The notes below the pieces were generated by a model. The model saw nothing but the letters and a program-made list of their open reading frames with translations, was not told where the DNA came from and searched no databases. A stretch of 64,000 nt of DNA from Acidobacteriota bacterium. Its GTDB lineage: Bacteria; Acidobacteriota; Blastocatellia; UBA7656. Of this stretch, positions 1 through 64,000 are shown one piece after another (positions within the stretch are counted from its first letter, which is position 1; each line of letters opens with the position of its first letter). The translations under genes were made by a program, and so were the position numbers. Where the stretch lies: NCBI GenBank assembly GCA_038040445.1, contig JBBPIG010000021.1, positions 1 to 64,000 of the forward strand, in the 5' to 3' direction.

Positions 1-563
1 CTGATATAAGTCTGGGTCCGTCGTTGATTCCTCCTTTTTTCTTTGGTGGGCCTATTCCTGTGCCCGAGCTGCCACCCAGTGAGCCGGAACCTTTACCTGA
101 GCGGGACCCGCAGCAAAACGATCCATGCGAAATGCTTAAGGCTGCGGCCCGAGCGCACGTTGACAAACTGCTTGCAAGGTCAGGGCTGGATCAATTCATT
201 CGGGATAAGCAAATCTCGGAATCGGGAAAAGGTTATATTCTGAAGTTCTCTGATTTGCAGGCCGCACAAGACTACGTAAGAAACAGTGGATACTTCAACG
301 GAGGCGGAAGTTTTGGCTCAGCTTTCCATGTAGGTGAACTGCAACGGCTCGGTGACACAGGTCCATTTTCGGATTTTAGGTCTTTCACTGGCTCCTCGGG
401 CCTAGGGAAACGCAGCCTTCAGGTGACCTTTGGAACACTATTCGCTTATCTGGATACAGACAAGTTTAACTACCGGCAGGATCTGGTGGGGTTCTTCGGA
501 CACACTTTTGGCGAAGTGTTGCCGCATCTGGTGAAGAAGATAATTAAGAAGGGAGGTTGCTGA
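1..563 (+). CDS. C-terminal part of an RHS-type protein (5' end outside window)
   Basis: The frame is open to the left edge, so this is the end of a longer gene; the TTG at 24 is not a credible start. The visible 187 residues begin with a Pro-rich linker, then a globular tail containing a Gly-rich stretch and an end with FFGHTFGEVLP. I associate that kind of tail with acidobacterial RHS-repeat-associated proteins, from memory of the family and not from a search. A second RHS/YD fragment 3.2 kb downstream supports an RHS locus. The stop codon overlaps the ATG of the next gene by one base (TGATG), so the two are translationally coupled. Whether the tail is a toxin domain cannot be told from sequence alone. 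Confidence 0.6.
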   Translation, partial: DISLGPSLIPPFFFGGPIPVPELPPSEPEPLPERDPQQNDPCEMLKAAARAHVDKLLARSGLDQFIRDKQISESGKGYILKFSDLQAAQDYVRNSGYFNGGGSFGSAFHVGELQRLGDTGPFSDFRSFTGSSGLGKRSLQVTFGTLFAYLDTDKFNYRQDLVGFFGHTFGEVLPHLVKKIIKKGGC

Positions 564-1372
564 TGAAAGGGCTATTCCCCTTACTCGCGACTATGATAGT
601 CATGGTTGCTACGCCGCAGGCGGCTATCATGAACAACCAATCTAAGGATGACATTTCGCTGGAAAGAGCAAAGCATCTCTGGGAGATGGCTGTTGCCGCC
701 AAAGGGGGGCGGGAACGGCTGGATGCTGTTAAGAGCATAGCTATCACGCAGGACTTCGGTGGAAGGGGCCGGTCAACCGAGCTCTGCGTGTTTCCAGACA
801 AGTACTGGGCTTGGGAGGATCGCAGGCCGAGTAAGCTTGGCTTGGCGGCTGAGATGAGGAATTTCGAACGGAACATTGGCTATTTCGTTGTTGGGTATTT
901 GCCGAATGACCCGAAGAAATCTGAACTGAAACCGGAAGATAGAGCAAGTTTCAGAAACCCTCAGTTGATATACCTCCTCGAGACTAAATGGTTCAAGCCC
1001 GAGGTGCTCAGAGCGTACAAAGATAATCTGGGGTTGCATTCCGTGGATGTTGTCGAGACTAGGGTAGGTAAGTTTCGCATAGCCGTTTTCCTGGACACGA
1101 AGACCCATCTGCCCGTGCGGGTAGGATACTTTAGTAACTACGTTGACAAAATATTCACTTGGTACGGGCTGTCCGATTATCACGAAGTCAACGGCATACT
1201 GGTACCCCACTCAATCAGCTATGACGGGAGCCGAAACATCCCCGTCCAAGTCGAGATCAATGTCGATTACGACCCCGCCGTCTTTGAGCGACCACCGCGA
1301 ATTGATGATGGGCCATACCAATGGCGACCCAAAAGCTCAAAGCCAGCTAACAGTTCTGCGCGTCGAGTCTGA
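563..1372 (+). CDS. Secreted LolA-like/hypothetical protein, paralogue 1 of 3
   Basis: 269 residues. The ATG at 563 overlaps the upstream stop and has GGGAGG at 551-556, so it is preferred over the TTG at 557. Residues 1-22 form a signal peptide. The mature part opens with an A-x-x-LWEMAVAAKGGRERL segment, a motif typical of acidobacterial outer-membrane lipoprotein-sorting (LolA)-like proteins; the rest looks beta-rich with NPQLIYLLET and PHSISYDG blocks shared by all three paralogues. Coupling to the RHS tail suggests a role tied to it, such as periplasmic immunity or a secretion accessory, but that is inference. No catalytic motif seen. Confidence 0.75.
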   Translation: MKGLFPLLATMIVMVATPQAAIMNNQSKDDISLERAKHLWEMAVAAKGGRERLDAVKSIAITQDFGGRGRSTELCVFPDKYWAWEDRRPSKLGLAAEMRNFERNIGYFVVGYLPNDPKKSELKPEDRASFRNPQLIYLLETKWFKPEVLRAYKDNLGLHSVDVVETRVGKFRIAVFLDTKTHLPVRVGYFSNYVDKIFTWYGLSDYHEVNGILVPHSISYDGSRNIPVQVEINVDYDPAVFERPPRIDDGPYQWRPKSSKPANSSARRV

Positions 1373-1410
1373 AAAATAAAGAGGAATACTTAAGAGAAGA
1401 CGGGCTGGTG

Positions 1411-2190
1411 ATGAAAAGGTTACTCCATGTATTTGTAGTTATGATAGTCCTGTCGGTTACGCTGCGGGCAGCTATTAGGAATAACCAATCAAAGGATGAT
1501 AACCCGTCGGAAAAAGCGAAGCAGCTTTGGGAGATGGCTATCGCGGCCAAGGGTGGGCGAGAGCGGTTGAAAGCAGTTCAGAGCATAGCAATCACGCAGA
1601 CCTTTTCGGGACGAGGGCCGACAACAGAACTCTGTGTATTCCCGGATAAGTACTGGGTCTGGGAGGATCGCATGCCAACTAAACTCGGCTTGGCTGCCGA
1701 GGTGAGGAATTTCCAGCAAAACGTTGGCTACTTTGTCGTTGGCCACTTGCCAAATGACCCGAAGAAGTCTGAACTGAAGCCGGGAGCTAGATGGCCTATC
1801 ACTGAGTGCCAACTCATAAACCTACTTGAAACCAATTGGTTTAAGCCTCAGCTCCTCACGTCGTACAGGGGTAACCTAGGCTCCAACGCTGTTGATATTG
1901 TCGAGATCAAGGTAGATCAGTTTCGCACAGGCGTTTTCCTTGACTCGAAGACTCATCTGCCGGTTCGTATAGGATACTTCCTGCGCGATACGGGCGACCG
2001 AATCTTTAAGTCGTATGGGCTGTCTGATTATCGCGAGGTGAAGGGCATTCTAGTGCCTCATTCAATCAGCTACAATGGCGGCCGCAGTATACCGCTGAAG
2101 ATCGAAATAAATGTCGACTATGATCCTGCCATCTTCGAGCGGGCACCGCGCATCGCTGATGGGGCCGAACAGTGGCGGGCGAAACGCTAG
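1411..2190 (+). CDS. Secreted LolA-like/hypothetical protein, paralogue 2 of 3
   Basis: 259 residues from ATG 1411 (a GTG directly precedes it at 1408). Signal peptide at residues 1-22. Clearly homologous along its full length to the genes on either side: shared AKGGRERLKAVQSIAIT, ELCVFPDKYWVWEDR, GYFVVGHLPNDPKKSELKP and PHSISYNGG blocks. It shares at least 79 identical consecutive bases with the third paralogue (1531-1609 versus 2398-2476), which points to recent duplication or gene conversion. Only 38 bp from the previous gene and 21 bp from the next, so probably one operon. Function unknown. Confidence 0.75.
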   Translation: MKRLLHVFVVMIVLSVTLRAAIRNNQSKDDNPSEKAKQLWEMAIAAKGGRERLKAVQSIAITQTFSGRGPTTELCVFPDKYWVWEDRMPTKLGLAAEVRNFQQNVGYFVVGHLPNDPKKSELKPGARWPITECQLINLLETNWFKPQLLTSYRGNLGSNAVDIVEIKVDQFRTGVFLDSKTHLPVRIGYFLRDTGDRIFKSYGLSDYREVKGILVPHSISYNGGRSIPLKIEINVDYDPAIFERAPRIADGAEQWRAKR

Positions 2191-2211
2191 AAGGATTCAC
2201 GGCACTTCTTT

Positions 2212-3633
2212 ATGTTAATTCGTGATGATCGAAAGGTAGGCCGTTGCAGCACGGTGGCGATCTTGTCGCTCTTAGTCGCGAGTTTGGCATCGGCACAGAT
2301 GGATGCTCGCACCCGTCCGTGTCTCGAGCTAAGTGGGAGTATCATTGACGGACAATCAAAGGGCGAAAGTTCCCTCGAAAGAGCAAAGCAACTCTGGGAG
2401 ATGGCTATCGCGGCCAAGGGTGGGCGAGAGCGGTTGAAAGCAGTTCAGAGCATAGCAATCACGCAGACCTTTTCGGTAAGAGGGTCGTCAACAGAACTCT
2501 GTGTATTCCCGGATAAGTACTGGGCCTGGGAGGATCGCAGGCCATCCAAGCTCGGCTTGGCAGCCGAGGTGAGGAATTTCCAGCAAAACGTCGGCTACTT
2601 TGTCGTGGGGCACTTGCCAAATGACCCGAAGAAGTCTGAACTGAAGCCGGAAGCTAGATGGCCTCTAACTGAGTGCCAATTGCTCTATCTACTTGAGACG
2701 AGATGGTCCGCGCCCGAATTGCTCAAGGCATCCCGGAGCAAAGTGGGATCGACGGATGTTGATGTACTGGAGGTCAAGATAGATCCCTTCCGCGTTGCTG
2801 TTTATCTTGATTCGAAGACCCCCCTTCCTGTTCGCATAGGATACCTCAGCAAGTACACCGGCAAGATTTTTCAATGGCACGGGTTCTCCGATTACCGTGA
2901 GGCTAATGGCATCTTCCTGCCACACACAATCAGCTATGACGGGGACCGGAGCATCCCCTTGCAGGTGGAGATCAACGTCCATTATGACCCCGCCGTGTTT
3001 GAACGGCCGCCGCGAATCGACGAGGGACCATTCCAGTGGCGCGCCAAAGGCGTAAAGCCAACCTCGAACAATTCTGCGCCGCCCAAGCCTGATGACGGGA
3101 TCAATCCAAAGCAAATCCAGCAGGCCATCAATCAACTCCACCAGAAGGATGAGAACGTGTACATCGAAGGGAGAGATCTATTGCTCCGCGCCGGACCCAT
3201 TGTAATCCCCGCATTAACAGATGCGACCAAGGGCAAGCGCGGAGAACAACGGTACAGACTAGCTTCGATCTTGCTAGAGCTTGATGAGGAGAACGAGACC
3301 GCCGTAAATGCGTTTCACGAGTTGCTGCTGGACAGGGACGAGGACGGGCTGTTGCGAAGACATTCAGCTTTTCAGCTTGCGAGTTGCAATAAGGGCATAA
3401 TGGTTCTTATCAGTCTGCTGAAAAACAAGGATGTTTTTGTGAGGCGCAGCGTGCTGTTCGCCTTTGATGAGTTGACAGAACAAAGCAAGATACCTGACCT
3501 AGTCAAGAAGGCTGTTCCGCTTCTGAAGGAATTGTTGAAAGACTCGGATGAGATAGTAAGAGGAATGGCGGAAGAAGTTCTTGAGCAGATTACTGCAACA
3601 AAGAGCAACAACTCTGCTTGTAACACCGGCTGA
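2212..3633 (+). CDS. Secreted LolA-like protein with C-terminal HEAT-like repeats, paralogue 3 of 3
   Basis: 473 residues, about 210 more than its two upstream paralogues. Residues 1-28 form a signal peptide, about 45-290 match the paralogues, and about 305-470 are alpha-helical with repeated hydrophobic patterns (ALTDATKGKRGEQRYRLASI; VLISLLKNKDVFVRRSVLFA; LLKELLKDSDEIVRGMAEEV) typical of HEAT repeats. A short Ser/Pro/Asn-rich linker joins the halves. The fusion suggests a protein-binding extension. The gene ends the tandem array; downstream lies decayed RHS sequence. Confidence 0.75.
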   Translation: MLIRDDRKVGRCSTVAILSLLVASLASAQMDARTRPCLELSGSIIDGQSKGESSLERAKQLWEMAIAAKGGRERLKAVQSIAITQTFSVRGSSTELCVFPDKYWAWEDRRPSKLGLAAEVRNFQQNVGYFVVGHLPNDPKKSELKPEARWPLTECQLLYLLETRWSAPELLKASRSKVGSTDVDVLEVKIDPFRVAVYLDSKTPLPVRIGYLSKYTGKIFQWHGFSDYREANGIFLPHTISYDGDRSIPLQVEINVHYDPAVFERPPRIDEGPFQWRAKGVKPTSNNSAPPKPDDGINPKQIQQAINQLHQKDENVYIEGRDLLLRAGPIVIPALTDATKGKRGEQRYRLASILLELDEENETAVNAFHELLLDRDEDGLLRRHSAFQLASCNKGIMVLISLLKNKDVFVRRSVLFAFDELTEQSKIPDLVKKAVPLLKELLKDSDEIVRGMAEEVLEQITATKSNNSACNTG

Positions 3634-3749
3634 ACGAATTAGCCAACACAGACTTTTCGGCCGCTCCGAAACACCCACCCCAGTCTTCGTCTCTGAGCGG
3701 TGTGACTTACACGACGATGTTATCGGGGGCATGAAATGATGGTCAGTGA

Positions 3750-4448
3750 AGCCGCGATAGTACTTACTCGTTTTCTGTCTCTAATCGAGCCTTCTCAGGC
3801 TCATTAGCGCAAGTGGCTCTTTCAGGTCAGAACGGCAGCGGCTCTACGGCGGGCAATGCCGCGCAGTTGATGAGCGTCAGTGGGACGATCAACGGCACAA
3901 CGGAGAGTGCGGGCTTCACCTATGACCTGCAGGGACGCCTGGCTACGTCGAGCCAGACCAGCAATGGAGCAAGTGCGCAGCGGCGATTTGCCTACGACCG
4001 CTGGGGCAACCGCACTACTGCGTGGGATGCGGTGACCGGTGGAAATCAGATTCAGACGGTGACGTTGCAGCAGAGTGGCGGCGTGCCGACTAATCAGATC
4101 GCGACAGTGAATGCGGTTGGCTTCAGCTATGATGCGGCGGGCAACGTGACTAATGCCGGATCACACAGCTACACGTACGACGCAGAGAATCGGGTAGTAA
4201 GCATCGACGGAGGGGCAGCGCAGTATGCGTATGATCACCGAAACTGGCGAGTGAAGAAGATAGCATCTGGAGCTACAACGCACTACGTGATATCGAGATC
4301 AGAACCGGTCATGATAGTTCCGGCGAACGCTTCGAGATCCCATCGACGTGGAAGGCCGGTAAGCTATTCCAAATGCTATACTATGGGACTCATAGACGGT
4401 GAAGATCCGACCTATCTTCAAAGAACTGCGGCAACTATAGACAAATGA
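3750..4448 (+). pseudogene. Decayed RHS/YD-repeat fragment
   Basis: The frame opens after a stop at 3747 with no convincing start (first GTG at 3813) and carries YD-repeat signatures: FTYDLQGRLATSS, FAYDRWGNRTTAW, FSYDAAGNVTNAG, YTYDAENRVVSIDGG and YAYDHRNWRVKKI. The usual RHS core ends near GATTHYV at about 4290. The frame then continues with non-RHS residues, while the next frame from about 4291 reads RDIEIRTGHDSSGERFEIPS before its own stop, as if a different C-terminal cassette was joined out of frame. I read this as a truncated RHS gene or orphan RHS cassette. Confidence 0.65.
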
Positions 4449-4678
4449 TCCGCGATATAGGACGAAGCCCTATTACTGGTGTGGCTTCGTTGTGGTAGGC
4501 GAAGGCGGCGGGAGTGCTCCGTGCCGCGCCACGATCTGACTGTCTCCAGCAGCTTCTTTACACGCTCATTATTCGGCTGATCTATGAGATGAGTTTGAAA
4601 CTCTCGCTCAGCCTCGTCGAGCAACCCGGTCTCAGCGTACAGTACCCCCGCGCCGCATGCGAGACTGTGCCATTTATC
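4418..4678 (-). pseudogene. Remnant of a TPR-protein C-terminus
   Basis: On the minus strand the frame reads AGVLYAETGLLDEAEREFQT followed by NERVKKLLETVRSW, which looks like the last tetratricopeptide repeat and tail of a TPR protein. The frame is closed upstream by a TAG at 4679-4681, and the neighbouring frame upstream reads EKALVAELNRRI, so the gene appears frameshifted and truncated. No promoter or start is visible. The 310-bp gap between the RHS fragment and the ligase gene contains only this. Confidence 0.4.
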
Positions 4679-4758
4679 CTACGATTCAGTTCAGCTACCA
4701 GTGCCTTCTCCATTACCCTGAATTCCGCACGAGCTGGCACAGCCGGTGCACTCCAAAA

Positions 4759-6057
4759 CTAACCGATTCTCTTGAACCGTCGCGCCTTGAACTCGTAGCG
4801 CGGGAGGCTGCCCGTCGCCGCCTGTTCAACGCTGACCCGAATGCTGTACTGCGTTCGGAACGCATGAGTCAGTAAGCGCGCGGTATCGTCGAAAGAAGCC
4901 GCCGTTTCAATCCTGATAGACAAATCATCCATACCAGCGACCCGGCGGATGTTCACTTCGTACTCCGAGATGTTTCGCAAGCTGCGAATCAAGTCATCAA
5001 TCGCGCTCGGATACAGATTGACTCCGCGCACTATGATCATATCGTCAGCGCGACCTACCACGCCGCCCTTGATCCGAGCGAACCCCCTTCCGCAATCGCA
5101 CGGCTCGGTTGTCAGCTCGACCAGGTCTCCAGTCCGATACCGCAGCACCGGCATCCCTGCGCGGCCAAGGTTCGTTATCACAAGCTCACCGCGCTGACCT
5201 TCGTCGATTGACGCGCCGCTTTCAGGGTCGATCATCTCGAAGATGAACTCGGCCTCGTTTAAATGGATCGCCCCGGTTTGAGCTTCGCAGTCAAAAGCCC
5301 ACGCGCCGGCTTCGGTCGCGCCCGCGTGATCGAAACAAGTCGCGCCCCACGCCGCTTCAATCGCGCGCTTGACGTTCGGCAGGCTTGCGCCCGGCTCGCC
5401 GGCATAGATGCCTATTCGAATTGCCGACGAGTGCAAATCAATTCCGAGCACCCGCGAAACCTCGGCGAGACGCAGCGCATAGGTCGGTGTGCAAACGATC
5501 ACCGTCGCCCGATTGTCCAGTAGACACTGCAGCCGCTGTTCGGAATTCATGCCGCCGCCCGAAATACACATTGCGCCGATATGCCGCGCGCCCGAGATCG
5601 CCGTCCAGTGGCTGATGTAAGGCCCAAACGAGAACGCGCAAAAGACGATGTCATCCGGGGTCACGTCGGCAGCGCGATAAACATATCCCCAACAGCGCAT
5701 CCACCAGTCCCAATCCTCTTTGGTGTCGAGGCACTTCAGCGGCCGCCCTGTCGTGCCCGAAGTCTGGTGAAAGTAGCGATAGCGCGAGAGCGGGTAAGTG
5801 AGCAGTCTCCCAAACGGCGGATGCTCGAGCTGTTCGTCGACCAGTTCTTGTTTGGTGGTGAATGGGAATCGGCGCAAGTCGTCCCCGCGCTCGATGCGTG
5901 TAAGGTCAAATCCGGCGGCGCGAGCTTTTTCTTGATAAAACTGGTTGGTACGCAGCTCGCCCGTCAGAGCGCGAAGCCGTTCGTCCTGTAGCTCGCGAAG
6001 CTGGTCTGGTGAAAGCGTCTCGAGCCGGCGATCATAAAAGTGCGCTTCGTTTGTCAC
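4759..6057 (-). CDS. Phenylacetate-CoA ligase-like adenylate-forming enzyme
   Basis: 432 residues, the usual length for PaaK-type ligases. The AMP-binding motif HQTSGTTGRPLK lies near residues 101-112, the second motif DHAGATEAGAW near 242-252, and the adenylate-binding YRTGDLVEL near 307-315; a C-terminal PaaK-type domain follows (RGVNLYPSAIDDLIR). Expected reaction: ATP-dependent CoA thioesterification of an aryl or related acid; the substrate cannot be read off. Its ATG overlaps the rsmE stop by 4 bases (ATGA), so it is the last gene of the leftward operon. No other paa genes are nearby, so a role in phenylacetate catabolism is not supported by context. Confidence 0.85.
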   Translation of the reverse strand: MTNEAHFYDRRLETLSPDQLRELQDERLRALTGELRTNQFYQEKARAAGFDLTRIERGDDLRRFPFTTKQELVDEQLEHPPFGRLLTYPLSRYRYFHQTSGTTGRPLKCLDTKEDWDWWMRCWGYVYRAADVTPDDIVFCAFSFGPYISHWTAISGARHIGAMCISGGGMNSEQRLQCLLDNRATVIVCTPTYALRLAEVSRVLGIDLHSSAIRIGIYAGEPGASLPNVKRAIEAAWGATCFDHAGATEAGAWAFDCEAQTGAIHLNEAEFIFEMIDPESGASIDEGQRGELVITNLGRAGMPVLRYRTGDLVELTTEPCDCGRGFARIKGGVVGRADDMIIVRGVNLYPSAIDDLIRSLRNISEYEVNIRRVAGMDDLSIRIETAASFDDTARLLTHAFRTQYSIRVSVEQAATGSLPRYEFKARRFKRIG

Positions 6058-6854
6058 TCCGTCCCTCTCGTTGAAAGACCGCCCATCGCATTCTGGATCA
6101 ATGCTATCGCGACCACGGCGGCGGTCTCAGTCCTCAAAACCCGCGGACCAAGGGTGACTGATTTGCAACCAAACTCGTTTAACAGTGCCAGCTCTTCATC
6201 GCTCCATCCGCCTTCTGGTCCGACTAGCGCGACGACGGGGCTCCCGTTCGATATCCCGTCGAGCGCATCGGTCAACGTAACGCCGCCTCTTTCGCTGAAA
6301 AGCAGCAGTGCTCGGTGAGTCTGAGAAGAAAGGGCAGGTGAGCTCCGAACCGGCGGCGATTGGTCGCTGTCGCTGAAAAACTCCTGAAGAGTGCGTGGAG
6401 CGGTTATCTCCACAAGCTTGCGGCGGCCGCATTGCTTCAGCGCTTCGAGCGATATTCGCCGCCATCTCTCGACCCGCCTGGTTCTCTGTTGATCGTCGAG
6501 CCTCACGTCTGCGTATCGAGTCACCAGCGGCGCGATCCGGCTGACACCCAGCTCGGTCGCCTTCTGAATTATGAAGTCGAACTTCTCCCCTTTGGCCAGC
6601 GCGTGAGCAAGAGTTAGATGAAGCGGTGACTCGACAATATCGCAGAGCGCATCCGTGATTTCCAACTGTGCGTAGGTGTCCTTCAAGCTGCGAAAGCTGC
6701 ACTTGTACTCGTTGCCACAGCCGTCAAAGACGAAGGCCTCATCCCCGGGGGTCATCCGCAGCACGTGCATCAAGTGGTGCGTTTCGTCCGCTGAAAGAGT
6801 TACGATCTCCGCTTCGATGCTGTCGGGCGGTGCGTAGAATCTTCGACGCGCCAT
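6054..6854 (-). CDS. rsmE: 16S rRNA m3U1498 methyltransferase RsmE
   Basis: 266 residues starting MARRRFYAPP, a typical RsmE N-terminus (PUA-like domain), followed by a SPOUT methyltransferase domain with the C-terminal knot motif VALVGPEGGWSDEE and LGPRVLRTETA. It methylates U1498 of 16S rRNA in the 30S subunit. The frame is open 80 codons further upstream, but that stretch is translated intergenic repeat (GAQASLPAW-like), so the ATG at 6854 is the start. It follows prmA, a pairing common in many bacteria. Confidence 0.93.
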   Translation of the reverse strand: MARRRFYAPPDSIEAEIVTLSADETHHLMHVLRMTPGDEAFVFDGCGNEYKCSFRSLKDTYAQLEITDALCDIVESPLHLTLAHALAKGEKFDFIIQKATELGVSRIAPLVTRYADVRLDDQQRTRRVERWRRISLEALKQCGRRKLVEITAPRTLQEFFSDSDQSPPVRSSPALSSQTHRALLLFSERGGVTLTDALDGISNGSPVVALVGPEGGWSDEELALLNEFGCKSVTLGPRVLRTETAAVVAIALIQNAMGGLSTRGTE

Positions 6855-6865
6855 TCTTTCTCTCC

Positions 6866-7036
<171 letters not shown>

Positions 7037-7041
7037 GCAAG

Positions 7042-7983
7042 CTAAGCTCTTCGCGCGATGAGCGCACACCACTCGCCCGCGTGCCGCCGTTCAATCACTC
7101 TGCAACCGGCGGCGCCGAGCGAGAGCTCAACATCCTCGGCGAGCTCACTGAGTACGCCTGACAGTATCATCAGACCTTCGGGAGCGAGGCAACCCGCAAG
7201 TTCAGCCATCAAGGCGACGATGACTTCTGCCGTCAAATTCGCTACTACTACATCGAACGCCTGACCGGTCAGACCTAAATCATGGCCCGGCTGCCCTTCG
7301 ATCAATTCGATGGAGCCCGAGACGCCGTTGATCGCGACGTTCTCGCGCGCGACTCCGACCGCTTGCGGATCAACGTCGATTGCGACTACACGCGAACCGG
7401 CCGCGAGCGCCGCCGCCGCAATCGCAAGTATCCCTGTCCCGGTTCCTACATCCAGCAGGCTGCCCCCGTGCCAGTAGCGTTCGATTGCTTCCAAACACAG
7501 CCGCGTAGTCTCGTGTGTCCCGGTGCCGAAGGCCATGCCGGGATCGATTTGAATCACCACCCGGCCCTCGCTCTTGTCGGGGAGCTTCCAGGATGGCGCG
7601 ACAACCAGCCGGCTGCCGATCTCAACAGCTTCGAATCCTTCTTTCCATTTCTGCATCCAGTCCTGTTCTGGAACTGGCGAAATGGAACAACTGCTCAGCG
7701 CATCGCGCCGTCCGGTTCGCGCGAACTCGGCTTCAACTCCCCGTTTGATATCGTCCGCGTTTACGGCGCCATCGAAGTACGCGCCGAGCTTCACCGCATC
7801 AGCGCTCTCCTCGAGCGTGACGATCCCGGTTGACCCGAGGTCGAAGAGTAGCGCGCTTGCCTCTTCTTCGGCATCTCGCGAGACATCGAGCGTGACGAGC
7901 CACCAGTGAGGATTGCCGATTGCCGATTGCCGATTGCCAGAATTTCCGATTGCCGATTGGCGATTGTCGATTGGAGAGCTCAT
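7042..7983 (-). CDS. prmA: Ribosomal protein L11 methyltransferase PrmA
   Basis: 313 residues. The conserved part starts at about residue 26 (WWLVTLDVSRDAEEEA); the SAM-binding motifs are MAFGTGTHETT and LLDVGTGTGILAIAAAAL, and the motif IV-like segment is DVVVANLTAEVI. It trimethylates L11 on the ribosome. The first 25 residues (NRQSAIGN repeated twice) are encoded by the CGATTGC repeat cluster, which also supplies the ATG; no strong Shine-Dalgarno is visible and no alternative start lies before the conserved part. Confidence 0.9.
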   Translation of the reverse strand: MSSPIDNRQSAIGNSGNRQSAIGNPHWWLVTLDVSRDAEEEASALLFDLGSTGIVTLEESADAVKLGAYFDGAVNADDIKRGVEAEFARTGRRDALSSCSISPVPEQDWMQKWKEGFEAVEIGSRLVVAPSWKLPDKSEGRVVIQIDPGMAFGTGTHETTRLCLEAIERYWHGGSLLDVGTGTGILAIAAAALAAGSRVVAIDVDPQAVGVARENVAINGVSGSIELIEGQPGHDLGLTGQAFDVVVANLTAEVIVALMAELAGCLAPEGLMILSGVLSELAEDVELSLGAAGCRVIERRHAGEWCALIARRA

Positions 7984-8120
7984 ACGTTGAATGATGCCTT
8001 GCGCTTAACTGCCTCACAACGGAATTCAATCGGCAATCGGAAACCACCGAATCCTCAATCGGCAATCGCCAATCGGAAATCACCGAATCGCCAATCGTCA
8101 ATCGGAAATCACCGGATTCC
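7911..8120. repeat. CGATTGC/GCAATCG iterated inverted repeat cluster
   Basis: From 7911 to 7975 the sequence repeats GATTGCCGATTGC units on the + strand; from 8026 to 8120 the complementary units (AATCGGCAATCG, CGCCAATCGGAAATCACCG) recur, so the two arms can pair across about 50 bases. The left arm lies inside prmA and encodes its N-terminus; the right arm abuts the end of era. Similar GGATTGCGGATT units occur near 19.9 and 27.3 kb. Confidence 0.85.
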
Positions 8121-9011
8121 CAACTCATCAAGTGTGCGTTCGTCGTCGCGCCAGCGCTCGCGCACCTTCACGAACAGATTCAGGAAGACATGCCGGCCGA
8201 GCAGCTTCTCGATATCCGCGCGAGCGGCGGTACCGATGTCCTTCAGCCGGGCGCCGGCTTTCCCGATTACGATGGCCCGGTGCGACGGCCGCTCGACGTA
8301 GATCAAACAGTGAATCCTGGTGATGCCTTCGGTCTCCTCCCAGCGTTCGGTCACGACGGCCGTGACGTACGGCAATTCTTCGCCGGTCACTTGAAGAATC
8401 TTCTCGCGCACAAGTTCGGCGGCGAGCACTCGCTCGGGCTGATCGGTCATCTCGTCTTCGGGATATAGCTGCGGGCCGGCGGGCAGATATTCGAAGACCC
8501 TGGGGACCAGCAACTCGACTCCATCGCCGGTTAGCGCCGAGAGCGGAATGACTTCGGCAAACTCTTGCTCGCCGGTATAACGCTCGATCAGCGGAAGCAA
8601 CTGCTTCTTGTCGCGCAGCGCGTCGACTTTGTTAGGCAGCAGGAACGCGCGAGTGCCGGCCCGCTTCAACATATCGAGCACGAACTGATCGCCGCGCCCC
8701 ATCGGCTCTGTCGCGTCGATGATCAGCAAGATCAAGTCGACGGTCGAAAGCGCGTCGGTAACGATAGCCATCATCCGGCGGTTGAGCCTGTAACCGGGTT
8801 TGTGTATGCCGGGGGTGTCAAGAAAAACGATCTGGCCTTCCCCGCGAGTCAACACCCCGGCGATGCGCGTGCGAGTCGTCTGAGGCTTGTCCGAGACGAT
8901 CGCGATCTTTTCACCGATGATTGCGTTGAGTAGCGTGGACTTGCCCGCGTTGGGACGCCCGATCAATGCGACGACTCCGGACTTGCGGTGGTCGTATTCT
9001 AATCTATCCAC
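8109..9011 (-). CDS. era: GTPase Era
   Basis: 300 residues from GTG 9011, which overlaps the dinB stop; the frame is open to 9053 but that would overlap dinB by 50 bases. G1 GRPNAGKS at residues 18-25, G3 DTPG, G4 NKVD, and a C-terminal KH domain (VIGKAGARLKDIGTAARADI). Era binds the 3' end of 16S rRNA and acts in 30S assembly. It is part of the leftward run sixA-dinB-era-prmA-rsmE. The start is the only doubtful point. Confidence 0.93.
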   Translation of the reverse strand: MDRLEYDHRKSGVVALIGRPNAGKSTLLNAIIGEKIAIVSDKPQTTRTRIAGVLTRGEGQIVFLDTPGIHKPGYRLNRRMMAIVTDALSTVDLILLIIDATEPMGRGDQFVLDMLKRAGTRAFLLPNKVDALRDKKQLLPLIERYTGEQEFAEVIPLSALTGDGVELLVPRVFEYLPAGPQLYPEDEMTDQPERVLAAELVREKILQVTGEELPYVTAVVTERWEETEGITRIHCLIYVERPSHRAIVIGKAGARLKDIGTAARADIEKLLGRHVFLNLFVKVRERWRDDERTLDELGIR

Positions 9012-9480
9012 GCCAGTCCCCGAGTAACTTTCGCGTCTGTACGATCTGGCCAAGATGATACGCGTTGTGGTCCGCTACCAACAGTATCTGCCTGAGATAC
9101 GTCCGCCAGTCGCCGTGAGGGACCTTGGCTGTTAAATCCACTTCCGAATCCTGAATCAGTTTGATCAATTCTTCGAGGCCGGTGGCGAATCCATCAACCG
9201 AAGCTTGCCACATCGCATCTGTCACGCTTTCGGTCCTGGTGGGCCAATATCCTTCGGGCCACTCGGGCGACTTCCACGAAGGGTCCAGCGTGTATCGCAA
9301 AATATCTTCCTGCGCGATCCGCAAGTGCTCGAGCACTTCCCAAACCGAATGCACATCTGCGCCAGGGCGAACATTGCGAAGCTTGGGATTGACATCGGCC
9401 AGCGCCGTTTCGGCTTTGACGCGCGCCTCGCCGCCGCGAAGCAGCTTTACCAGTTGCTCGCGCAAAACAGAATCTGTCAT
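9004..9480 (-). CDS. DinB-family protein
   Basis: 158 residues of the DinB/YfiT four-helix fold: an early His in VLEHLRIAQEDI and a C-terminal DHNAYHLGQIV provide metal-ligand histidines typical of the family. Members are metal-dependent thiol (for example bacillithiol) transferases or of unknown function; the actual role is open. Overlaps era by 8 bases and lies 22 bp after the sixA-like gene. Confidence 0.85.
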   Translation of the reverse strand: MTDSVLREQLVKLLRGGEARVKAETALADVNPKLRNVRPGADVHSVWEVLEHLRIAQEDILRYTLDPSWKSPEWPEGYWPTRTESVTDAMWQASVDGFATGLEELIKLIQDSEVDLTAKVPHGDWRTYLRQILLVADHNAYHLGQIVQTRKLLGDWRG

Positions 9481-9502
9481 GTAACACCTCGCTCTGAAAT
9501 AA

Positions 9503-9994
9503 CTACTCGCCGATTTGCTTGGGAGTCAGCAGCCAGGCGAGTCGTCCTTTTCCATCTTCCACATCTTCCCAGTGATCGATTTGAAACTCTATGCGGGCGA
9601 GGGCGGCCGTTGGCATTCGCTCGTTCGAGCCAGTCAACCGCTCGAGCAAATCTTCAAAGCCGGGATTGTGCCCGACCAGCAAAGCGCAAAAGCTGCCGTC
9701 CTCCAGACGCCTAATCAGCTTCATTAGCTCGGCAGACGAAGCTCCGTATATCGCTTCGTCAAATCGGGGTTCGCCGTCAAGCTTCGCCGCTTTCATCACA
9801 TCTAGAATGGTCGCCTTAGCGCGAGCGGCCGGCGAACTGATAATCAAGTCGGGCAACGGGCCGCGCTTCCGAAGCGCCTTGCCAACTCGCGGAGCGTCGC
9901 GCTTTCCGCGCGCCGCCAGCGGACGGTCGAAGTCGCGCAGCGAAGAATCGCCCCAATCTGATTTAGCGTGTCGCAGTAGTAGCAGGGTCTTCAT
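9503..9994 (-). CDS. sixA: SixA-like phosphohistidine phosphatase
   Basis: 163 residues of the histidine phosphatase (phosphoglycerate mutase-like) superfamily: catalytic RHAKSDW at residues 8-14 and the second His in LLVGHNPGFEDLL. SixA proteins dephosphorylate phosphohistidines on phosphotransfer proteins. First gene of the leftward run; the 207-bp region to the divergent hydrolase at 10202 holds the promoters, but I see no clear consensus boxes in it. Confidence 0.85.
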   Translation of the reverse strand: MKTLLLLRHAKSDWGDSSLRDFDRPLAARGKRDAPRVGKALRKRGPLPDLIISSPAARAKATILDVMKAAKLDGEPRFDEAIYGASSAELMKLIRRLEDGSFCALLVGHNPGFEDLLERLTGSNERMPTAALARIEFQIDHWEDVEDGKGRLAWLLTPKQIGE

Positions 9995-10201
9995 AGCGGT
10001 GCCTCCCGCGTTATGGTTCTAACATGCTAATGCATGCGCTGCTTTGGCAGAAGCCTGCGCGGCAGTATCAGAATAAGTCAGTCCTTCTTCGCGGGTCGCC
10101 GGGTTGGCATAGCGTGTCAGCCTACGCGGCTCTTGTGCGCGCGGTCAACTCGCCCCGCCTCGTGGCGAAATGTTAGGATCATCATCGATTGGTAACCGCT
10201 T

Positions 10202-10843
10202 ATGACTGACCTAACGGGCAACACTTTCTTTGAAGGCCCCTCCGGACGACTCGAAGCCATCCTCAAAGAACCAGCTCCGCCGGTAACTCGCGCAGCCATC
10301 GCGTGCCATCCGCATCCACTGTTTGGTGGGACGATGCATAACAAGGTGGTCTTCCGAATCGCCCGCGCGTTCGAGGATGCGGGTTTCGCAGTGCTTCGGT
10401 TCAACTTCCGTGGCACGGGTCGAAGCCAGGGCGAACACGACAGTGGGCGGGGTGAACAGGATGACTTATGGGCCGCGATTGAGTTTATTGAAGAGAAGTA
10501 TCCCGACGCTGAAATCTGGCTCGCGGGCTTTTCGTTCGGCTCCGCGGTGATGCTTCGGGCGGCGGCTTGCGATGACCGCGTGCGAGCTTTCGTGGCAGCG
10601 GGAGTTCCGGTTTCGAAGTACGACTTCACCGAGATCGGCCGGTGCAACAAGCCGAAGCTATTCGTTCAAGGATCGCTTGATGAGGTCGGATCAGTCGAGG
10701 ATTTGGCGAAGTTGTTCGCCGCGCTGGATGAGCCGAAGCAACTCAAGATAATCGAGGGTGCGGATCATTTCTTCGAAGGTCATCTCGCGGAGCTGTCGCA
10801 AGCTGTTTCAAGTTTCATCGGATTTGTCGATTCGATCCAGTAG
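10202..10843 (+). CDS. Alpha/beta hydrolase, COG2945-type
   Basis: 213 residues. CHPHPLFGGTMHNKVV near residues 35-50 is the signature of this family, RFNFRGTGRSQGEHD follows, and the nucleophile elbow is AGFSFGSAV (Ser of GFSFGS). The late Asp (VQGSLDEVG) and His (EGADHFFEGH) complete a Ser-Asp-His triad. Probably a cytoplasmic serine esterase of unknown substrate. Stands alone; transcribed away from the sixA run. Confidence 0.88.
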   Translation: MTDLTGNTFFEGPSGRLEAILKEPAPPVTRAAIACHPHPLFGGTMHNKVVFRIARAFEDAGFAVLRFNFRGTGRSQGEHDSGRGEQDDLWAAIEFIEEKYPDAEIWLAGFSFGSAVMLRAAACDDRVRAFVAAGVPVSKYDFTEIGRCNKPKLFVQGSLDEVGSVEDLAKLFAALDEPKQLKIIEGADHFFEGHLAELSQAVSSFIGFVDSIQ

Positions 10844-10970
10844 CCGCGTACCGCTTCCTATCGCTAGACTCCGATACTTGCAATACTAGGGCCTTGCTTG
10901 CCTAATGCTCGCCCTATCAACTACATTGTTCGAGGCGCTGAATAGTACGAATTCAAATCGATTTAAACTC

Positions 10971-12512
10971 ATGACAAACCCAAAACCGATAAAAGTGCTG
11001 AAGCTCGCTGCGATTCTATTTGTAGCCGGATTTGCTTTCTTCGTGCAGCCGCGGAAGTCCTCTGGCGCAACGCCGATCCAATCCGCGCGCTTGTTCGAGA
11101 TCGCCGGAATTGACATGCCGCTCGAGAAACGCGTTGGCGTCGACGACGGAGCGGCGTTCGTCGTGCACTTCGCCGGCGACACGCGGGGGAGTCTCGACTC
11201 CTGCGGCTGAAAACCGCCCCGTTTCGGGGGACTGACACGGCGTGTCAGCTACTTAAAATTGTTTCGCGAGCGACTGGGCCAGATACCTTCGCTGCTGGTC
11301 GACACCGGAAACTTCATGTCGGACGAGCGAAGCGCGCACGGCAGTCTTCGCCCGGACGCGGTAGCAAAAAACGACTGGGTGTTGAAGGCTTATAGCCAAT
11401 TCCCGGTCGATGTAGCAAATGTCTCCTCACACGATCTACGTTACTTCTCGACCGTGCTCGCAGAACCGGAGCTCACCCGTCGCCTGGAATCTGAGCCACT
11501 ACTCGACCGGCTCGTATCTGCCAACATCGTGAGCGAGTCCCCTGGTTTTGTGGCGCCACATCCCTTCATCGTCCGCGAGTTGCCTTCCAGACAGCCGGGC
11601 TCGAAGCCGATACGGGTGGCTTTCATCGGGCTTACCGAAACCTCACCATCGCCGCCCGCAGGTCTCAAGTTTATTGACCCTGCGGAGGCAGCCAGGCGCA
11701 CAATCCCCGAAGCTCGAAAGCGGGCGAATCTGGTCGTGTTACTCGCGAAGGCTAGCTCGGAAGAGGCCGCGCGGATCGCCCGGGAGGCGCCGGGCATTGA
11801 CGTCATAATTGCGGGCAACGGGTTGTCGCTCGAGCAGAATTTCACGCCTCCCTTCTACGTCGCCCAGACGCTGATAGTCTTCACGCCGTTCGAAACGAGA
11901 CTGCTCGGTGAGCTTCGCTTCTATCAAACCGCTCCGGGCAAGTTTTCTACCAGGCAGCGCTTTATCGCGTTGGATGAGACATCGATTCCCGAGCACCCTG
12001 CGGCGAAGCAATTGGTCGACGCGGCGAACAGCGCCGAAACTGCGGCGCGCAACAACTCAAAGAAGCTTTTGGAGAATTGGCTGGCAAGCGGCAACGCACG
12101 TGTCACCAGCAAATCGCCAAACCCAGATTCCTCGAGAGGCGAGTCATCACCCGGCGTCCCAAGCACCTCTTGCAACCAGTGTCACCTCGCCCAGTTCATG
12201 AAATGGGTCAACAGCGCTCACGCACATGCGAGCAATTCGCTTCAAACGCGGGGGAACGAGTTCGAACCAAGCTGTCTCGACTGCCATGGAACCGGGTTCA
12301 AAGCGGCGAGTGCCGCCAACAAAGTCGAGCTGGCGAGATTTCAGAATGTGCAATGCGAACAATGTCACGGCCCGGGCAGCAATCACGTTGCGAAGCCTGG
12401 AAAGGGGTACGGCCGCGTTGCCGATATGAAGACAGCGTGCGGAACTTGTCACACTTCTGAGACCAGCCCGGGATTTGATCTTCATGCCGCGTGGGCAAAG
12501 ATCAAACACTAA
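10971..12512 (+). CDS. UshA-like secreted tetraheme cytochrome c with in-frame TGA (candidate selenoprotein)
   Basis: The frame 10971-11210 (signal peptide, then HFAGDTRGSLDSCG) meets a TGA at 11208 and continues without another stop, in the same frame, as KPPRFGGLTRRVSYLKL into the 11259-12512 segment. In 5'-nucleotidase (UshA)-like proteins I expect SCGC followed by a GGLARR-type segment here, so the TGA falls on the second Cys; read as Sec it is residue 80 of 513, giving a C-G-U pair. The C-terminus has four CXXCH heme motifs (Cys 401/404, 435/438, 462/465, 490/493). The metallophosphatase-like domain lacks the usual metal-binding Asp-x-His at its start. A perfect hairpin 21 bases after the TGA fits a bacterial SECIS. 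Alternatives: a TGC-to-TGA nonsense mutation, or a base error. Starts at 10905 or 10971 are possible; 10971 places the signal peptide first. Confidence 0.7.
11217..11248 (+). promoter_or_regulatory. Candidate bacterial SECIS hairpins after the in-frame TGA
   Basis: Two perfect stems follow the TGA at 11208-11210. The first is CCCCG/CGGGG (11217-11221 and 11225-11229) with loop TTT. The second is CTGACAC/GTGTCAG (11232-11238 and 11242-11248) with loop GGC, 28 bases past the TGA. A stable stem with G in a short apical loop at about this spacing is what bacterial SelB-binding elements look like. The stems lie inside conserved coding sequence, so base pairing is compatible with the protein. Whether SelB binds is unknown. 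Confidence 0.5.
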
Positions 12513-12538
12513 AAAACTATCCGTTCTGCATTGGCCTC

Positions 12539-14209
12539 TTACCCTTTACCTGTTTGTTCCGCGATGTGCATCTCGCGCAGCTTGAACTTCTGCACCTTGC
12601 CTGAGGCGGTCATCGGGAAGGAGTCGACGAAACGAATTTGTCGTGGGATTTTGAAGCGCGCGATGCGTCCGTTGCAGAAGTCCCGAATCTCGTCGAGGGT
12701 CGCCGTCTCGCCTTGTTTCAGTTTGATTGCCGCGGCGACCTCTTCCCCCACCCGTTCATCCGGGACTCCGTAAACATAGACGTCGACAATCTTCGGATTG
12801 CCGCGCAGGAGGTCCTCGATCTCTTTCGGCGCAATGTTCTCGCCGCCCCGAATAATCAACTCCTTTATTCGGCCGGTGATTCTGACATAGCCCTCAGAAT
12901 CCATCGTAGCCTGGTCGCCGGTGTGCAACCATCCATCTTCGTCGATCGCTTCTGCTGTCGCCTTCGGGTTGTTGTAGTAGCCCTTCATCACGTTGTAGCC
13001 CCGGCAGCATAGTTCGCCGACAGTGTTACCTCCGCATTCCTCACCGGTTGCCGTATCTACGATCTTGACTTCGACTTCGGGCAGCGCGCGACCCACGGTC
13101 TGGGTACGAAGCTCTACGCTGTCGTCGCGCGGCGTCAACGTGATGCCGGGCGATGCCTCCGTAAGCCCATATGCGATGGCCAGCTCGGTAAGGTGCATGC
13201 GCTCCATGACCTTGCGCATCAGCGGCTCCGGGCAGAGCGCCCCGGCCATTATGCCGGTCCTCAGGCTCGACATATCGAAGTTGTGATAATCCAGTTGCTC
13301 GAGCTCGGCGATGAACATCGTCGGCACCCCGTAAAGCGTCGTGCATCGCTCGGCTTCAATGTATTGAAGAACGCGCAGCGCGTCGAAGGTTTCGAGCGGC
13401 ACTAGCGAAGCCGCGTGGGTGTACGCGCCCAGCACACCGATCACGCAGCCAAAGCAGTGAAAGAACGGTACCGGCACGCAGAGCTTGTCATGCGGCGTCA
13501 GCGCGAGCCCTTCTGCAAGCCAGTATCCGTTGTTGACTATGTTGCGGTTGGTAAGCATCACGCCCTTCGGGAACCCGGTCGTTCCAGACGTGTATTGCAT
13601 GTTGATTACGCTGTCGAGGCCTTGTGTTGCGATGCGTGCCTCCAATTGTTCGTCAGTTATTGTTTCGGACCGGGAGAGCAGCGAATCATAGCGAATCATT
13701 CCACCGGGATGTTCGTCGCCGATGTAGATCAAGTTGCGGAGAAACGGCAGCCTCGACGAGCGCAGCGCTCCTTCGTCGGACTCGCGCAACTCAGGCACTA
13801 TGTCGTAGATAGTTTCCACATAATCGACATCGCGAAAACCCGCGACGGTTATCACAGTGCAGCTCTCGGACTGTTTGAGCAAGTATTCGATTTCAGCGCC
13901 ACGCAGACTTGTGTTGACAGTGACAAGCACCGCTCCGATCTTCGCCAGCGCGAACTGCAGCACAACCCACTCGGGTATGTTCGGGGCCCACAGCGCTACG
14001 CGGTCACCGGTTTCGACGCCCAGGGTAAGCAAGCCCTTGGCAGTTTTGCGAGCGAGCCATTCAAGCTGGCTGAAATCGTATCGCAAGCCGCGGTCGGGAT
14101 AGATCAACGCCTCGTTCTGCGGATAGTCCCGCGCAAGCAGCGTGAGTAGCTCGCCCACCCCAACGTCTCGGTACGCACGAGGTTTTTCAAAAGCTTCGCT
14201 ACTGACCAT
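12539..14209 (-). CDS. AMP-binding acyl-CoA ligase (FadD-like)
   Basis: 556 residues. Start ATG 14209 has GGGAGGA just upstream; the frame is open to 14272 but that would run toward the NYN gene with no such signal. ATP/AMP motif [28 protein letters not shown], and the hinge/C-terminal [20 protein letters not shown] and [16 protein letters not shown] with catalytic Lys in [11 protein letters not shown]. Activates a fatty or aryl acid to its CoA ester in the cytoplasm. Downstream of the NYN gene by 43 bp and convergent with the cytochrome gene (26-bp gap). Confidence 0.9.
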
Positions 14210-14252
14210 GGCCGTTCCTCCCAAAGCCGGATCTGACCGATTTCTTAAGCGC

Positions 14253-14741
14253 TCATTCATCACTGATCTCATCGTCCTGGGGCAATGAGCCGAAGTATCT
14301 CAACCAGCCATCAAGATCGCCCATTTCAAACTGTTCGCCGTCCTCGGTTTTCGGTTTCAATTCGATGATGCGCTCGATCTGCTTTCTGAATTCGCCTGAC
14401 CGGACCACCGACGCTCCTCGCGATCTGACTAGAAAAGCCAGGTGACGATCAGAGGTGACCACGGTCAGACCGCGCGAGTCCGGCGAAGTTTCGACGAGGC
14501 GTTCGATCCGCGCGTCGGCATTAGATCCTCGCTCGGCATACAATACCTTCACGCCGTGAAAAGCTGATCCTTCAGGAACTTCGCTGTCGGCGCCTCCGTC
14601 AAAGACTACAGTCACACGAGCCTTCTTCGCTGTGGCGAAGGCTGCCAGCTTTTCGAGCAGCGCTCTTCGAGATTTTGATTTGTCGCGGTGCCACCCAGGC
14701 GTCTGGCCCATTACATTGTTGCCATCAACGATATAGGCCAT
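14253..14741 (-). CDS. NYN-domain (YacP-like) putative RNase
   Basis: 162 residues starting [12 protein letters not shown]; the Asp of VDGNN, the Asp of VVFDGG and the Asp of VVTSDRHL match the acidic site of NYN/PIN-like nucleases such as YacP/Rae1, which cleave RNA, in some cases on the ribosome. No fused partner domain. Probably co-transcribed with the downstream acyl-CoA ligase, but a functional link is not evident. Confidence 0.8.
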
Positions 14742-14830
14742 AGACCCGCAACTGTCCCTTCCGCGTCGGGAATTCTAGCCCGAGTCTAGTTGGATTGAAA
14801 GGCAAGCACCGAACCCGTGAACAAAGCCCA

Positions 14831-14873
14831 AAGGCGCCGAGTGCCTAAACGTGAACCTGGCACTCGGCGCCTT
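14831..14873 (-). terminator. Perfect 15-bp stem-loop after the FecR gene
   Basis: AAGGCGCCGAGTGCC (14831-14845) pairs exactly with GGCACTCGGCGCCTT (14859-14873) across a 13-base loop. It lies 28 bases past the FecR-gene stop and before the NYN gene. On the minus strand it is followed by TTGGGCTTTG rather than a clean T-run, so it could be a terminator or an mRNA-stabilising stem. Confidence 0.6.
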
Positions 14874-14901
14874 GAGATTTTCACACACTGTTTTTGGATC
14901 T

Positions 14902-15954
14902 TTATGGTCGGCGAGGCGACGGTCTTTCCCGCTCAGAGCTGCGCGCGCCTCCGCCCATAGTTCGAGATGGGGTAGGAGGAGGTTGATTGCCGCCGACGGC
15001 GCCTCTCCCACCTCCACTTGAGCCAGCGCCACCCGAGCTGCTGCCGTTGCCCGAACCACCCCCAGTGCTGGGTTGACCACCTCGGTTTCCGTCGCTGGGC
15101 CAACCGCCGTTGTTGTACCGCGGCCCATAATAGTTGTACCAGTACGGATTGCAGACAGCGTAGGTCCCCCCATACGGTGATCCGAACCCCCCAGTGTAAG
15201 GCAGGAACGTGTAGCACCGGCAAAACGGATCGTAAATCCAGGAGTTGTACAAAAGCGATATGCCGAGGCTGCGCCTCATGCCTTTATTGGACAGTCTGCT
15301 GTTTGTTGCGATCAGCGCTCTCGCTCGCTCCTTGCTCCAATTATCCAGCTCATCCACTTCCTGCTTTTTCAACTTGGCAATAACCGCCGTGTCGCCATCT
15401 ACCACCGCTCTCTTGCCTTCTTTGATAGTCGAATTGCCGACGAAGACTCGGCCTCGGCGGACCGCAACCTCGGCCTTCGCGTCCGTTCCGACATTGAATC
15501 GATAAAGCCCGGCGCGCACGATCTCAAACTTTGCCTTGGGGGTTTCGACCCTTATCGAGGCATCGAGCGCCGACGCCTCGATTATAGCCGAGCCCCGCAA
15601 GAGCTTGATGGTGTTGGTGGTGTAGCCGTCAAACAAGAAGACGAACTCGCTCCCCTCGCCCAGACGCAGATAGCAGCCGGGGTTAAGCAGTATTTCGGCG
15701 CGCCCCGTTGAGCCGGTCTTCACGCTATCGCCTCTGAGAAGCTCGTCGCCGGAGATCAACAAACTCGGCGTCGCCAATGCCTTAACGCGAGTGACGCTTG
15801 TCTGGCCTTCAACGACATTGACTACTCCTGCTTTCGCGGAGACGACGTAGCTGCTCATCTCGCTTGGTGAGATTGACTTTCGGTCCTGCGCCAAAAGCGA
15901 CGTGGCGCTGAGGAGGATAGCTATTGTCGCAATCGCAATCTTGGTGATCTTCAT
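14902..15954 (-). CDS. Secreted FecR-domain protein with Gly-rich C-terminus
   Basis: 350 residues with signal peptide (1-22) and AGGAGA upstream of ATG 15954. Residues about 35-200 form a FecR-like beta domain (LISGDELLRGDSVKTGSTGR, AEILLNPGCYLRLGEGSEF, KGKRAV-like segment), and the last 100 are Gly/Ser/Asn/Tyr-rich with clusters of aromatic residues and PPPTPSR. There is no sigma factor or TonB receptor next to it, so it is not a classical FecR anti-sigma sensor; similar FecR-fold proteins occur as secreted structural proteins. Has its own promoter upstream. Confidence 0.8.
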   Translation of the reverse strand: MKITKIAIATIAILLSATSLLAQDRKSISPSEMSSYVVSAKAGVVNVVEGQTSVTRVKALATPSLLISGDELLRGDSVKTGSTGRAEILLNPGCYLRLGEGSEFVFLFDGYTTNTIKLLRGSAIIEASALDASIRVETPKAKFEIVRAGLYRFNVGTDAKAEVAVRRGRVFVGNSTIKEGKRAVVDGDTAVIAKLKKQEVDELDNWSKERARALIATNSRLSNKGMRRSLGISLLYNSWIYDPFCRCYTFLPYTGGFGSPYGGTYAVCNPYWYNYYGPRYNNGGWPSDGNRGGQPSTGGGSGNGSSSGGAGSSGGGRGAVGGNQPPPTPSRTMGGGARSSERERPSPRRP

Positions 15955-16071
15955 TTGTATCTCCTGGTGCGAGGCTGCAAGACACTAGAAAGTGGGCCTC
16001 GATTTTGCTCGACGAGCCATCTCTAAGCTTGCCGACTATTGACCGTGGATTCGGTACCCCACCTATTTGCG

Positions 16072-16099
16072 ATTATACTCCGCTATGAAACGATAGCAA
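16072..16099 (-). promoter_or_regulatory. Sigma-70-type promoter for the FecR gene
   Basis: On the minus strand TTGCTA (16094-16099) and TATAAT (16072-16077) are separated by 16 bases, giving a predicted start near 16065 and a leader of about 110 bases before the FecR ATG at 15954. The -10 box is a perfect consensus. It lies in a 495-bp gene-free stretch (15955-16449). Confidence 0.6.
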
Positions 16100-16256
16100 A
16101 CGAAAAGCTATCCGAGTCAGGGTTTGGCCGGGCTAGCTTGTTTTTGCCCACACTCGGATCTCGACTGCCCTAGCCCCTGCCACGAGCCATCGCCGCCAGA
16201 ACTTCCAGAATAATTTGTATTCAAGTCGGCGATGGGGTAGACTCCGGCGTGATTGA

Positions 16257-16312
16257 CCCCCGTATTTGCGGCCTTTGCCGGACGCAAGCCGGGGGTTTCG
16301 TCGTTTTTGAAT
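16257..16312 (+). terminator. Hairpin followed by T-rich tract upstream of the PD-(D/E)XK-like gene
   Basis: CCCCC (16257-16261) and GGGGG (16291-16295) enclose an inner TTGCG/CGCAA stem, then TTTCGTCGTTTTT follows. It looks like an intrinsic terminator on the + strand, yet no + strand gene lies upstream for 3.7 kb, so it could be a leader attenuator for the gene starting at 16450. The rest of the gap between 15955 and 16449 shows nothing else. Confidence 0.35.
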
Positions 16313-16449
16313 GACGACTAAAGTAGCGTATCGCCGCTTTGACCAAAGCCCCATAAGTGAGGCTCTCGCGTTTGTCGCGCGGAGACAGAGGTTGGTTGCG
16401 CTTCGAGCCAGCAGGATCAATGCCCAGTTTCGAGCAAGAAGGTTTCGCT

Positions 16450-17034
16450 ATGACCAGCAACTACTCCCAAGAACAACCCGATGAGGTGAGCCGATTTAGC
16501 GTCAGCACCAGCGCCGAGATCACGATCCACATCGCCGAGCGCGAGGGCCACCCGTTCATAGTGATAAAAGAGCAGCATCCGGCGGGGACGATTTCGACTG
16601 AACACACCATCGAGATTCCGGCGGCGCTCCTTCCCGAGCTTAAGCGCGCGGTCGCCGTACTCGAGGAAAACTTCGGCGACGATGACGAGCCTGCGCCTCG
16701 CGGTCAGCACCCAATCAGCTTTGCCCACGAGTCGGAAGCGGAAGTTGCGCGCATCCTCGACTTCTACCACATCGCCTGGCAATACGAGCCGCGCACCTTC
16801 GCCATCGAGTGGGACGATGAGGGGAACGTGGCCAGCAGCTTTACGCCGGATTTTTACCTGCCCGATCACGATCTCTACATCGAGCTGACCACCGCGAAGC
16901 AACCGCTTGTTACAAAAAAGAACCGCAAGATTCGCCGGCTTCGCGAGCTATGCCCAGAGGTTAATATCAAAGTGCTTTACGCGTCTGACTACCGGAAGCT
17001 AATTGAGAAGTTCGCCGCTAGCGGGAGGTTTTAG
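16450..17034 (+). CDS. PD-(D/E)XK nuclease-like protein next to hpt
   Basis: 194 residues. ATG 16450 has AAGAAGG 7 bases upstream; the frame is open further but without a ribosome site. Residues 1-75 are a small beta-rich region (STSAEITIHIAEREGHPFIV), residues 92-190 resemble a PD-(D/E)XK fold: helix with Glu97, FTPDFYLPDHDLYIELTTAK with Pro133-Asp134 and Glu145, then VTKKNRKIRRLRELCP. The Lys of the usual E-x-K is replaced by Thr, so activity is doubtful. I recall similar proteins beside hpt genes in other phyla, which fits the hpt gene downstream; function unknown. Confidence 0.7.
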   Translation: MTSNYSQEQPDEVSRFSVSTSAEITIHIAEREGHPFIVIKEQHPAGTISTEHTIEIPAALLPELKRAVAVLEENFGDDDEPAPRGQHPISFAHESEAEVARILDFYHIAWQYEPRTFAIEWDDEGNVASSFTPDFYLPDHDLYIELTTAKQPLVTKKNRKIRRLRELCPEVNIKVLYASDYRKLIEKFAASGRF

Positions 17035-17420
17035 GATAATGGGAGTGCGTACATGAAGTCAGACGTTGTGGGTGCGATCAGAAGAAACTTAGCCGAATCG
17101 GCGATAAGCAGCGAGAGAAAAGGAATTAGCAATAAGATAACGATCCCGAGTGATCTCCGCTTCCATTCTCAGGCCCTCAGCGTCAATGTTGGGAATTCTT
17201 GCGAACTCCCTGTCGCCAAGATCCGAAGACCCTGGCGTGCGAAACCCTTTCGGGCCTCGGCCACCACACTGAAGTTCCGCGTTCCGTCAGCGCCCCTTGC
17301 GAGGCATCAACGAGACCGCGAACTAGAGAATTTCAACTTCAACCTCTCGGGATCGGACCCGGTTGTTGCCAACCGAGCGGGTGTGATACTAACATAGGAA
17401 ATTTTTTTGTCAACAAAAAA
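17035..17420. other. 386-bp region without a supported gene
   Basis: Frames here are open but lack credible starts. On the minus strand one reads coding-like residues (GFRTPGSSDLGDREFARIPN, then EAEITRDRYLIANSFSLAAY) with no start codon at its head, so it may be a gene remnant. The + strand frame 17053-17397 has no recognisable features. The 3' end (TTGCCA ... TACTAA, then an A/T-rich stretch) could hold the hpt promoter, but spacing is poor. Confidence 0.3.
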
Positions 17421-17987
17421 ATGCATCCACGCACGAAATTTCTTATGAAAGATTTTTCTGTCGGTTCAACCGAGCTTCGAAAAGTGCTGATACCTCAGAA
17501 ACGGCTCCAGGAGCGGGTTTCAGAGCTTGGCCAGGAGCTCTCACAAGCGTTTGAGGGAAAAGACCTTGTCGTCGTTGCGATACTCAAAGGGTCATTCATC
17601 TTCGCCGCAGATCTGCTTCGCGCGATGACTACTCCGTGCTCGATAGACTTCATGGGAATCTCTAGTTACGCAGCTCAGCCGGGCTCAGGGGTCGTGCGCA
17701 TAACTAAGGATCTCGACGAGAGTATTGCCGGGCGCAACGTGCTTCTGGTCGAAGACATCATCGATACCGGACTGACTGCCAATTACCTTTTGCAGACGCT
17801 CAGGCAACGCAAACCCGCAAGCGTCGAGATATGCGCGCTGCTCGATAAGTCGGCGCGGCGATTAATCGACCTCCCAATTTCTTATCGGGGGTTTGAGATC
17901 CCGGATGTGTTTGTGGTCGGGTACGGCATGGACTATCAGCAGTCGTACCGCAACCTGCCATACATCGCAATACTCAGAACTGAGTGA
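17421..17987 (+). CDS. hpt: Hypoxanthine phosphoribosyltransferase
   Basis: 188 residues from ATG 17421, or 180 from ATG 17445; the frame is open far upstream but nothing there resembles the family. PRPP-binding loop VLLVEDIIDTGLTANYL, LKGSFIFAADLLRA near the N-terminus, and the C-terminal VFVVGYGMDYQQSYRNLPYI are diagnostic. Salvages hypoxanthine (and guanine) to IMP/GMP using PRPP. No Shine-Dalgarno before either start. Confidence 0.93.
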   Translation: MHPRTKFLMKDFSVGSTELRKVLIPQKRLQERVSELGQELSQAFEGKDLVVVAILKGSFIFAADLLRAMTTPCSIDFMGISSYAAQPGSGVVRITKDLDESIAGRNVLLVEDIIDTGLTANYLLQTLRQRKPASVEICALLDKSARRLIDLPISYRGFEIPDVFVVGYGMDYQQSYRNLPYIAILRTE

Positions 17988-18112
17988 GAATCCGGTCGGC
18001 GGAGTTAGTTGTCGCCTTGAACTTAACCGAAGCCCAAAAAGCTCCAAATAAGTGGCCGCCGCTTACACCAACACGTTGTGAGCACGAAGAAAGTCGCGCG
18101 ACCAGACCTAAA

Positions 18113-19225
18113 TCAAAGTGCTGCTGCGTGGCTTTTTTTTTGGATCAGCACGCGAAAGTTTTCGCTGACGCCGCCCGGAACAAAGAGGTTCTTCAACGCC
18201 AGGCGATCCTTCCAGTCTCCCGGCGACCGGAGTGATCCGCCGTCGACGACCCTTTCGATCAAGCCCATTCGAATCAAGAAAGCCGCCTGCCGCTCGTAGC
18301 TAACCGTTTCAAACCCGAAGTCGCGACCGTGTTCAATGAGCGCCGTGAAGTTGACGCTCGCGGTTATGTCTTGCTCACCTATCCGTTCGAGAGGCGAATC
18401 AATCAGCCTGTGCCGGTAAAACGATCGAAGCGTGCCCGATTCTCGATCTTGAGCGCACAAATGTTGAGCGGTATCGCCGTAGTCGATGGTGATCAGGAAC
18501 CCCTGCCGTAATGCCCTCGCGATTCGCGCAAGCCAATCGATCATGTCGAGGTTGATCTCGAGTATCTGGCTTTGCCGAAGCGTTACGCCGATGCGCTCAA
18601 CATATTGGGTCAGCTTCTCAGTCGACGCTTTACTCCAAACCAACGCCAGGGACGCCTCATCAGTGTTGGGGCCAGCCTCCACATACAATTCTTCAAGTGC
18701 CCCGCTCACGTAACGGACTCGGTGCACGGGCAACGCATCGACAAATTCGTTTGAGAACACGGTTCCGCTGACTGGCGAGCGCTCAAGCTCTTCTAACTCA
18801 CACCAGCGAATGTGGTCCTTGAAGCCATTCAGCTTAGCTTGCTGAAGCGCTCGCATGGCCGGGCTCGCTTCGACAAGGACGTACGCCAGACGCTCGAAGG
18901 CCGCTGGATGCTCATCCCGTAACCCCGAGAGGACATCATAGGCTAGCTGCCCGGTGCCTGCGCCCATCTCGACGATAGTCAACGGCTCGTCTGAGCCGGC
19001 GCACAACTCGGCAAACGCACGTGCCAGCAAGCATCCGAAGGCGGGATGAACATTGCTTGAAGTGTAGTAGTCACCTTGCGCGCCGATCTTCGGGCGTTCG
19101 GTCTTGTAGTAGCCCAGCTCAGGGTCATAGAGTGCGGATTGCATGAAGGCGCGAAACGTAATCGCGCCTTCGCGTCTTATTCGCTCGATAAGCCTTCGTT
19201 CAAGCTCTGTGGGCTCTCGACGCAC
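18113..19225 (-). CDS. MidA/NDUFAF7-like SAM-dependent methyltransferase
   Basis: 370 residues. GTG 19225 has GAGGGA upstream, better than the TTG at 19261. The N-terminal RRLIERIRREGAITFRAFMQ and YDPELGYYKTERPKIGAQGD are hallmarks of the DUF185/MidA family; SAM motif VEMGAGTGQLAYDVL; later LLTIDYGD-like FLITIDYGDTAQHL. In eukaryotes the homologue NDUFAF7 methylates an arginine of the 49-kDa subunit (NuoD homologue) during complex I assembly. Here it lies 71 bp downstream of nuoB in the same direction, which fits that role. Confidence 0.88.
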   Translation of the reverse strand: MRREPTELERRLIERIRREGAITFRAFMQSALYDPELGYYKTERPKIGAQGDYYTSSNVHPAFGCLLARAFAELCAGSDEPLTIVEMGAGTGQLAYDVLSGLRDEHPAAFERLAYVLVEASPAMRALQQAKLNGFKDHIRWCELEELERSPVSGTVFSNEFVDALPVHRVRYVSGALEELYVEAGPNTDEASLALVWSKASTEKLTQYVERIGVTLRQSQILEINLDMIDWLARIARALRQGFLITIDYGDTAQHLCAQDRESGTLRSFYRHRLIDSPLERIGEQDITASVNFTALIEHGRDFGFETVSYERQAAFLIRMGLIERVVDGGSLRSPGDWKDRLALKNLFVPGGVSENFRVLIQKKSHAAAL

Positions 19226-19296
19226 TGCTTCCCTCAAACAAGAAAGGCGCAGGCAAAGCAACGGCCTGCGCCTTCAACTCGGATTGTTTATTTGAT

Positions 19297-19869
19297 CTAC
19301 GCCGCAGCATTCTCGCCGGCTTCAGTGTTCTCGGCCGCGGCGCCTTCAACATCCTGCTGGCTCACGCTGCCACGGCCGAACATGAAGCGCGTCGGGTGCT
19401 CTTGCATTATCTTGTCCTGGAGTCGCATTAGCCCGTAGAGCAGCGCCTCAGGCCGAGGCGGACAGCCGGGTATATAGACATCGACCGGAACAATCCGGTC
19501 GACACCCTGCAGCGTTGAATAAGTGGGGAACGGGCCGCCAGTCGAAGCGCACGCACCCATGGCTATGCACCACTTCGGCTCGGGCATCTGGTCCCAGACG
19601 CGCTTGATGATGGGAGCCATCTTCAAGGTCGGGGTGCCGGAGACGATCATCAGGTCGGACTGCCGTGGGCTCGGCCGAAAGACCCCCGCGCCGAAGCGGT
19701 CGATGTCGAAGCGCGATGCTCCGGTGGCCATCATCTCGATGGCGCAGCAGGCCAGTCCAAATGTCATCGGCCAAAGCGCGGATTTACGCGCCCAGTTGAA
19801 AACGAAGTCAACGGTGGTTGTGATGATGCCGCTCGATGACTCTACTATTTCTTCTCTCTCTTTTGCCAT
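19297..19869 (-). CDS. nuoB: NADH-quinone oxidoreductase subunit B
   Basis: 190 residues. The cysteines that bind the N2 [4Fe-4S] cluster are visible: Cys41-Cys42 ([10 protein letters not shown]), Cys107 ([11 protein letters not shown]) and Cys136 ([12 protein letters not shown]). Sits at the quinone-binding junction of complex I. The C-terminal 20 residues (Glu/Ala-rich) are variable. Only nuoA precedes it; no nuoC/D follow, the next gene being midA. Confidence 0.96.
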
Positions 19870-19905
19870 CGTCCCTTTCCCGATTGCAGGATATCAACTC
19901 CTTGA

Positions 19906-19947
19906 TCCGTATCCAAATTCCGCATCCGAAATCCGCAATCCAAAATC
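19906..19947. repeat. Short AATCCGCAATCC-type repeat between nuoA and nuoB
   Basis: CCGTATCCAAATTCCGCATC followed by CGAAATCCGCAATCCAAAATC is built from the same AATCCGCAATCC units as the cluster at 27290-27412. It fills most of the 80-bp nuoA-nuoB gap. Confidence 0.55.
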
Positions 19948-19949
19948 TC

Positions 19950-20387
19950 TCACGCCCACTCGAGCGCTCCCTTGCGCCAGGCGTAGTAATAGCCCACGAC
20001 CAAAACCCCGATGAACAGGAGCATTTCGGCTAATCCAAACAGCGCAAGCCGATCATAGATCACCGCCCACGGGAACAGGAATATCGTCTCAACATCGAAG
20101 ATCAGGAACAGCATCGCTACTATGTAGAAGCGTACTGAGAAACGGTCGCGAGCATCCCCGATCGGATCGACGCCGCACTCATACGGCATCAGTTTTTCGC
20201 GTTCAAACACCCGGCGCTGAACTAGTCTCGACACCCCGAGAAGCACAACCGGCAGCAGCATCGCGATCAAGAAAAAGATCACTATTGGGATGTACCCGTA
20301 AATAGGAGGCGTTGCAGCCGTGGTCGGAGACGCCGGCGCACCTGGCCTGGGTTGCGCCTGGAGCAATACCGCGAGTATCTCTGTCAT
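19950..20387 (-). CDS. nuoA: NADH-quinone oxidoreductase subunit A
   Basis: 145 residues with three membrane helices (about 30-52, 85-107, 112-135). The conserved loop YECGVDPIGDARDRFSVRFY between helices 1 and 2 and LFLIFDVETIFLFPWAV in helix 2 are diagnostic for the NuoA/ND3 subunit. The N-terminal 28 residues (Pro/Ala/Thr-rich) are an extension relative to most NuoA. First gene of the nuoA-nuoB-midA run. Confidence 0.95.
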   Translation of the reverse strand: MTEILAVLLQAQPRPGAPASPTTAATPPIYGYIPIVIFFLIAMLLPVVLLGVSRLVQRRVFEREKLMPYECGVDPIGDARDRFSVRFYIVAMLFLIFDVETIFLFPWAVIYDRLALFGLAEMLLFIGVLVVGYYYAWRKGALEWA

Positions 20388-20534
20388 CGGCTCACCTTGC
20401 GAAGCATAGGGATTCGATTCTTTAGCAGCAGGCTCATCTTAGTTTTGCACTTCGCGCATTGTCAAGCAGACTCCTGTCCGCGCAGGTGGTTTGCAAACGC
20501 TCCGTGCTATCCACTATCTTTCATATTCTGAAAC

Positions 20535-20619
20535 GCGAAAGTGGCGGAATTGGCAGACGCGCCAGACTTAGGATCTGGTACCGAAAGGTATGGGGGTTCG
20601 AGTCCCCCCTTTCGCACCA
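20535..20619 (+). tRNA. tRNA-Leu (anticodon TAG)
   Basis: Acceptor GCGAAAG pairs with CTTTCGC before an encoded CCA. D-arm TGGCGGAATTGGCAGACGCG, anticodon stem CCAGA/TCTGG with loop CTTAGGA (anticodon TAG), a long class II variable arm (TACCGAAAGGTA region), and T-arm GGGGGTTCGAGTCCCCC. The long variable arm and anticodon identify leucine. Confidence 0.97.
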
Positions 20620-20652
20620 TAATGAAATTCCGGTAACGAGCGGCCTCCTCCA

Positions 20653-22044
20653 ATGGCCGTCTCCGAAAGGCAAGAAGAGATTTTGCAAATAACAGTCACA
20701 GATCGAGAACAGTGTAAGAAACAGTTGCGGCTCGAGATTCCCAGCGAAACCGTTCGCGCGGAAACCGACAAGATTGCGGGTGACCTCGCACGGAAGGTCA
20801 ACGTTCCCGGGTTTCGCCCCGGTCATGTGCCCAAGTCGGTCGTCAAAACAAGATTTCGTAAAGAACTTCGCGACGAGATGCTCTCTCAGCTTCTGCCGCA
20901 TTCGCTGGGCGATGCTATTCGCGAGAAGGATTTGAAGGTTATCGGAGAGCCGTCCGTTGAAGACCTCAAGTTTAAGGATGACGAGTCAATCGACGTAACG
21001 TTCAATGTCGAGGTGGCCCCTGAGTTTACATTGTCAAACTACAAAGAGCTGCCGCTGACAAAACGTATTTACAACATCCGCGATGAAGACGTCGAAAGCA
21101 CTATCGACCGCTTGCGTCAGAGCCAGGCCGAGCTTGTGCCCGTTGAAGACCGGCCGGCCCAGACTGGCGACATAGTGACAGTCAACTTGACCGGGCGCGT
21201 TAACGTCGATGAAACCGAACCTGCGGAATCACCCGTCGAGGACATCCAGCAACAAAACCTCGATATCGAGCTTGGCGGGTCGGGGGTGCTGACAGAGTTC
21301 ACCGAAGCTCTCTCAGGCAGTCGGGCCGGAGACGTCCGTAGTTTTACCGTAGACTATCCCGCCGACTACGAACCAAAAAAATACGCAGGAAAACCGGTCA
21401 ACTACACGGCGGAAGTGACCGCAGTTCGCGTCAAAGAGCTTCCGGAGGTCGGTGACGAGTTTGCCCGCAGTGTCAGCGAGGAGTTCAACACCCTCGAGGA
21501 ATTGCGAGCCGACATTCGCTCGAAGCTCGAGCGGGAAGCAGTGCAAAAATCAGAGGCTGAGCTTCGATCATCGACGATGGAAAAGCTTGTCGATCGAAAT
21601 CGCTTCGATGTTCCCGAATATGTCGTCGAGAAGCAGATCGACTCCAGAATGAAGGCTCTGTTTCGCCAGATGTCGGGGCGGGGAATGGACCCGCGACTGC
21701 TGAAGATCGATTGGGAAACAATTCGAGACGGCCAGCAAGAGCGTGCCGAACGCGAAGTGCGCGGATCGTTTATCCTTGACCGCATAACCGAGACGGAGAA
21801 AATCGAGGTTAGTGAGGAAGAACTGGCAGGCGAGATCAAACAGTTTGCCGACAGCATCGGACAAACAGAAGAGGCTCTGAGAGCACGCTTGACAAAGGAA
21901 AATGCGCTGGATAGTATCAGGGAGCAGGTCAGACACCGCAGAGCCCTTGATTTAGTGATAGCTTCCGCCGAAATTCGAACCGAGGAAATAGAAGGTCTGG
22001 GCGCCGATGAGGCGACAACTGGCGAGGTTGGGCAAGCGGAATAG
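20653..22044 (+). CDS. tig: Trigger factor
   Basis: 463 residues, the normal length. N-terminal ribosome-binding domain with the signature NVPGFRPGHVPKSVVKTRF (GFRxGxxP), an FKBP-like PPIase domain at about 160-250 (TGDIVTVNLTGRVNVDE), and a long helical C-terminal chaperone domain. Binds nascent chains at the exit tunnel. It heads the tig-clpP-clpX-lon series 34 bp after the tRNA gene. Confidence 0.95.
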   Translation: MAVSERQEEILQITVTDREQCKKQLRLEIPSETVRAETDKIAGDLARKVNVPGFRPGHVPKSVVKTRFRKELRDEMLSQLLPHSLGDAIREKDLKVIGEPSVEDLKFKDDESIDVTFNVEVAPEFTLSNYKELPLTKRIYNIRDEDVESTIDRLRQSQAELVPVEDRPAQTGDIVTVNLTGRVNVDETEPAESPVEDIQQQNLDIELGGSGVLTEFTEALSGSRAGDVRSFTVDYPADYEPKKYAGKPVNYTAEVTAVRVKELPEVGDEFARSVSEEFNTLEELRADIRSKLEREAVQKSEAELRSSTMEKLVDRNRFDVPEYVVEKQIDSRMKALFRQMSGRGMDPRLLKIDWETIRDGQQERAEREVRGSFILDRITETEKIEVSEEELAGEIKQFADSIGQTEEALRARLTKENALDSIREQVRHRRALDLVIASAEIRTEEIEGLGADEATTGEVGQAE

Positions 22045-22143
22045 TAGGCTCTTTAGAAACGACCTTCAACAGCGTCCCTCGACACAAACGGACCCGGGTC
22101 CAGCGGCTTCCCTTAAGGTATCGCAAAAAAGAAACTACCGGCA

Positions 22144-22794
22144 ATGGGCAGAGCAACGTATAATAGCGATGTGGCTGACATGAGTCGCAGGGGGCACAAT
22201 CCGAATATGGCTCTCGTACCGATGGTCGTCGAGCAGACCGCGCGCGGTGAGCGCGCTTTCGACATCTACTCGCGACTCCTAAAAGACAACATCATCTTCA
22301 TAGGGACTCCTATCGACGACACGATAGCCAATCTTGTAGTAGCGCAGCTTCTTTTTCTGGAGGCGGAGGACCCGGACCGCGACATATCACTGTACATTAA
22401 CAGCCCGGGCGGCTCGATAACGGCGGGTATGGCCATCTACGATACTATGCAGTTCATTCGACCTGACGTGACCACGATCTGCGTCGGGCAGTGTGCTTCG
22501 ATGGGGGCGTTGCTGCTTTGCGCCGGCGCTCACGGCAAGCGCTTTGCACTTCCAAATTCGCGGATTCTGATACATCAGCCTTCCATCGGCGGAATATCCG
22601 GTCAGGCCACCGACATCAGAATTCACGCGGAAGAGATCATGCGAATGCGCCAGTTGACCAGCGAAATACTGGCTAAACATAGCGGGCAGTCCCTTGAAGT
22701 TATCGAGCGCGACGTCGAGCGCGACCGGATAATGAGCTCCGAGCAGGCGAAAGAATACGGGTTGATAGATCTGGTGATAACGCACCGTGAGTGA
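22144..22794 (+). CDS. clpP: ATP-dependent Clp protease proteolytic subunit
   Basis: 216 residues with catalytic Ser119 ([10 protein letters not shown]), His144 ([11 protein letters not shown]) and the Asp in ERDVERD (190-194). Forms the tetradecameric chamber that works with ClpX, encoded just downstream. An alternative start at Met13 or Met22 would give the usual length; the first residues are poorly conserved. Confidence 0.95.
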
Positions 22795-22805
22795 GAGGCA
22801 AGAGA

Positions 22806-22860
22806 TAAGAAGGAAAAAGGGGAAAGCGGAAGTCCACTTTTGCCTTTTTCCTTCCCCTCC
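22806..22860. repeat. Purine/pyrimidine inverted repeat between clpP and clpX
   Basis: AAGAAGGAAAAAGGGGAAAG is followed by CTTTTGCCTTTTTCCTTCCCC, an imperfect inverted repeat. The same GGAAAAAGG/CCTTTTTCC family is at 44771-44855. Could act as a hairpin in the clpPX transcript. Confidence 0.7.
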
Positions 22861-22907
22861 AAAGACTCCAGGACAGATGCGATAGACTTCAGTAGGATCG
22901 GAGAGTG

Positions 22908-24140
22908 ATGAGACGAGGCGACGATACACTGCGCTGCTCGTTCTGCGGAAAATCGCAGAACGAAGTAAAGAAGCTGATTGCCGGGCCTACCGTTTATATC
23001 TGCAACGAGTGCATTGATATATGCAACGAGATCATCACCGATGATCAGCAACAGGAAACGGCCGCTCGACGCCCGCCTCTCCCCAAGCCAATAGAGATCA
23101 AAGAATTCCTCGACGACTATGTGATCGGGCAGGAAGAAACAAAGAAGAGACTGGCGGTCGCCGTTTATCAGCACTATAAACGCGTCGACATGCTCAAGCG
23201 CCGCGCGACCGAAGTCGAGATTCAGAAGTCAAATATTCTTTTGATAGGCCCGACCGGTACAGGCAAGACGCTGCTTGCGCAAACGCTTGCCCGGATGCTC
23301 AACGTGCCGTTCACGATCGTCGATGCCACGACGCTCACCGAAGCCGGCTACGTCGGCGAAGACGTTGAGAACATCATCTTGAAATTGCTCCAGGCCTCCA
23401 ACGGCGACATCGAACGCGCGCAAACCGGGATCATCTACATAGACGAGATCGACAAGATCTGCCGCAAGGACGAGAACCCATCAATCACTCGCGATGTTTC
23501 CGGTGAAGGCGTGCAACAAGCGCTGCTCAAGATCCTCGAGGGCACAGTCGCAAACGTACCGCCGCAGGGGGGACGCAAGCACCCACATCAGGAGTTCTTT
23601 CCGGTCGACACGACTAACATCCTGTTCATTTGCGGAGGGGCATTCGTCGGACTCGAAAAAGTCATCGAGAAGCGCACTGGCAAGAAGGCTCTGGGCTTCA
23701 ATGCCAACGTCAGGAGCGCGCGTAAGCAAAGGCTCAGCGAGATCCTTGCACAGGTCGAGCCCGAGGACATGATCAAGTTCGGATTAATTCCAGAGTTCGT
23801 GGGCCGGCTTCCGGTCTGCGGTACGCTGCACGAACTCGATGAAGGCGCGATGGTGGAAATACTGACCGCGCCAAAGAACGCGCTGGTCAAGCAGTATCAA
23901 AAGCTGTTCGAGTATGAGGGCGTGAAGCTTCGCTTCACCGAAGACGCGCTGGTTGCAGTTGCGCGCCTGGCGTGCGAGCGCAAAGTAGGAGCGCGCGGAC
24001 TAAGAATGATTCTCGAAGAGCTGATGCTCGACGTGATGTACATGCTACCTTCCCATAAGAAGGTGAAGGAGTTTGTAGTAACGGGCGAGATGGTCGAAAG
24101 CCGCCGCGCAACGTTCCCGGTTTTGGAAAAGGCAGGCTAG
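22908..24140 (+). CDS. clpX: ATP-dependent Clp protease ATP-binding subunit ClpX
   Basis: 410 residues from ATG 22908 (a GTG precedes it). Zinc-binding Cys10/13/32/35 (CSFC, CNEC), Walker A GPTGTGKT at about 114-121, Walker [10 protein letters not shown], pore loop GYVGEDVEN, sensor and C-terminal [18 protein letters not shown]. Unfolds substrates and feeds ClpP. Confidence 0.96.
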
Positions 24141-24147
24141 TTGGTTG

Positions 24148-24239
24148 CTAGTTTCCAGTTTCTGGTTTCTGGTTGAACCCACTCCGCAGATCTGAGAAAC
24201 CAGAAACTAGGAACGAAAAACTAGAAACCAGAAACCAAC
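24148..24239. repeat. CCAGTTTCTGGTTTCTGG inverted repeat between clpX and lon
   Basis: TTTCCAGTTTCTGGTTTCTG near 24150 and AGAAACCAGAAACTAGGAAC, CTAGAAACCAGAAACC near 24195-24237 are inverted copies of an AGAAACCAGAAAC unit. Fills nearly the whole 106-bp gap before lon. Confidence 0.8.
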
Positions 24240-24246
24240 AAAAGAA

Positions 24247-26685
24247 ATGAACGAATTCAGCGACAGCACACCCACGGACGTAGTGAGATGCCCGATGGTC
24301 CCAATTCGGGACGTGGTCGTCTTCCCATACACAATGGTCGCCTTCGTGATCGGTCGGCCCGCGAGCGTGCGCGCGCTGGAAGCGGCGTTGCGCAGCGATA
24401 AGACGATCTTTCTGGCAACTCAACACGACGCGACGGTCGATGAGCCTACTGTCGATCAGGTCTATTCGGTCGGCACGATCGCGCGCATAACTCACAACCT
24501 GCGGCTTCCCGATGGCAACATCAAGGTCATGGTTGAAGGGGTCGAACGCGCGCGTTCAGTCCGCGTCGAAGACGACGGCGAGTACTGGCTTGCGACATTG
24601 AGGAAAGCGCCGGAGACTACGGAGCCGCGCTCTCGCTTGAATTCACTGATAGGCCGGGTCGGCTCGCTTGTCGATCAGTACGTGCGTCAGTCAACCGAGC
24701 TGAGCAACCCCGAGACCCTGACTTCCGCGCTTAGAAACGACGACGCGGCCAGACTGTGCGACACGATCGCTTCCAACCTCAAGATTTCGGTCGAAGACAA
24801 ACAGGGGCTGCTGGAAATCTTCTCGCTGTCCGATCGGCTCGCGAGGCTGGTCGAGGTGCTCGAAGTCGAGTTGGAAAAAATACAAGTCGACCGCGCCATC
24901 CACGGCCGCGTCAAGCGGCAGATGGAACGAGCGCAGAAAGAGTACTACCTCAACGAGAAGATCAAGGCCATTCACAAGGAGCTTGGCCGCAAGGACGAGA
25001 AGGCGGAACTTGAAGAGCTAAAGCAAAAGATCGAAGCCGCCGGGATGTCGAAGGACGCTTATGAGAAGGCTATAACCGAGCTTCGCCGCCTTGAACAGAT
25101 GCCGCCGATGTCGGCTGAAAGCACGGTCTCGCGCAACTATCTCGACTGGCTGCTTGCGGTGCCGTGGACGGAGAAATCCGACGAGGTGCGAGACATCAAG
25201 GCCGCGCATGAGGTCTTGGAAGCCGACCACTACGGTCTCGACAAAGTCAAAGAGCGCATACTCGAGTTTCTCGCGGTGCGCCAATTGGTCGAGCGTCCAA
25301 AGGGTTCCATTCTCTGTTTTGTCGGTCCGCCGGGGGTTGGCAAGACCAGCCTCGGCCGTTCGATCGCCAAGGCCAGCGGGCGCAAGTTTGTCAGGCTGAG
25401 CCTCGGCGGCGTGCGCGACGAAGCCGAGGTACGCGGCCATCGACGCACTTATATCGGCGCGCTGCCGGGCCAGATAATTCAAATGATGAAGAAAGCGGGA
25501 ACTGTAAACCCGCTCATCATGCTGGATGAAGTCGATAAGCTTGGCATGGATTTTCGCGGCGATCCGTCCGCGGCGTTGCTTGAAGTGCTCGATCCCGAAC
25601 AGAACTTCGCGTTCCACGATCACTATCTCGACGTTGAATATGACCTCTCGAACGTGATGTTCATAGCGACGGCGAACGTGCTTCACACGATTCCGCCGGC
25701 GCTTCAGGACAGGTTGGAGATAATCCGGCTGCCGGGCTACACCGAGCGCGAGAAGCTCGAGATCGCTGTTCGGCATTTGCTGCCCAAGCAACTGGAAGCC
25801 AACGGGCTCAAAGCTGAGGTGATCGATTTTACCCAGGACGGTATACGCACGATCACCCAGTACTACACGCGGGAAGCAGGGGTCCGCAGCCTGGAGCGCG
25901 AGATCGCGTCAGTGCTCCGAAAGCTTGCGCGGCGAATGCTCACGTCCGACGATCCTTCGACATATCATGAGGCGATCGGAGGCGAGATGGTGAAAGACCT
26001 GCTCGGGCCGATTCGCTTCCGGCCGCAGTCGCTTGAAGAGCACAGCGAGATTGGACTTTCAACCGGGCTGGCCTGGACCGAGGTAGGCGGCGAAGTTCTT
26101 CATATCGAAGCGACGCTGATGCCGGGCCGGGGCAACATCACGCTCACCGGAAAGCTGGGAGAAGTGATGCAAGAGTCGGCACGGGCTGCGCTGTCTTGCG
26201 TGCGCGCGCGCGCGAAGCGGCTTGGCGTCTCACCTGATTTTCACAAGAAGTACGACTTGCACTTGCACGTTCCTGAAGGCGCGATCCCAAAGGACGGACC
26301 CTCGGCGGGAATCGCAATCGCGACTGCGATCGTATCGGTGTTGACGGAGGCCGCTGTTCGCCGTGACGTCGCGATGACCGGCGAGATTACGCTCCGGGGG
26401 AAGGTACTTCCGGTCGGCGGAATAAAAGAGAAGCTTCTCGCGGCGCACCGCGCCGGCATAACCATAGTGATCGTGCCTAAAGAGAACGCAAAGGACCTTG
26501 TCGAGTTGCCCGAAGACGTCAAACAGGCGCTCACCATAGAAACGGTGGATAACGTCGACGAGGTGTGGCGCATCGCTCTCGAAGATCGGCTGACAAAGGT
26601 AGATGTCCCAACGACCGAAGTCCCAATATGGGGACAGCAACCGGTTGGTGAGTCACCGGCGTCAAATCAGGCGATTGAATCTTGA
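24247..26685 (+). CDS. lon: ATP-dependent protease La (Lon)
   Basis: 812 residues, typical for LonA. N-terminal LAN domain (PMVPIRDVVVFPYTMVAFVI), coiled-coil segment at about 215-290, Walker A GPPGVGKT at 360-367, Walker B LIMLDEVDKLG, and the Ser-Lys proteolytic site PKDGPSAGIAIATA with the Lys in GIKEKLLAAHRAGI. Degrades misfolded and regulatory proteins in the cytoplasm. The last 25 residues are poorly conserved. Confidence 0.97.
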   Translation: MNEFSDSTPTDVVRCPMVPIRDVVVFPYTMVAFVIGRPASVRALEAALRSDKTIFLATQHDATVDEPTVDQVYSVGTIARITHNLRLPDGNIKVMVEGVERARSVRVEDDGEYWLATLRKAPETTEPRSRLNSLIGRVGSLVDQYVRQSTELSNPETLTSALRNDDAARLCDTIASNLKISVEDKQGLLEIFSLSDRLARLVEVLEVELEKIQVDRAIHGRVKRQMERAQKEYYLNEKIKAIHKELGRKDEKAELEELKQKIEAAGMSKDAYEKAITELRRLEQMPPMSAESTVSRNYLDWLLAVPWTEKSDEVRDIKAAHEVLEADHYGLDKVKERILEFLAVRQLVERPKGSILCFVGPPGVGKTSLGRSIAKASGRKFVRLSLGGVRDEAEVRGHRRTYIGALPGQIIQMMKKAGTVNPLIMLDEVDKLGMDFRGDPSAALLEVLDPEQNFAFHDHYLDVEYDLSNVMFIATANVLHTIPPALQDRLEIIRLPGYTEREKLEIAVRHLLPKQLEANGLKAEVIDFTQDGIRTITQYYTREAGVRSLEREIASVLRKLARRMLTSDDPSTYHEAIGGEMVKDLLGPIRFRPQSLEEHSEIGLSTGLAWTEVGGEVLHIEATLMPGRGNITLTGKLGEVMQESARAALSCVRARAKRLGVSPDFHKKYDLHLHVPEGAIPKDGPSAGIAIATAIVSVLTEAAVRRDVAMTGEITLRGKVLPVGGIKEKLLAAHRAGITIVIVPKENAKDLVELPEDVKQALTIETVDNVDEVWRIALEDRLTKVDVPTTEVPIWGQQPVGESPASNQAIES

Positions 26686-26721
26686 TGATCGGTCCTATTG
26701 GTCGCATAGGACCCATAGCCC

Positions 26722-27321
26722 GTGAAGATCACCAGCGCCACTTTCGTAAAGAGCGCGACCAGCCCCGAGCACTACCCGCGCGGCGGCCGGCCAGAAATAG
26801 CCTTCATGGGAAGGTCCAACGTCGGCAAGTCCAGTTTGATGAACAGCCTGTTAGGCGTGCGAGGGTTGGCGCGCACGAGTTCGACGCCAGGGCGAACGCA
26901 GCTTATCAATTTCTTTTCGATAAACGACGCGATTAATTTTGTGGACCTGCCCGGCTATGGTTACGCTCGAGTGCCCCGTGACGTGAAGAAGCACTGGGGT
27001 CCGATGGTCGAGAAATATCTTGCAACCCGGCCAAACCTTGTGCTATCTATTCTCATCACCGATTCGCGGCACGAGCCCACCGACTTAGACCTGCTGATGA
27101 AAGAGTGGCTTGAGGCGAGGGGAAAGCCATTCATCATCGTTGCAACCAAGGCTGACAAGCTCAGCAGCAATCAGTTAAGGGCCAGTCTCAGTCGCGCGTC
27201 GGCGGTCTTAGGCAGTAACGAGCTTGTCGCTTATTCGGCGGTCACCGGCCGTGGGGCGGCCCGTATCTGGAAAGAAATCACAACTCGAATTGCGAATTTC
27301 AGATTGCGGATTGCGGATTGA
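26722..27321 (+). CDS. engB: Ribosome biogenesis GTPase EngB (YsxC/YihA)
   Basis: 199 residues from GTG 26722. G1 GRSNVGKS at 30-37, G2/T in [13 protein letters not shown]3 DLPGYGYA, G4 TKADKL, G5 YSAVTGRG. Assembly factor for the 50S subunit. The last 10 residues ([10 protein letters not shown]) are encoded by the repeat at 27290, which therefore replaced or extended the native end. Confidence 0.94.
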
Positions 27322-27412
27322 AAGAGCCATCGGTTCCTGTGCGCCATCTGAAGTCTCGAAGCCAGTATTGCAAGTCCGCAATCCGAAATCCGCAATTGAC
27401 AATCCACTGACA
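27290..27412. repeat. ATTGCGGATT-type inverted repeat at the 3' end of engB
   Basis: GAATTGCGAATTTCAGATTG and CGGATTGCGGATTG (27293-27320) are mirrored by CAAGTCCGCAATCCGAAATC and CGCAATTGACAATCC (27369-27404). The left arm encodes the EngB C-terminus. Upstream of rho. Confidence 0.8.
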
Positions 27413-27487
27413 AAACCGCGCGCCGCGCCCACGAGATGGTTTCCGACTCGCGCGCGGCATCTTAACCAACGAGGCAATCAGACAGTT

Positions 27488-28759
<1,272 letters not shown>

Positions 28760-28890
28760 GTCAAGGTTAGTTCGCATCGAATCGCGCACAACTGCGTTGT
28801 CCCTGGCTTGCTCTTCACGGCCCGTCAGGAAACCGTGTATCATATCGACCGGACGATACCAGCGAGAATCTCTGTTTGGCGGTTTTTACA

Positions 28891-29892
28891 ATGTATCAAG
28901 CGGTTCTCCTGATTCTCGCTCTCGCATCCATTCTTCCCGTTCAGGCTTTCGATCCGTTCCCGCAAGAAACCCTGTCCGAAGACCAGCTCAAGCTCCGCGC
29001 GGATCTTGTTCTGGTCGATGTATTGCCGGTTCAGAAAAAGACCGGGAGAGTCATCGGCGGCCTTAACCGCAACGACTTCCTGGTCTACGAGGACGGTGTG
29101 CTCCAACCAATTTCCCATTTCAGCAAAGACAAACTCCCGGTGTCGGTAGTCTTGCTGGTAGACCGCGCCGGTTGCGTCAATGCCTTCAACGAACAGATTC
29201 GCGCCGCAACCATCAGCGCCATCAGCCATCTCAAACCCGAAGACGAAGTAGCGATAATGACTTTCTCAAATAAGGTCGCGCTCGTGCAGCCGTTCACTCG
29301 CGACCGCCAGGCTATCGCCGACAAGATAATGGCTGTTGAGCGTCAGCATCACAGTGAGCAACACTATTTCAACGCGGGGATCTACGAAGCTTCGGAGTAC
29401 ATGAAAAAGGCAGCCAATCCAGCCGGACGCCGCGCCATCATAGTACTGACGAGCCTCGAAGCCAGCATCGACTTCTCAAAGATCTCCGAAAAGGAGGCGC
29501 TTCTTTCCGTGCTCGAGTCCGGCGCTGTAGTATCGGGTATTCTGGTGCAGAGCCTGGGAGGCCGAATCGAACAAGGCATTCGCGGCAAGCCGACCAGCTT
29601 TCTTCGTCATCTCGGTTTGCGCACGGGAAGCTTAAAGATGTTCGTCGAGGAGACAGGCGGGGAACTGACCGGCGCTCCGCCTGCAAAGATAGATCCTACG
29701 CTCAGTCGGCTGGTCGATAACATTTCGGCGAGCTACTCGCTGGCGTACTCGCCCACGAACACGGCGAGAGACAGCAAACGCCGCCGCATTCGCGTGGAGC
29801 TCTCTCCCGAAATAGAAAAGCGAGAAGGCAAGATCGGACTGCTCACCCGGCGCAGCTACGTAATGGCCAAAGAAACCACGGCGAAGAAATGA
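28891..29892 (+). CDS. Secreted VWFA-domain protein
   Basis: 333 residues from ATG 28891 with a signal peptide (about 1-19). A short beta segment with LVLVDVLPVQKKTGRVIGGL and DFLVYEDGVLQPISHF precedes a von Willebrand A domain (about 75-270). The MIDAS motif is degenerate: VVLLVDRAGCVNAF carries D-R-A-G-C instead of D-x-S-x-S, so metal binding is doubtful. This VWFA-related layout is common in acidobacterial secreted proteins. Monocistronic; function unknown. Confidence 0.8.
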   Translation: MYQAVLLILALASILPVQAFDPFPQETLSEDQLKLRADLVLVDVLPVQKKTGRVIGGLNRNDFLVYEDGVLQPISHFSKDKLPVSVVLLVDRAGCVNAFNEQIRAATISAISHLKPEDEVAIMTFSNKVALVQPFTRDRQAIADKIMAVERQHHSEQHYFNAGIYEASEYMKKAANPAGRRAIIVLTSLEASIDFSKISEKEALLSVLESGAVVSGILVQSLGGRIEQGIRGKPTSFLRHLGLRTGSLKMFVEETGGELTGAPPAKIDPTLSRLVDNISASYSLAYSPTNTARDSKRRRIRVELSPEIEKREGKIGLLTRRSYVMAKETTAKK

Positions 29893-30000
29893 CTCGGTTA
29901 CTTCGCGTCTTTGCGAGAAACTTTGCGTCCTTAGCGCGAAACCCATAATCCACGACTTCCGTAGCTTACTCTACGTTCAAGCCGTGGTCACGCCAGCCAA

Positions 30001-30585
30001 CTATGTTGCGTCGTAGCCGGCAAACTCCTTCAAATAGGTGTTGCCCTTGTACTCCATCTCGGTGTGAATGCCGATCTTCGAAGTGTAGTACGCGCGCGCC
30101 GTCCGTGATTTCAGCTCTCTGAAAAACATCTCTTCAGGTTTCACCGGCCTCATTTCGTTCTGCGCGATGCGAGTCAGCAAAGCGATTCGCTGCTCCTCGG
30201 ATGACTCCAGAAAAGACTTGCCGTGCATCTCTTGAGACAACTGCTCGATCAATTTCAACCCGTCGCGCCAGAGAGTTCTTGGGTTTTCTTCAAACGACTC
30301 CGACAATCTGAAGTCGATGTAACCGGCTACCAGAGCCGCTCGCGCGCCCGGCGAATGATCGTCGGCGGGAATGATCAACTCGGTCAACTCGTCAACCAGC
30401 GCAAATTCGTGCTTCGTGAAGAACAAAGGCGATTTGTCCTGCGAGGCTTGAGCGGCAGAGTCCACGCCGACGAGCGTCACCGCAATCGCCGCGCTCCCGC
30501 CCAGCTTGATCATCTCGCGGCGCGTGAGTTCGTCGTGTCCGTCAACGACGATCGAGTCAATCTGTTTGTTGTCTTCAGCCATCAT
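30001..30585 (-). CDS. Gluconate 2-dehydrogenase subunit 3 family protein
   Basis: 194 residues. The N-terminus has TRREMIKLGGSAAIAVTLVG, a twin-arginine-like signal (R-R within TRREM). The body matches subunit 3: FALVDELTELIIPADDHSPG and GYIDFRLSES. It usually escorts a GMC-type flavin subunit to the periplasm, and the GMC gene overlaps it by 4 bases upstream, so the two are a unit. No cytochrome c subunit is adjacent. Confidence 0.88.
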   Translation of the reverse strand: MMAEDNKQIDSIVVDGHDELTRREMIKLGGSAAIAVTLVGVDSAAQASQDKSPLFFTKHEFALVDELTELIIPADDHSPGARAALVAGYIDFRLSESFEENPRTLWRDGLKLIEQLSQEMHGKSFLESSEEQRIALLTRIAQNEMRPVKPEEMFFRELKSRTARAYYTSKIGIHTEMEYKGNTYLKEFAGYDAT

Positions 30586-32375
30586 AGATTCCCTTTCTTG
30601 AACTGGTCAGCCAGATAATCGCAGGATCTCCATGCCAGAGCCATAATCGTCCACGTTGGGTTCTGACACGAAGCGCTCACGTGGCTGCTGCCATCCACAA
30701 CGAACAGGTTCTTCACGTCGTGCGATTGTTGAAACTGATTCAGCACCGACGTCCTTGGGTCAGTTCCCATGCGCGCAGTTCCCAGTTCGTGAATCGACCA
30801 GCCTTCGGTTAAGACCCTTCGGCTCAGATCGACGATCTCGAAGCCCGCTTCCGTGAACATCTCCTGAGCCGTGTACGTCATATCTTCAGCCATTTTCTTT
30901 TCGTTGTCGCCGAACTTGTAATGGAACCGCAGCACCGGAACTCCCCACTTGTCCTTCACAACGGGATCGAGGTCGACGTGGTTCTCGTACCGGGCAAGCA
31001 CTTCTCCAAACGCTCCCATCGAGATGAACGCGCCTGCGTAGTCGCGCACCTTCGTCTTGTAGCTCGATCCAAATCCCGGCGTCGAAGTAGCATTGCCGGG
31101 GTACATCGATGAACCGGAGCTGCCTTCGAATCCGTAACCTCGAATGAAATTCGGATGGCGACCGCTGAGATTGCGAAACCGAGCGAGGTAGAACGATCCA
31201 GGCTTGCCGTCATCAAGAGTGTGCGGCTTGCCGACGAGGTCTTTCACCAGGCCGGTTATGTGCGATCCCATGAGGTGCTCGCAGAAGTTGTGGCCGACGT
31301 GCCCACTCGAATTGCCGATGCCGGTGGGATGTGCGTTCGACTTCGACAGCAGCATCAGCCGCGCAGACTCCAAAGTCGAAGCCGCGATCACCACGACCCT
31401 CGCCTTTGCTTCGTAGGACTTGCCCGTTTCGGAGTCTATGAAAGCAACGCCGCTCGCCTTGCCGGTTTTCTTGTCGACGATCACTTCGCGCGCGATCGAG
31501 TTGGTCCTGAGCGTGAGGTTGCCGGTGTCCATCGCAGGCAGGATCAATCCCGTTGGTGAATCGAAAGCCGCGTGGATGTCGCAGCCGCCCGCTCGCCGAT
31601 TGCACGCGCCGCGGCCGAAGCACCTGCTGCGATACTTGTTATGCTTCAGCCCGTCGGTAGTCACGCCCGCTCGATAAGGCGTCAGCACGCGGTTCATCTT
31701 CTTCAAGCTCTGCCGCAGCTTGAGCTCGGCGTGAGCGAGCTTGATCGGGCGTTGAAAAATGCTGTCGGGAAGGTGCGGCAGGTTCTCCTTCACGCCGGAA
31801 ATTCCCAGATAGAGATCGACTTTGTCGTAGTAAGGCGCGATGTCTTTGTACGAGATGGGCCAGTTCTCGCCGTAGCCGTCGTGACTCTTCGCTTTGAAGT
31901 CCAGGTCCGAGAGCCGCAACGCAAGCCTTCCCCAGATGTTCGTCTTGCCTCCCAGACATCGCGCGCGAACCCAGGCGTAGTTGGTTCCGGTGTACGGATG
32001 ATCGCGCTCATCGACGACGATGTTCTTGCTGTAGTCCGAGCCTCCCCAGCCTTGCACGTACGAGTAGACGTGCGCGGACTTTGAGTCGGTGGCGTAAGGC
32101 GGTTGACGAATGTTGTATTCGTTCAACGAAAGCGCGTGAGAGTCGGGCGGCATTTCACCACGCCTCTTGTGCTCATAAGGCCACTCGGTCGATTTGAGTT
32201 CCTTATCGATGTCGAGCTTCTTCCCGGCTTCGAGCATCAGCACCTTCATTCCATGCAAAGTCAAAACGTGCGCCGCCATTCCGCCAGCCGCACCCGACCC
32301 GACAACGATCGCGTCGTAGGTCCTTTTCAGATCGACTTCGGCCGATGCTTCCCTGATCAAGCGGATGAGGTTCAT
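30582..32375 (-). CDS. GMC-family FAD oxidoreductase
   Basis: 597 residues. FAD-binding AIVVGSGAAGGMAAHVLTLH at about 22-42, an Arg/Lys/His-rich middle, and the C-terminal GMC signature with catalytic His in SIHELGTARMGTDPRTS and the His-Asn region in VVDGSSHVSASCQNPTWTIM. Oxidises a sugar or alcohol; the substrate is unknown. With the overlapping subunit 3 gene it forms a periplasmic dehydrogenase unit. Confidence 0.9.
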   Translation of the reverse strand: MNLIRLIREASAEVDLKRTYDAIVVGSGAAGGMAAHVLTLHGMKVLMLEAGKKLDIDKELKSTEWPYEHKRRGEMPPDSHALSLNEYNIRQPPYATDSKSAHVYSYVQGWGGSDYSKNIVVDERDHPYTGTNYAWVRARCLGGKTNIWGRLALRLSDLDFKAKSHDGYGENWPISYKDIAPYYDKVDLYLGISGVKENLPHLPDSIFQRPIKLAHAELKLRQSLKKMNRVLTPYRAGVTTDGLKHNKYRSRCFGRGACNRRAGGCDIHAAFDSPTGLILPAMDTGNLTLRTNSIAREVIVDKKTGKASGVAFIDSETGKSYEAKARVVVIAASTLESARLMLLSKSNAHPTGIGNSSGHVGHNFCEHLMGSHITGLVKDLVGKPHTLDDGKPGSFYLARFRNLSGRHPNFIRGYGFEGSSGSSMYPGNATSTPGFGSSYKTKVRDYAGAFISMGAFGEVLARYENHVDLDPVVKDKWGVPVLRFHYKFGDNEKKMAEDMTYTAQEMFTEAGFEIVDLSRRVLTEGWSIHELGTARMGTDPRTSVLNQFQQSHDVKNLFVVDGSSHVSASCQNPTWTIMALAWRSCDYLADQFKKGNL

Positions 32376-32487
32376 AGTCCGTCCTTTCGAATCCGGTCTG
32401 CGGAATAACTACTCCCAATGATTCGTCGAGTCAATGCGACGCAACATTTTCCTGGCAGCGGCAATAGCGCGGGAATAGAATGATGAT

Positions 32488-32943
32488 ATGAAAAGATCAC
32501 TTCGAACATCGCTCGCTTTCGGCCTCCTGTTAGTGTGTCTCCCGCACCTGGAAAGCTTCGGCTATCAAAAGGCCGGGAAGCGAGTTCAGACCCCAGCCGT
32601 CACCGGAACCTATAACTATGTGATCAACAGTTTGGAAGTCCTTGAACTGCCCGATCACAAGGTACGGATCAGCTTCGCCGGCTACTGGCCGAACACAAAG
32701 AAACGCGCGGAAACGCGTAATGTTGGTAGCTTCGACGAAACGGTCCCGCTTACCGGACGAACTGCGATTGTGAAGATCAAGTATGGACAGGATCCGTGTG
32801 TGATAAGGTTCGAGTTCCGCTCGAATAAAGTGATCGTCACACAAGAAGAATCAATACTCGGGTGCGGGTTTGGGTTCAATGTCGAGCCAGACGGAACATA
32901 CCTGAAGACGAGCAGCAAGGCTCCTTCCCTTCCACCGCCCTAA
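32488..32943 (+). CDS. Small secreted protein of unknown function
   Basis: 151 residues with a signal peptide (1-25, MKRSLRTSLAFGLLLVCL). The mature part appears beta-rich (TGTYNYVINSLEVLELPDHK, VRISFAGYW, AIVKIKYGQDPCVIRFEF) with two Cys (DPCVIRF, ILGCGFGF) that could form a disulfide, and a Pro-rich tail. I do not recognise the family. Followed by the POTRA gene 72 bp downstream. Confidence 0.65.
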   Translation: MKRSLRTSLAFGLLLVCLPHLESFGYQKAGKRVQTPAVTGTYNYVINSLEVLELPDHKVRISFAGYWPNTKKRAETRNVGSFDETVPLTGRTAIVKIKYGQDPCVIRFEFRSNKVIVTQEESILGCGFGFNVEPDGTYLKTSSKAPSLPPP

Positions 32944-33015
32944 GAATCTTGCTGCAACAAAGGACCAGTCACAATCTGAAGTATGATGGCTCAAGACACA
33001 CAGGAGGTCCGCGAT

Positions 33016-33576
33016 ATGAAAAAGATCAGCACCGTCGTTTTTCTGGGTCTACTAACCGCAACAACGCTATCCGCTCAGGAAGCAAATAGCCGCGAGCCGC
33101 CTGAGTCACAACTCATCGAACGCGTGATCATACGCGGCAACCGGCGAATTCCAGCATCGACGATCAAGTCCTGGATCGCTACTCGGAAAGGCGATTCATA
33201 TAGGGCGGACCAGCTTGATCGTGCACTCAGAGCTCTGTTTGTAACAGGGCATTTCTTCGATGTGAAGGTATACGCGGAGGACGGACTCCGCCGAGGTAAG
33301 ATAGTCACTTTCGAAGTGCTGGAGCGGCCGCTCATTCAGGAGATCGCTTACGAAGGAATTGATCTGCCTACTCAGGCGGAAGTTCGTGAAGAATGGCGTA
33401 ACCAGAAAATCGATTTATCCCAGGGCTCAGAATATGATCCTGTAAAGGTTAGGCGAGCCGCGGCCGTAATCAAGGATCTGCTGGTCAAGCGAGGCAATCA
33501 GCGAGCAAGGGTAAGCCCGCTGGTCGAGCAATCAACCGCCACCACTGTTTCAATCGTCTTCAAGATAGAAGAGTAA
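33016..33576 (+). CDS. Secreted POTRA-domain protein without a beta-barrel
   Basis: 186 residues from ATG 33016, with AGGAGG just upstream (33001-33006). Signal peptide 1-21, then two POTRA-like repeats: IERVIIRGNRRIPASTIKSW through FVTGHFFDVKVYAEDG, and IQEIAYEGIDLPTQAEVREE through the end. POTRA domains normally precede the BamA/TamA barrel; here the gene stops after them. It might be a truncated BamA-like gene or a free periplasmic adaptor. Confidence 0.75.
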   Translation: MKKISTVVFLGLLTATTLSAQEANSREPPESQLIERVIIRGNRRIPASTIKSWIATRKGDSYRADQLDRALRALFVTGHFFDVKVYAEDGLRRGKIVTFEVLERPLIQEIAYEGIDLPTQAEVREEWRNQKIDLSQGSEYDPVKVRRAAAVIKDLLVKRGNQRARVSPLVEQSTATTVSIVFKIEE

Positions 33577-33671
33577 GCTGAAGTGACTGGAGTCCGAGCA
33601 TTGGGATTCCTCCAGAGTCTCAAGTTGTTACTTTCTCAATCGAATGATATAAGATCGCTTTGGAGGTCACG

Positions 33672-33884
33672 ATGTCCCTCGAACTGAAAGAACGCTACGT
33701 GATCGATGAAAGCGGCAGTCGAATCGCCGTGCTGCTCGATATTGAGGAGTATCAGAAGGTTCTGGACGCCCTGGAAGAACTCGAAGCGATAAGCGCCTAC
33801 GACGAAGCCAAAGCCGAGCCAGATGAGGTCATAACCTTCGAGCAGGCGATTGCGGAGATCGAGAGCCAGCGCGATGAGCTATGA
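33672..33884 (+). CDS. RelB/Phd-type antitoxin
   Basis: 70 residues from ATG 33672 with GGAGG at 33662-33666. MSLELKERYVIDESGSRIAV and LLDIEEYQKVLDALEELEAI are typical of the Phd/YefM-RelB DNA-binding family, with an acidic C-terminal toxin-binding tail. The partner toxin gene overlaps its end but stops after seven codons, so this antitoxin is an orphan. Confidence 0.8.
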   Translation: MSLELKERYVIDESGSRIAVLLDIEEYQKVLDALEELEAISAYDEAKAEPDEVITFEQAIAEIESQRDEL

Positions 33885-33897
33885 CATCCTGATCTAA
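33874..33897 (+). pseudogene. Seven-codon stub of a RelE-type toxin
   Basis: ATG 33874 overlaps the antitoxin end and reads MSYDILI then TAA. Full-length RelE toxins paired with this antitoxin type often begin in just this way, so I take it as the head of a truncated toxin gene (inference). Immediately downstream lies repeat-like sequence with GGTGAC/GTCACC units (33900-33950). Confidence 0.5.
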
Positions 33898-33957
33898 GAC
33901 GGTGACAGTCCTGCACGTGGGTCACCGCCGTGACATCTACAAGTGACAGTCGGCGCA

Positions 33958-34563
33958 CTACTGCTTCGGGAACTTTGGGTCCGCTTTGACTTCAAGCAAC
34001 TGCTTCGTGTGACGCTCGCTGTGCGCGCCGATGAAGAGTATCCGCTCGTATGCGTCGATCTTCCCTAACTGCCCGCCGTCGACGACGTGCGCTCTCAGGT
34101 CGGGAGTGTTCTTGAGCAGCCCGACTGACTTCGCGCGGCTCTCCAGAAAGTGCTTCAGCGCGGCTTCGGGTGAGCCGAACTGGTTCTTCGGCCGCAACTG
34201 CTCGGGCGCCTGGAACTTCTTCGAGCGGTCCGGCACAACCGAAAGCACCGCATCGTCTGTCTTCTTAAAGTCGCGATCCGGAACAGGAGGAGCCGTCTTG
34301 ATCTGGCCTTCGGCTATCTGTCGCAACAGGTCTTCGGTCACGGCGATGTGCTCCACCACTTGTGCGACTGACCATTTGAAAGGCGAGGGCTTGAAGTTCC
34401 ACTGCGCCTCGGACAGCCCGCGGGTCGCGTCTACTATGTTCTTCTTAGTGGTCTCCAGATACTGAAGCGCACGGTCGAGGTCGGCTTGCGACAGCGTCTG
34501 CGCCTCCGCGCCACCGAGGACTACCAACAACGCTGCCAGGCTTGAGCCGATTAGTTTCTTCAT
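33958..34563 (-). CDS. Secreted DinB-superfamily protein
   Basis: 201 residues. Signal peptide 1-21 (MKKLIGSSLAALLVVLGGAE). Then a DinB_2 four-helix domain with KWSVAQVVEHIAVTEDLLRQ (first His) and a late GAHSERHTKQLLEVKADP carrying two His. Export is unusual for a DinB fold but frequent in Acidobacteriota. Function unknown. Confidence 0.8.
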   Translation of the reverse strand: MKKLIGSSLAALLVVLGGAEAQTLSQADLDRALQYLETTKKNIVDATRGLSEAQWNFKPSPFKWSVAQVVEHIAVTEDLLRQIAEGQIKTAPPVPDRDFKKTDDAVLSVVPDRSKKFQAPEQLRPKNQFGSPEAALKHFLESRAKSVGLLKNTPDLRAHVVDGGQLGKIDAYERILFIGAHSERHTKQLLEVKADPKFPKQ

Positions 34564-34638
34564 GACTTTTGTCCTTTCGTTTTGTGTTCTCGTCGCGTCG
34601 CTCTACAACGGAGGCGCGGCAAGGAAGTTGACCATACA

Positions 34639-35073
34639 TTACCTAAAGAAATCAGTTCCGCGAATGAGTTTGACGGGACAATAATACTGGATCGCTTTGA
34701 AATCATCCCAGTCGTTCGTCACTAACGTCGCGCCGGCGCGGCGCGAACTCACGGCTATCAGTGCGTCCAGGAACATTCGCTGGCTCGCACCGGAAACCAA
34801 CCTGGGCGCTTTCCCACCGGCCTTTTTCTTACGGCCTCGCGAGAGCCAATTGAGAACCCGACTCGCGGTGAGCCAGTCGTCGGCCGTGGGCACGATCAGA
34901 GCGTCGTGCTTCAAAGCGTCGCGTCGAACTGCTTCGTAGGCTTTCCGCGTAGAGTCATCTACGGAACCGGAGGTCAATTCGGCGATCACTACCGCTGACA
35001 GCAAAAGATTGGGCGGCAGCTCTCTAACCTTGTACGCGATGATCACGGACGTGTCGAAAGTGTAGACGGGCAT
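34639..35073 (-). CDS. vapC: PIN-domain toxin (VapC-like)
   Basis: 144 residues. Acidic residues of a PIN nuclease: Asp7 (YTFDTSVIIAY), Glu32 (VVIAELTSG), Asp in MFLDALIAVSS and Asp in LVTNDWDDF. Expected to cleave RNA. Its ATG overlaps the stop of a 52-residue gene upstream (TGATG), which I take as its antitoxin. Both lie 75 bp upstream of the DinB gene on the same strand. Confidence 0.85.
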   Translation of the reverse strand: MPVYTFDTSVIIAYKVRELPPNLLLSAVVIAELTSGSVDDSTRKAYEAVRRDALKHDALIVPTADDWLTASRVLNWLSRGRKKKAGGKAPRLVSGASQRMFLDALIAVSSRRAGATLVTNDWDDFKAIQYYCPVKLIRGTDFFR

Positions 35074-35231
35074 CAGGAGCTTTTCGGATGATGAGCCTCG
35101 TAAGTCAAACGGAAGGCTTTCAGGATCAGCTTGCGCGTCTTCTCTGGAAGCTCCGGCGCGGGTTGTTTGCGCCGCTTGGGTCGCCGCTTTGCCGGTTGCC
35201 CGTTCTTCTTTGCTGGCGTTTCCCGGTTCAT
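35073..35231 (-). CDS. Small basic protein upstream of vapC, putative antitoxin
   Basis: 52 residues beginning MNRETPAKKNGQPAKRRPKR and ending LILKAFRLTYEAHHPKSS. ATG 35231 has GAAGGGGA just upstream; the stop overlaps the vapC start. It is too short and too Lys/Arg-rich for a classical VapB, but gene order and coupling fit an antitoxin or leader. Assignment is by context only. Confidence 0.55.
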   Translation of the reverse strand: MNRETPAKKNGQPAKRRPKRRKQPAPELPEKTRKLILKAFRLTYEAHHPKSS

Positions 35232-35427
35232 GCCATTTCCCCTTCTCGTTCTAATCGGAGATTACTATACCATATCAGCGTCTGCATCCGGGAAAGCAAG
35301 CGGCCAGCCTTCACCATAGAGACCGAGGATCGCAGAACGCACACAGAGAAGACTCAAGATGCTCTGCGCTGTCCCCGCGTCTCTGCCGGTAAGCAAGCTT
35401 CGTCATCGAGCAGCCGGCGATTTCAAC

Positions 35428-38400
35428 CTACTTCTCATCAAGCTTCCTTCCCGCATTCAAGCTGTCGAAATTCAAAATCGCATTGAACACCAGGAAGTAG
35501 CTCCCCTGCGTTTCGCCGCGCCAGATCGGGTTGTTCGAGAACACCACCACGTGACCGTTGCCCAGCGGTACATCTATCACTGCCGGGTGTTGAGCTATCT
35601 CGGCCCCGCCATCCAACAGGCCGGAGACGAGCAAGTCTCGGGCATCGCCGTAGCGCAACACAACTCGCGGGCGATACTGAGGCGGAATCACGTTGATGCC
35701 GTTGCGGCGTTGCTCGTCCGTTACCGGAAACGCTTGCCAGGTTTCCGGGCGAGGTTCTTCGGGCGCCTCGACGGGGGCCCTGCCTTGAGGCGTGTCAGGA
35801 TCGTCAGCCGAGCCGCGCCCGGTTGCCCGCTCGCGATCTTCAGGCAAGCGGCGGCGGCCGCGGCCTCCGCCAACCATGTTACTCACGTTGAAGATCGGGC
35901 CATCGTACGAGTAGATCGAAAGAGCTTCGCCGTAGCCGTAAGCGATCGGGCTCGCCGAGTCGACGAACTTCGACCGCAAGATGCTGCCGGTGACTTTCAA
36001 TTTCTGCGCGGGCGTAATCGAAACGCCGGGAGTGAATCCCAGCGTGACTGCAAAGTTCGCCGTGTCCATCACGCTGATCAACAGCCCGCCGCTGCGCACA
36101 AAGCTCTGAAGGTTCGAGACGCCGCTCCATCCAAGCCCTGGCCGCATGTCGTCGGTTTCATCGGTCTTGCCGAGGTTGGGCGTCTGAGGCGTGACCTTCC
36201 ACGGTAGAGGATTTCCCCACATCGGCATGCCTTCGATGATAGACATCGGGTTGCCGCGTCCGACCGGAGCGAACAGGATCACGTCGTACTTCGAATTCAG
36301 GTTATTATCCTTGGCGACGTCCTGCGTGCTGATGTAGTCGAAAGGAATTTTCAAGTTGTCGAATGCCAGCCGCCACCAGCCTTCGTCTTGCGTGCCTAAC
36401 CACGTATGCATCATCGCGATGCGCGCGGCTTTTATCGGATGAGTTTTGACGGACGGCGCCGACTCGACGGCGAGAACCTGCAAACCAAGCTCTGAAGCCG
36501 CGCGCTCCAACTCGGGTCCGTTCGCGTTGCGAATGATGAACGAGCCGCGATTGAACTTCTGCCCCCCAGCCTCGAACGTCTCCTCGGCGGCTTCCATGGC
36601 AGCTTCCTTAAAGCGGTAGCGCAGCGTCATCAGCGCGTTGTCGGTGTTGTGATTCACAACGTAAACCGAGCCGCTCCCTTTCATCCCGCCCGGCGCTCGC
36701 ACGTCACCGCTGACCCGCTGCATGGCCGCGTCCAGCACTTTCACATCCGTGACCCGCACAACCTGCACGTTGCCCATCTCACCAAACGTCCACGCGGTGT
36801 CGTCGTAGATACTCTTCTGCGGATCGTTCGGGCTCCAGTATTGATGGTCCAACAGCATATCGGCGATGCGGCTGTAAGGCTGGTCCATCCGCACGACGTA
36901 GCTGCCAGCCGGAAACTGGCGAGTCTCAGTTGTTGGCTCCGGTTTCTTCTGATCATCTGCCGGCTTCTGGTCCGCGGCCGGCGCGTTCCGATCTCCGCTT
37001 GGCGGAGCTTTCTTCTTCTTCTTCACTGTGACTGAAAACGGCGCGGTCGCGCGAGAGATTTCACAGCCCTGAAGCTGAAGCGTCCTCAGCAACTCGGCTT
37101 GCCCGCCCGGCCTCGGATCGTCACCAGGAAAAACGTAAGCCGCCGGCCCTTCCGACTTTGGCTTCAAGATCGAGCGCTTACTCTTCAGGTAGAAGTTATG
37201 CAGGAAGAGCTTGCTGTTGGCGTTGAAGTACGAAAGCGCCGTCAGCAATCCCGTCTGCTGGTAGTTGTTGTTGTTTCGCTGAGACCATTTCGTCTTCGGT
37301 AACGGCGGGTTCTGTTTGTACCAGGTACGCGAATACTCTTGAGGCGACAGGGTGCGCTCGACAGTATCGGCTCCGCCATTGCCGAATGTTTCGTAAAGGC
37401 GGCTGATTCCGTTGTGAGTCGCGCCGAAAAACATCAGATAGCCCGGCGACCAGGTGTCGAAGTTCCCGTGAGTGAACACGCCTGGCATCCCGAGCTTAGT
37501 CATCTCGGAAACGTTGTTCCATCCCATCAACTGCCACTCGTCGGTGAGGATCGGGTCGAGCCACGCGTTGTAGGGCTCGTCGCCCACGGTGTTGTCATAC
37601 AGGTAGGGCACCGACTCGTGCAGATCGTGAAGCACCTGGGCCTTCCACGTCATGAAGGTCTTGCCCACATTCTGCGTTAGCTTGAGCGTCATGCCCATCG
37701 CGTCCCGGTTGTTGTCGTGAGCGACGTAGTGTCCCCAATAAACCAGCGGCGGCCAGTTCTGGTTCGGGTGCGCGAGGTGCCAGTTGTAAACATCGACCTG
37801 CCGATCGCGGCCATCCACTTCGACTACAGGAGTGATGAGGGTGATGACGCCGTCGCGGATCGCTTTGACGTAAGGGCTCTCATCGACTGCCAGCCGATAC
37901 GCCAGCTCCATCAACGCCGTCGGGGCGCCGGTCTCGGGCGAGTGAATCGTACCGGTGATGTAATAGATCGGCGTTGAAGCCGCGACCAGCCTTTCCCCTT
38001 CGGCGTCGTCCATGTTGATCGTGCGAGGATCGGCGAGCTTGGCGAGGCGCGCGCGGTTCTCTTCGAGCTTCGACATGTTGGCTTCCGAGGTGACGGCGAC
38101 TGCAATCATCTCTCGGCCTTCTTCGGTGGTGCCGATCGAGAAAACCTTCACACGCGGGCTGGCCTTCTCGAGCATGCGCATGTACTGATAGACCTCGTGG
38201 GAATAAGGCAGCTTGCCGGGCGCGCCGGCTACGTCGCCGAGCACCGCTTTAGGAGTGGGCACGGTCTTTGACGCCGGGAGGTAATCGACGAGCGGGGAGC
38301 TGAAGAACGTCTCGGTGGTGTATTCTCTAATCTTCTTCGTGTATTCCTCGTCGATGGGTTGATTCGGATCGCGCCCGGGTTTAGCCGAAGTAGCAGTCGC

Positions 38401-38505
38401 AGCTCCCGCCTTTTGTTGCGGGCTGCTAGCGGTCACGGTCGCGCTCAGAATCATGGCAACTAAGATTGTCAGCACAATAAAGCTGGTCGTAATAAGCCGT
38501 TTCAT
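35428..38505 (-). CDS. Large M14-family metallopeptidase
   Basis: 1025 residues from ATG 38505 (AGAGGA upstream; the frame opens 28 codons earlier but without such a signal). Signal peptide 1-28. M14 zinc ligands His188-Glu191 (TGTIHSPETGAP) and His296 (HDLHESVP), plus Arg267 in NNRD. The C-terminal half (about 680-1020) contains a glutamine-amidotransferase-like segment, and the middle has Lys/Pro-rich low complexity (KKKKKAPPSGDRNAP). Secreted carboxypeptidase-like enzyme; common in Acidobacteriota. Confidence 0.88.
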   Translation of the reverse strand: MKRLITTSFIVLTILVAMILSATVTASSPQQKAGAATATSAKPGRDPNQPIDEEYTKKIREYTTETFFSSPLVDYLPASKTVPTPKAVLGDVAGAPGKLPYSHEVYQYMRMLEKASPRVKVFSIGTTEEGREMIAVAVTSEANMSKLEENRARLAKLADPRTINMDDAEGERLVAASTPIYYITGTIHSPETGAPTALMELAYRLAVDESPYVKAIRDGVITLITPVVEVDGRDRQVDVYNWHLAHPNQNWPPLVYWGHYVAHDNNRDAMGMTLKLTQNVGKTFMTWKAQVLHDLHESVPYLYDNTVGDEPYNAWLDPILTDEWQLMGWNNVSEMTKLGMPGVFTHGNFDTWSPGYLMFFGATHNGISRLYETFGNGGADTVERTLSPQEYSRTWYKQNPPLPKTKWSQRNNNNYQQTGLLTALSYFNANSKLFLHNFYLKSKRSILKPKSEGPAAYVFPGDDPRPGGQAELLRTLQLQGCEISRATAPFSVTVKKKKKAPPSGDRNAPAADQKPADDQKKPEPTTETRQFPAGSYVVRMDQPYSRIADMLLDHQYWSPNDPQKSIYDDTAWTFGEMGNVQVVRVTDVKVLDAAMQRVSGDVRAPGGMKGSGSVYVVNHNTDNALMTLRYRFKEAAMEAAEETFEAGGQKFNRGSFIIRNANGPELERAASELGLQVLAVESAPSVKTHPIKAARIAMMHTWLGTQDEGWWRLAFDNLKIPFDYISTQDVAKDNNLNSKYDVILFAPVGRGNPMSIIEGMPMWGNPLPWKVTPQTPNLGKTDETDDMRPGLGWSGVSNLQSFVRSGGLLISVMDTANFAVTLGFTPGVSITPAQKLKVTGSILRSKFVDSASPIAYGYGEALSIYSYDGPIFNVSNMVGGGRGRRRLPEDRERATGRGSADDPDTPQGRAPVEAPEEPRPETWQAFPVTDEQRRNGINVIPPQYRPRVVLRYGDARDLLVSGLLDGGAEIAQHPAVIDVPLGNGHVVVFSNNPIWRGETQGSYFLVFNAILNFDSLNAGRKLDEK

Positions 38506-38825
38506 GTTTGGGTCCTCTCGGCGATGATGTGGTGCAGTGGGCTTCCACTGTAGGGGCGCATCGTAGCAAAGCGAGCTTGCTAACGGCAAGGTGCACCGGG
38601 GTTTGCACTTTGGACCGCGCCGCCCTCAATCAAGAGCTCGGACGGACGTGTCATCTGCGGCGCTTTGGCTCTGTGCATACCCTTGAGTTCGACAACGCTC
38701 TAATTGCTACCTTTCCCGTCAAGACCTTTCCCATCGAGAGCGGCCGATTTTTCCTTTGAAGCCAAAGTTGATCGGCATATAATCCCGCTGCTTCTGATCA
38801 CCCATTGAAAGGCGCCTGGCACCAA

Positions 38826-40190
38826 ATGACAGACGGCCCGCACCCGCTCGCCTCTGATAAGTCTCCAGATCCACCAACACCGGTAAAGGCTCGCGTTTCG
38901 CTGTTCGCGTGGACGGGTGAAGTCACTCGCTATCAGTGGATGGTGTTGCTGGTCGCCTGGCTCGGCTGGGTTTTTGACAGCATGGACGGAACGCTGTTCT
39001 CTCTGGTTCAAAAGCCGTCGATGACCGAGCTGATGGGTCCGGGGACAACCGACGCGGCGATCGGTTTCTATAGCAGCGTCGTCTTTTCGGTGATGCTGCT
39101 GGGCTGGGCGATGGGAGGAATCAGCTTCGGAATAATCGCCGACTACATTGGACGCACCAAAGCGCTCGCGATAACAATACTGATTTACTCGCTGTTCACC
39201 GGGTTGTCGGCAGCCGCGCAAAGTTGGGAGCAGTTGGCGGCCTGCCGCTTCATCACCGGCCTCGGCCTTGGCGGCGAATGGGCTGCTGGAGCCGCTTTGG
39301 TGGCCGAGGTGTGGCCCGATCGCCTTCGCGCAAAAGCCGGCGCGATGCTGCAATCGGCCGCTGCGTTTGGTTATTTCTTCGCGGCATTGATCACTCGCGC
39401 GGTCGACGCCGGGTCGTGGCGATACGTTTACCTTGTTGGAGCCGTTCCGGCGATCTTCGTGTTGTTCATTCGGTTGATGGTCAAAGAACCTGAGCGTTGG
39501 GTCGAGGTCCGAGATCAACGCAGGCTCGCCAAAGTTGAAGGACGGCACAAGGCGACAGAGCTTGACGCATTCACGCTGAAGCAACTGTTCAGCCCTAAGC
39601 TTCGCCGCGACACTCTCGTCGCTTCAGCGCTCGCGTTCACCGTGCTGCTGGCGTTGTGGGGCGCGACGATGTGGATACCGTCAGTTATCCGAGAGACCGG
39701 CGCTCGAGAGGGGCTCAGCACCGCCGATCAGAACAGGTACGCCACCTACGCGGTGATGCTGCTCAACGGCGGCTCGCTGTTCGGCTATCTCGGATTCGGG
39801 CCGCTGGCTGATCGCTTCGGCAGGCGCGCGGCATTCTTGTTTTTCTTCATCGGGGGCGTGATTCTGTTTCCAGTGACGTTCTTGATGACGACCGGCATCA
39901 CACAGATTTTCGTCTTGCTCCCGCTGGTAGGCGTCTTTACGCTGGGCATCACCAGCGGCTTCCCGATTTATCTTCCGGAGCTGTTTCCAACTCGCGTACG
40001 AACGACCGGGGTAGGATTCTGCTACAATCTCGGCCGAATCGTGACGGCGGGCGGCGTGCTCATCACCGGCGCGCTGGTTGGGTTTTTCGGGTCTTACGCA
40101 AAAGCGGCGAGCGCGGTGAGTCTGATCTACATACTTGGCATCTTCATTCTTATCTTTGCGCGCGAAACGCGCGGCGAGCGACTGGCTTAG
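38826..40190 (+). CDS. MFS transporter
   Basis: 454 residues from ATG 38826 (TTG 38805 also in frame). About 12 membrane helices. The loop GIIADYIGRTKALAITI is the MFS motif between helices 2 and 3, and GPLADRFGRRAAFLFFFIGG is the repeat in the second half; FITGLGLGGEWAAGAALVAE is typical of the aromatic-acid/sugar-acid symporter group (AAHS/SHS-like). Substrate not identifiable. Confidence 0.9.
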   Translation: MTDGPHPLASDKSPDPPTPVKARVSLFAWTGEVTRYQWMVLLVAWLGWVFDSMDGTLFSLVQKPSMTELMGPGTTDAAIGFYSSVVFSVMLLGWAMGGISFGIIADYIGRTKALAITILIYSLFTGLSAAAQSWEQLAACRFITGLGLGGEWAAGAALVAEVWPDRLRAKAGAMLQSAAAFGYFFAALITRAVDAGSWRYVYLVGAVPAIFVLFIRLMVKEPERWVEVRDQRRLAKVEGRHKATELDAFTLKQLFSPKLRRDTLVASALAFTVLLALWGATMWIPSVIRETGAREGLSTADQNRYATYAVMLLNGGSLFGYLGFGPLADRFGRRAAFLFFFIGGVILFPVTFLMTTGITQIFVLLPLVGVFTLGITSGFPIYLPELFPTRVRTTGVGFCYNLGRIVTAGGVLITGALVGFFGSYAKAASAVSLIYILGIFILIFARETRGERLA

Positions 40191-40201
40191 AAGCAGGACG
40201 A

Positions 40202-40289
40202 CCTGGGAGCGCAGGCATCCCTGCCTGCGTCCCCGCTTGCTGAGAAAACCCCTGGAAAAAGAGCACGCAGGGATGCCTGCGCTCCCAGG
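40202..40289. repeat. GGGAGCGCAGGCATCC-family palindrome
   Basis: CCTGGGAGCGCAGGCATCCC and TGCCTGCGT on the left pair with ACGCAGGGATGCCTGCGCTC and CCAGG on the right, with about 35 bases between. Same family as 6866-7034. It lies between the MFS gene and the TonB receptor and may act as a terminator between them. Confidence 0.9.
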
Positions 40290-40312
40290 AAGTAACGATG
40301 GAGGTTGAAGCT

Positions 40313-43300
40313 ATGAATCGCACCCGATTGACTATCACCCTCGCAGCTTGTGTTCTGGCGGCTTCCGTCTGCGCGTCCTCTCACGCACAAACGATCACCG
40401 CCACGCTTGAAGGACGTGCAATCGACAGTTCCGGCGCGGCCGTGACGGGAGCGAATGTTACCGCGGCCAGTTCAAGCACCGGGCTATCGAGATCGGCCCT
40501 CACATCCGACAGCGGCGAATACCGCATATCGCTGCTTCCAGTCGGCGAGTACACGGTCACTGTTGAGCGCCAGGGATTCCGTCGTGACTCGAGGAAAGTC
40601 ACCCTGGTGATCGGTCAGACCGCGACTTTGGATTTTGCTTTGCAAGCCGGCGGTGTCGCCGAGCAAGTGAACGTCGAAGCCGCCGATACCATCGCCGAGC
40701 CCACGCGCACCGAGGTCAGTTCCGTGATCAGCCAGCGACAGATCGTAAGCTTGCCGGTAAACGGGCGACAGTTCATCGACTTCGTGTTGCTCGCGCCAGG
40801 TGTGACCATCGGCGATACCACCTCGGGTAGCACCGACGTCATCGTTGAACCGGTCACAAAGATTTCCTTCGCCGGCCAAAACATTCATTACAATTTCGTC
40901 GCGATCGACGGAGCCGACAACATATCGACCGCATCGGGGATTCAGAAGACGACGCCGTCACAGGACGCGGTGCAGGAGTTCCGTGTCGTAAACACGGTCT
41001 ACAGCGCCGAGTTCGGCCGCGCGGTCGGCGGCATCATCAACATCATCACCAAGGGCGGGACAAATGAAATACACGGCTCGATGTACGAGTACTTCCGCAA
41101 CGACGCGCTTGACGCAAAAAGCATCCTCGCTTCACCAGGGTTGAACAAGCTTCATCAGAATCAGTACGGCGGTGCGATGGGCGGGCCGTTGAAGAAGGAC
41201 CGGACGTTCCTTTTCCTCAACTTCGAGGCGCAGCGCCGGAGTGAATCGCCGTTTTACAACTCCACCGTGCTTGCGAACATCGGCGCCATCAATCAGGCCA
41301 AAGTCACCCGCTACGCATTGCCGGCGGAAAACCTCGACGTGCTGCGTGACTCGAATTCGGATAATTTTCTGTTCAAGCTCGATCACAACCTGAGCAAACG
41401 GCACACGTTGACCGGCCGCTATTTCTTCAACGACGCGCGCTACACTAACGTCTCTCCGTTGAACGACGGCTTCGATTTGCCGTCCGGGTTCAAGAACAAT
41501 TTCCTGCGCGATCAATCAGTCGTGGGGAACTTGATGTCGACGTTTACACCCAACCTGTTCAACGAGCTTCGCACCCAGTTCGCGCATCGCTCGTTTGATT
41601 TTCCGACCGTGAGCACCCAGCCTCATCTCGAGGTCGCTAACACGTTTGCCATCGGAGTCAATCGCGGGAATCCCGACTTTTACAAAGAGAGCCGGTTCGA
41701 GATTGTCGACAACGTGACTCTGACACGCGGACGCCACACGATCGGATTTGGCGGCAACTACAACTTCGTGCGGACAACCGAATCGTTTCCTCTGTTCTAC
41801 CCGTTTGAAGCCACCTTCGCATCCTTGCCCGACCTGCTCAACGGCGATCCGTTCGTAATTTTCTTCCAGCGATTCCGCGCGCCGAATTTCGATGAGCCGA
41901 CGCTGGACACGTCGGCGTATCTCAACAACCGGATTCCCGCAGCGGTGCGCAATCAAGCGAAGGGAGTGTTGGATCACACCTACGATGGGTTCTTTATTCA
42001 AGACAAGATTCACATCGGCAGCCGCCTGACTGCGAACCTCGGACTGCGCTATGAGTTCGAAACCTGGCCGAAGGAGGCGCTCGACAAGGATCTGAACAAC
42101 GTCGACCCGCGCGCGGGATTCGCCTTCAACGCGGCCACGAAATGGAACCTGGTGATTCGAGGCGGCGCCGGCATTTTTCACGGCACGATTCCCTCTCCGC
42201 TGCTGGCGTGCCAGATTCCTTCTTGCGGGGGCCCCAAGAAATATCCGGGGCGCGAGAACAAGGAAGACGATCTGAATTCGACGACCGGGCTGTTTGCCTT
42301 CGGCGCTGATCCGGCCACTATGCATACGGCGCTCGCCGCCTTGATTGGTCCCGGCGTTAAGACCGGTGTGTATCCCCGGTTCGCGCCCGGCCCGGGAGGC
42401 GACGCGCAGAAGGCGACCATCGTTCGATTCGCAAGAGATCATCAAGCGCCGTATGGAATTCAGATGAGTCTTGGTTTCGAGATTCAGCCGGCGCAGGGCA
42501 CGGCGTTCAGCGCTACATATCTACGCGTTCGAGGCGTTCACCTCGGCAGCTTCTTCAACGTCAATCAGCCCGACCCGAGCGGAACCACGGAAGCCGGCAC
42601 GCCGGATTATGCCGCGCTGCGGCCTGTTTCGTTTTGCCGTCCATGCCTGCTGAATCGACGAGTCGCGGTTCCCGGGTTCCGCAATCCGGAATTTGGCGTT
42701 TTCTTTGAAGCGGACTCGCGGTGGAACTCAACCTACGATGGACTGCTGATCAGCATGAGTCAGCGCGTCAAGAAGGCAGTGAACTTTGGGATCAGCTACA
42801 CCTTTTCCAAGGCCATCGACGACGGGCCGAATCCGAGTTTTGTGTTGATCCCGGTCAACTCGGCGCGCATCGATCTAGAGCGGGCATTGTCTTCCGATGA
42901 TGCCCGGCATCGCTTCATCGCGAATGCCACGCTGAGTACACCGGGCGACGCAAATGCGCTGGTGCGTGATTTCCAGTTGAGCTTCATCGTGACGCTCCAG
43001 TCCCCGCATCGCTTCACCAAGTTCGCCGGGTTCGATGCCAACGGGGACGTGTTCGGGGTGAATGACCGGGTCGGTCTCGACGGCAGAAACACATTCGAGG
43101 GTGACCACCTGCAGACCGTGGACGTGCGGCTATCGCGTTCATTCACGATTCGCGAGAAGAAGAAACTGGAGCTGCTCGCTGAAGCATTTAACCTGCTCAA
43201 CACGCTGAACGTCAGGTTCTTCAACACGGTCTACGGCGACTCGATCTTTCATCCGGCGAACAGCACGATCAACGACCCGCTGCTCGGACCGATTCCGACC

Positions 43301-43393
43301 TTCGGCGAGGGAGCGCTCAACCCGGCGTACGGAAACCCGCGAGCGATCTTCAACCCGCGGCAGATTCAGTTCGCGGCGAGGTTTACTTTCTGA
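40313..43393 (+). CDS. TonB-dependent receptor, Oar/CarboxypepD-reg-like
   Basis: 1026 residues from ATG 40313 (GGAGG 8 bases upstream; ATG 40298 lacks one). Signal peptide 1-26, then a carboxypeptidase-regulatory-like domain (LEGRAIDSSGAAVTGANVTA, LLPVGEYTVTVERQGFRR), a plug (VSLPVNGRQFIDFVLLAPGV, FGRAVGGIINIITKGGTNEI) and a long outer-membrane beta-barrel ending in a C-terminal Phe (QFAARFTF). Oar-type receptors are a hallmark of Acidobacteriota; the ligand is unknown. Confidence 0.93.
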   Translation: MNRTRLTITLAACVLAASVCASSHAQTITATLEGRAIDSSGAAVTGANVTAASSSTGLSRSALTSDSGEYRISLLPVGEYTVTVERQGFRRDSRKVTLVIGQTATLDFALQAGGVAEQVNVEAADTIAEPTRTEVSSVISQRQIVSLPVNGRQFIDFVLLAPGVTIGDTTSGSTDVIVEPVTKISFAGQNIHYNFVAIDGADNISTASGIQKTTPSQDAVQEFRVVNTVYSAEFGRAVGGIINIITKGGTNEIHGSMYEYFRNDALDAKSILASPGLNKLHQNQYGGAMGGPLKKDRTFLFLNFEAQRRSESPFYNSTVLANIGAINQAKVTRYALPAENLDVLRDSNSDNFLFKLDHNLSKRHTLTGRYFFNDARYTNVSPLNDGFDLPSGFKNNFLRDQSVVGNLMSTFTPNLFNELRTQFAHRSFDFPTVSTQPHLEVANTFAIGVNRGNPDFYKESRFEIVDNVTLTRGRHTIGFGGNYNFVRTTESFPLFYPFEATFASLPDLLNGDPFVIFFQRFRAPNFDEPTLDTSAYLNNRIPAAVRNQAKGVLDHTYDGFFIQDKIHIGSRLTANLGLRYEFETWPKEALDKDLNNVDPRAGFAFNAATKWNLVIRGGAGIFHGTIPSPLLACQIPSCGGPKKYPGRENKEDDLNSTTGLFAFGADPATMHTALAALIGPGVKTGVYPRFAPGPGGDAQKATIVRFARDHQAPYGIQMSLGFEIQPAQGTAFSATYLRVRGVHLGSFFNVNQPDPSGTTEAGTPDYAALRPVSFCRPCLLNRRVAVPGFRNPEFGVFFEADSRWNSTYDGLLISMSQRVKKAVNFGISYTFSKAIDDGPNPSFVLIPVNSARIDLERALSSDDARHRFIANATLSTPGDANALVRDFQLSFIVTLQSPHRFTKFAGFDANGDVFGVNDRVGLDGRNTFEGDHLQTVDVRLSRSFTIREKKKLELLAEAFNLLNTLNVRFFNTVYGDSIFHPANSTINDPLLGPIPTFGEGALNPAYGNPRAIFNPRQIQFAARFTF

Positions 43394-43422
43394 GCGGGAG
43401 GAGTTGAACCACAAAGGCACAC

Positions 43423-43854
43423 ATGAGCTTTGGCCTGTACTATGCTTTTTTCGTCGAGCACCAGGCTCTCGGGAAAATCGGCAGCTCGCTTGCCACAGGT
43501 TTCGCGCACGGTGCGAGCGGCGACTTGATCGCTGCGCACGCGTCGCTTCAAACTTACGCGGACACACAATTCGACTATGTTCGCTCGGTCGATGTACATT
43601 CGCATTGGATAGGCCTGGCGATGCTGTTAATCGTCTTCGGTGTCGCCTTCGACCGCGTAGGCTTTACGGAAGGCCGTCGAGTGCTGTTAGCGTGGTTGCT
43701 GGTCGCCGGATCGGTGACCTTTCCGCTTGGCGTCATATTGCAGACGCTGGATCGAGGTATCATACCGCAGGCAGTCGCTGCAATTGGGGCAGGCCTGGTC
43801 ATCATCGCGCTTGGAGCCGTAGCGCTGGGCTTTGCGCGTTCAGAGAGGGACTGA
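43423..43854 (+). CDS. Four-helix integral membrane protein
   Basis: 143 residues with about four hydrophobic segments (MSFGLYYAFF, WIGLAMLLIVFGVAF, VLLAWLLVAGSVTFPLGVIL, AVAAIGAGLVIIALGAVALG). Its stop overlaps the next ATG (TGATG), so it is coupled to the cyclase-family gene. A His in HSHWIG could be a ligand. I do not recognise the family. Confidence 0.75.
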   Translation: MSFGLYYAFFVEHQALGKIGSSLATGFAHGASGDLIAAHASLQTYADTQFDYVRSVDVHSHWIGLAMLLIVFGVAFDRVGFTEGRRVLLAWLLVAGSVTFPLGVILQTLDRGIIPQAVAAIGAGLVIIALGAVALGFARSERD

Positions 43855-44768
43855 TGAAAAAGAGAATTGTCTTAATTGTCGTCGCGGTGCTTGCAGTTGC
43901 TTGCTTACCCGTTGCGGCGCTCGCCCAACAGGACACAAAGAAAGCGACCACGTCCCTGATCAGCTCTCTCAGGGCAGTCCGTGTGATCGAGCTCAATTTT
44001 GTCTGGGATCGCAACTCGCCGCTGCTGGGTCTGAATCCGCCGTTCACAATCGGACTACAGACAAGCCATAAGCAAACGAGCGGCATGATTCCCGGGGGAA
44101 TCGCGTTCGCCGCCGACATGATGTTTTTTAGCGGGCAACACGGTTCGCCTAACATCGACGCGCTCGGTCACATCTCGAACAACATGAAATTGTTCGGCGG
44201 CGCGGATGCCGCCGCCAGTGAAGGCGCAACAGGACTGCTCACCCTGGGGATCGAAGCCTATCCGAAGGAGCGCTTCATCAATCGCGCCGTGCTGCTCGAC
44301 GTCGCCCGCTTCAAGAACATGGACGCGCTCGCGGCGGCGTATGAAATCACCGCCGAAGACCTCGAGGCTACCGCGAAAGCCGAAGGCGTCGAAATTCAAC
44401 CGGGAGATTCGGTATTGATAAGGACCGGGTACGGCAGGTTCTTCGAGGCGGACCGCGCGAAATACTCGGGGTTGAGACCGGGGCCTGGTGAAAGCGCGGC
44501 TCGCTGGCTCGCGGGCAAGAAGATTTTTTTGACCGGCGACGATCAGATGAGCTACGAGGTGGTTCCTCAGAAGGGCACGATCTTCCCCTGCCACCGTATT
44601 CTGATCGCTGACAACGGAATCTATCTGGTCGAGAACTTAAACCTCGAAGAGCTCTCAAATGTGCTGGCCGAACGAAAGGTCTACGAATTCGCTCTTATTC
44701 TAAATCCGCCTCGATTGCGAGGAGCGACAGGCGCGGCGGCCAATGCATTCGCTATAATACCTCAGTGA
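43854..44768 (+). CDS. Cyclase-family (kynurenine formamidase-like) secreted hydrolase
   Basis: 304 residues from ATG 43854; the frame opens at 43404, but its N-terminal part is a shadow of the membrane gene. Signal peptide 1-23 (MKKRIVLIVVAVLAVACLPV). Cyclase family with VIELNFVWDRNSPLLG and a metal-site segment GQHGSPNIDALGHISNN; the usual H-x-G-T-H-x-D-x-P is altered (GQHGSPNIDALGH), so some ligands may be replaced. Ends with DDQMSYEVVP and LIADNGIYLVENLNLEEL. Confidence 0.82.
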   Translation: MKKRIVLIVVAVLAVACLPVAALAQQDTKKATTSLISSLRAVRVIELNFVWDRNSPLLGLNPPFTIGLQTSHKQTSGMIPGGIAFAADMMFFSGQHGSPNIDALGHISNNMKLFGGADAAASEGATGLLTLGIEAYPKERFINRAVLLDVARFKNMDALAAAYEITAEDLEATAKAEGVEIQPGDSVLIRTGYGRFFEADRAKYSGLRPGPGESAARWLAGKKIFLTGDDQMSYEVVPQKGTIFPCHRILIADNGIYLVENLNLEELSNVLAERKVYEFALILNPPRLRGATGAAANAFAIIPQ

Positions 44769-44770
44769 AG

Positions 44771-44855
44771 AAAAGGAAAAAGGAAAAAGGTAAAAGGCAA
44801 AAGGCAGAATCCGGCGCTTCACTTTTTCATCTTACCTTTTGCCTTTTACCTTCCC
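44771..44855. repeat. AAAAGGCAAAAGG / CCTTTTGCCTTTT inverted repeat
   Basis: GAAAAAGGAAAAAGGTAAAA and GGCAAAAGGCAG on the left are complementary to CTTACCTTTTGCCTTTTACC on the right. Lies between the cyclase gene and the monooxygenase, same family as 22806-22860. Confidence 0.8.
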
Positions 44856-44895
44856 TGGCATCGCTCTCACCCGGAAGGATCGGATCAAGGGAATA

Positions 44896-46251
44896 ATGAA
44901 AATAACCATCATCGGTGGCGGGCCATCGGGCCTTTATTTTGCAATCCTGATGAAGAAGCTGGACCGGGCGCACGAGATCACCATCCTCGAACGCGACGGC
45001 CCAAATGATACTTTCGGCTGGGGCATAGTCTTTTCGGATCAGACGTTCTCTTACCTCAAGGACAATGACAAGAAGTCCTTTGCAGCGATCACCAAGGCCT
45101 GTCAGCGATGGGACAACGTAGACGTCGTTCACAAAAACCAGAAAGTCACCATTCGCGGAAACAACTTCTCAGGAATCGAGCGCCTCGCCTTTCTAAACAT
45201 CTTGCACAAGCGATGCCTCGACCTCGGCGTCGATCTTCGATTCAACACTGACGCGACGGACCTCAACGAGCTCGCGCCTTTCGATCTGCTGGTCGGGGCG
45301 GATGGAGCAAACAGCTTCGTCAGGGGAGCTTTCAGCGCGTTTCAACCGTCGGTTGATCTGAGAAAGAACCGGTACATCTGGCTTGGCACTCATCAGTTGT
45401 TTCATGGCCTGACGCTGACCTTTCGCCAGCACGAAGCCGGGCTGTTCATCGCGCATGCATACAAGTTCAACGACACGACCAGCACGTTCATCGTCGAGTG
45501 CGGCGAAGCTACATGGCGGAACGCTCGGTTCGACTGGCAGTCAGACCCGGAAACTTGTGAATACCTTGCCGAGGTATTCAAGCCCGATCTGGGCGGGCAC
45601 CCCCTGCTGTCCAACAACTTTGTCCGTTGGCTCAACTTTCCATTAGTGAAGAACAAACAATGGCACCATAAGAACATCGTGCTGCTCGGGGACGCGCTTC
45701 ACACGGTGCATTTCTCGATCGGGTCGGGCACAAAGCTGGCGGTCGAGGATTCGATTGCGCTGGCGAAATGCTTCAAAGCGGGGAAGGATGTCGAACGAAC
45801 CCTCGCCGAGTTTCAAAGAGTCAGGAAGCCGATCGTCGACGAGTATCAAGACGCCGCTTATTCGAGCCTGCTCTCCTTTGAAACTGCCGAGAAAGAAATG
45901 CACCTCGATCCGATTCCTCTCGCTTACAAGCTGATGACTCGAAGCAAGAAGATCGACTACGAAAAGTTGAAGCAACGTGACCCCGAGTTCATCGCGGCCT
46001 ACGACAACTGGAGAGCAGAAGGCCGAGGTCAGAAGTCAGAAGTCAGAAATCAGAGGTCAGAAGTCAGAGGTCAGAAGTCAGAAGTCAGAAGCCAGAAGGC
46101 AGAAGGCAGAAGGCAGAAGGCAGAAGCCGGAAGGCAGAAGGCAGAAGGCAGAAGGCAGAAGGCAGAGATCAAAGGTCAGAAGTCAGAGGTCAAAGGTCAG
46201 AGGTCAGAAGTCAGAGGTCAGAAGTCAGTAGCTAGAAATCGCAAGCAATGA
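44896..46251 (+). CDS. FAD-dependent monooxygenase (anthraniloyl-/salicylyl-CoA hydroxylase N-half-like)
   Basis: 451 residues from ATG 44896 with AAGGGA upstream. FAD-binding [20 protein letters not shown] at the start, the DG motif [17 protein letters not shown] and the GD motif [19 protein letters not shown]. Closest to the monooxygenase half of anthraniloyl-CoA/salicylyl-CoA 5-hydroxylase, which in other bacteria is fused to an OYE half; here the OYE is the next gene. About the last 70 residues are Lys/Arg/Gln/Glu-rich ([11 protein letters not shown]-like) and encoded by a repeat array, so the native end is near DNWRAEG. Confidence 0.85.
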
Positions 46252-46385
46252 TGGCGAGTAATTGCTGTCAGACGACCGCCTAAAAGCTAGTGCTGAAAAC
46301 TTGACTTCTGCTTTCTGCCTTCTGCCTTCTGCCTTCTGCCTTCCGCCTTCTGCCTTCCGACTTCTGACCTCTGACTTCTGACCTC
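46017..46385. repeat. AGAAGTCAGAGGTCAGAAGG purine array with inverted arm
   Basis: From 46017 to 46240 the sequence iterates GTCAGAAGTCAGA and GCAGAAGGCAGAAGGC units; from 46301 to 46385 the complementary CTTCTGCCTTCTGCC and GACTTCTGACCTCTGAC units occur. The left arm is translated into the monooxygenase tail; the right arm lies just before the OYE start. Units are short (about 7-9 bp), unlike CRISPR. Confidence 0.9.
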
Positions 46386-46393
46386 TAGCAGCC

Positions 46394-47857
46394 ATGTGGC
46401 ACCCTAAGAATCCAGTAAAGCACCCGATTCTTCCCGCTCGCTGGCCCTCTGAGGACCAAGCGGCTCGGTCTCGGCTCTTCTCTCCGATCGCGGTGGGATC
46501 GGTCGCGCTCGAAAGCCGCACATGGGTCCCGGCAATGGTCCCCTGGCGAGCCACTGAAGACGGATTCGTCACTCCAAACATCATCGAGTGGTACGGAAGG
46601 TTCGCAGCCGGGCGTCCCGGCGCGATCGTCGTTGAAGCTACGGGAATTCGCGACATCGCCAGCGGTCCCCTTCTTCGAATCGGGCACGACCGTTTCATTC
46701 CGGGCTTGCGCGAATTGGTTCAAACTGTCAGGCGCGAAAGCGGCGGGCACACGCGGCTGTTCATTCAGATAATCGACTTCCTGGCAGTCAAGCGCCGTCC
46801 GGCTAGAGACACGTACTTCGCCCGCTTCTTTAAAATGAACCAACATCATCGGGTAGCGCTCGCTGAAGCGACCCGCGATATGCACTGGCTCGAAGCCAGC
46901 GAAGGGGACATTCGCGCTTATCTGAATACCGCGACTGATGAGTTGCTGGAGCAGGTGCTTGACGAGCGTGAGCTTGAATCGCTGCGTTACGGCTATCGCG
47001 AGCGAGTCACCGATGTGGACTTGCCTCACATCCGCGACTTGCCCCGGGCGCTGCCCCAGATCTTCGCAGCGGCTGCCGGCCGCGCGCGCGCGGCCGGCTT
47101 CGATGGAGTCGAGCTCCATTACGCGCACGCGTACACGATGGCGTCCTTCTTGAGCGCGAAGAACGATCGCCTCGACGGTTACGGCGGTCTTCGAGAGAAT
47201 CGGGTTCGGCTCCCGCTTGAGGTCTATCGCGCCGTGCGTGAGCGAGTCGGAGGCGACTATACGGTGGGTGTTAGATTCCTCGGCGACGAAGCAATCGAAA
47301 ATGGCAGTCACCTTGAAGATGCTGTGTACTTCGGCGTCGAATTCGCGCGTGCGGGCTTCGATTACCTCTCGGTGTCAAAGGGCGGGAAGTTTGACGATGC
47401 AAAGCAGCCGAAGATCGGACAGGCGGTTTACCCGTACACCGGGCGCAGCGGCTATGAGTGCATGCCGACGGTGCTCTCAGACGAGCAGGGTCCATTCGGG
47501 CGCAATGTGCCGCTCGCGGCGGCGATCAAGCGAGCAGTGAATGAAGCGGGCTTGACGACCCCGGTCGTGACCTCGGGCGGAATTGCGACTTTCGAGCAAG
47601 CTGAAGCTATTCTTGGCGACGGTGAAGCTGATATCATAGCCGCCGCGCGGCAATCGCTCGCGGACCCGGATTGGTTCTTGAAGATTCGCCTGGGGCGGGG
47701 AGACGAGATTCGGCGTTGCGTGTTCACCAACTACTGTGAAGGGCTGGATCAGATGCACAAGCAGGTGACGTGCAAGCTGTGGGATCGAGTGAATCGGGAT
47801 GAGCCGGAAATCTCGATGAGCGATGATGGCCGCCGTCGATTGATTCCGCCGCGATGA
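46394..47857 (+). CDS. Old Yellow Enzyme-like NADH:flavin oxidoreductase
   Basis: 487 residues. TIM-barrel OYE: RLFSPIAVGSVALESRTWVP, EWYGRFAAGRPGAIVVEATG, catalytic region GVELHYAHAYTMASFLSAKN with the RLDGYGGL(R)ENRVR motif, VVTSGGIATFEQAEAIL and RQSLADPDWFLKI. It lacks the C-terminal FAD/NAD domains of longer homologues. With the preceding monooxygenase it corresponds to the two halves of anthraniloyl-CoA/salicylyl-CoA-type enzymes. The substrate is not determined by sequence. Confidence 0.88.
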   Translation: MWHPKNPVKHPILPARWPSEDQAARSRLFSPIAVGSVALESRTWVPAMVPWRATEDGFVTPNIIEWYGRFAAGRPGAIVVEATGIRDIASGPLLRIGHDRFIPGLRELVQTVRRESGGHTRLFIQIIDFLAVKRRPARDTYFARFFKMNQHHRVALAEATRDMHWLEASEGDIRAYLNTATDELLEQVLDERELESLRYGYRERVTDVDLPHIRDLPRALPQIFAAAAGRARAAGFDGVELHYAHAYTMASFLSAKNDRLDGYGGLRENRVRLPLEVYRAVRERVGGDYTVGVRFLGDEAIENGSHLEDAVYFGVEFARAGFDYLSVSKGGKFDDAKQPKIGQAVYPYTGRSGYECMPTVLSDEQGPFGRNVPLAAAIKRAVNEAGLTTPVVTSGGIATFEQAEAILGDGEADIIAAARQSLADPDWFLKIRLGRGDEIRRCVFTNYCEGLDQMHKQVTCKLWDRVNRDEPEISMSDDGRRRLIPPR

Positions 47858-47864
47858 TTCGCCT

Positions 47865-47935
47865 TTGCGTGCTTTGCGACTTGGCTTCTTTGCGTTGAAC
47901 TTTCAAACGCAAAGCCGCGAGAACGCAAAGCTGAT
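47865..47935. repeat. CTTTGCGT/ACGCAAAG inverted repeat
   Basis: CTTTGCGTGCTTTGCGACTT and TTCTTTGCGTTGAACTTTC on the left mirror CAAACGCAAAGCCGCGAGAA and CGCAAAG on the right. A related TCTTTGCGAGAAACTTTGCG occurs near 29910. Lies between the OYE and the thioesterase gene. Confidence 0.65.
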
Positions 47936-47963
47936 TACGAATTAAGACAAGGACTGACGCAGG

Positions 47964-48416
47964 ATGATGTATTGGCGCGAAATATCGGTCAACTGGGGCG
48001 AGTCGGACCCGTTTGGTCTGGTCTATTATCCGCGAATGCTCGCGTGGTTCAACGACACCGAGCACGAGCTGTTTAGAACGCTCGGCTACCCGATCGACAA
48101 AATGATCCAGAACGATCGCACGACGTTCGTGATGGGTGAGATTCATTTTCGGTTCATCGGACCGGCGGCTTACGGAGATCGTGTGACGCTCAAGCTCGTG
48201 CTCAAGGAGATGAGAGAGCGGACCCTGCATTGGGAGTGCAGCGCCAAGCTCACTTTGACCGGCGCGCCCGTAACCGAAGGCACGGCGACCCGCGTATACG
48301 CGCGCATCAACGAAGACGGCACGCTCAAGTCCACGCCCATACCGGAGGAAATGCGTCGCGCGCTAACCTCGGCTGGCGTGGTCACTTCCTTCACCCCGAA
48401 GGGCGGGAGCAAGTGA
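47964..48416 (+). CDS. 4HBT-family thioesterase
   Basis: 150 residues from ATG 47964 (or 47967). The hot-dog fold signature WGESDPFGLVYYPRMLAWFN with the catalytic Asp in ESDPFG, followed by HFRFIGPAAYGDRVTLKLVL. Hydrolyses an aryl- or acyl-CoA thioester; position right after the CoA-type oxygenase pair suggests an aromatic-CoA substrate (inference). Confidence 0.87.
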   Translation: MMYWREISVNWGESDPFGLVYYPRMLAWFNDTEHELFRTLGYPIDKMIQNDRTTFVMGEIHFRFIGPAAYGDRVTLKLVLKEMRERTLHWECSAKLTLTGAPVTEGTATRVYARINEDGTLKSTPIPEEMRRALTSAGVVTSFTPKGGSK

Positions 48417-48488
48417 GCGCGGGAGAATCGCCGCTGATCTGTGTCGATCTGCGAACCGAAGGCCGCGACAATCAGCGGTGAATTACTT

Positions 48489-49040
48489 ATGGCAAACTGG
48501 GACAAAGAAGAACTCGAGCTCAAGAAGAGTCACGGGTGGAGACACAAGCCCGGCAAGCGAATCTTCGTAGCGGATCGCGGCGCCCTGCGCCTGGAATTCC
48601 CGGAAGACTGGGTGGTCATTCCGGACGATGACTCGATCAAGTTTTACGACAAACAACCTCCGGATGACGATTGCTGTATGGCCGTCTCGTACATGCGGCT
48701 GCCGCCTGTTGACTTGAGCGGTTTGCCCGTTTCGGAAATGCTCAAGGTGGCGATGGAGGGCGATACGCGGCCAATCTATTCGAGAAGTGAGACCCATCAA
48801 GTGAAGCACGAGGATCTGGAACTCGTGTGGGTAGAGCTTTCCTTCATCGATCCGGCACAGCAGCGGGATTGCCGATCGCGCATGTGCCTCGGCCGTGGGT
48901 CTGGGATTCAGCCGCTGATCACAATGGAATTCTGGGAAGATGATCGAGCACGTTGCGCGCCGGTCTGGGACGACGTTTTGGCAAGCCTTCAACTCGGCGT
49001 GTGCATCGAAGACCCCACACGAGGACCGGTTGTGCAGTGA
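48489..49040 (+). CDS. Conserved hypothetical protein
   Basis: 183 residues from ATG 48489. Contains a mixed alpha/beta pattern: RIFVADRGALRLEFPEDWVV, IPDDDSIKFYDKQPPDDDCC and LQLGVCIEDPTRG near the end. No signal peptide, no helices long enough for membrane insertion, several Asp/Cys residues. It may act with the thioesterase or the downstream dehydrogenase by proximity only. I do not recognise the family. Confidence 0.7.
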   Translation: MANWDKEELELKKSHGWRHKPGKRIFVADRGALRLEFPEDWVVIPDDDSIKFYDKQPPDDDCCMAVSYMRLPPVDLSGLPVSEMLKVAMEGDTRPIYSRSETHQVKHEDLELVWVELSFIDPAQQRDCRSRMCLGRGSGIQPLITMEFWEDDRARCAPVWDDVLASLQLGVCIEDPTRGPVVQ

Positions 49041-49156
49041 GATGTACCGCAGGTTGTCTAACCTGCGATTAGAGCGGCAATGGATGTACCGTAGGTTGTC
49101 TAACCTGCGGCAGGAAGCCAAAACTACACCGCAGGTTAGACAACCTACGGTACATC
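49041..49156. repeat. GATGTACCGCAGGTTGTCTAACC palindromic repeat, three units
   Basis: Units at 49041-49067, 49082-49111 and inverted at 49129-49156 share GTACCG(C/T)AGGTTGTCTAACC; the last is the reverse complement (GGTTAGACAACCTACGGTAC). Fills the gap between the hypothetical gene and the E1 alpha gene. Confidence 0.85.
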
Positions 49157-49164
49157 GGAGCTGA

Positions 49165-50313
49165 ATGGCACAGACATGGCCACAAATCGCGCTGCCTGAC
49201 TACCCCAATGAAATTCACGCGGACCCTGGAGACCTTCCATTCAACCAGGAACAATTGCTGAAGATGTATTCCGCCATGCGGCTCGCGCGAACGTTTGAAG
49301 AAAAACTCGCCGCGCTCTATCGACAGGGGAAGATTTTCGGCGCCGTTTATCTGGGCATGGGTCAGGAAGCGACTTCTGTTGGAAGCGCCAGCTTGCTTCA
49401 AGACGGCGATTTGTTTTCAACCGTCGCGCGCAACCTCTCAGCCTGGTTCTATCGAGGAGTCAAACCCGAGCACGTTATGGCTCGCTGGTTTGGGAAGGAC
49501 CAGCCGCCTTCAAACGGCCGCGAGCTTGGATTGTTCCTGGCTGACTTGAAAGAGTACCGGATCTTTCCTTATCACAACGGCTCGATGGCCTCGTGGATAC
49601 CGGCAGGCGCGGGCTACGCGCTCGCGTTCAAGATGCGACGGCAACCAAACGTCTGCCTTTGTTTCACCGGCGACGGTGCGACCAGCCCGGGAGACTTTTA
49701 TGAGGGCGTGAACTTCGCTTCGATTCACAAGCTGCCACTGGTGATAATCTGCGAGGTGAATCAGTTCGCTTACTCGACGGTTTGTGAAAAGCAGATGCCG
49801 GTGAAAAACGTTGCGGATCGCGCGTCCGCTTTCAACATCTACGCCGAGACTGCTTTTGGCAATGACCTGTTCACAGTGATCGCCGCAGCGCGACGCGGTA
49901 TCGAGCACGCGAGAAGCGGCAACGGCCCTGCGCTGATCGAGTTTAAAACGTTTCGAAGGCGTGGCCACGGCGAGCACGACGATATGGCGTATGTTTCGAA
50001 AGAGCTTCGAGAGTTTTGGGAAGAGCGTGACCCGGTTGCGATGTATCGGCGCTGGCTGACTGGACGCGCTGAGGTCGATGAAACGACTATCAAACGGTTG
50101 GAAGACGAGTCTGCTCGAACGGTTGACGCGGCAGTCGAATATGCTGAAGCGTTGCCGTTCCCGAAGCCCGAGACGGTGACTGATCGATTGTTCGCGCCTT
50201 CGCCTCACGATCCTAAACCTGAGGATCGAAAAAGGATCTTCGAACCAATCGAGACTCCCGCTATCCCGGCGCTGACGGCCGCTCAGGAGAAATCGGGCGG
50301 AGAACACTTCTGA
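49165..50313 (+). CDS. 2-oxoacid dehydrogenase E1 component, alpha subunit
   Basis: 382 residues. The thiamine-diphosphate motif is CFTGDGATSPGDFYEGVNFA with GDG...N in VIICEVNQFAYST, and the phosphorylation-loop-like region lies near TFRRRGHGEHDDMAYVS. Heterotetrameric E1 of a pyruvate/branched-chain 2-oxoacid dehydrogenase. The beta subunit gene follows after 284 bp. No E2/E3 genes in the window. Confidence 0.92.
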   Translation: MAQTWPQIALPDYPNEIHADPGDLPFNQEQLLKMYSAMRLARTFEEKLAALYRQGKIFGAVYLGMGQEATSVGSASLLQDGDLFSTVARNLSAWFYRGVKPEHVMARWFGKDQPPSNGRELGLFLADLKEYRIFPYHNGSMASWIPAGAGYALAFKMRRQPNVCLCFTGDGATSPGDFYEGVNFASIHKLPLVIICEVNQFAYSTVCEKQMPVKNVADRASAFNIYAETAFGNDLFTVIAAARRGIEHARSGNGPALIEFKTFRRRGHGEHDDMAYVSKELREFWEERDPVAMYRRWLTGRAEVDETTIKRLEDESARTVDAAVEYAEALPFPKPETVTDRLFAPSPHDPKPEDRKRIFEPIETPAIPALTAAQEKSGGEHF

Positions 50314-50398
50314 CATTTAGACGACGCTCAAGGGGTGTGTCTAAATCAAGCCGTGTTACCATGCGAGTAATACGGTTGCGATTCGACAGGAGAAGTAA

Positions 50399-50548
50399 AT
50401 GGCAAGAAGACTGAAAAACATTAAGGAAATCAAGATCGAACGGCCTCCACGGGCGAAGCTCTCAGCGGAAGAATCATTAAAACGCACGCAGGAGTTTGAT
50501 AAGCGAAAGGAGAGGTTCATTGCCTCTATTCGAAAAGGCAACGGTTGA
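50399..50548 (+). CDS. Small (49-residue) basic protein between E1 subunits
   Basis: ATG 50399 has AGGAGA upstream. Reads MARRLKNIKEIKIERPPRAK, then LSAEESLKRTQEFDKRKERF and a short end. Lys/Arg/Glu-rich, likely helical. It is followed by a stub of another small gene in an overlapping frame, so it looks like the first gene of a small two-gene module inserted between the E1 genes. Function unknown. Confidence 0.55.
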   Translation: MARRLKNIKEIKIERPPRAKLSAEESLKRTQEFDKRKERFIASIRKGNG

Positions 50549-50567
50549 AGTCTATCTACCCGACTAG
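50520..50567 (+). pseudogene. Truncated partner stub of the small module
   Basis: TTG 50520 starts MPLFEKATVEVYLPD then TAG, 15 codons, overlapping the previous small gene by 29 bases. I recall longer proteins that begin like this in related bacteria, usually behind such a small gene, so I interpret it as a truncated partner. This rests on memory only. Confidence 0.4.
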
Positions 50568-50597
50568 GTTGTATACAGCGTCTATCATTCAATTTGA

Positions 50598-51572
50598 ATG
50601 GCCGTAATCACCTACCTCCAAGCCATAAGCGCCGCCCTGCGCGACGAGATGCGGCGCGATCCGAGCGTGTTCGTTCTCGGCGAAGACATCGGAGTCTTCG
50701 GCGGCGCCTTCAAGATCACTCAGGGCTTTCTCGAAGAGTTCGGTCCTGACCGTGTCATCGATACGCCGATTTCTGAATCTGGTTTCGTCGGCGCCGCGTG
50801 CGCAGCGGCTACCGTGGGGTTTCGCCCGGTCGTAGAGTTTCAGTTCATCGACTTCATCGCCTGCGCGTTCGATCAGATCGTCAACTACGCGGCGAAATGT
50901 TATTACCGCTGGGGCATTCAGATGCCCGTAGTCTTTCGCGGGCCGACGGGCGGCGGGATTCATGCGGGGCCTTATCACTCGCAGAACCCGGAAGCGTGGT
51001 TCGCGCACACGCCCGGCCTGAAAGTCGTGCTGCCCTCGACCGCGAAGGACGCGAAGGGGCTGTTGATCGCCGCGATTCGTGATAACAACCCGGTCGTCTA
51101 TCTCGAAAACAAGTTTCTTTATCGCCACTATCGCGAAGAAGTACCCGACGATGACTACGTCGTGCCTATCGGTGTCGCCGCGCTGCGGACGATGGGTAGC
51201 GATCTTTCGATCATCAGCTACGGAGCTGCGGTTCATCTGTGCGTCGAGGTAGCGAGGACGCTTGAAAAGGAAGGGGCCTCGGTTGAGGTGGTCGATCTGC
51301 GCTCGCTCGTGCCGTTGGATCGCGAGACCGTACTCGAGAGCGTGAAGAAAACAAACCGAGCGCTTGTAGTTCACGAAGCGAACATCACCGCCGGCTTCGG
51401 AGCAGAGATCGCTGCCCTCATCGCGCAGGAGGCCTTCGAGCATCTCGACGCGCCGGTTATGCGAGTCGCTTCGCTCGACGTGCCCGTGCCCTTCAGTCCA
51501 CCTCTCGAGATGGCGATGCTGCCATCAGTCGATAAGATCGCCGCCGCGGCGAGGCAGTTGTTGGCCTATTAA
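50598..51572 (+). CDS. 2-oxoacid dehydrogenase E1 component, beta subunit
   Basis: 324 residues. The N-terminal half has the Glu in VLGEDIGVFGGAFKIT and the conserved HSQNPEAWFAHTPGLKVVLP region; the C-terminal transketolase domain starts near SIISYGAAVHLCVEVARTLE. Pairs with the alpha subunit upstream for decarboxylation of a 2-oxoacid; typical of BCKDH/acetoin-type E1 with separate subunits. Confidence 0.93.
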   Translation: MAVITYLQAISAALRDEMRRDPSVFVLGEDIGVFGGAFKITQGFLEEFGPDRVIDTPISESGFVGAACAAATVGFRPVVEFQFIDFIACAFDQIVNYAAKCYYRWGIQMPVVFRGPTGGGIHAGPYHSQNPEAWFAHTPGLKVVLPSTAKDAKGLLIAAIRDNNPVVYLENKFLYRHYREEVPDDDYVVPIGVAALRTMGSDLSIISYGAAVHLCVEVARTLEKEGASVEVVDLRSLVPLDRETVLESVKKTNRALVVHEANITAGFGAEIAALIAQEAFEHLDAPVMRVASLDVPVPFSPPLEMAMLPSVDKIAAAARQLLAY

Positions 51573-51772
51573 TCCCGCCCGCCTGATCACGCGCAGGCGC
51601 ACACTTCTTCAAAATCGATACCTGCAAATTGCAGGATGATTCATTCTCTGCTTACTGGATCGAGCATCACAAGTTCAGCGGTCACACACCGATGTGACGA
51701 ATGAACAATTGCGTGGTGATGTTAGGAAGCAGCCGGGACGCCTGCGCACAGGCGCGGTGTCTAACGCGGCGA

Positions 51773-53152
51773 TCATTGCCGCTCTGCGAGCCACTTTGAG
51801 AGGCGGAAGGCCGGATAGCTGGCGGCGAGAAGAAGTAACGCATAGATGCTGTTTCGCGTGTCGCTGGCCACAGCGCCTCCGAGGAAGGCTATCGAACCGA
51901 GAAGCGAAACCCCGGTCGTCCACGGATAGCCCCACGCTCGATAAGGGCGCTGCCGATCGGGTTCACGTCGCCGCAGCACGAACAGCGAAAGGAAAGAGAC
52001 CGCATAGTTCACTACGAAGAAGAATGCAAGCACTGCGATTATGTTCTCGAAAATCTTATGTGACTTTTCGAAGCTGCCGCCAAAGATGAACAGCGCTGCT
52101 ACGACCGTGCTCGCAAAAAGGGCGGCGGTCGGCGTACCGCCTTCATTCACCTTGACCGCGCGCGACGAAACAAGCCCGTCGCGGCTCATCGCAAACAGAA
52201 CTCGTGTTGCCATCAACTGGCAGGCGTTGATCGCACTCGACATCGATATAATCGTAAGAGAACGAATGATCGTATCTCCTTGCTGGCCGAAGATCACTTG
52301 AGCGGCTGCGCCCATCGCCAGGTTCGCTCCTGCAATCTGCGAGATGGGCAGGACGTAGAGCAGCGCAAAATTGACCAGCAAGTAGATCGCTATGATTGAG
52401 AGCACACCTCCGAAGATCGAGCGAGGGATGTCGCGCTTGGGATTTCGAACCTCTTCAGAAAAATAGATCACGCCGGTCCAGCCGTCGTAGGTGTAAATCA
52501 CCGCTTGCAGCGCAAGCACGAAACCGATGAGCGAGGGCACAGCGAGCGGAGCGGCTTCCGCGGCCTGAGTTGTTGCTTGGTGCCTGCCGCCCATCGCGAA
52601 ACAGGCAATGACCAGAGCGACAAAGGCAAGAGCTTTGGCCAGGCTCGTGATGTTTTGAACTCCGCTGCCCCATCGAATCCCTCGCCACTGGATGACAGCG
52701 AAAGCTATGACAATGACGAACGCGATCGCGACAGTCTTGCCCGCCAGCGAGGGAAAGAGCACGCCAAGGTACTCGCCAATTACAACCGAGATGGCCGCGC
52801 TCGTTCCGCAGGTCGAAACCCAATCGCTCCAGCCGACCACGAAACCAGCATAGTCGCCGAGCGCATAATGCGCGAAGACGTACTGGCCGCCGGAGCGCGG
52901 TATCATAGTGCCGAGCTCCGCAATCGAGAACGAGCCTAGCAACGCGTAGAGCCCGCCCATGATCCAGACGCCGATGAACATCCAGACGATAGGCAGGTGG
53001 CCTGCGACTTCGCCGGGCGTGCGCAGAATGCCTGCGCCAATCGTGTTGCCGATTATGACGGCGAGCCCGAATCCAACGCCGAGGATCTGAAGGAGTCGCC
53101 CGCGGCTGGTAGGTGTGTGGCTAGTGGCTTCGACAGCAGGCGGCAAAGACAC
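51773..53152 (-). CDS. APC-family amino acid permease
   Basis: 459 residues with about 12 membrane helices. VGFGLAVIIGNTIGAGILRT near the N-terminus is the helix-1 substrate-binding motif of APC transporters; MFIGVWIMGGLYALLGSFSI and YVFAHYALGDYAGFVVGWSD follow. GTG 53152 or TTG 53146 could be the start; GAGGG lies 5 bases before the TTG. Substrate likely an amino acid. The 200-bp stretch before the E1 beta gene end shows no gene. Confidence 0.88.
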   Translation of the reverse strand: MSLPPAVEATSHTPTSRGRLLQILGVGFGLAVIIGNTIGAGILRTPGEVAGHLPIVWMFIGVWIMGGLYALLGSFSIAELGTMIPRSGGQYVFAHYALGDYAGFVVGWSDWVSTCGTSAAISVVIGEYLGVLFPSLAGKTVAIAFVIVIAFAVIQWRGIRWGSGVQNITSLAKALAFVALVIACFAMGGRHQATTQAAEAAPLAVPSLIGFVLALQAVIYTYDGWTGVIYFSEEVRNPKRDIPRSIFGGVLSIIAIYLLVNFALLYVLPISQIAGANLAMGAAAQVIFGQQGDTIIRSLTIISMSSAINACQLMATRVLFAMSRDGLVSSRAVKVNEGGTPTAALFASTVVAALFIFGGSFEKSHKIFENIIAVLAFFFVVNYAVSFLSLFVLRRREPDRQRPYRAWGYPWTTGVSLLGSIAFLGGAVASDTRNSIYALLLLAASYPAFRLSKWLAERQ

Positions 53153-53382
53153 CCTCTTTGAAATGATGTCGAGGAGAATACGGGCGACGAAGACTTTGCT
53201 TTACGAACGAACCGCGCTGTGACTAATTGGAGAAATGCTGACCACCTGAGTCAACACCAAGCTCGGCAGTGTCTTGACACCGCCCCAACCTCGATAGGGA
53301 AAGCAAGTTAGCTACAAAAGGCGGGCCGTGATGGCGTGCTTCGCGCTACTCTCGGCCAGAAGGACGCTAACATCTGAGCCGC

Positions 53383-53877
53383 CTAGATACCGAAGACCTG
53401 TATGAACACCTTGCGCTCGTTGGGACCATCAAACTCGGTCAGGATAACGCTCTGCCAGCGACCAAGGACCAACTCGCCCCGATCTATTGGCACGGACACG
53501 CTGTGGCCTAGCACGACTATTCTCAAGTGCGAGTCGGCGTTGTGGCGATCGCAGTCCGAGAATTCCGGGTCGTTGTGCCGGTAGTACATATCGCGAGGGA
53601 CCATTCGTTCAATCGACGTTTTGACGTCGGAGAGCAGCGCGTCCTGCCACTCGTTGACGATCAGGCCCGCCGTCGTATGGAGCGAGGACACCTGGACGTA
53701 ACCATCCTCGACACCGGTCGATTCTGCAAACTCGCGTACGTCGTCGCTCAAGTTCACGAGATCGGTCCGCTCGTGAGTCTTGACCACAATCGTCTTCGAG
53801 AAAACCTTGACCGAACCCTCGTTCGAGTAACAGTCAAGTGAGCCAGCGCGCCTTTCGCGGCCCTTTGTAGCTTCCAT
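53383..53877 (-). CDS. YjbQ-family protein
   Basis: 164 residues of the YjbQ/UPF0047 family: SSLHTTAGLIVNEWQDALLS with the His-Thr-Thr-Ala signature, DSHLRIVVLGHSVSVPIDRG, and GRWQSVILTEFDGPNERKVF at the C-terminus. Members have thiamin-phosphate synthase-like activity reported for some. Stands alone; the gap upstream (53153-53382) shows nothing. Confidence 0.9.
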   Translation of the reverse strand: MEATKGRERRAGSLDCYSNEGSVKVFSKTIVVKTHERTDLVNLSDDVREFAESTGVEDGYVQVSSLHTTAGLIVNEWQDALLSDVKTSIERMVPRDMYYRHNDPEFSDCDRHNADSHLRIVVLGHSVSVPIDRGELVLGRWQSVILTEFDGPNERKVFIQVFGI

Positions 53878-53983
53878 CCTTTGTCTCCTCCCGAGTGTTT
53901 ATCGAATTTGTGTGTTGTTGTCCTGCTTTGGTCAAAGGCGGATTATACTATAGCAACTGGCGCGGACGTATGGCAAAACTCTG

Positions 53984-54103
53984 TTAGACCAGGTCGCTCG
54001 CGAGCTGCTGGAAAACCCAATTCGGGTCCTTGTCCCGAACCGTAGCGGAGACCTGAAATGGCTCCAACGCCTTCTCTTTCCATAGCCCAGGGCGTTTAAA
54101 CAC
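53984..54103 (-). CDS. Possible 39-residue ORF downstream of hpnG
   Basis: GTG 54103 (preceded by GAAGAGA) reads VFKRPGLWKEKALEPFQVSA, then TVRDKDPNWVFQQLASDLV. The residues look coding-like, but length is short and no homologue is known to me. It starts 11 bases after the hpnG stop in another frame, so it may be a frameshifted extension of hpnG or a separate small gene. Confidence 0.3.
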   Translation of the reverse strand: MFKRPGLWKEKALEPFQVSATVRDKDPNWVFQQLASDLV

Positions 54104-54113
54104 GGTCTCTTCT

Positions 54114-54821
54114 TCACGCCTGGTTGATTAGCAAAACCAACCGCCGCACCAACGCCGCCATTCGCTCGGCGCAAAGTTTGGACCGCTTGCGAAGCTCCAA
54201 CAGTCCATTGAATGCACTCGGCCTGAGCAACGCGGCCTTGATAACCCTCATCTGGTCGACTCGGCCATCGCAGGTTCGAAACTGGTTGAAGTCGAGCGGA
54301 AGATCTTCGTCCAGTAAATCGGTGATGGAGCGAGCGATCAGAAACGGGAGACCCCGCCTTCCGCACACGTTTGCGATTGCCGTCGATTCCATATCAACAA
54401 AGCCTGTTTCGCCACCCGCAAGCGAGGTCGCCAGCGCGCGCTTTGACTCGGCCTGCCAGAGAATCTCATGAGAGGTCACGGCCACGCCGAAGTGGATCGT
54501 CGGATCATCGATCTGGACTCGCCTTGCCGCGGAGAGCAGCTTAGCGTCGGGGGTTGCGCTCGAATCGCGCACTTTGTCGGCGATCACAATGTCACCTGCT
54601 CGAAGCGACGGCGACAGCGCTCCGGCGAAGCCGATGCTCAAAACCGCGCGGGCGCTTCCTTGCTCGAGCCATGCCTCCAGATGTCGCTCGGCGTTGACTA
54701 CACCTTCACCGGTCTCGAGCAGCGCCAGGCCCGGATGAGGCTCGCCGCCAAGCTCAGCCAATTCGCGGCTCAACGCGGCAACGATCAGGATTGGGGCTTC
54801 TTTGGCGTTAGACGTAGCCAT
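54114..54821 (-). CDS. hpnG: Hopanoid-associated nucleoside phosphorylase HpnG
   Basis: 235 residues from ATG 54821, overlapping the hpnA end by 14 bases. Phosphorylase-superfamily fold: VLSIGFAGALSPSLRAGDIV, GFVDMESTAIANVCGRRGLP and ARSITDLLDEDLPLDFNQF. In hopanoid synthesis HpnG removes adenine from adenosylhopane made by HpnH. The frame opens further upstream only as a shadow of hpnA. Assignment rests on linkage to hpnA, hpnH and shc as well as the fold. Confidence 0.85.
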   Translation of the reverse strand: MATSNAKEAPILIVAALSRELAELGGEPHPGLALLETGEGVVNAERHLEAWLEQGSARAVLSIGFAGALSPSLRAGDIVIADKVRDSSATPDAKLLSAARRVQIDDPTIHFGVAVTSHEILWQAESKRALATSLAGGETGFVDMESTAIANVCGRRGLPFLIARSITDLLDEDLPLDFNQFRTCDGRVDQMRVIKAALLRPSAFNGLLELRKRSKLCAERMAALVRRLVLLINQA

Positions 54822-55794
54822 GTCCTCGAAACCACTTGACCGCGCGGTCCAGCGCAGGCTCGATCGGGTTTTGCGGAAGCCCAAGATCACGGACCGCCTT
54901 CGAAGCGTCGAACCACATCTTGTGCCGCGCAAGCTTGACGCTTTCCAGCGGAACGTCCGGCTCGCGGCGAGCTATGTCTATCGACCAGAAGTTCTCGATC
55001 CGAGCATAGGTTTCGGCGACCCAGTGCGGCACCTTCATCGTCGGCGAAGGAATCTCAGTGACACTTGCAAGAGCATCGAACAGCTCTTTCAAAGTAAGGT
55101 TGCGGCCGCCAAAAATGTAGCGCTCGCCGACGCGGCCCTTTTCCGCCGCGAGCACGTGTCCTTCAGCACAGTCGCGCACATCGATCAGATTCATCCCCGT
55201 GTCCACGTAGCCGAACATCTTGCCCCGAAGAAAGTCGACGATGATTTTTCCGGTTGGGGTGGGCTTGATGTCCAGCTCACCGACCGGAGTGCTTGGGTTG
55301 ACGATGACAACCGGCAACCCGCGATTCGCCCACTCTCTGACTTTCTCTTCGGCAAGAAACTTACTTCGCTTGTAGTGACCGATCATGTCGTCGATCGCAA
55401 CAGGCGTGTCTTCATTGGCCGGCGCGCCGTTGTCGTTCAACCCGAGGCACCCGACTGTGCTGGTGTAGACGACCCGCTCGACGCCTTCATCGAAGGCAGC
55501 TTGCATGACGTTGTTCGAGCCTTCGACGTTGCTCTGATACATCTCTGTAGGGTCTTTGCACCAGAGGCGATAGTCGGCGGCGCAGTGATAAACGACGCGG
55601 CAACCTTTGGCCGCGCGCCTCAGCGAATCTAAGTCGCGAAGATCGCCGGTGACGAACTCGACGTGAAGGTCTTCTAGGTTGTCGCGGCGGCTCGTAGATC
55701 GAACGAGACACCGAACCTGTTCACCGCGTTCGAGCAGAACTCGAACAAGGTGCGATCCGACGAATCCGGTTCCACCTGTTACGAGTGCTTTCAC
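54808..55794 (-). CDS. hpnA: Hopanoid-associated sugar epimerase HpnA
   Basis: 328 residues from GTG 55794: VKALVTGGTGFVGSHLVRVL (Rossmann NAD(P) motif), HCAADYRLWCKDPTEMYQSN which is typical for HpnA, and the YKRSK form (IGHYKRSKFLAEEKV) of the SDR catalytic Y-x-x-x-K. The open frame continues 59 codons upstream through unconserved sequence and repeat. No strong Shine-Dalgarno before GTG. Confidence 0.88.
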   Translation of the reverse strand: MKALVTGGTGFVGSHLVRVLLERGEQVRCLVRSTSRRDNLEDLHVEFVTGDLRDLDSLRRAAKGCRVVYHCAADYRLWCKDPTEMYQSNVEGSNNVMQAAFDEGVERVVYTSTVGCLGLNDNGAPANEDTPVAIDDMIGHYKRSKFLAEEKVREWANRGLPVVIVNPSTPVGELDIKPTPTGKIIVDFLRGKMFGYVDTGMNLIDVRDCAEGHVLAAEKGRVGERYIFGGRNLTLKELFDALASVTEIPSPTMKVPHWVAETYARIENFWSIDIARREPDVPLESVKLARHKMWFDASKAVRDLGLPQNPIEPALDRAVKWFRGHGYV

Positions 55795-55872
55795 GATTGT
55801 TTCTGCGTTATGAAGCGTCAGTGATCTCTTGCGCTCGATACTACCGGTCAGGGCGCGGAGGTGCAACGGCAT

Positions 55873-56152
55873 ACCCACCTCTGTCAGAGGCGGGTAGCTG
55901 ATGCTGAAGCCTACAACAGAGGCGGCGGGAGATTCGCAAATCCCCCAACCGGAAGGTTGGGGTGCTTTCACTTCGGCCTACTGGAAACCGGGCAGCGGCT
56001 CTCTGCAATCCCCCAACCGGGGCTAGAGTGAAGAATCCCCAACCTCACGGTTGGGGGATTTGCGGTCACCGGGCCGCCTCTCTTGTAGGCTGGACGGAAG
56101 CATCCCCAACCTCCCGGTTGGGGTTTTCACACAATCTCTGACGAGGTGGGTG
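55873..56152. repeat. Nested inverted-repeat element, CCCCAACCGG family
   Basis: About 280 bp. Ends TACCCACCTCTGTCAGAGG and TCTGACGAGGTGGGTG are imperfect inverted copies; inside, GCCTACAACAGAGGCGGC is mirrored by GCCGCCTCTCTTGTAGGC, and four AATCCCCCAACCGG or CCCCAACCT-type units alternate orientation. No gene inside. It abuts the truncated higB fragment and fills the gap after hpnA. Confidence 0.85.
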
Positions 56153-56170
56153 TGCACGAAAACCTAACGC

Positions 56171-56269
56171 ACCGAGCTCGTGACCTCAGTTTATTTCAGC
56201 CGTAGCAAGGTGTATATTCGTCACGTCCTGACGCATCAAGAATACGACAGAGGCAGATGGAAGCTATGA
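56171..56269 (+). pseudogene. C-terminal remnant of a HigB-type toxin
   Basis: Open frame reads FSRSKVYIRHVLTHQEYDRG and then RWKL stop, matching the C-terminal end of HigB toxins (x-KVYIRHVLTHxEYDxGxWK). The N-terminal part is missing and the frame closes upstream at a TAA (56165-56167), next to the nested repeat. The antitoxin gene follows. Confidence 0.75.
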
Positions 56270-56306
56270 GCGTCTCAACAAAGGAACTTCAAGACACTGG
56301 GCGAAC

Positions 56307-56663
56307 ATGCGCCGGATACTTACCATTCGGAACGAACGCGAATACGATCAGGCAGTCAAACGGCTGAACGGTTTGCTCGATGAGATTGGAACTGACGAGC
56401 GGCATCCGTTGTACGGTTTGCTTGATACGCTTGGCACTTTCATCCACGCCTACGAGGAGAAGCATTTCAACGAGGGCGAAGTGAACGGACCCGAGATGCT
56501 GCGGTTCTTGATGGATGAGCACGGACTCAGGCACTCCGACTTGCCCGAAGTCGGTTCCCAACGCGTGGTGTCGGAAATATTAAGAGGAAAGCGGGAACTC
56601 ACCGCGAGTCAGATGCGGGCGCTCGCTGCTCGATTCCATGTATCGCCCTCGGTCTTCATATGA
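56307..56663 (+). CDS. higA: HigA-type antitoxin (helix-turn-helix)
   Basis: 118 residues from ATG 56307: ILTIRNEREYDQAVKRLNGL at the start and MLRFLMDEHGLRHSDLPEVG plus SEILRGKRELTASQMRALAA form the HTH. Upstream, another frame reads MSVSTKELQ (from ATG 56266, overlapping the toxin stop) and this frame reads SRHWANMRR, so the native start was probably at 56266 and a one-base frameshift now splits the N-terminus. Confidence 0.8.
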   Translation: MRRILTIRNEREYDQAVKRLNGLLDEIGTDERHPLYGLLDTLGTFIHAYEEKHFNEGEVNGPEMLRFLMDEHGLRHSDLPEVGSQRVVSEILRGKRELTASQMRALAARFHVSPSVFI

Positions 56664-56699
56664 GTGGATCATTTCGATTGATGTGAAATTCGGGAACGA

Positions 56700-56897
56700 C
56701 TAAATGTCTTTACAAACATCTGGTCTTCTTATCCATACTTCCTCTCCGCTACTCTCTATTTTGAGAATGGCGATTCCCCCACCGATGGTCTTTGGCTCTG
56801 CTTGCTTGAGGACACACTGACGCATCGCCTGTTCTAACCACCGTCCGATGCCCTCTTGGATATTAGACAACGCGCCCGAACGGTTCAGTTTGTCCAT
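56700..56897 (-). CDS. Possible small protein, second of an overlapping pair
   Basis: 65 residues: MDKLNRSGALSNIQEGIGRW, LEQAMRQCVLKQAEPKTIGG, ending IRRPDVCKDI. It begins inside the preceding minus-strand ORF (56863-57021) by overlap of 35 bases. Coding-like composition, no recognised family. Lies in the toxin-antitoxin island. Confidence 0.35.
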   Translation of the reverse strand: MDKLNRSGALSNIQEGIGRWLEQAMRQCVLKQAEPKTIGGGIAILKIESSGEEVWIRRPDVCKDI

Positions 56898-57021
56898 TAA
56901 GTCGCCGCAGCCAAGTTATGTAGTCGACGGGGTTCTGAGAGTCGGTTCCCACGTTGTATCTTTTGCAGACCTCTATTCCTGGATCGTCTGGACCCAGTGC
57001 GTGAAACCTTATGCCCGACAT
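56863..57021 (-). CDS. Possible small protein, first of an overlapping pair
   Basis: 52 residues from ATG 57021: MSGIRFHALGPDDPGIEVCK, then RYNVGTDSQNPVDYITWLRR. It overlaps the 56700-56897 ORF. Might instead be pieces of one frameshifted gene of about 115 residues. No family recognised. The area up to 57171 shows no further gene. Confidence 0.3.
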   Translation of the reverse strand: MSGIRFHALGPDDPGIEVCKRYNVGTDSQNPVDYITWLRRLNGQTEPFGRVV

Positions 57022-57171
57022 TGCAGGCGACTCGTTCTCAATTCATAAATTCTATCTGGGGTTCTCACAAGGATTACGCAAGTCCCGAAGGCAAGCTTCA
57101 AGCAATGAGCTTTGTCGGAGTAATCCGTAAGGATTCGGAATGGTTGATGTCCTTTGGTTTCCAATCGTGGT

Positions 57172-57453
57172 TCAGGGACGCTTCGTTTTTCTCGCCTGTT
57201 GACCATTCGTGGGCTTTCCTTTGTTGACCCTTTGTTCCAACTCGACGCGGCTTAGCGTACCTTGACCACGCCGCTCAGCGATCAGCTTCCAAAACTTGTC
57301 GCTTGTTCCGAGTTCTATCTGATCCTTGTCCAAGCCTTCAACTCCAACAATCAACGCCACAGGCTTGCCCTCGCGTGTTATGACCACCCGCTCGCTCTGG
57401 GACTCTCTAATACAAGTATCAAGAGTGGCTCGTTCAACATTCATAACTTTCAT
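57172..57453 (-). CDS. Phd/YefM-type antitoxin
   Basis: 93 residues. VERATLDTCIRESQSERVVI and TREGKPVALIVGVEGLDKDQ are the Phd DNA-binding segment; the C-terminal tail is basic (QQARKTKRP). It is encoded after the toxin with a 4-base ATGA overlap. Antitoxin and toxin are intact, unlike the broken pairs elsewhere in this window. Confidence 0.85.
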   Translation of the reverse strand: MKVMNVERATLDTCIRESQSERVVITREGKPVALIVGVEGLDKDQIELGTSDKFWKLIAERRGQGTLSRVELEQRVNKGKPTNGQQARKTKRP

Positions 57454-57749
57454 AATACTTCCTCTGTGGTCTTGTGAGGCGGCTTGTGACGAATAGCTCG
57501 TATGACTACTATCGCTTCCGCCTCGTCAACATCATAGAAAACGCGGAACTGACCAACCCTCAACTGCCAAACTGGTTCTTCATGTTCCCACGGCGGAACC
57601 AAACCAACAAGGATCTTCCGGTTACGCGTTTGTTCGGTAGGCCGGTAAGTAAGCTGTGCGTCGATGCGATCTAAGATTTCTGTGCGTTGGGCGGCACGCA
57701 GCCTTTTCAGATCATTGGCCACGTCTTCAGCGTATCTGATGTCGTACAT
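57450..57749 (-). CDS. RelE/ParE-type toxin
   Basis: 99 residues: MYDIRYAEDVANDLKRLRAA at the N-terminus and PVWQLRVGQFRVFYDVDEAE, VVIRAIRHKPPHKTTEEVL at the C-terminus are typical of RelE-fold toxins. Expected mRNA interferase or gyrase inhibitor; ends 22 bp upstream of hpnH, with which it shares strand, so it may read into hpnH's operon. Confidence 0.88.
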   Translation of the reverse strand: MYDIRYAEDVANDLKRLRAAQRTEILDRIDAQLTYRPTEQTRNRKILVGLVPPWEHEEPVWQLRVGQFRVFYDVDEAEAIVVIRAIRHKPPHKTTEEVL

Positions 57750-57771
57750 TCGCAGCTCATTCTGACTTCAA

Positions 57772-58773
57772 TCACCCCGTCAAATTCCAAACCGCCATCC
57801 GCGCCATATCCCGAGGGCTCTTCCTCAACTCGAACATCGCTGAAGCTTCAAACCCGCTGTGCATCATGCAGTTCTTGCACAAGCGGTCTTCCCGCGATTC
57901 CCAGTACGCCCAATCCACGCCGTTCCAGAACTCTTCCCACGTCTCGTAGTATTTCTGCCCGATCAAGTAACAAGGGCCTTTCCACCCACGCGGCGTGCGA
58001 GTCACCGTGCTCCAAGGCGAGCAGTTGTAGTCGCGCATTCCCGCCGTGAACTCCAGATACATCGGCGTAGACATCAGGCGATACTTTTTGGAAAGCTCCA
58101 GCACCCGTTTGAACTTGGTTTGAATCTCATTCTGCGAAAGAAAAATGTCGCGATCCACTGACTCGTAGTGATAGCCGGGAGAGATCATCATCCCGTCAAC
58201 ACCAAGCTCGGATACCAATTTGCACACATCTTCGATCTCGCTCATCTCGGTTTCTTTGAAGACGGTTGTGTTGGTCGTGACGTGGTAGCCCAGCCGCTTC
58301 GACTCCTTGATCATCTCGATCGCCTTGTCGAAGACGCCGGCGCGATCGCAGACCAAGTCGTGAGTCTTTTGCATGCCGTCGAGGTGAACGTTGATCGTCA
58401 AACGCTTGTGTGGCGCGAACTTTCCGAAGAGATTCTTGTCGAGCAACAGCGCGTTCGTGCAAAGATATATGTGGCGCTTCCGCTCGATGATTCCTTCGAG
58501 CAGTTCTTTCAGCTCGGGATAGATCGTAGGCTCGCCGCCGCAGATCGACACGATCGGCGCTCGGGTTTCTTCAACCGCTTTCAAGCATTCGTCCAGCAGC
58601 ATGCGATCTTCGAGCTTGCCGGTATGCCGCTCGAGCGCGCAGCCCAGGCACGCGAGGTTGCATGTGTAAAGCGGTTCGAGCATAAGCACCATCGGAAAGC
58701 GCTTATTGCCCTTGAGCCCGTTTCTGACCTGATGCGCGATCGCATCCGTTGTTATGTGCATCGGAAATCGCAT
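57772..58773 (-). CDS. hpnH: Adenosyl-hopene transferase HpnH (radical SAM)
   Basis: 333 residues. Radical SAM cluster CX3CX2C at Cys38, Cys42 and Cys45 (TCNLACLGC), followed by VSICGGEPTIYPEL and NVHLDGMQKTHDL; a C-terminal Cys region (LCKNCMMHSGFEA) matches the family. It adds the 5'-deoxyadenosyl group to hopene for extended hopanoids. Cytoplasmic/membrane-associated. Upstream on the same strand is shc. Confidence 0.95.
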   Translation of the reverse strand: MRFPMHITTDAIAHQVRNGLKGNKRFPMVLMLEPLYTCNLACLGCALERHTGKLEDRMLLDECLKAVEETRAPIVSICGGEPTIYPELKELLEGIIERKRHIYLCTNALLLDKNLFGKFAPHKRLTINVHLDGMQKTHDLVCDRAGVFDKAIEMIKESKRLGYHVTTNTTVFKETEMSEIEDVCKLVSELGVDGMMISPGYHYESVDRDIFLSQNEIQTKFKRVLELSKKYRLMSTPMYLEFTAGMRDYNCSPWSTVTRTPRGWKGPCYLIGQKYYETWEEFWNGVDWAYWESREDRLCKNCMMHSGFEASAMFELRKSPRDMARMAVWNLTG

Positions 58774-58787
58774 TTTTTATCCTGCTA

Positions 58788-58864
58788 GTAGTACCGCCTT
58801 CAGGCGGAAATTTGTATTTGACGAGCAGCTCTCGCTACCAACTTCCGCCTGAAGGCGGTACTAC
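58788..58864. repeat. GTAGTACCGCCTTCAGGCGG palindrome
   Basis: GTAGTACCGCCTTCAGGCGG plus AA is matched exactly by TTCCGCCTGAAGGCGG plus TACTAC at the right end, separated by about 33 bases. It fills the gap between shc and hpnH and could limit read-through. Confidence 0.9.
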
Positions 58865-58869
58865 GAACC

Positions 58870-60795
58870 TTAGTCCTTCTCCACCTGCCGCTCATACATC
58901 CCAAGCGCGAGCAACGGGAAGTAAGTCGCGTACAGATGGTAGCGCAAATAAAATACCCCTGGAAAGCCGGTACCCGTCCAGTAGTCGTCTTTCCACGAGC
59001 CGTCCTCGCGTTGTGTCTTGATCAGATATTCGACCCCGCGTTTCAATCCATCGCTCGGATCATCGGTGGCCATCAAACCCATCAGCGCCCAGGCCGTCTG
59101 CGAAGGAGTACTCGGCCCTTGCCCTTTGCACCCGGGGTCGTCGTAGCTTCCCGGCGATTCGCCCCACCCGCCGTCCGCGTTCTGAATCGCGCGCAGCCAG
59201 CAGCCCGCGGCCTGATATGGAGGCTCCATCATGTCCTCGCCGATGCGATTAAGGCCGTTCAGCGACAGCCAGGTGCCGTAGATGTAATTGACGCCCCAGC
59301 GCCCAAACCACGACCCGTCGCGTTCCTGCTCTTTGGCCAGAAACGCCAGGGCCTTCTGCACAACCGGATGATCCCGCCTGAAGCCGAGAGCTGAGAACGT
59401 CTCGACGCCGCGGCCGGTGATGTCACTGGTCGACGGATCGATCATCGCGTTGTGATCGGCGAACGGGATCTGAGTCAGAAACTGCTCGTCGCAGTCGCGA
59501 TCAAACGAGGCCCATCCGCCGTCCTTGTTCTGCATCGTCAGGACCCACGCGAGCCCGCGGTCCATCGCAGCTTTCTTGAGGCGCTCCTGCTGCGGGTCGC
59601 GAAAGCGAATCTTGCTTAGCGCCGTCAGCACTTGAAACGTGTCGTCGACATCGGGATAAAACTCGTTCGCGTATTCGAAGTACCATCCGCCGGGCCGGCC
59701 TTCGGGGTTCTTGACCTTCCAATCCCCGGCCTCTTTGACTTCTTTCTCCAGAATCCACTCGGCTGCTTTTTGAAGCGCGGGATGATCGGCAGCCAAGCCC
59801 GACTCGGCGAGCGCGTTCATTGCAAGCGCGGTGTCCCAGACCGGCGAGAAGCACGGCGCGACTCGCAACGAGTCGCCCTCTTCGATTTCCAGCTTCTCGA
59901 GCTCGCGAATCTGTGAGGAGGTCAACGCATGATCGTTGTCATAGCCGAGACACCTCAGCGCGATGATCGAGTTTATGATCGGCGGGAAGATCCCGCCGAT
60001 GCCGTCGCTCTTCTCGAAGTGGTCGATCATCCACTGCTCGCACGCCTTCAATGCTTTCTCGCGCGAAGGCGACCACCGCTTGCGCTCGAGCAGCTTGAGC
60101 GTGAAATCCGTTGTGCTGAACACCGTCCGCCAGAAGCCGCGCCGCGCCGACATGTTCACCGACTTGTCCAGCAAGAGCTCGCCGATACTCTGGGGCTCCG
60201 GCACCGAACAGTAGGGCTTGCTCGCCCACATAACCGCGAGGGGGACGACTATCCCGCGTGTCCAGGCAGACATCTCGTACAGATTGATCGGCGCCCAGGT
60301 CGGCAAGAGAATGATCTCGGGTGGAACCGCGGGGCAACGCTCCCAGGGATATTGCCCGAAGATGGCGAGATAGATTCGCGTGAAGCTGTTCGCCGCATCG
60401 AGTCCTCCGAGATCGCAGATCGCCTCGCGAGATTTCCGCATGTGCGGGGCATCCGGTGAATCACCGAGCAGCTTCAGCACGAAATAAGCCTTCGCCGACG
60501 CGCTGACCTCCGCCGGGCCGCCTTCGTAAATCGCCCAGCCGCCTTCGGGCAGCATTTTCTGGCGAATGTAGTTTGCGGCTTTGCGGCACCGCTCTTCCTG
60601 CGAGCGGCCGATGAAGTGCATCGTCAGAACATATTCGGATTCGAGGATCGTGTCGCCTTCCAGCTCACCGCACCAGTGGCCGTCGGCATGCTGAATCTGA
60701 AGCATGTACTCCTGAGCCGATTGAATCGCCCGCAGCACGCCGGTGCGCAACTCTTCGTCCACTCTGGCGAGCGTCGCTTGGTTCTTATTAAACAT
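58870..60795 (-). CDS. shc: Squalene-hopene cyclase
   Basis: 641 residues, standard length. Catalytic DXDD motif Asp382-Val-Asp384-Asp385 (FYPDVDDTFQVL), plus repeated QW motifs such as GGWAIYEGG, DGGWASFDRD, DGSWFGRWGV and DGGWGESPGS. Cyclises squalene to hopene at the membrane. With hpnH, hpnA, hpnG and ispH it defines the hopanoid set of this window; squalene synthesis genes (hpnCDE) are not here. Confidence 0.97.
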   Translation of the reverse strand: MFNKNQATLARVDEELRTGVLRAIQSAQEYMLQIQHADGHWCGELEGDTILESEYVLTMHFIGRSQEERCRKAANYIRQKMLPEGGWAIYEGGPAEVSASAKAYFVLKLLGDSPDAPHMRKSREAICDLGGLDAANSFTRIYLAIFGQYPWERCPAVPPEIILLPTWAPINLYEMSAWTRGIVVPLAVMWASKPYCSVPEPQSIGELLLDKSVNMSARRGFWRTVFSTTDFTLKLLERKRWSPSREKALKACEQWMIDHFEKSDGIGGIFPPIINSIIALRCLGYDNDHALTSSQIRELEKLEIEEGDSLRVAPCFSPVWDTALAMNALAESGLAADHPALQKAAEWILEKEVKEAGDWKVKNPEGRPGGWYFEYANEFYPDVDDTFQVLTALSKIRFRDPQQERLKKAAMDRGLAWVLTMQNKDGGWASFDRDCDEQFLTQIPFADHNAMIDPSTSDITGRGVETFSALGFRRDHPVVQKALAFLAKEQERDGSWFGRWGVNYIYGTWLSLNGLNRIGEDMMEPPYQAAGCWLRAIQNADGGWGESPGSYDDPGCKGQGPSTPSQTAWALMGLMATDDPSDGLKRGVEYLIKTQREDGSWKDDYWTGTGFPGVFYLRYHLYATYFPLLALGMYERQVEKD

Positions 60796-60958
60796 TGAGC
60801 CTGCGCCCTAATCCTTCTCTTCTAGTTTTTGTGAGCCCGAAGGCTCAAAGGAGTCCCAACGGCCAAGATAATACTAAGCTTCAGCGCCGCGTATCAAGCA
60901 GTTCGCCGCTGACGATGAGCAGTGAGAGAGGCCTGAGATGCGCCGCAGACTCCAGGAA

Positions 60959-61023
60959 GTGGCGCAGAACTTTAGTCTGTGGAGACTCAGATAAGGAACG
61001 CCACAGACTAAAGTCCGCGCCAC
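60959..61023. repeat. GTGGCGCAGAACTTTAGTCTGTGG inverted repeat
   Basis: GTGGCGCAGAACTTTAGTCT plus GTGG is matched by CCACAGACTAAAGTCCGCGC plus CAC at the right end. It lies between ispH and shc, near the ispH stop. Confidence 0.85.
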
Positions 61024-61031
61024 ATCGCGGT

Positions 61032-61979
61032 TCACACCATCAGCTTTTCAGGATGCAGCAATTCCTGCGGTAAGGCGAAGTGAACATTCTCATCCTCGCC
61101 CGGCTGCTCCTCGAATTCAGTCGCGCCCATCAGCCGCAGATGACCAAGCACTCGGATGACCAGCTCCTCAGGCGCGGATGCGCCGGCTGTCACACCGACT
61201 ACTGTCGCGCCGTTAAGCCATTCAGGCTTGATCTCGTCTTCATCATTCACCAGATAGGCCGGCGTTCCGCCGACAGCAGATACTTCGCACAAGCGCTGAG
61301 AATTCGAGCTGTTCTGCGAACCGACGACAAGCAGCACATCGACTCGCTCGGACATCTGTTTTACGGCGTTCTGGCGATTCTGGGTCGCGTAACAAATGTC
61401 GTCCTTCGCGGGAGACTGCACGCTTGGGAACTTACGCTTCAGTGCTTCAATGATTTCAGCCACGTCGTCCAGCGAGAGCGTAGTCTGGGTCAAATACATG
61501 ACCCGATCCGAGTTTGGAACCACGAGCCGCTCGACGTCTTCAACCGAGCTTACCAACTGCATCGGGGCTTCGCCCATCGTGCCCTCGACCTCTTCGTGTC
61601 CGGGGTGGCCGATCAACACCATCGAGTAACCGTCGCGCGAGAAGCGAATCGCTTCGAGGTGTACCTTAGTCACCAGCGGGCAAGTCGCGTCGATAATGCG
61701 CAGCGCCTTACTTTCCGCCAGCTCGACCACCTGCGGCGAGACGCCGTGTGCACTGAACACGCACACAGAGCCGTCGGGTATTTCGTCAACGCTATCGACG
61801 AAGATCACGCTGCGTTTGCTGAGGTTTTCGACGACGTAGCGATTGTGCACTATCTCGTGGAAGACGTAGATCGGCGGCGGGTAAAAGTCCAGCGCGCGTT
61901 CGACAATATCGATGGCTCGCACTACACCGGCGCAGAAGCCGCGCGGCTTGGCCAGCACTACCTTCTTAATTGGCATCAA
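61032..61979 (-). CDS. ispH: 4-hydroxy-3-methylbut-2-enyl diphosphate reductase
   Basis: 315 residues. The [4Fe-4S] cysteines are Cys16 (PRGFCAGVVRA), the Cys of DATCPLVTKVH and the Cys of DDICYATQNRQ; VVGSQNSSNSQRLCEVS and the IGHPGHEEVEGT segment are conserved. Last step of the MEP pathway, making IPP/DMAPP for hopanoid and other isoprenoid synthesis. Long frames on the opposite strand are shadows. Confidence 0.97.
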   Translation of the reverse strand: MMPIKKVVLAKPRGFCAGVVRAIDIVERALDFYPPPIYVFHEIVHNRYVVENLSKRSVIFVDSVDEIPDGSVCVFSAHGVSPQVVELAESKALRIIDATCPLVTKVHLEAIRFSRDGYSMVLIGHPGHEEVEGTMGEAPMQLVSSVEDVERLVVPNSDRVMYLTQTTLSLDDVAEIIEALKRKFPSVQSPAKDDICYATQNRQNAVKQMSERVDVLLVVGSQNSSNSQRLCEVSAVGGTPAYLVNDEDEIKPEWLNGATVVGVTAGASAPEELVIRVLGHLRLMGATEFEEQPGEDENVHFALPQELLHPEKLMV

Positions 61980-62246
61980 CAGTCCTTCCGGCCCGGTTCA
62001 TCTCCCTAAGTAACTTAGCGACCGGGCAACAACAGGGGATTATAGCAACCTCGCTTCCCTGCTCAAAATGGCTCAGGTTCTGAAGCTGCTGCTTGAACCC
62101 TCAACGCTTCCGCTGTAGTATTGCCACCGCTTCTCGTCCGGTTGAGTTTGAACGTCCGCGACAAACTCGAGTTTGCCGCTGGCTCATTGACGCGGCAATT
62201 CGGCACTCACGACAGACTGTCTGACTTTCCACAGGAGGACATCACA

Positions 62247-64000
62247 ATGACACGCAGGAGCAACTCTCTGATACTCGCGATCGCTCTCGTCATTACTATC
62301 GGGGCGGATGTGGCTATCGCCCAGCAGCGCGGCAAGCTCATGGTCGAAACGCTGCTTGACTGGCGGTCGGCCTCCGACCCTCAGCTTTCACCTGACGGCT
62401 CGCGAATCGTTTACGTCTACGGCTTCGCCGATAAAATGAACGATCGCAACCTCAGCAACCTGTGGATCGCAAGCGTCGACGGCAAAGACATCCGCCCGCT
62501 CTCTCAAGGCGAACAGCGCGATACGTCACCGCAGTGGTCGCCCGACGGGAAGCGAATCGCCTACATCTCAACAAAAAGCGGCAAGCCTCAGATCGTCGTT
62601 CGCTGGATGGACACCGGGGCCGAAGCTACGATCACCGATCTCCAGGAAGCGCCATCCGGCATCGTCTGGTCACCCGACGGGACTCAGATAGCCTTCAGCA
62701 AGCTCGTGCCGGCCGCCGCGCCCAAAGGCGTGAAAATGCCCGAGAAACCGAAGGGCGCGAAGTGGGCCGATCCGCCCATCGTCGTCACTCGGCTTTGGTA
62801 TAGGCAAGACGCGCAGGGCTATCGGCCGTACGGCTTCCGGCATGCGTTCGTGATTCCTGCGACCGGCGGCGCGCCGCGGCAGATCACTAACGGCGACTAC
62901 GACTACAGCCCGCCTCAGTGGATGCCGGACGGCAAGACGATCCTGACCAGCGCCGTGCGCAAGCCCGACGCCGAGTGGGATCACGATGGCGCTGACATCT
63001 ACTCAGTCTCGGTAGCCGATGGTTCGATGAAACAGTTGACCAGTCGCGTCGGGCCGGACGCCGGGGCGATTGCGTCGCCCGACGGTCGTCGCATCGCGTA
63101 TGCCGGCTTCGACGAGAAGCGCAACAGCTACACGGTGTCGAATCTCTACGTGATGAACGCCGACGGCTCAGAGCCTAAGCTGCTGAGCGGCAGTTTTGAT
63201 CGGGATGTCCAGAGCCTTCAATGGGCAGCAGACTCATCGGGTGTTTACTTCGCAGCTCAAGATCACGGCGCGAGCAATCTGTACTTTGCCTCTGTGAGCG
63301 GCGGGATTCAGAAGCTCACCCAGGGGGCGCACATGATCAACGCCAGCGACATCGGACGCGACGGTCGCACTGCAGCCATCATCAGCGACCCCAAGCAGCC
63401 TGGCGACCTCTACACTTTCACATTACAAAAGGGGCAAAAGGGAAAGACGCTTGAGCCGGCGGCGATGCAGAAGCTCACCGGTGTGAACGATAGCTTGCTT
63501 GCCTCGATCAAGCTCGGCGATGTCGAAGAGATCAACTACAAATCGTTCGACGGCCGCGAGATTCAAGGCTGGATCATCAAGCCTCCCGACTTCGATGCGT
63601 CGAAGAAGTACCCATTCATCCTCTACATACACGGCGGGCCGCACGCGATGTACAACGTCGCCTTCAATCACGAGTTTCAATGCCACGCGGCGAATGGCTA
63701 CGTGGTGTTGTACACGAATCCGCGAGGCTCAACGGGCTACGGCCAGGATTTCGGGAACATTATCCAGCACAACTATCCTGGCGATGACTACAAGGACCTG
63801 ATGATCGGCGTGGACGAGATGCTCAAGCGTGGATACGTTGACGACAAGAAGTTGGCGGTTACCGGAGGCTCGGGCGGGGGCCTGCTGACGGCGTGGATTG
63901 TCGGACACACGAATCGTTTCGCGGCGGCAGTGTCTCAGTTTCCGGTGATCAACTGGTACAGCTTCTACGGTACGGCTGATGGCGGGCACAACATGGGTTG
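62247..64000 (+). CDS. S9-family prolyl oligopeptidase-like peptidase (3' end outside window)
   Basis: 585 residues visible. AGGAGG at 62233-62238 precedes ATG 62247; signal peptide about 1-28. An N-terminal beta-propeller with WD/TolB-like repeats (GSRIVYVYGF, GKRIAYISTKSGKPQIVVRW, DGRTAAIISD) leads to an alpha/beta hydrolase domain: FILYIHGGPHAMYNV, GYGQDFGN and the nucleophile in TGGSGGGLLTAW (Ser542). The Asp and His of the triad lie beyond the edge. Confidence 0.92.
   Translation, partial: MTRRSNSLILAIALVITIGADVAIAQQRGKLMVETLLDWRSASDPQLSPDGSRIVYVYGFADKMNDRNLSNLWIASVDGKDIRPLSQGEQRDTSPQWSPDGKRIAYISTKSGKPQIVVRWMDTGAEATITDLQEAPSGIVWSPDGTQIAFSKLVPAAAPKGVKMPEKPKGAKWADPPIVVTRLWYRQDAQGYRPYGFRHAFVIPATGGAPRQITNGDYDYSPPQWMPDGKTILTSAVRKPDAEWDHDGADIYSVSVADGSMKQLTSRVGPDAGAIASPDGRRIAYAGFDEKRNSYTVSNLYVMNADGSEPKLLSGSFDRDVQSLQWAADSSGVYFAAQDHGASNLYFASVSGGIQKLTQGAHMINASDIGRDGRTAAIISDPKQPGDLYTFTLQKGQKGKTLEPAAMQKLTGVNDSLLASIKLGDVEEINYKSFDGREIQGWIIKPPDFDASKKYPFILYIHGGPHAMYNVAFNHEFQCHAANGYVVLYTNPRGSTGYGQDFGNIIQHNYPGDDYKDLMIGVDEMLKRGYVDDKKLAVTGGSGGGLLTAWIVGHTNRFAAAVSQFPVINWYSFYGTADGGHNMG

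Follow-up and report, generated by a model that had tools for sequence, protein, structure and literature searches.

The window analysed here, a stretch of 64,000 nucleotides from an Acidobacteriota bacterium of the class Blastocatellia, contains a forward-strand frame at 10971-12512 that is open except for a single TGA at 11208-11210. The question is whether this TGA ends a protein, marks damage to a gene or encodes an amino acid. A first-pass annotation of the DNA had described the frame as intact apart from this codon, which our reading of the frame bears out, and had proposed that selenocysteine (Sec) replaces a conserved cysteine there, in a family for which it was aware of no Sec members. 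The replacement is strongly supported by the comparisons reported below; the novelty of a Sec version was wrong. Judging from the sequences compared, we are confident, with little room for doubt, that the UGA is decoded as Sec. The features of the gene are collected in Table 1.

Table 1. Features of the UshA-like gene in the window, with the basis of each assignment
Feature	Position	Strand	Basis and remarks
UshA-like selenoprotein gene (predicted)	10971..12512	+	513 aa with Sec80; stop TAA 12510-12512; orthologues in same genus and family
N-terminal hydrophobic segment, residues 1-33	10971..11069	+	predicted Sec-type signal peptide or signal anchor; MTNPKPIKVLKLAAILFVAGFAFFVQPRKSSGA, by eye
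UshA/5'-nucleotidase-fold domain, residues about 60-335	11148..11975	+	AlphaFold2 model, structure alignment, motif comparison
Cys78-Gly79-Sec80 (TGC GGC TGA), predicted	11202..11210	+	Sec codon 11208-11210; 26 TGA and 43 TGC/TGT in 69 homologous sites
Small GC-rich hairpin, UGA-to-SECIS interval	11217..11229	+	minimum-energy folds of 54-nt stretch; in many, not all, TGA genes
SECIS-like hairpin CTGACAC-GGC-GTGTCAG	11232..11248	+	22-38 nt after UGA; apical loop GGC 11239-11241; comparative evidence
Heme c motif 1, CNQCH	12171..12185	+	sequence; invariant in homologue alignment
Heme c motif 2, CLDCH	12273..12287	+	sequence; invariant in homologue alignment
Heme c motif 3, CEQCH	12354..12368	+	sequence; invariant in homologue alignment
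Heme c motif 4, CGTCH	12438..12452	+	sequence; invariant in homologue alignment

The interrupted frame and its homologues

The TGA of the window gene stands in the context LDSCG-TGA-KPPRFGGLTRRVSYLKL (in a longer read, LDSCG-TGA-KPPRFGGLTRRV) and is separated from the terminal TAA by 433 sense codons, slightly fewer than the 435 counted in the first-pass annotation. That annotation had seen no other damage in this part of the gene and had argued against old decay, in agreement with our comparison with the direct orthologue from a genome of the same genus (G001), which is 71% identical and has kept the TGA: pN/pS is 0.27 downstream of the codon and 0.37 upstream, which is not the pattern of a dead tail. 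The codons 3' of the TGA are under purifying selection. When other TGA-interrupted frames were looked for in the window, ordinary-looking overlaps alone turned up, and a search for a terminator or useful promoter found none.

The homologue set comprised 58 genomes of the Blastocatellia class, including the window's own, and yielded 69 aligned homologous sites, the window site among them. The codon at the Sec site is TGA in 26 of these and TGC or TGT in the other 43, so the conserved cysteine that had been assumed at this position is present in the alignment, and both versions occur within the class. TAA, TAG or any other codon was found at none of the 69 sites. In these aligned sequences, the alternation of TGA and Cys codons is far beyond chance. 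Outside the class, other phyla likewise show either TGA or a Cys codon at the Sec site; TGA appears in records from Deltaproteobacteria, Myxococcales and other proteobacteria. A maximum-likelihood tree gives nine changes between Sec and Cys, at least eight of which are forced by well-supported branches.

The window genome contains three UshA-like copies: the window gene, a paralogue at C1:223195-224583 (minus strand) with TGA at the same codon (LETCG-TGA), and a paralogue at C39:12847-13812 that has TGC (LDVCD-TGC) and lacks hemes. A TAG in the C39 paralogue was considered as a recoded codon and rejected, being the ordinary stop of the short heme-less version. Since TGA occupies the same position in G001, in four of the five other direct orthologues and in the C1 paralogue, the codon of the window gene is not an assembly error.

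These results bear on the reading that the TGA arose in a Cys gene by nonsense mutation or through a sequencing error, which would make the gene a recent pseudogene. Cys versions do exist, including a close orthologue in G003 with TGT, as this reading requires, but TGA recurs in the same-genus orthologue and at 24 further sites in the class besides the window's, with no TAA or TAG. The purifying selection downstream and the covarying hairpin after the UGA (see below) also speak against a pseudogene, which we regard as extremely improbable; on the alignment, conservation of the TGA across independent genomes already refutes it. It could also be supposed that the UGA is a true stop, with a 79-aa peptide upstream and a separate product starting at TTG 11259. 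A TTG-initiated ORF is indeed found downstream of the TGA (11259-12512), but its start falls inside the phosphoesterase-like fold, so that the heme part would lack an export signal, and the Cys homologues run straight through this point. We give a true stop practically no credence.

The downstream hairpin and the Sec machinery

Decoding of the UGA as Sec would call on a SECIS element, and the candidate is the hairpin that begins 22 nt after the codon. In a fixed register, all seven of its pairs are formed in 24 of the 26 TGA genes, and the hairpin is complete in four of the 43 Cys genes. Compared with 1000 synonymous-codon resamplings, the TGA genes hold 172 pairs against 122.8 +/- 5.2 expected (maximum, 140) and the Cys genes 186 against 174.6 +/- 4.9, counts that come from related genes and hence do not represent independent events. 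Every cell pairs in an alignment of 23 TGA genes, three of the seven pairs change on both sides, and none of 500 shuffles reached as high a covariation score. We conclude from these comparisons that a SECIS-like hairpin downstream of the UGA is conserved beyond codon constraint and covaries; its binding by SelB is putative.

The case for the hairpin is made across genes because the free fold of the window's own sequence differs: the minimum-energy fold of the 58 nt from 11205 prefers a different, longer pairing. The folding energy of the window sequence is weakly unusual relative to synonymous recoding (z -1.05), and single-sequence folding energy was rejected as SECIS evidence, being too weak for the window alone. 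The TGA genes that depart from the common hairpin (L041:1597 and L047:464, belonging to a GGVARRQG subgroup) have another one, GGCGTGGCACGTCGCC, in another register, possibly a second SECIS form in the UshA-like family. In genome G033, two sister paralogues (L054 and L071) differ at the Sec site, one having TGA and the other TGT. The Cys copy retains a complete hairpin, as expected after a recent change from Sec to Cys.

The genome of the window (contig C21; 6.75 Mb, 100% complete) encodes a canonical tRNA-Sec with anticodon UCA and G73 (70.6 bits), the only UCA tRNA found in it. It also has selA (575.8 bits; cut-off, 267.9), selB (359 bits; cut-off, 242) and selD (352 bits, over the curated cut-off), so that selA, selB, selC and selD, four of four, lie above curated cut-offs and the Sec machinery is all present. 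Nearly all genomes of the class carry selA and tRNA-Sec, which makes a correlation between TGA and Sec machinery uninformative within the class. The selD gene (C21:108415-109344, minus strand; L063) has an in-frame TGA of its own (MVSCAG-TGA-AAKLAP), at what we take to be the place where SelD proteins carry Cys or Sec. SelD of this genome is predicted to be a selenoprotein itself.

The tRNA complement is also where a different decoding would have to be sought, namely that a suppressor tRNA reads the UGA as Cys or another residue, as might be done by UCA tRNA-Sec-like Cys tRNAs of the kind described by Mukai and co-workers. The genome does contain a second tRNA-Sec-like gene (C5:159193-159283, minus strand; L002:1501-1591), with U73, similar to the selC*-tRNA-Cys type from Mukai et al. 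2017 (PMC7609411). Its anticodon, however, is GCA and not UCA, so it would read normal Cys codons, and we rejected it as a UGA suppressor on this ground. The sole UCA tRNA being the canonical tRNA-Sec with G73, and the SECIS-like hairpin together with selA, selB and selD pointing to Sec, suppression is very improbable in our estimation. The GCA gene is conserved in G000, G001, G003 and G005 (also L130:2965-3055, L132:3082-3171 and L133:3086-3178), and G000 has two ordinary tRNA-Cys genes besides it. selC*-tRNA-Cys has been listed for Firmicutes, Thermodesulfobacteria, Nitrospirae and Proteobacteria, and not for Acidobacteria (PMC7609411).

A phosphoesterase-like domain followed by heme motifs

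The product had been described in the first-pass annotation as a secreted UshA-like tetraheme cytochrome, and each element of this description is supported: the N-terminus is hydrophobic, the first domain matches the fold of UshA, and four intact CXXCH motifs (CNQCH, CLDCH, CEQCH and CGTCH) lie downstream of the TGA. In an AlphaFold2 model of the window protein, residues 6-24 form a helix and residues 60-335 are modelled confidently (mostly pLDDT > 90); the heme domain is modelled poorly (residues 378-466, mostly pLDDT < 50). Structure alignment of the model by VIA-align gave fold matches to CD73 (Z 28.6, rmsd 2.6 over 278 residues) and to SoxB and UshA (Z 27.5 each). The heme domain resembles cytochrome c554, scoring 39.8 bits against the Cytochrome_C554 profile (cut-off, 20.8). 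All four CXXCH motifs are invariant in 26 aligned homologues, and CG[U/C] and GG are likewise invariant in the homologue alignment.

Directly before the CGU motif comes the strand on which relatives carry their first metal motif. In solved relatives the metal ligands are held by the motifs GD, GNHE, SH and GGHxH, which we placed by what is generally known of such proteins and by visual inspection of the alignments. The window protein and most homologues have other residues at these places: GD has become GN or GY, GNHE has become NVSSHD or similar, and GGHxH is absent. The window protein is probably a pseudo-phosphoesterase, with export predicted from its N-terminus. We think it rather likely that this pseudo-phosphoesterase has turned into a selenol-heme redox protein, and we lean to a similar degree towards redox catalysis over nucleotidase activity. 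Another view of the function, compatible with Sec decoding, would give the domain 5'-nucleotidase or phosphoesterase activity. The fold matches (Z 28 to CD73, UshA and SoxB) would suit an active enzyme of this kind, but the replacement of the metal-ligand motifs and the invariance of CG[U/C] argue against it, and we consider it very unlikely.

The mechanism that we favour would run as follows. SelB and Sec-tRNA-Sec (UCA), guided by the hairpin, would insert Sec at codon 80, and the resulting Cys-Gly-Sec would constitute a redox pair, carried on a 5'-nucleotidase-like domain devoid of metal-binding motifs. The product would be exported and then loaded with four c-type hemes. Most likely, it would be a redox protein of the periplasm or the surface, carrying electrons between its hemes and whatever substrate reacts at the selenol/thiol pair.

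Relation to known selenoprotein families

The first-pass annotation was not aware that any Sec version had been described for this family, a statement refuted by the literature and by a curated model. UshA-like proteins (COG0737, CxU) were already on a 2008 list of known selenoprotein families (PMC2398784), and the UshA-like CxU selenoprotein also features in two reviews (PMC9312934, PMC13188914). The NCBI curated model NF041198 (UshA_like_PCGU) has a profile that includes the cytochrome part. The window protein matches NF041198 with an E-value of 7e-62 and 209.6 bits, below the curated cut-off of 275 bits, two stretches of the protein covering positions 22-266 and 350-517 of 519. Its direct orthologues also stay below the cut-off (192-219 bits), and so do several further Blastocatellia proteins that share the motif (219-267 bits); on account of the latter, we regard the cut-off as strict for Blastocatellia. 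The C1 paralogue scores 281.7 bits with an extended start and 275 in a whole-genome search that scored frame pieces.

The window protein shares with NF041198 the order of a phosphoesterase-like domain followed by a heme domain, and the CxU/CxC motif. It differs in that its branch has K, not P, after the Sec, and the window protein itself has Arg where the first metal motif, D-x-H-G, has His. By these comparisons the window gene is a divergent relative of the NF041198 equivalog; it adds a new member to the known kind in its broader sense, and we do not file it as the equivalog. NF049981 (UshA-like family 2) has a related N-terminal fold (E 7e-8), but its motif is CxxU and not CxU, the window protein reaches 32 of 140 bits, and the model, at 262 positions, is presumably too short for a heme domain. 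The 5'-nucleotidases UshA and CD73 and the thiosulfohydrolase SoxB share the first-domain fold (Z 27-29); they keep the metal ligands and have neither CGU nor hemes, whereas the window protein is the opposite on each count. ExtKL (NF040886) and MccSep (PDB 9wt8) are multiheme c-type proteins with Sec and show weak similarity in the heme domain. Their match is confined to the heme stretch, and the Sec of MccSep is residue 325 of 450, hence not the CGU of a phosphoesterase-like domain. PDB 6i5b was rejected as a relative, having matched in the heme repeats only and not over the Sec domain.

The Sec reading is right with high confidence, and its novelty is modest. As a tentative proposal, which we hold to be somewhat doubtful, the window protein may belong to a separate branch of UshA-like selenol-heme redox proteins, found so far in one family-level group of Blastocatellia, lying below the NF041198 cut-off and acting on a substrate of its own. 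If so, one genome would house this branch alongside another Sec paralogue and a Cys paralogue that lacks hemes, and a single organism would allow the redox module to be compared in its Sec and Cys forms. The repeated swaps between Sec and Cys (at least eight), with the hairpin in Sec genes and its general absence from Cys genes, make the family well suited as a natural series in which to ask what decides whether Sec persists or is given up. The loss of the metal motifs together with the strict conservation of CGU and the four hemes provides a testable hypothesis and the main clues to the function of the family. The TGA-interrupted gene would probably be split into two broken pieces by annotation; when read through, it encodes a complete, predicted secreted selenium-heme protein.
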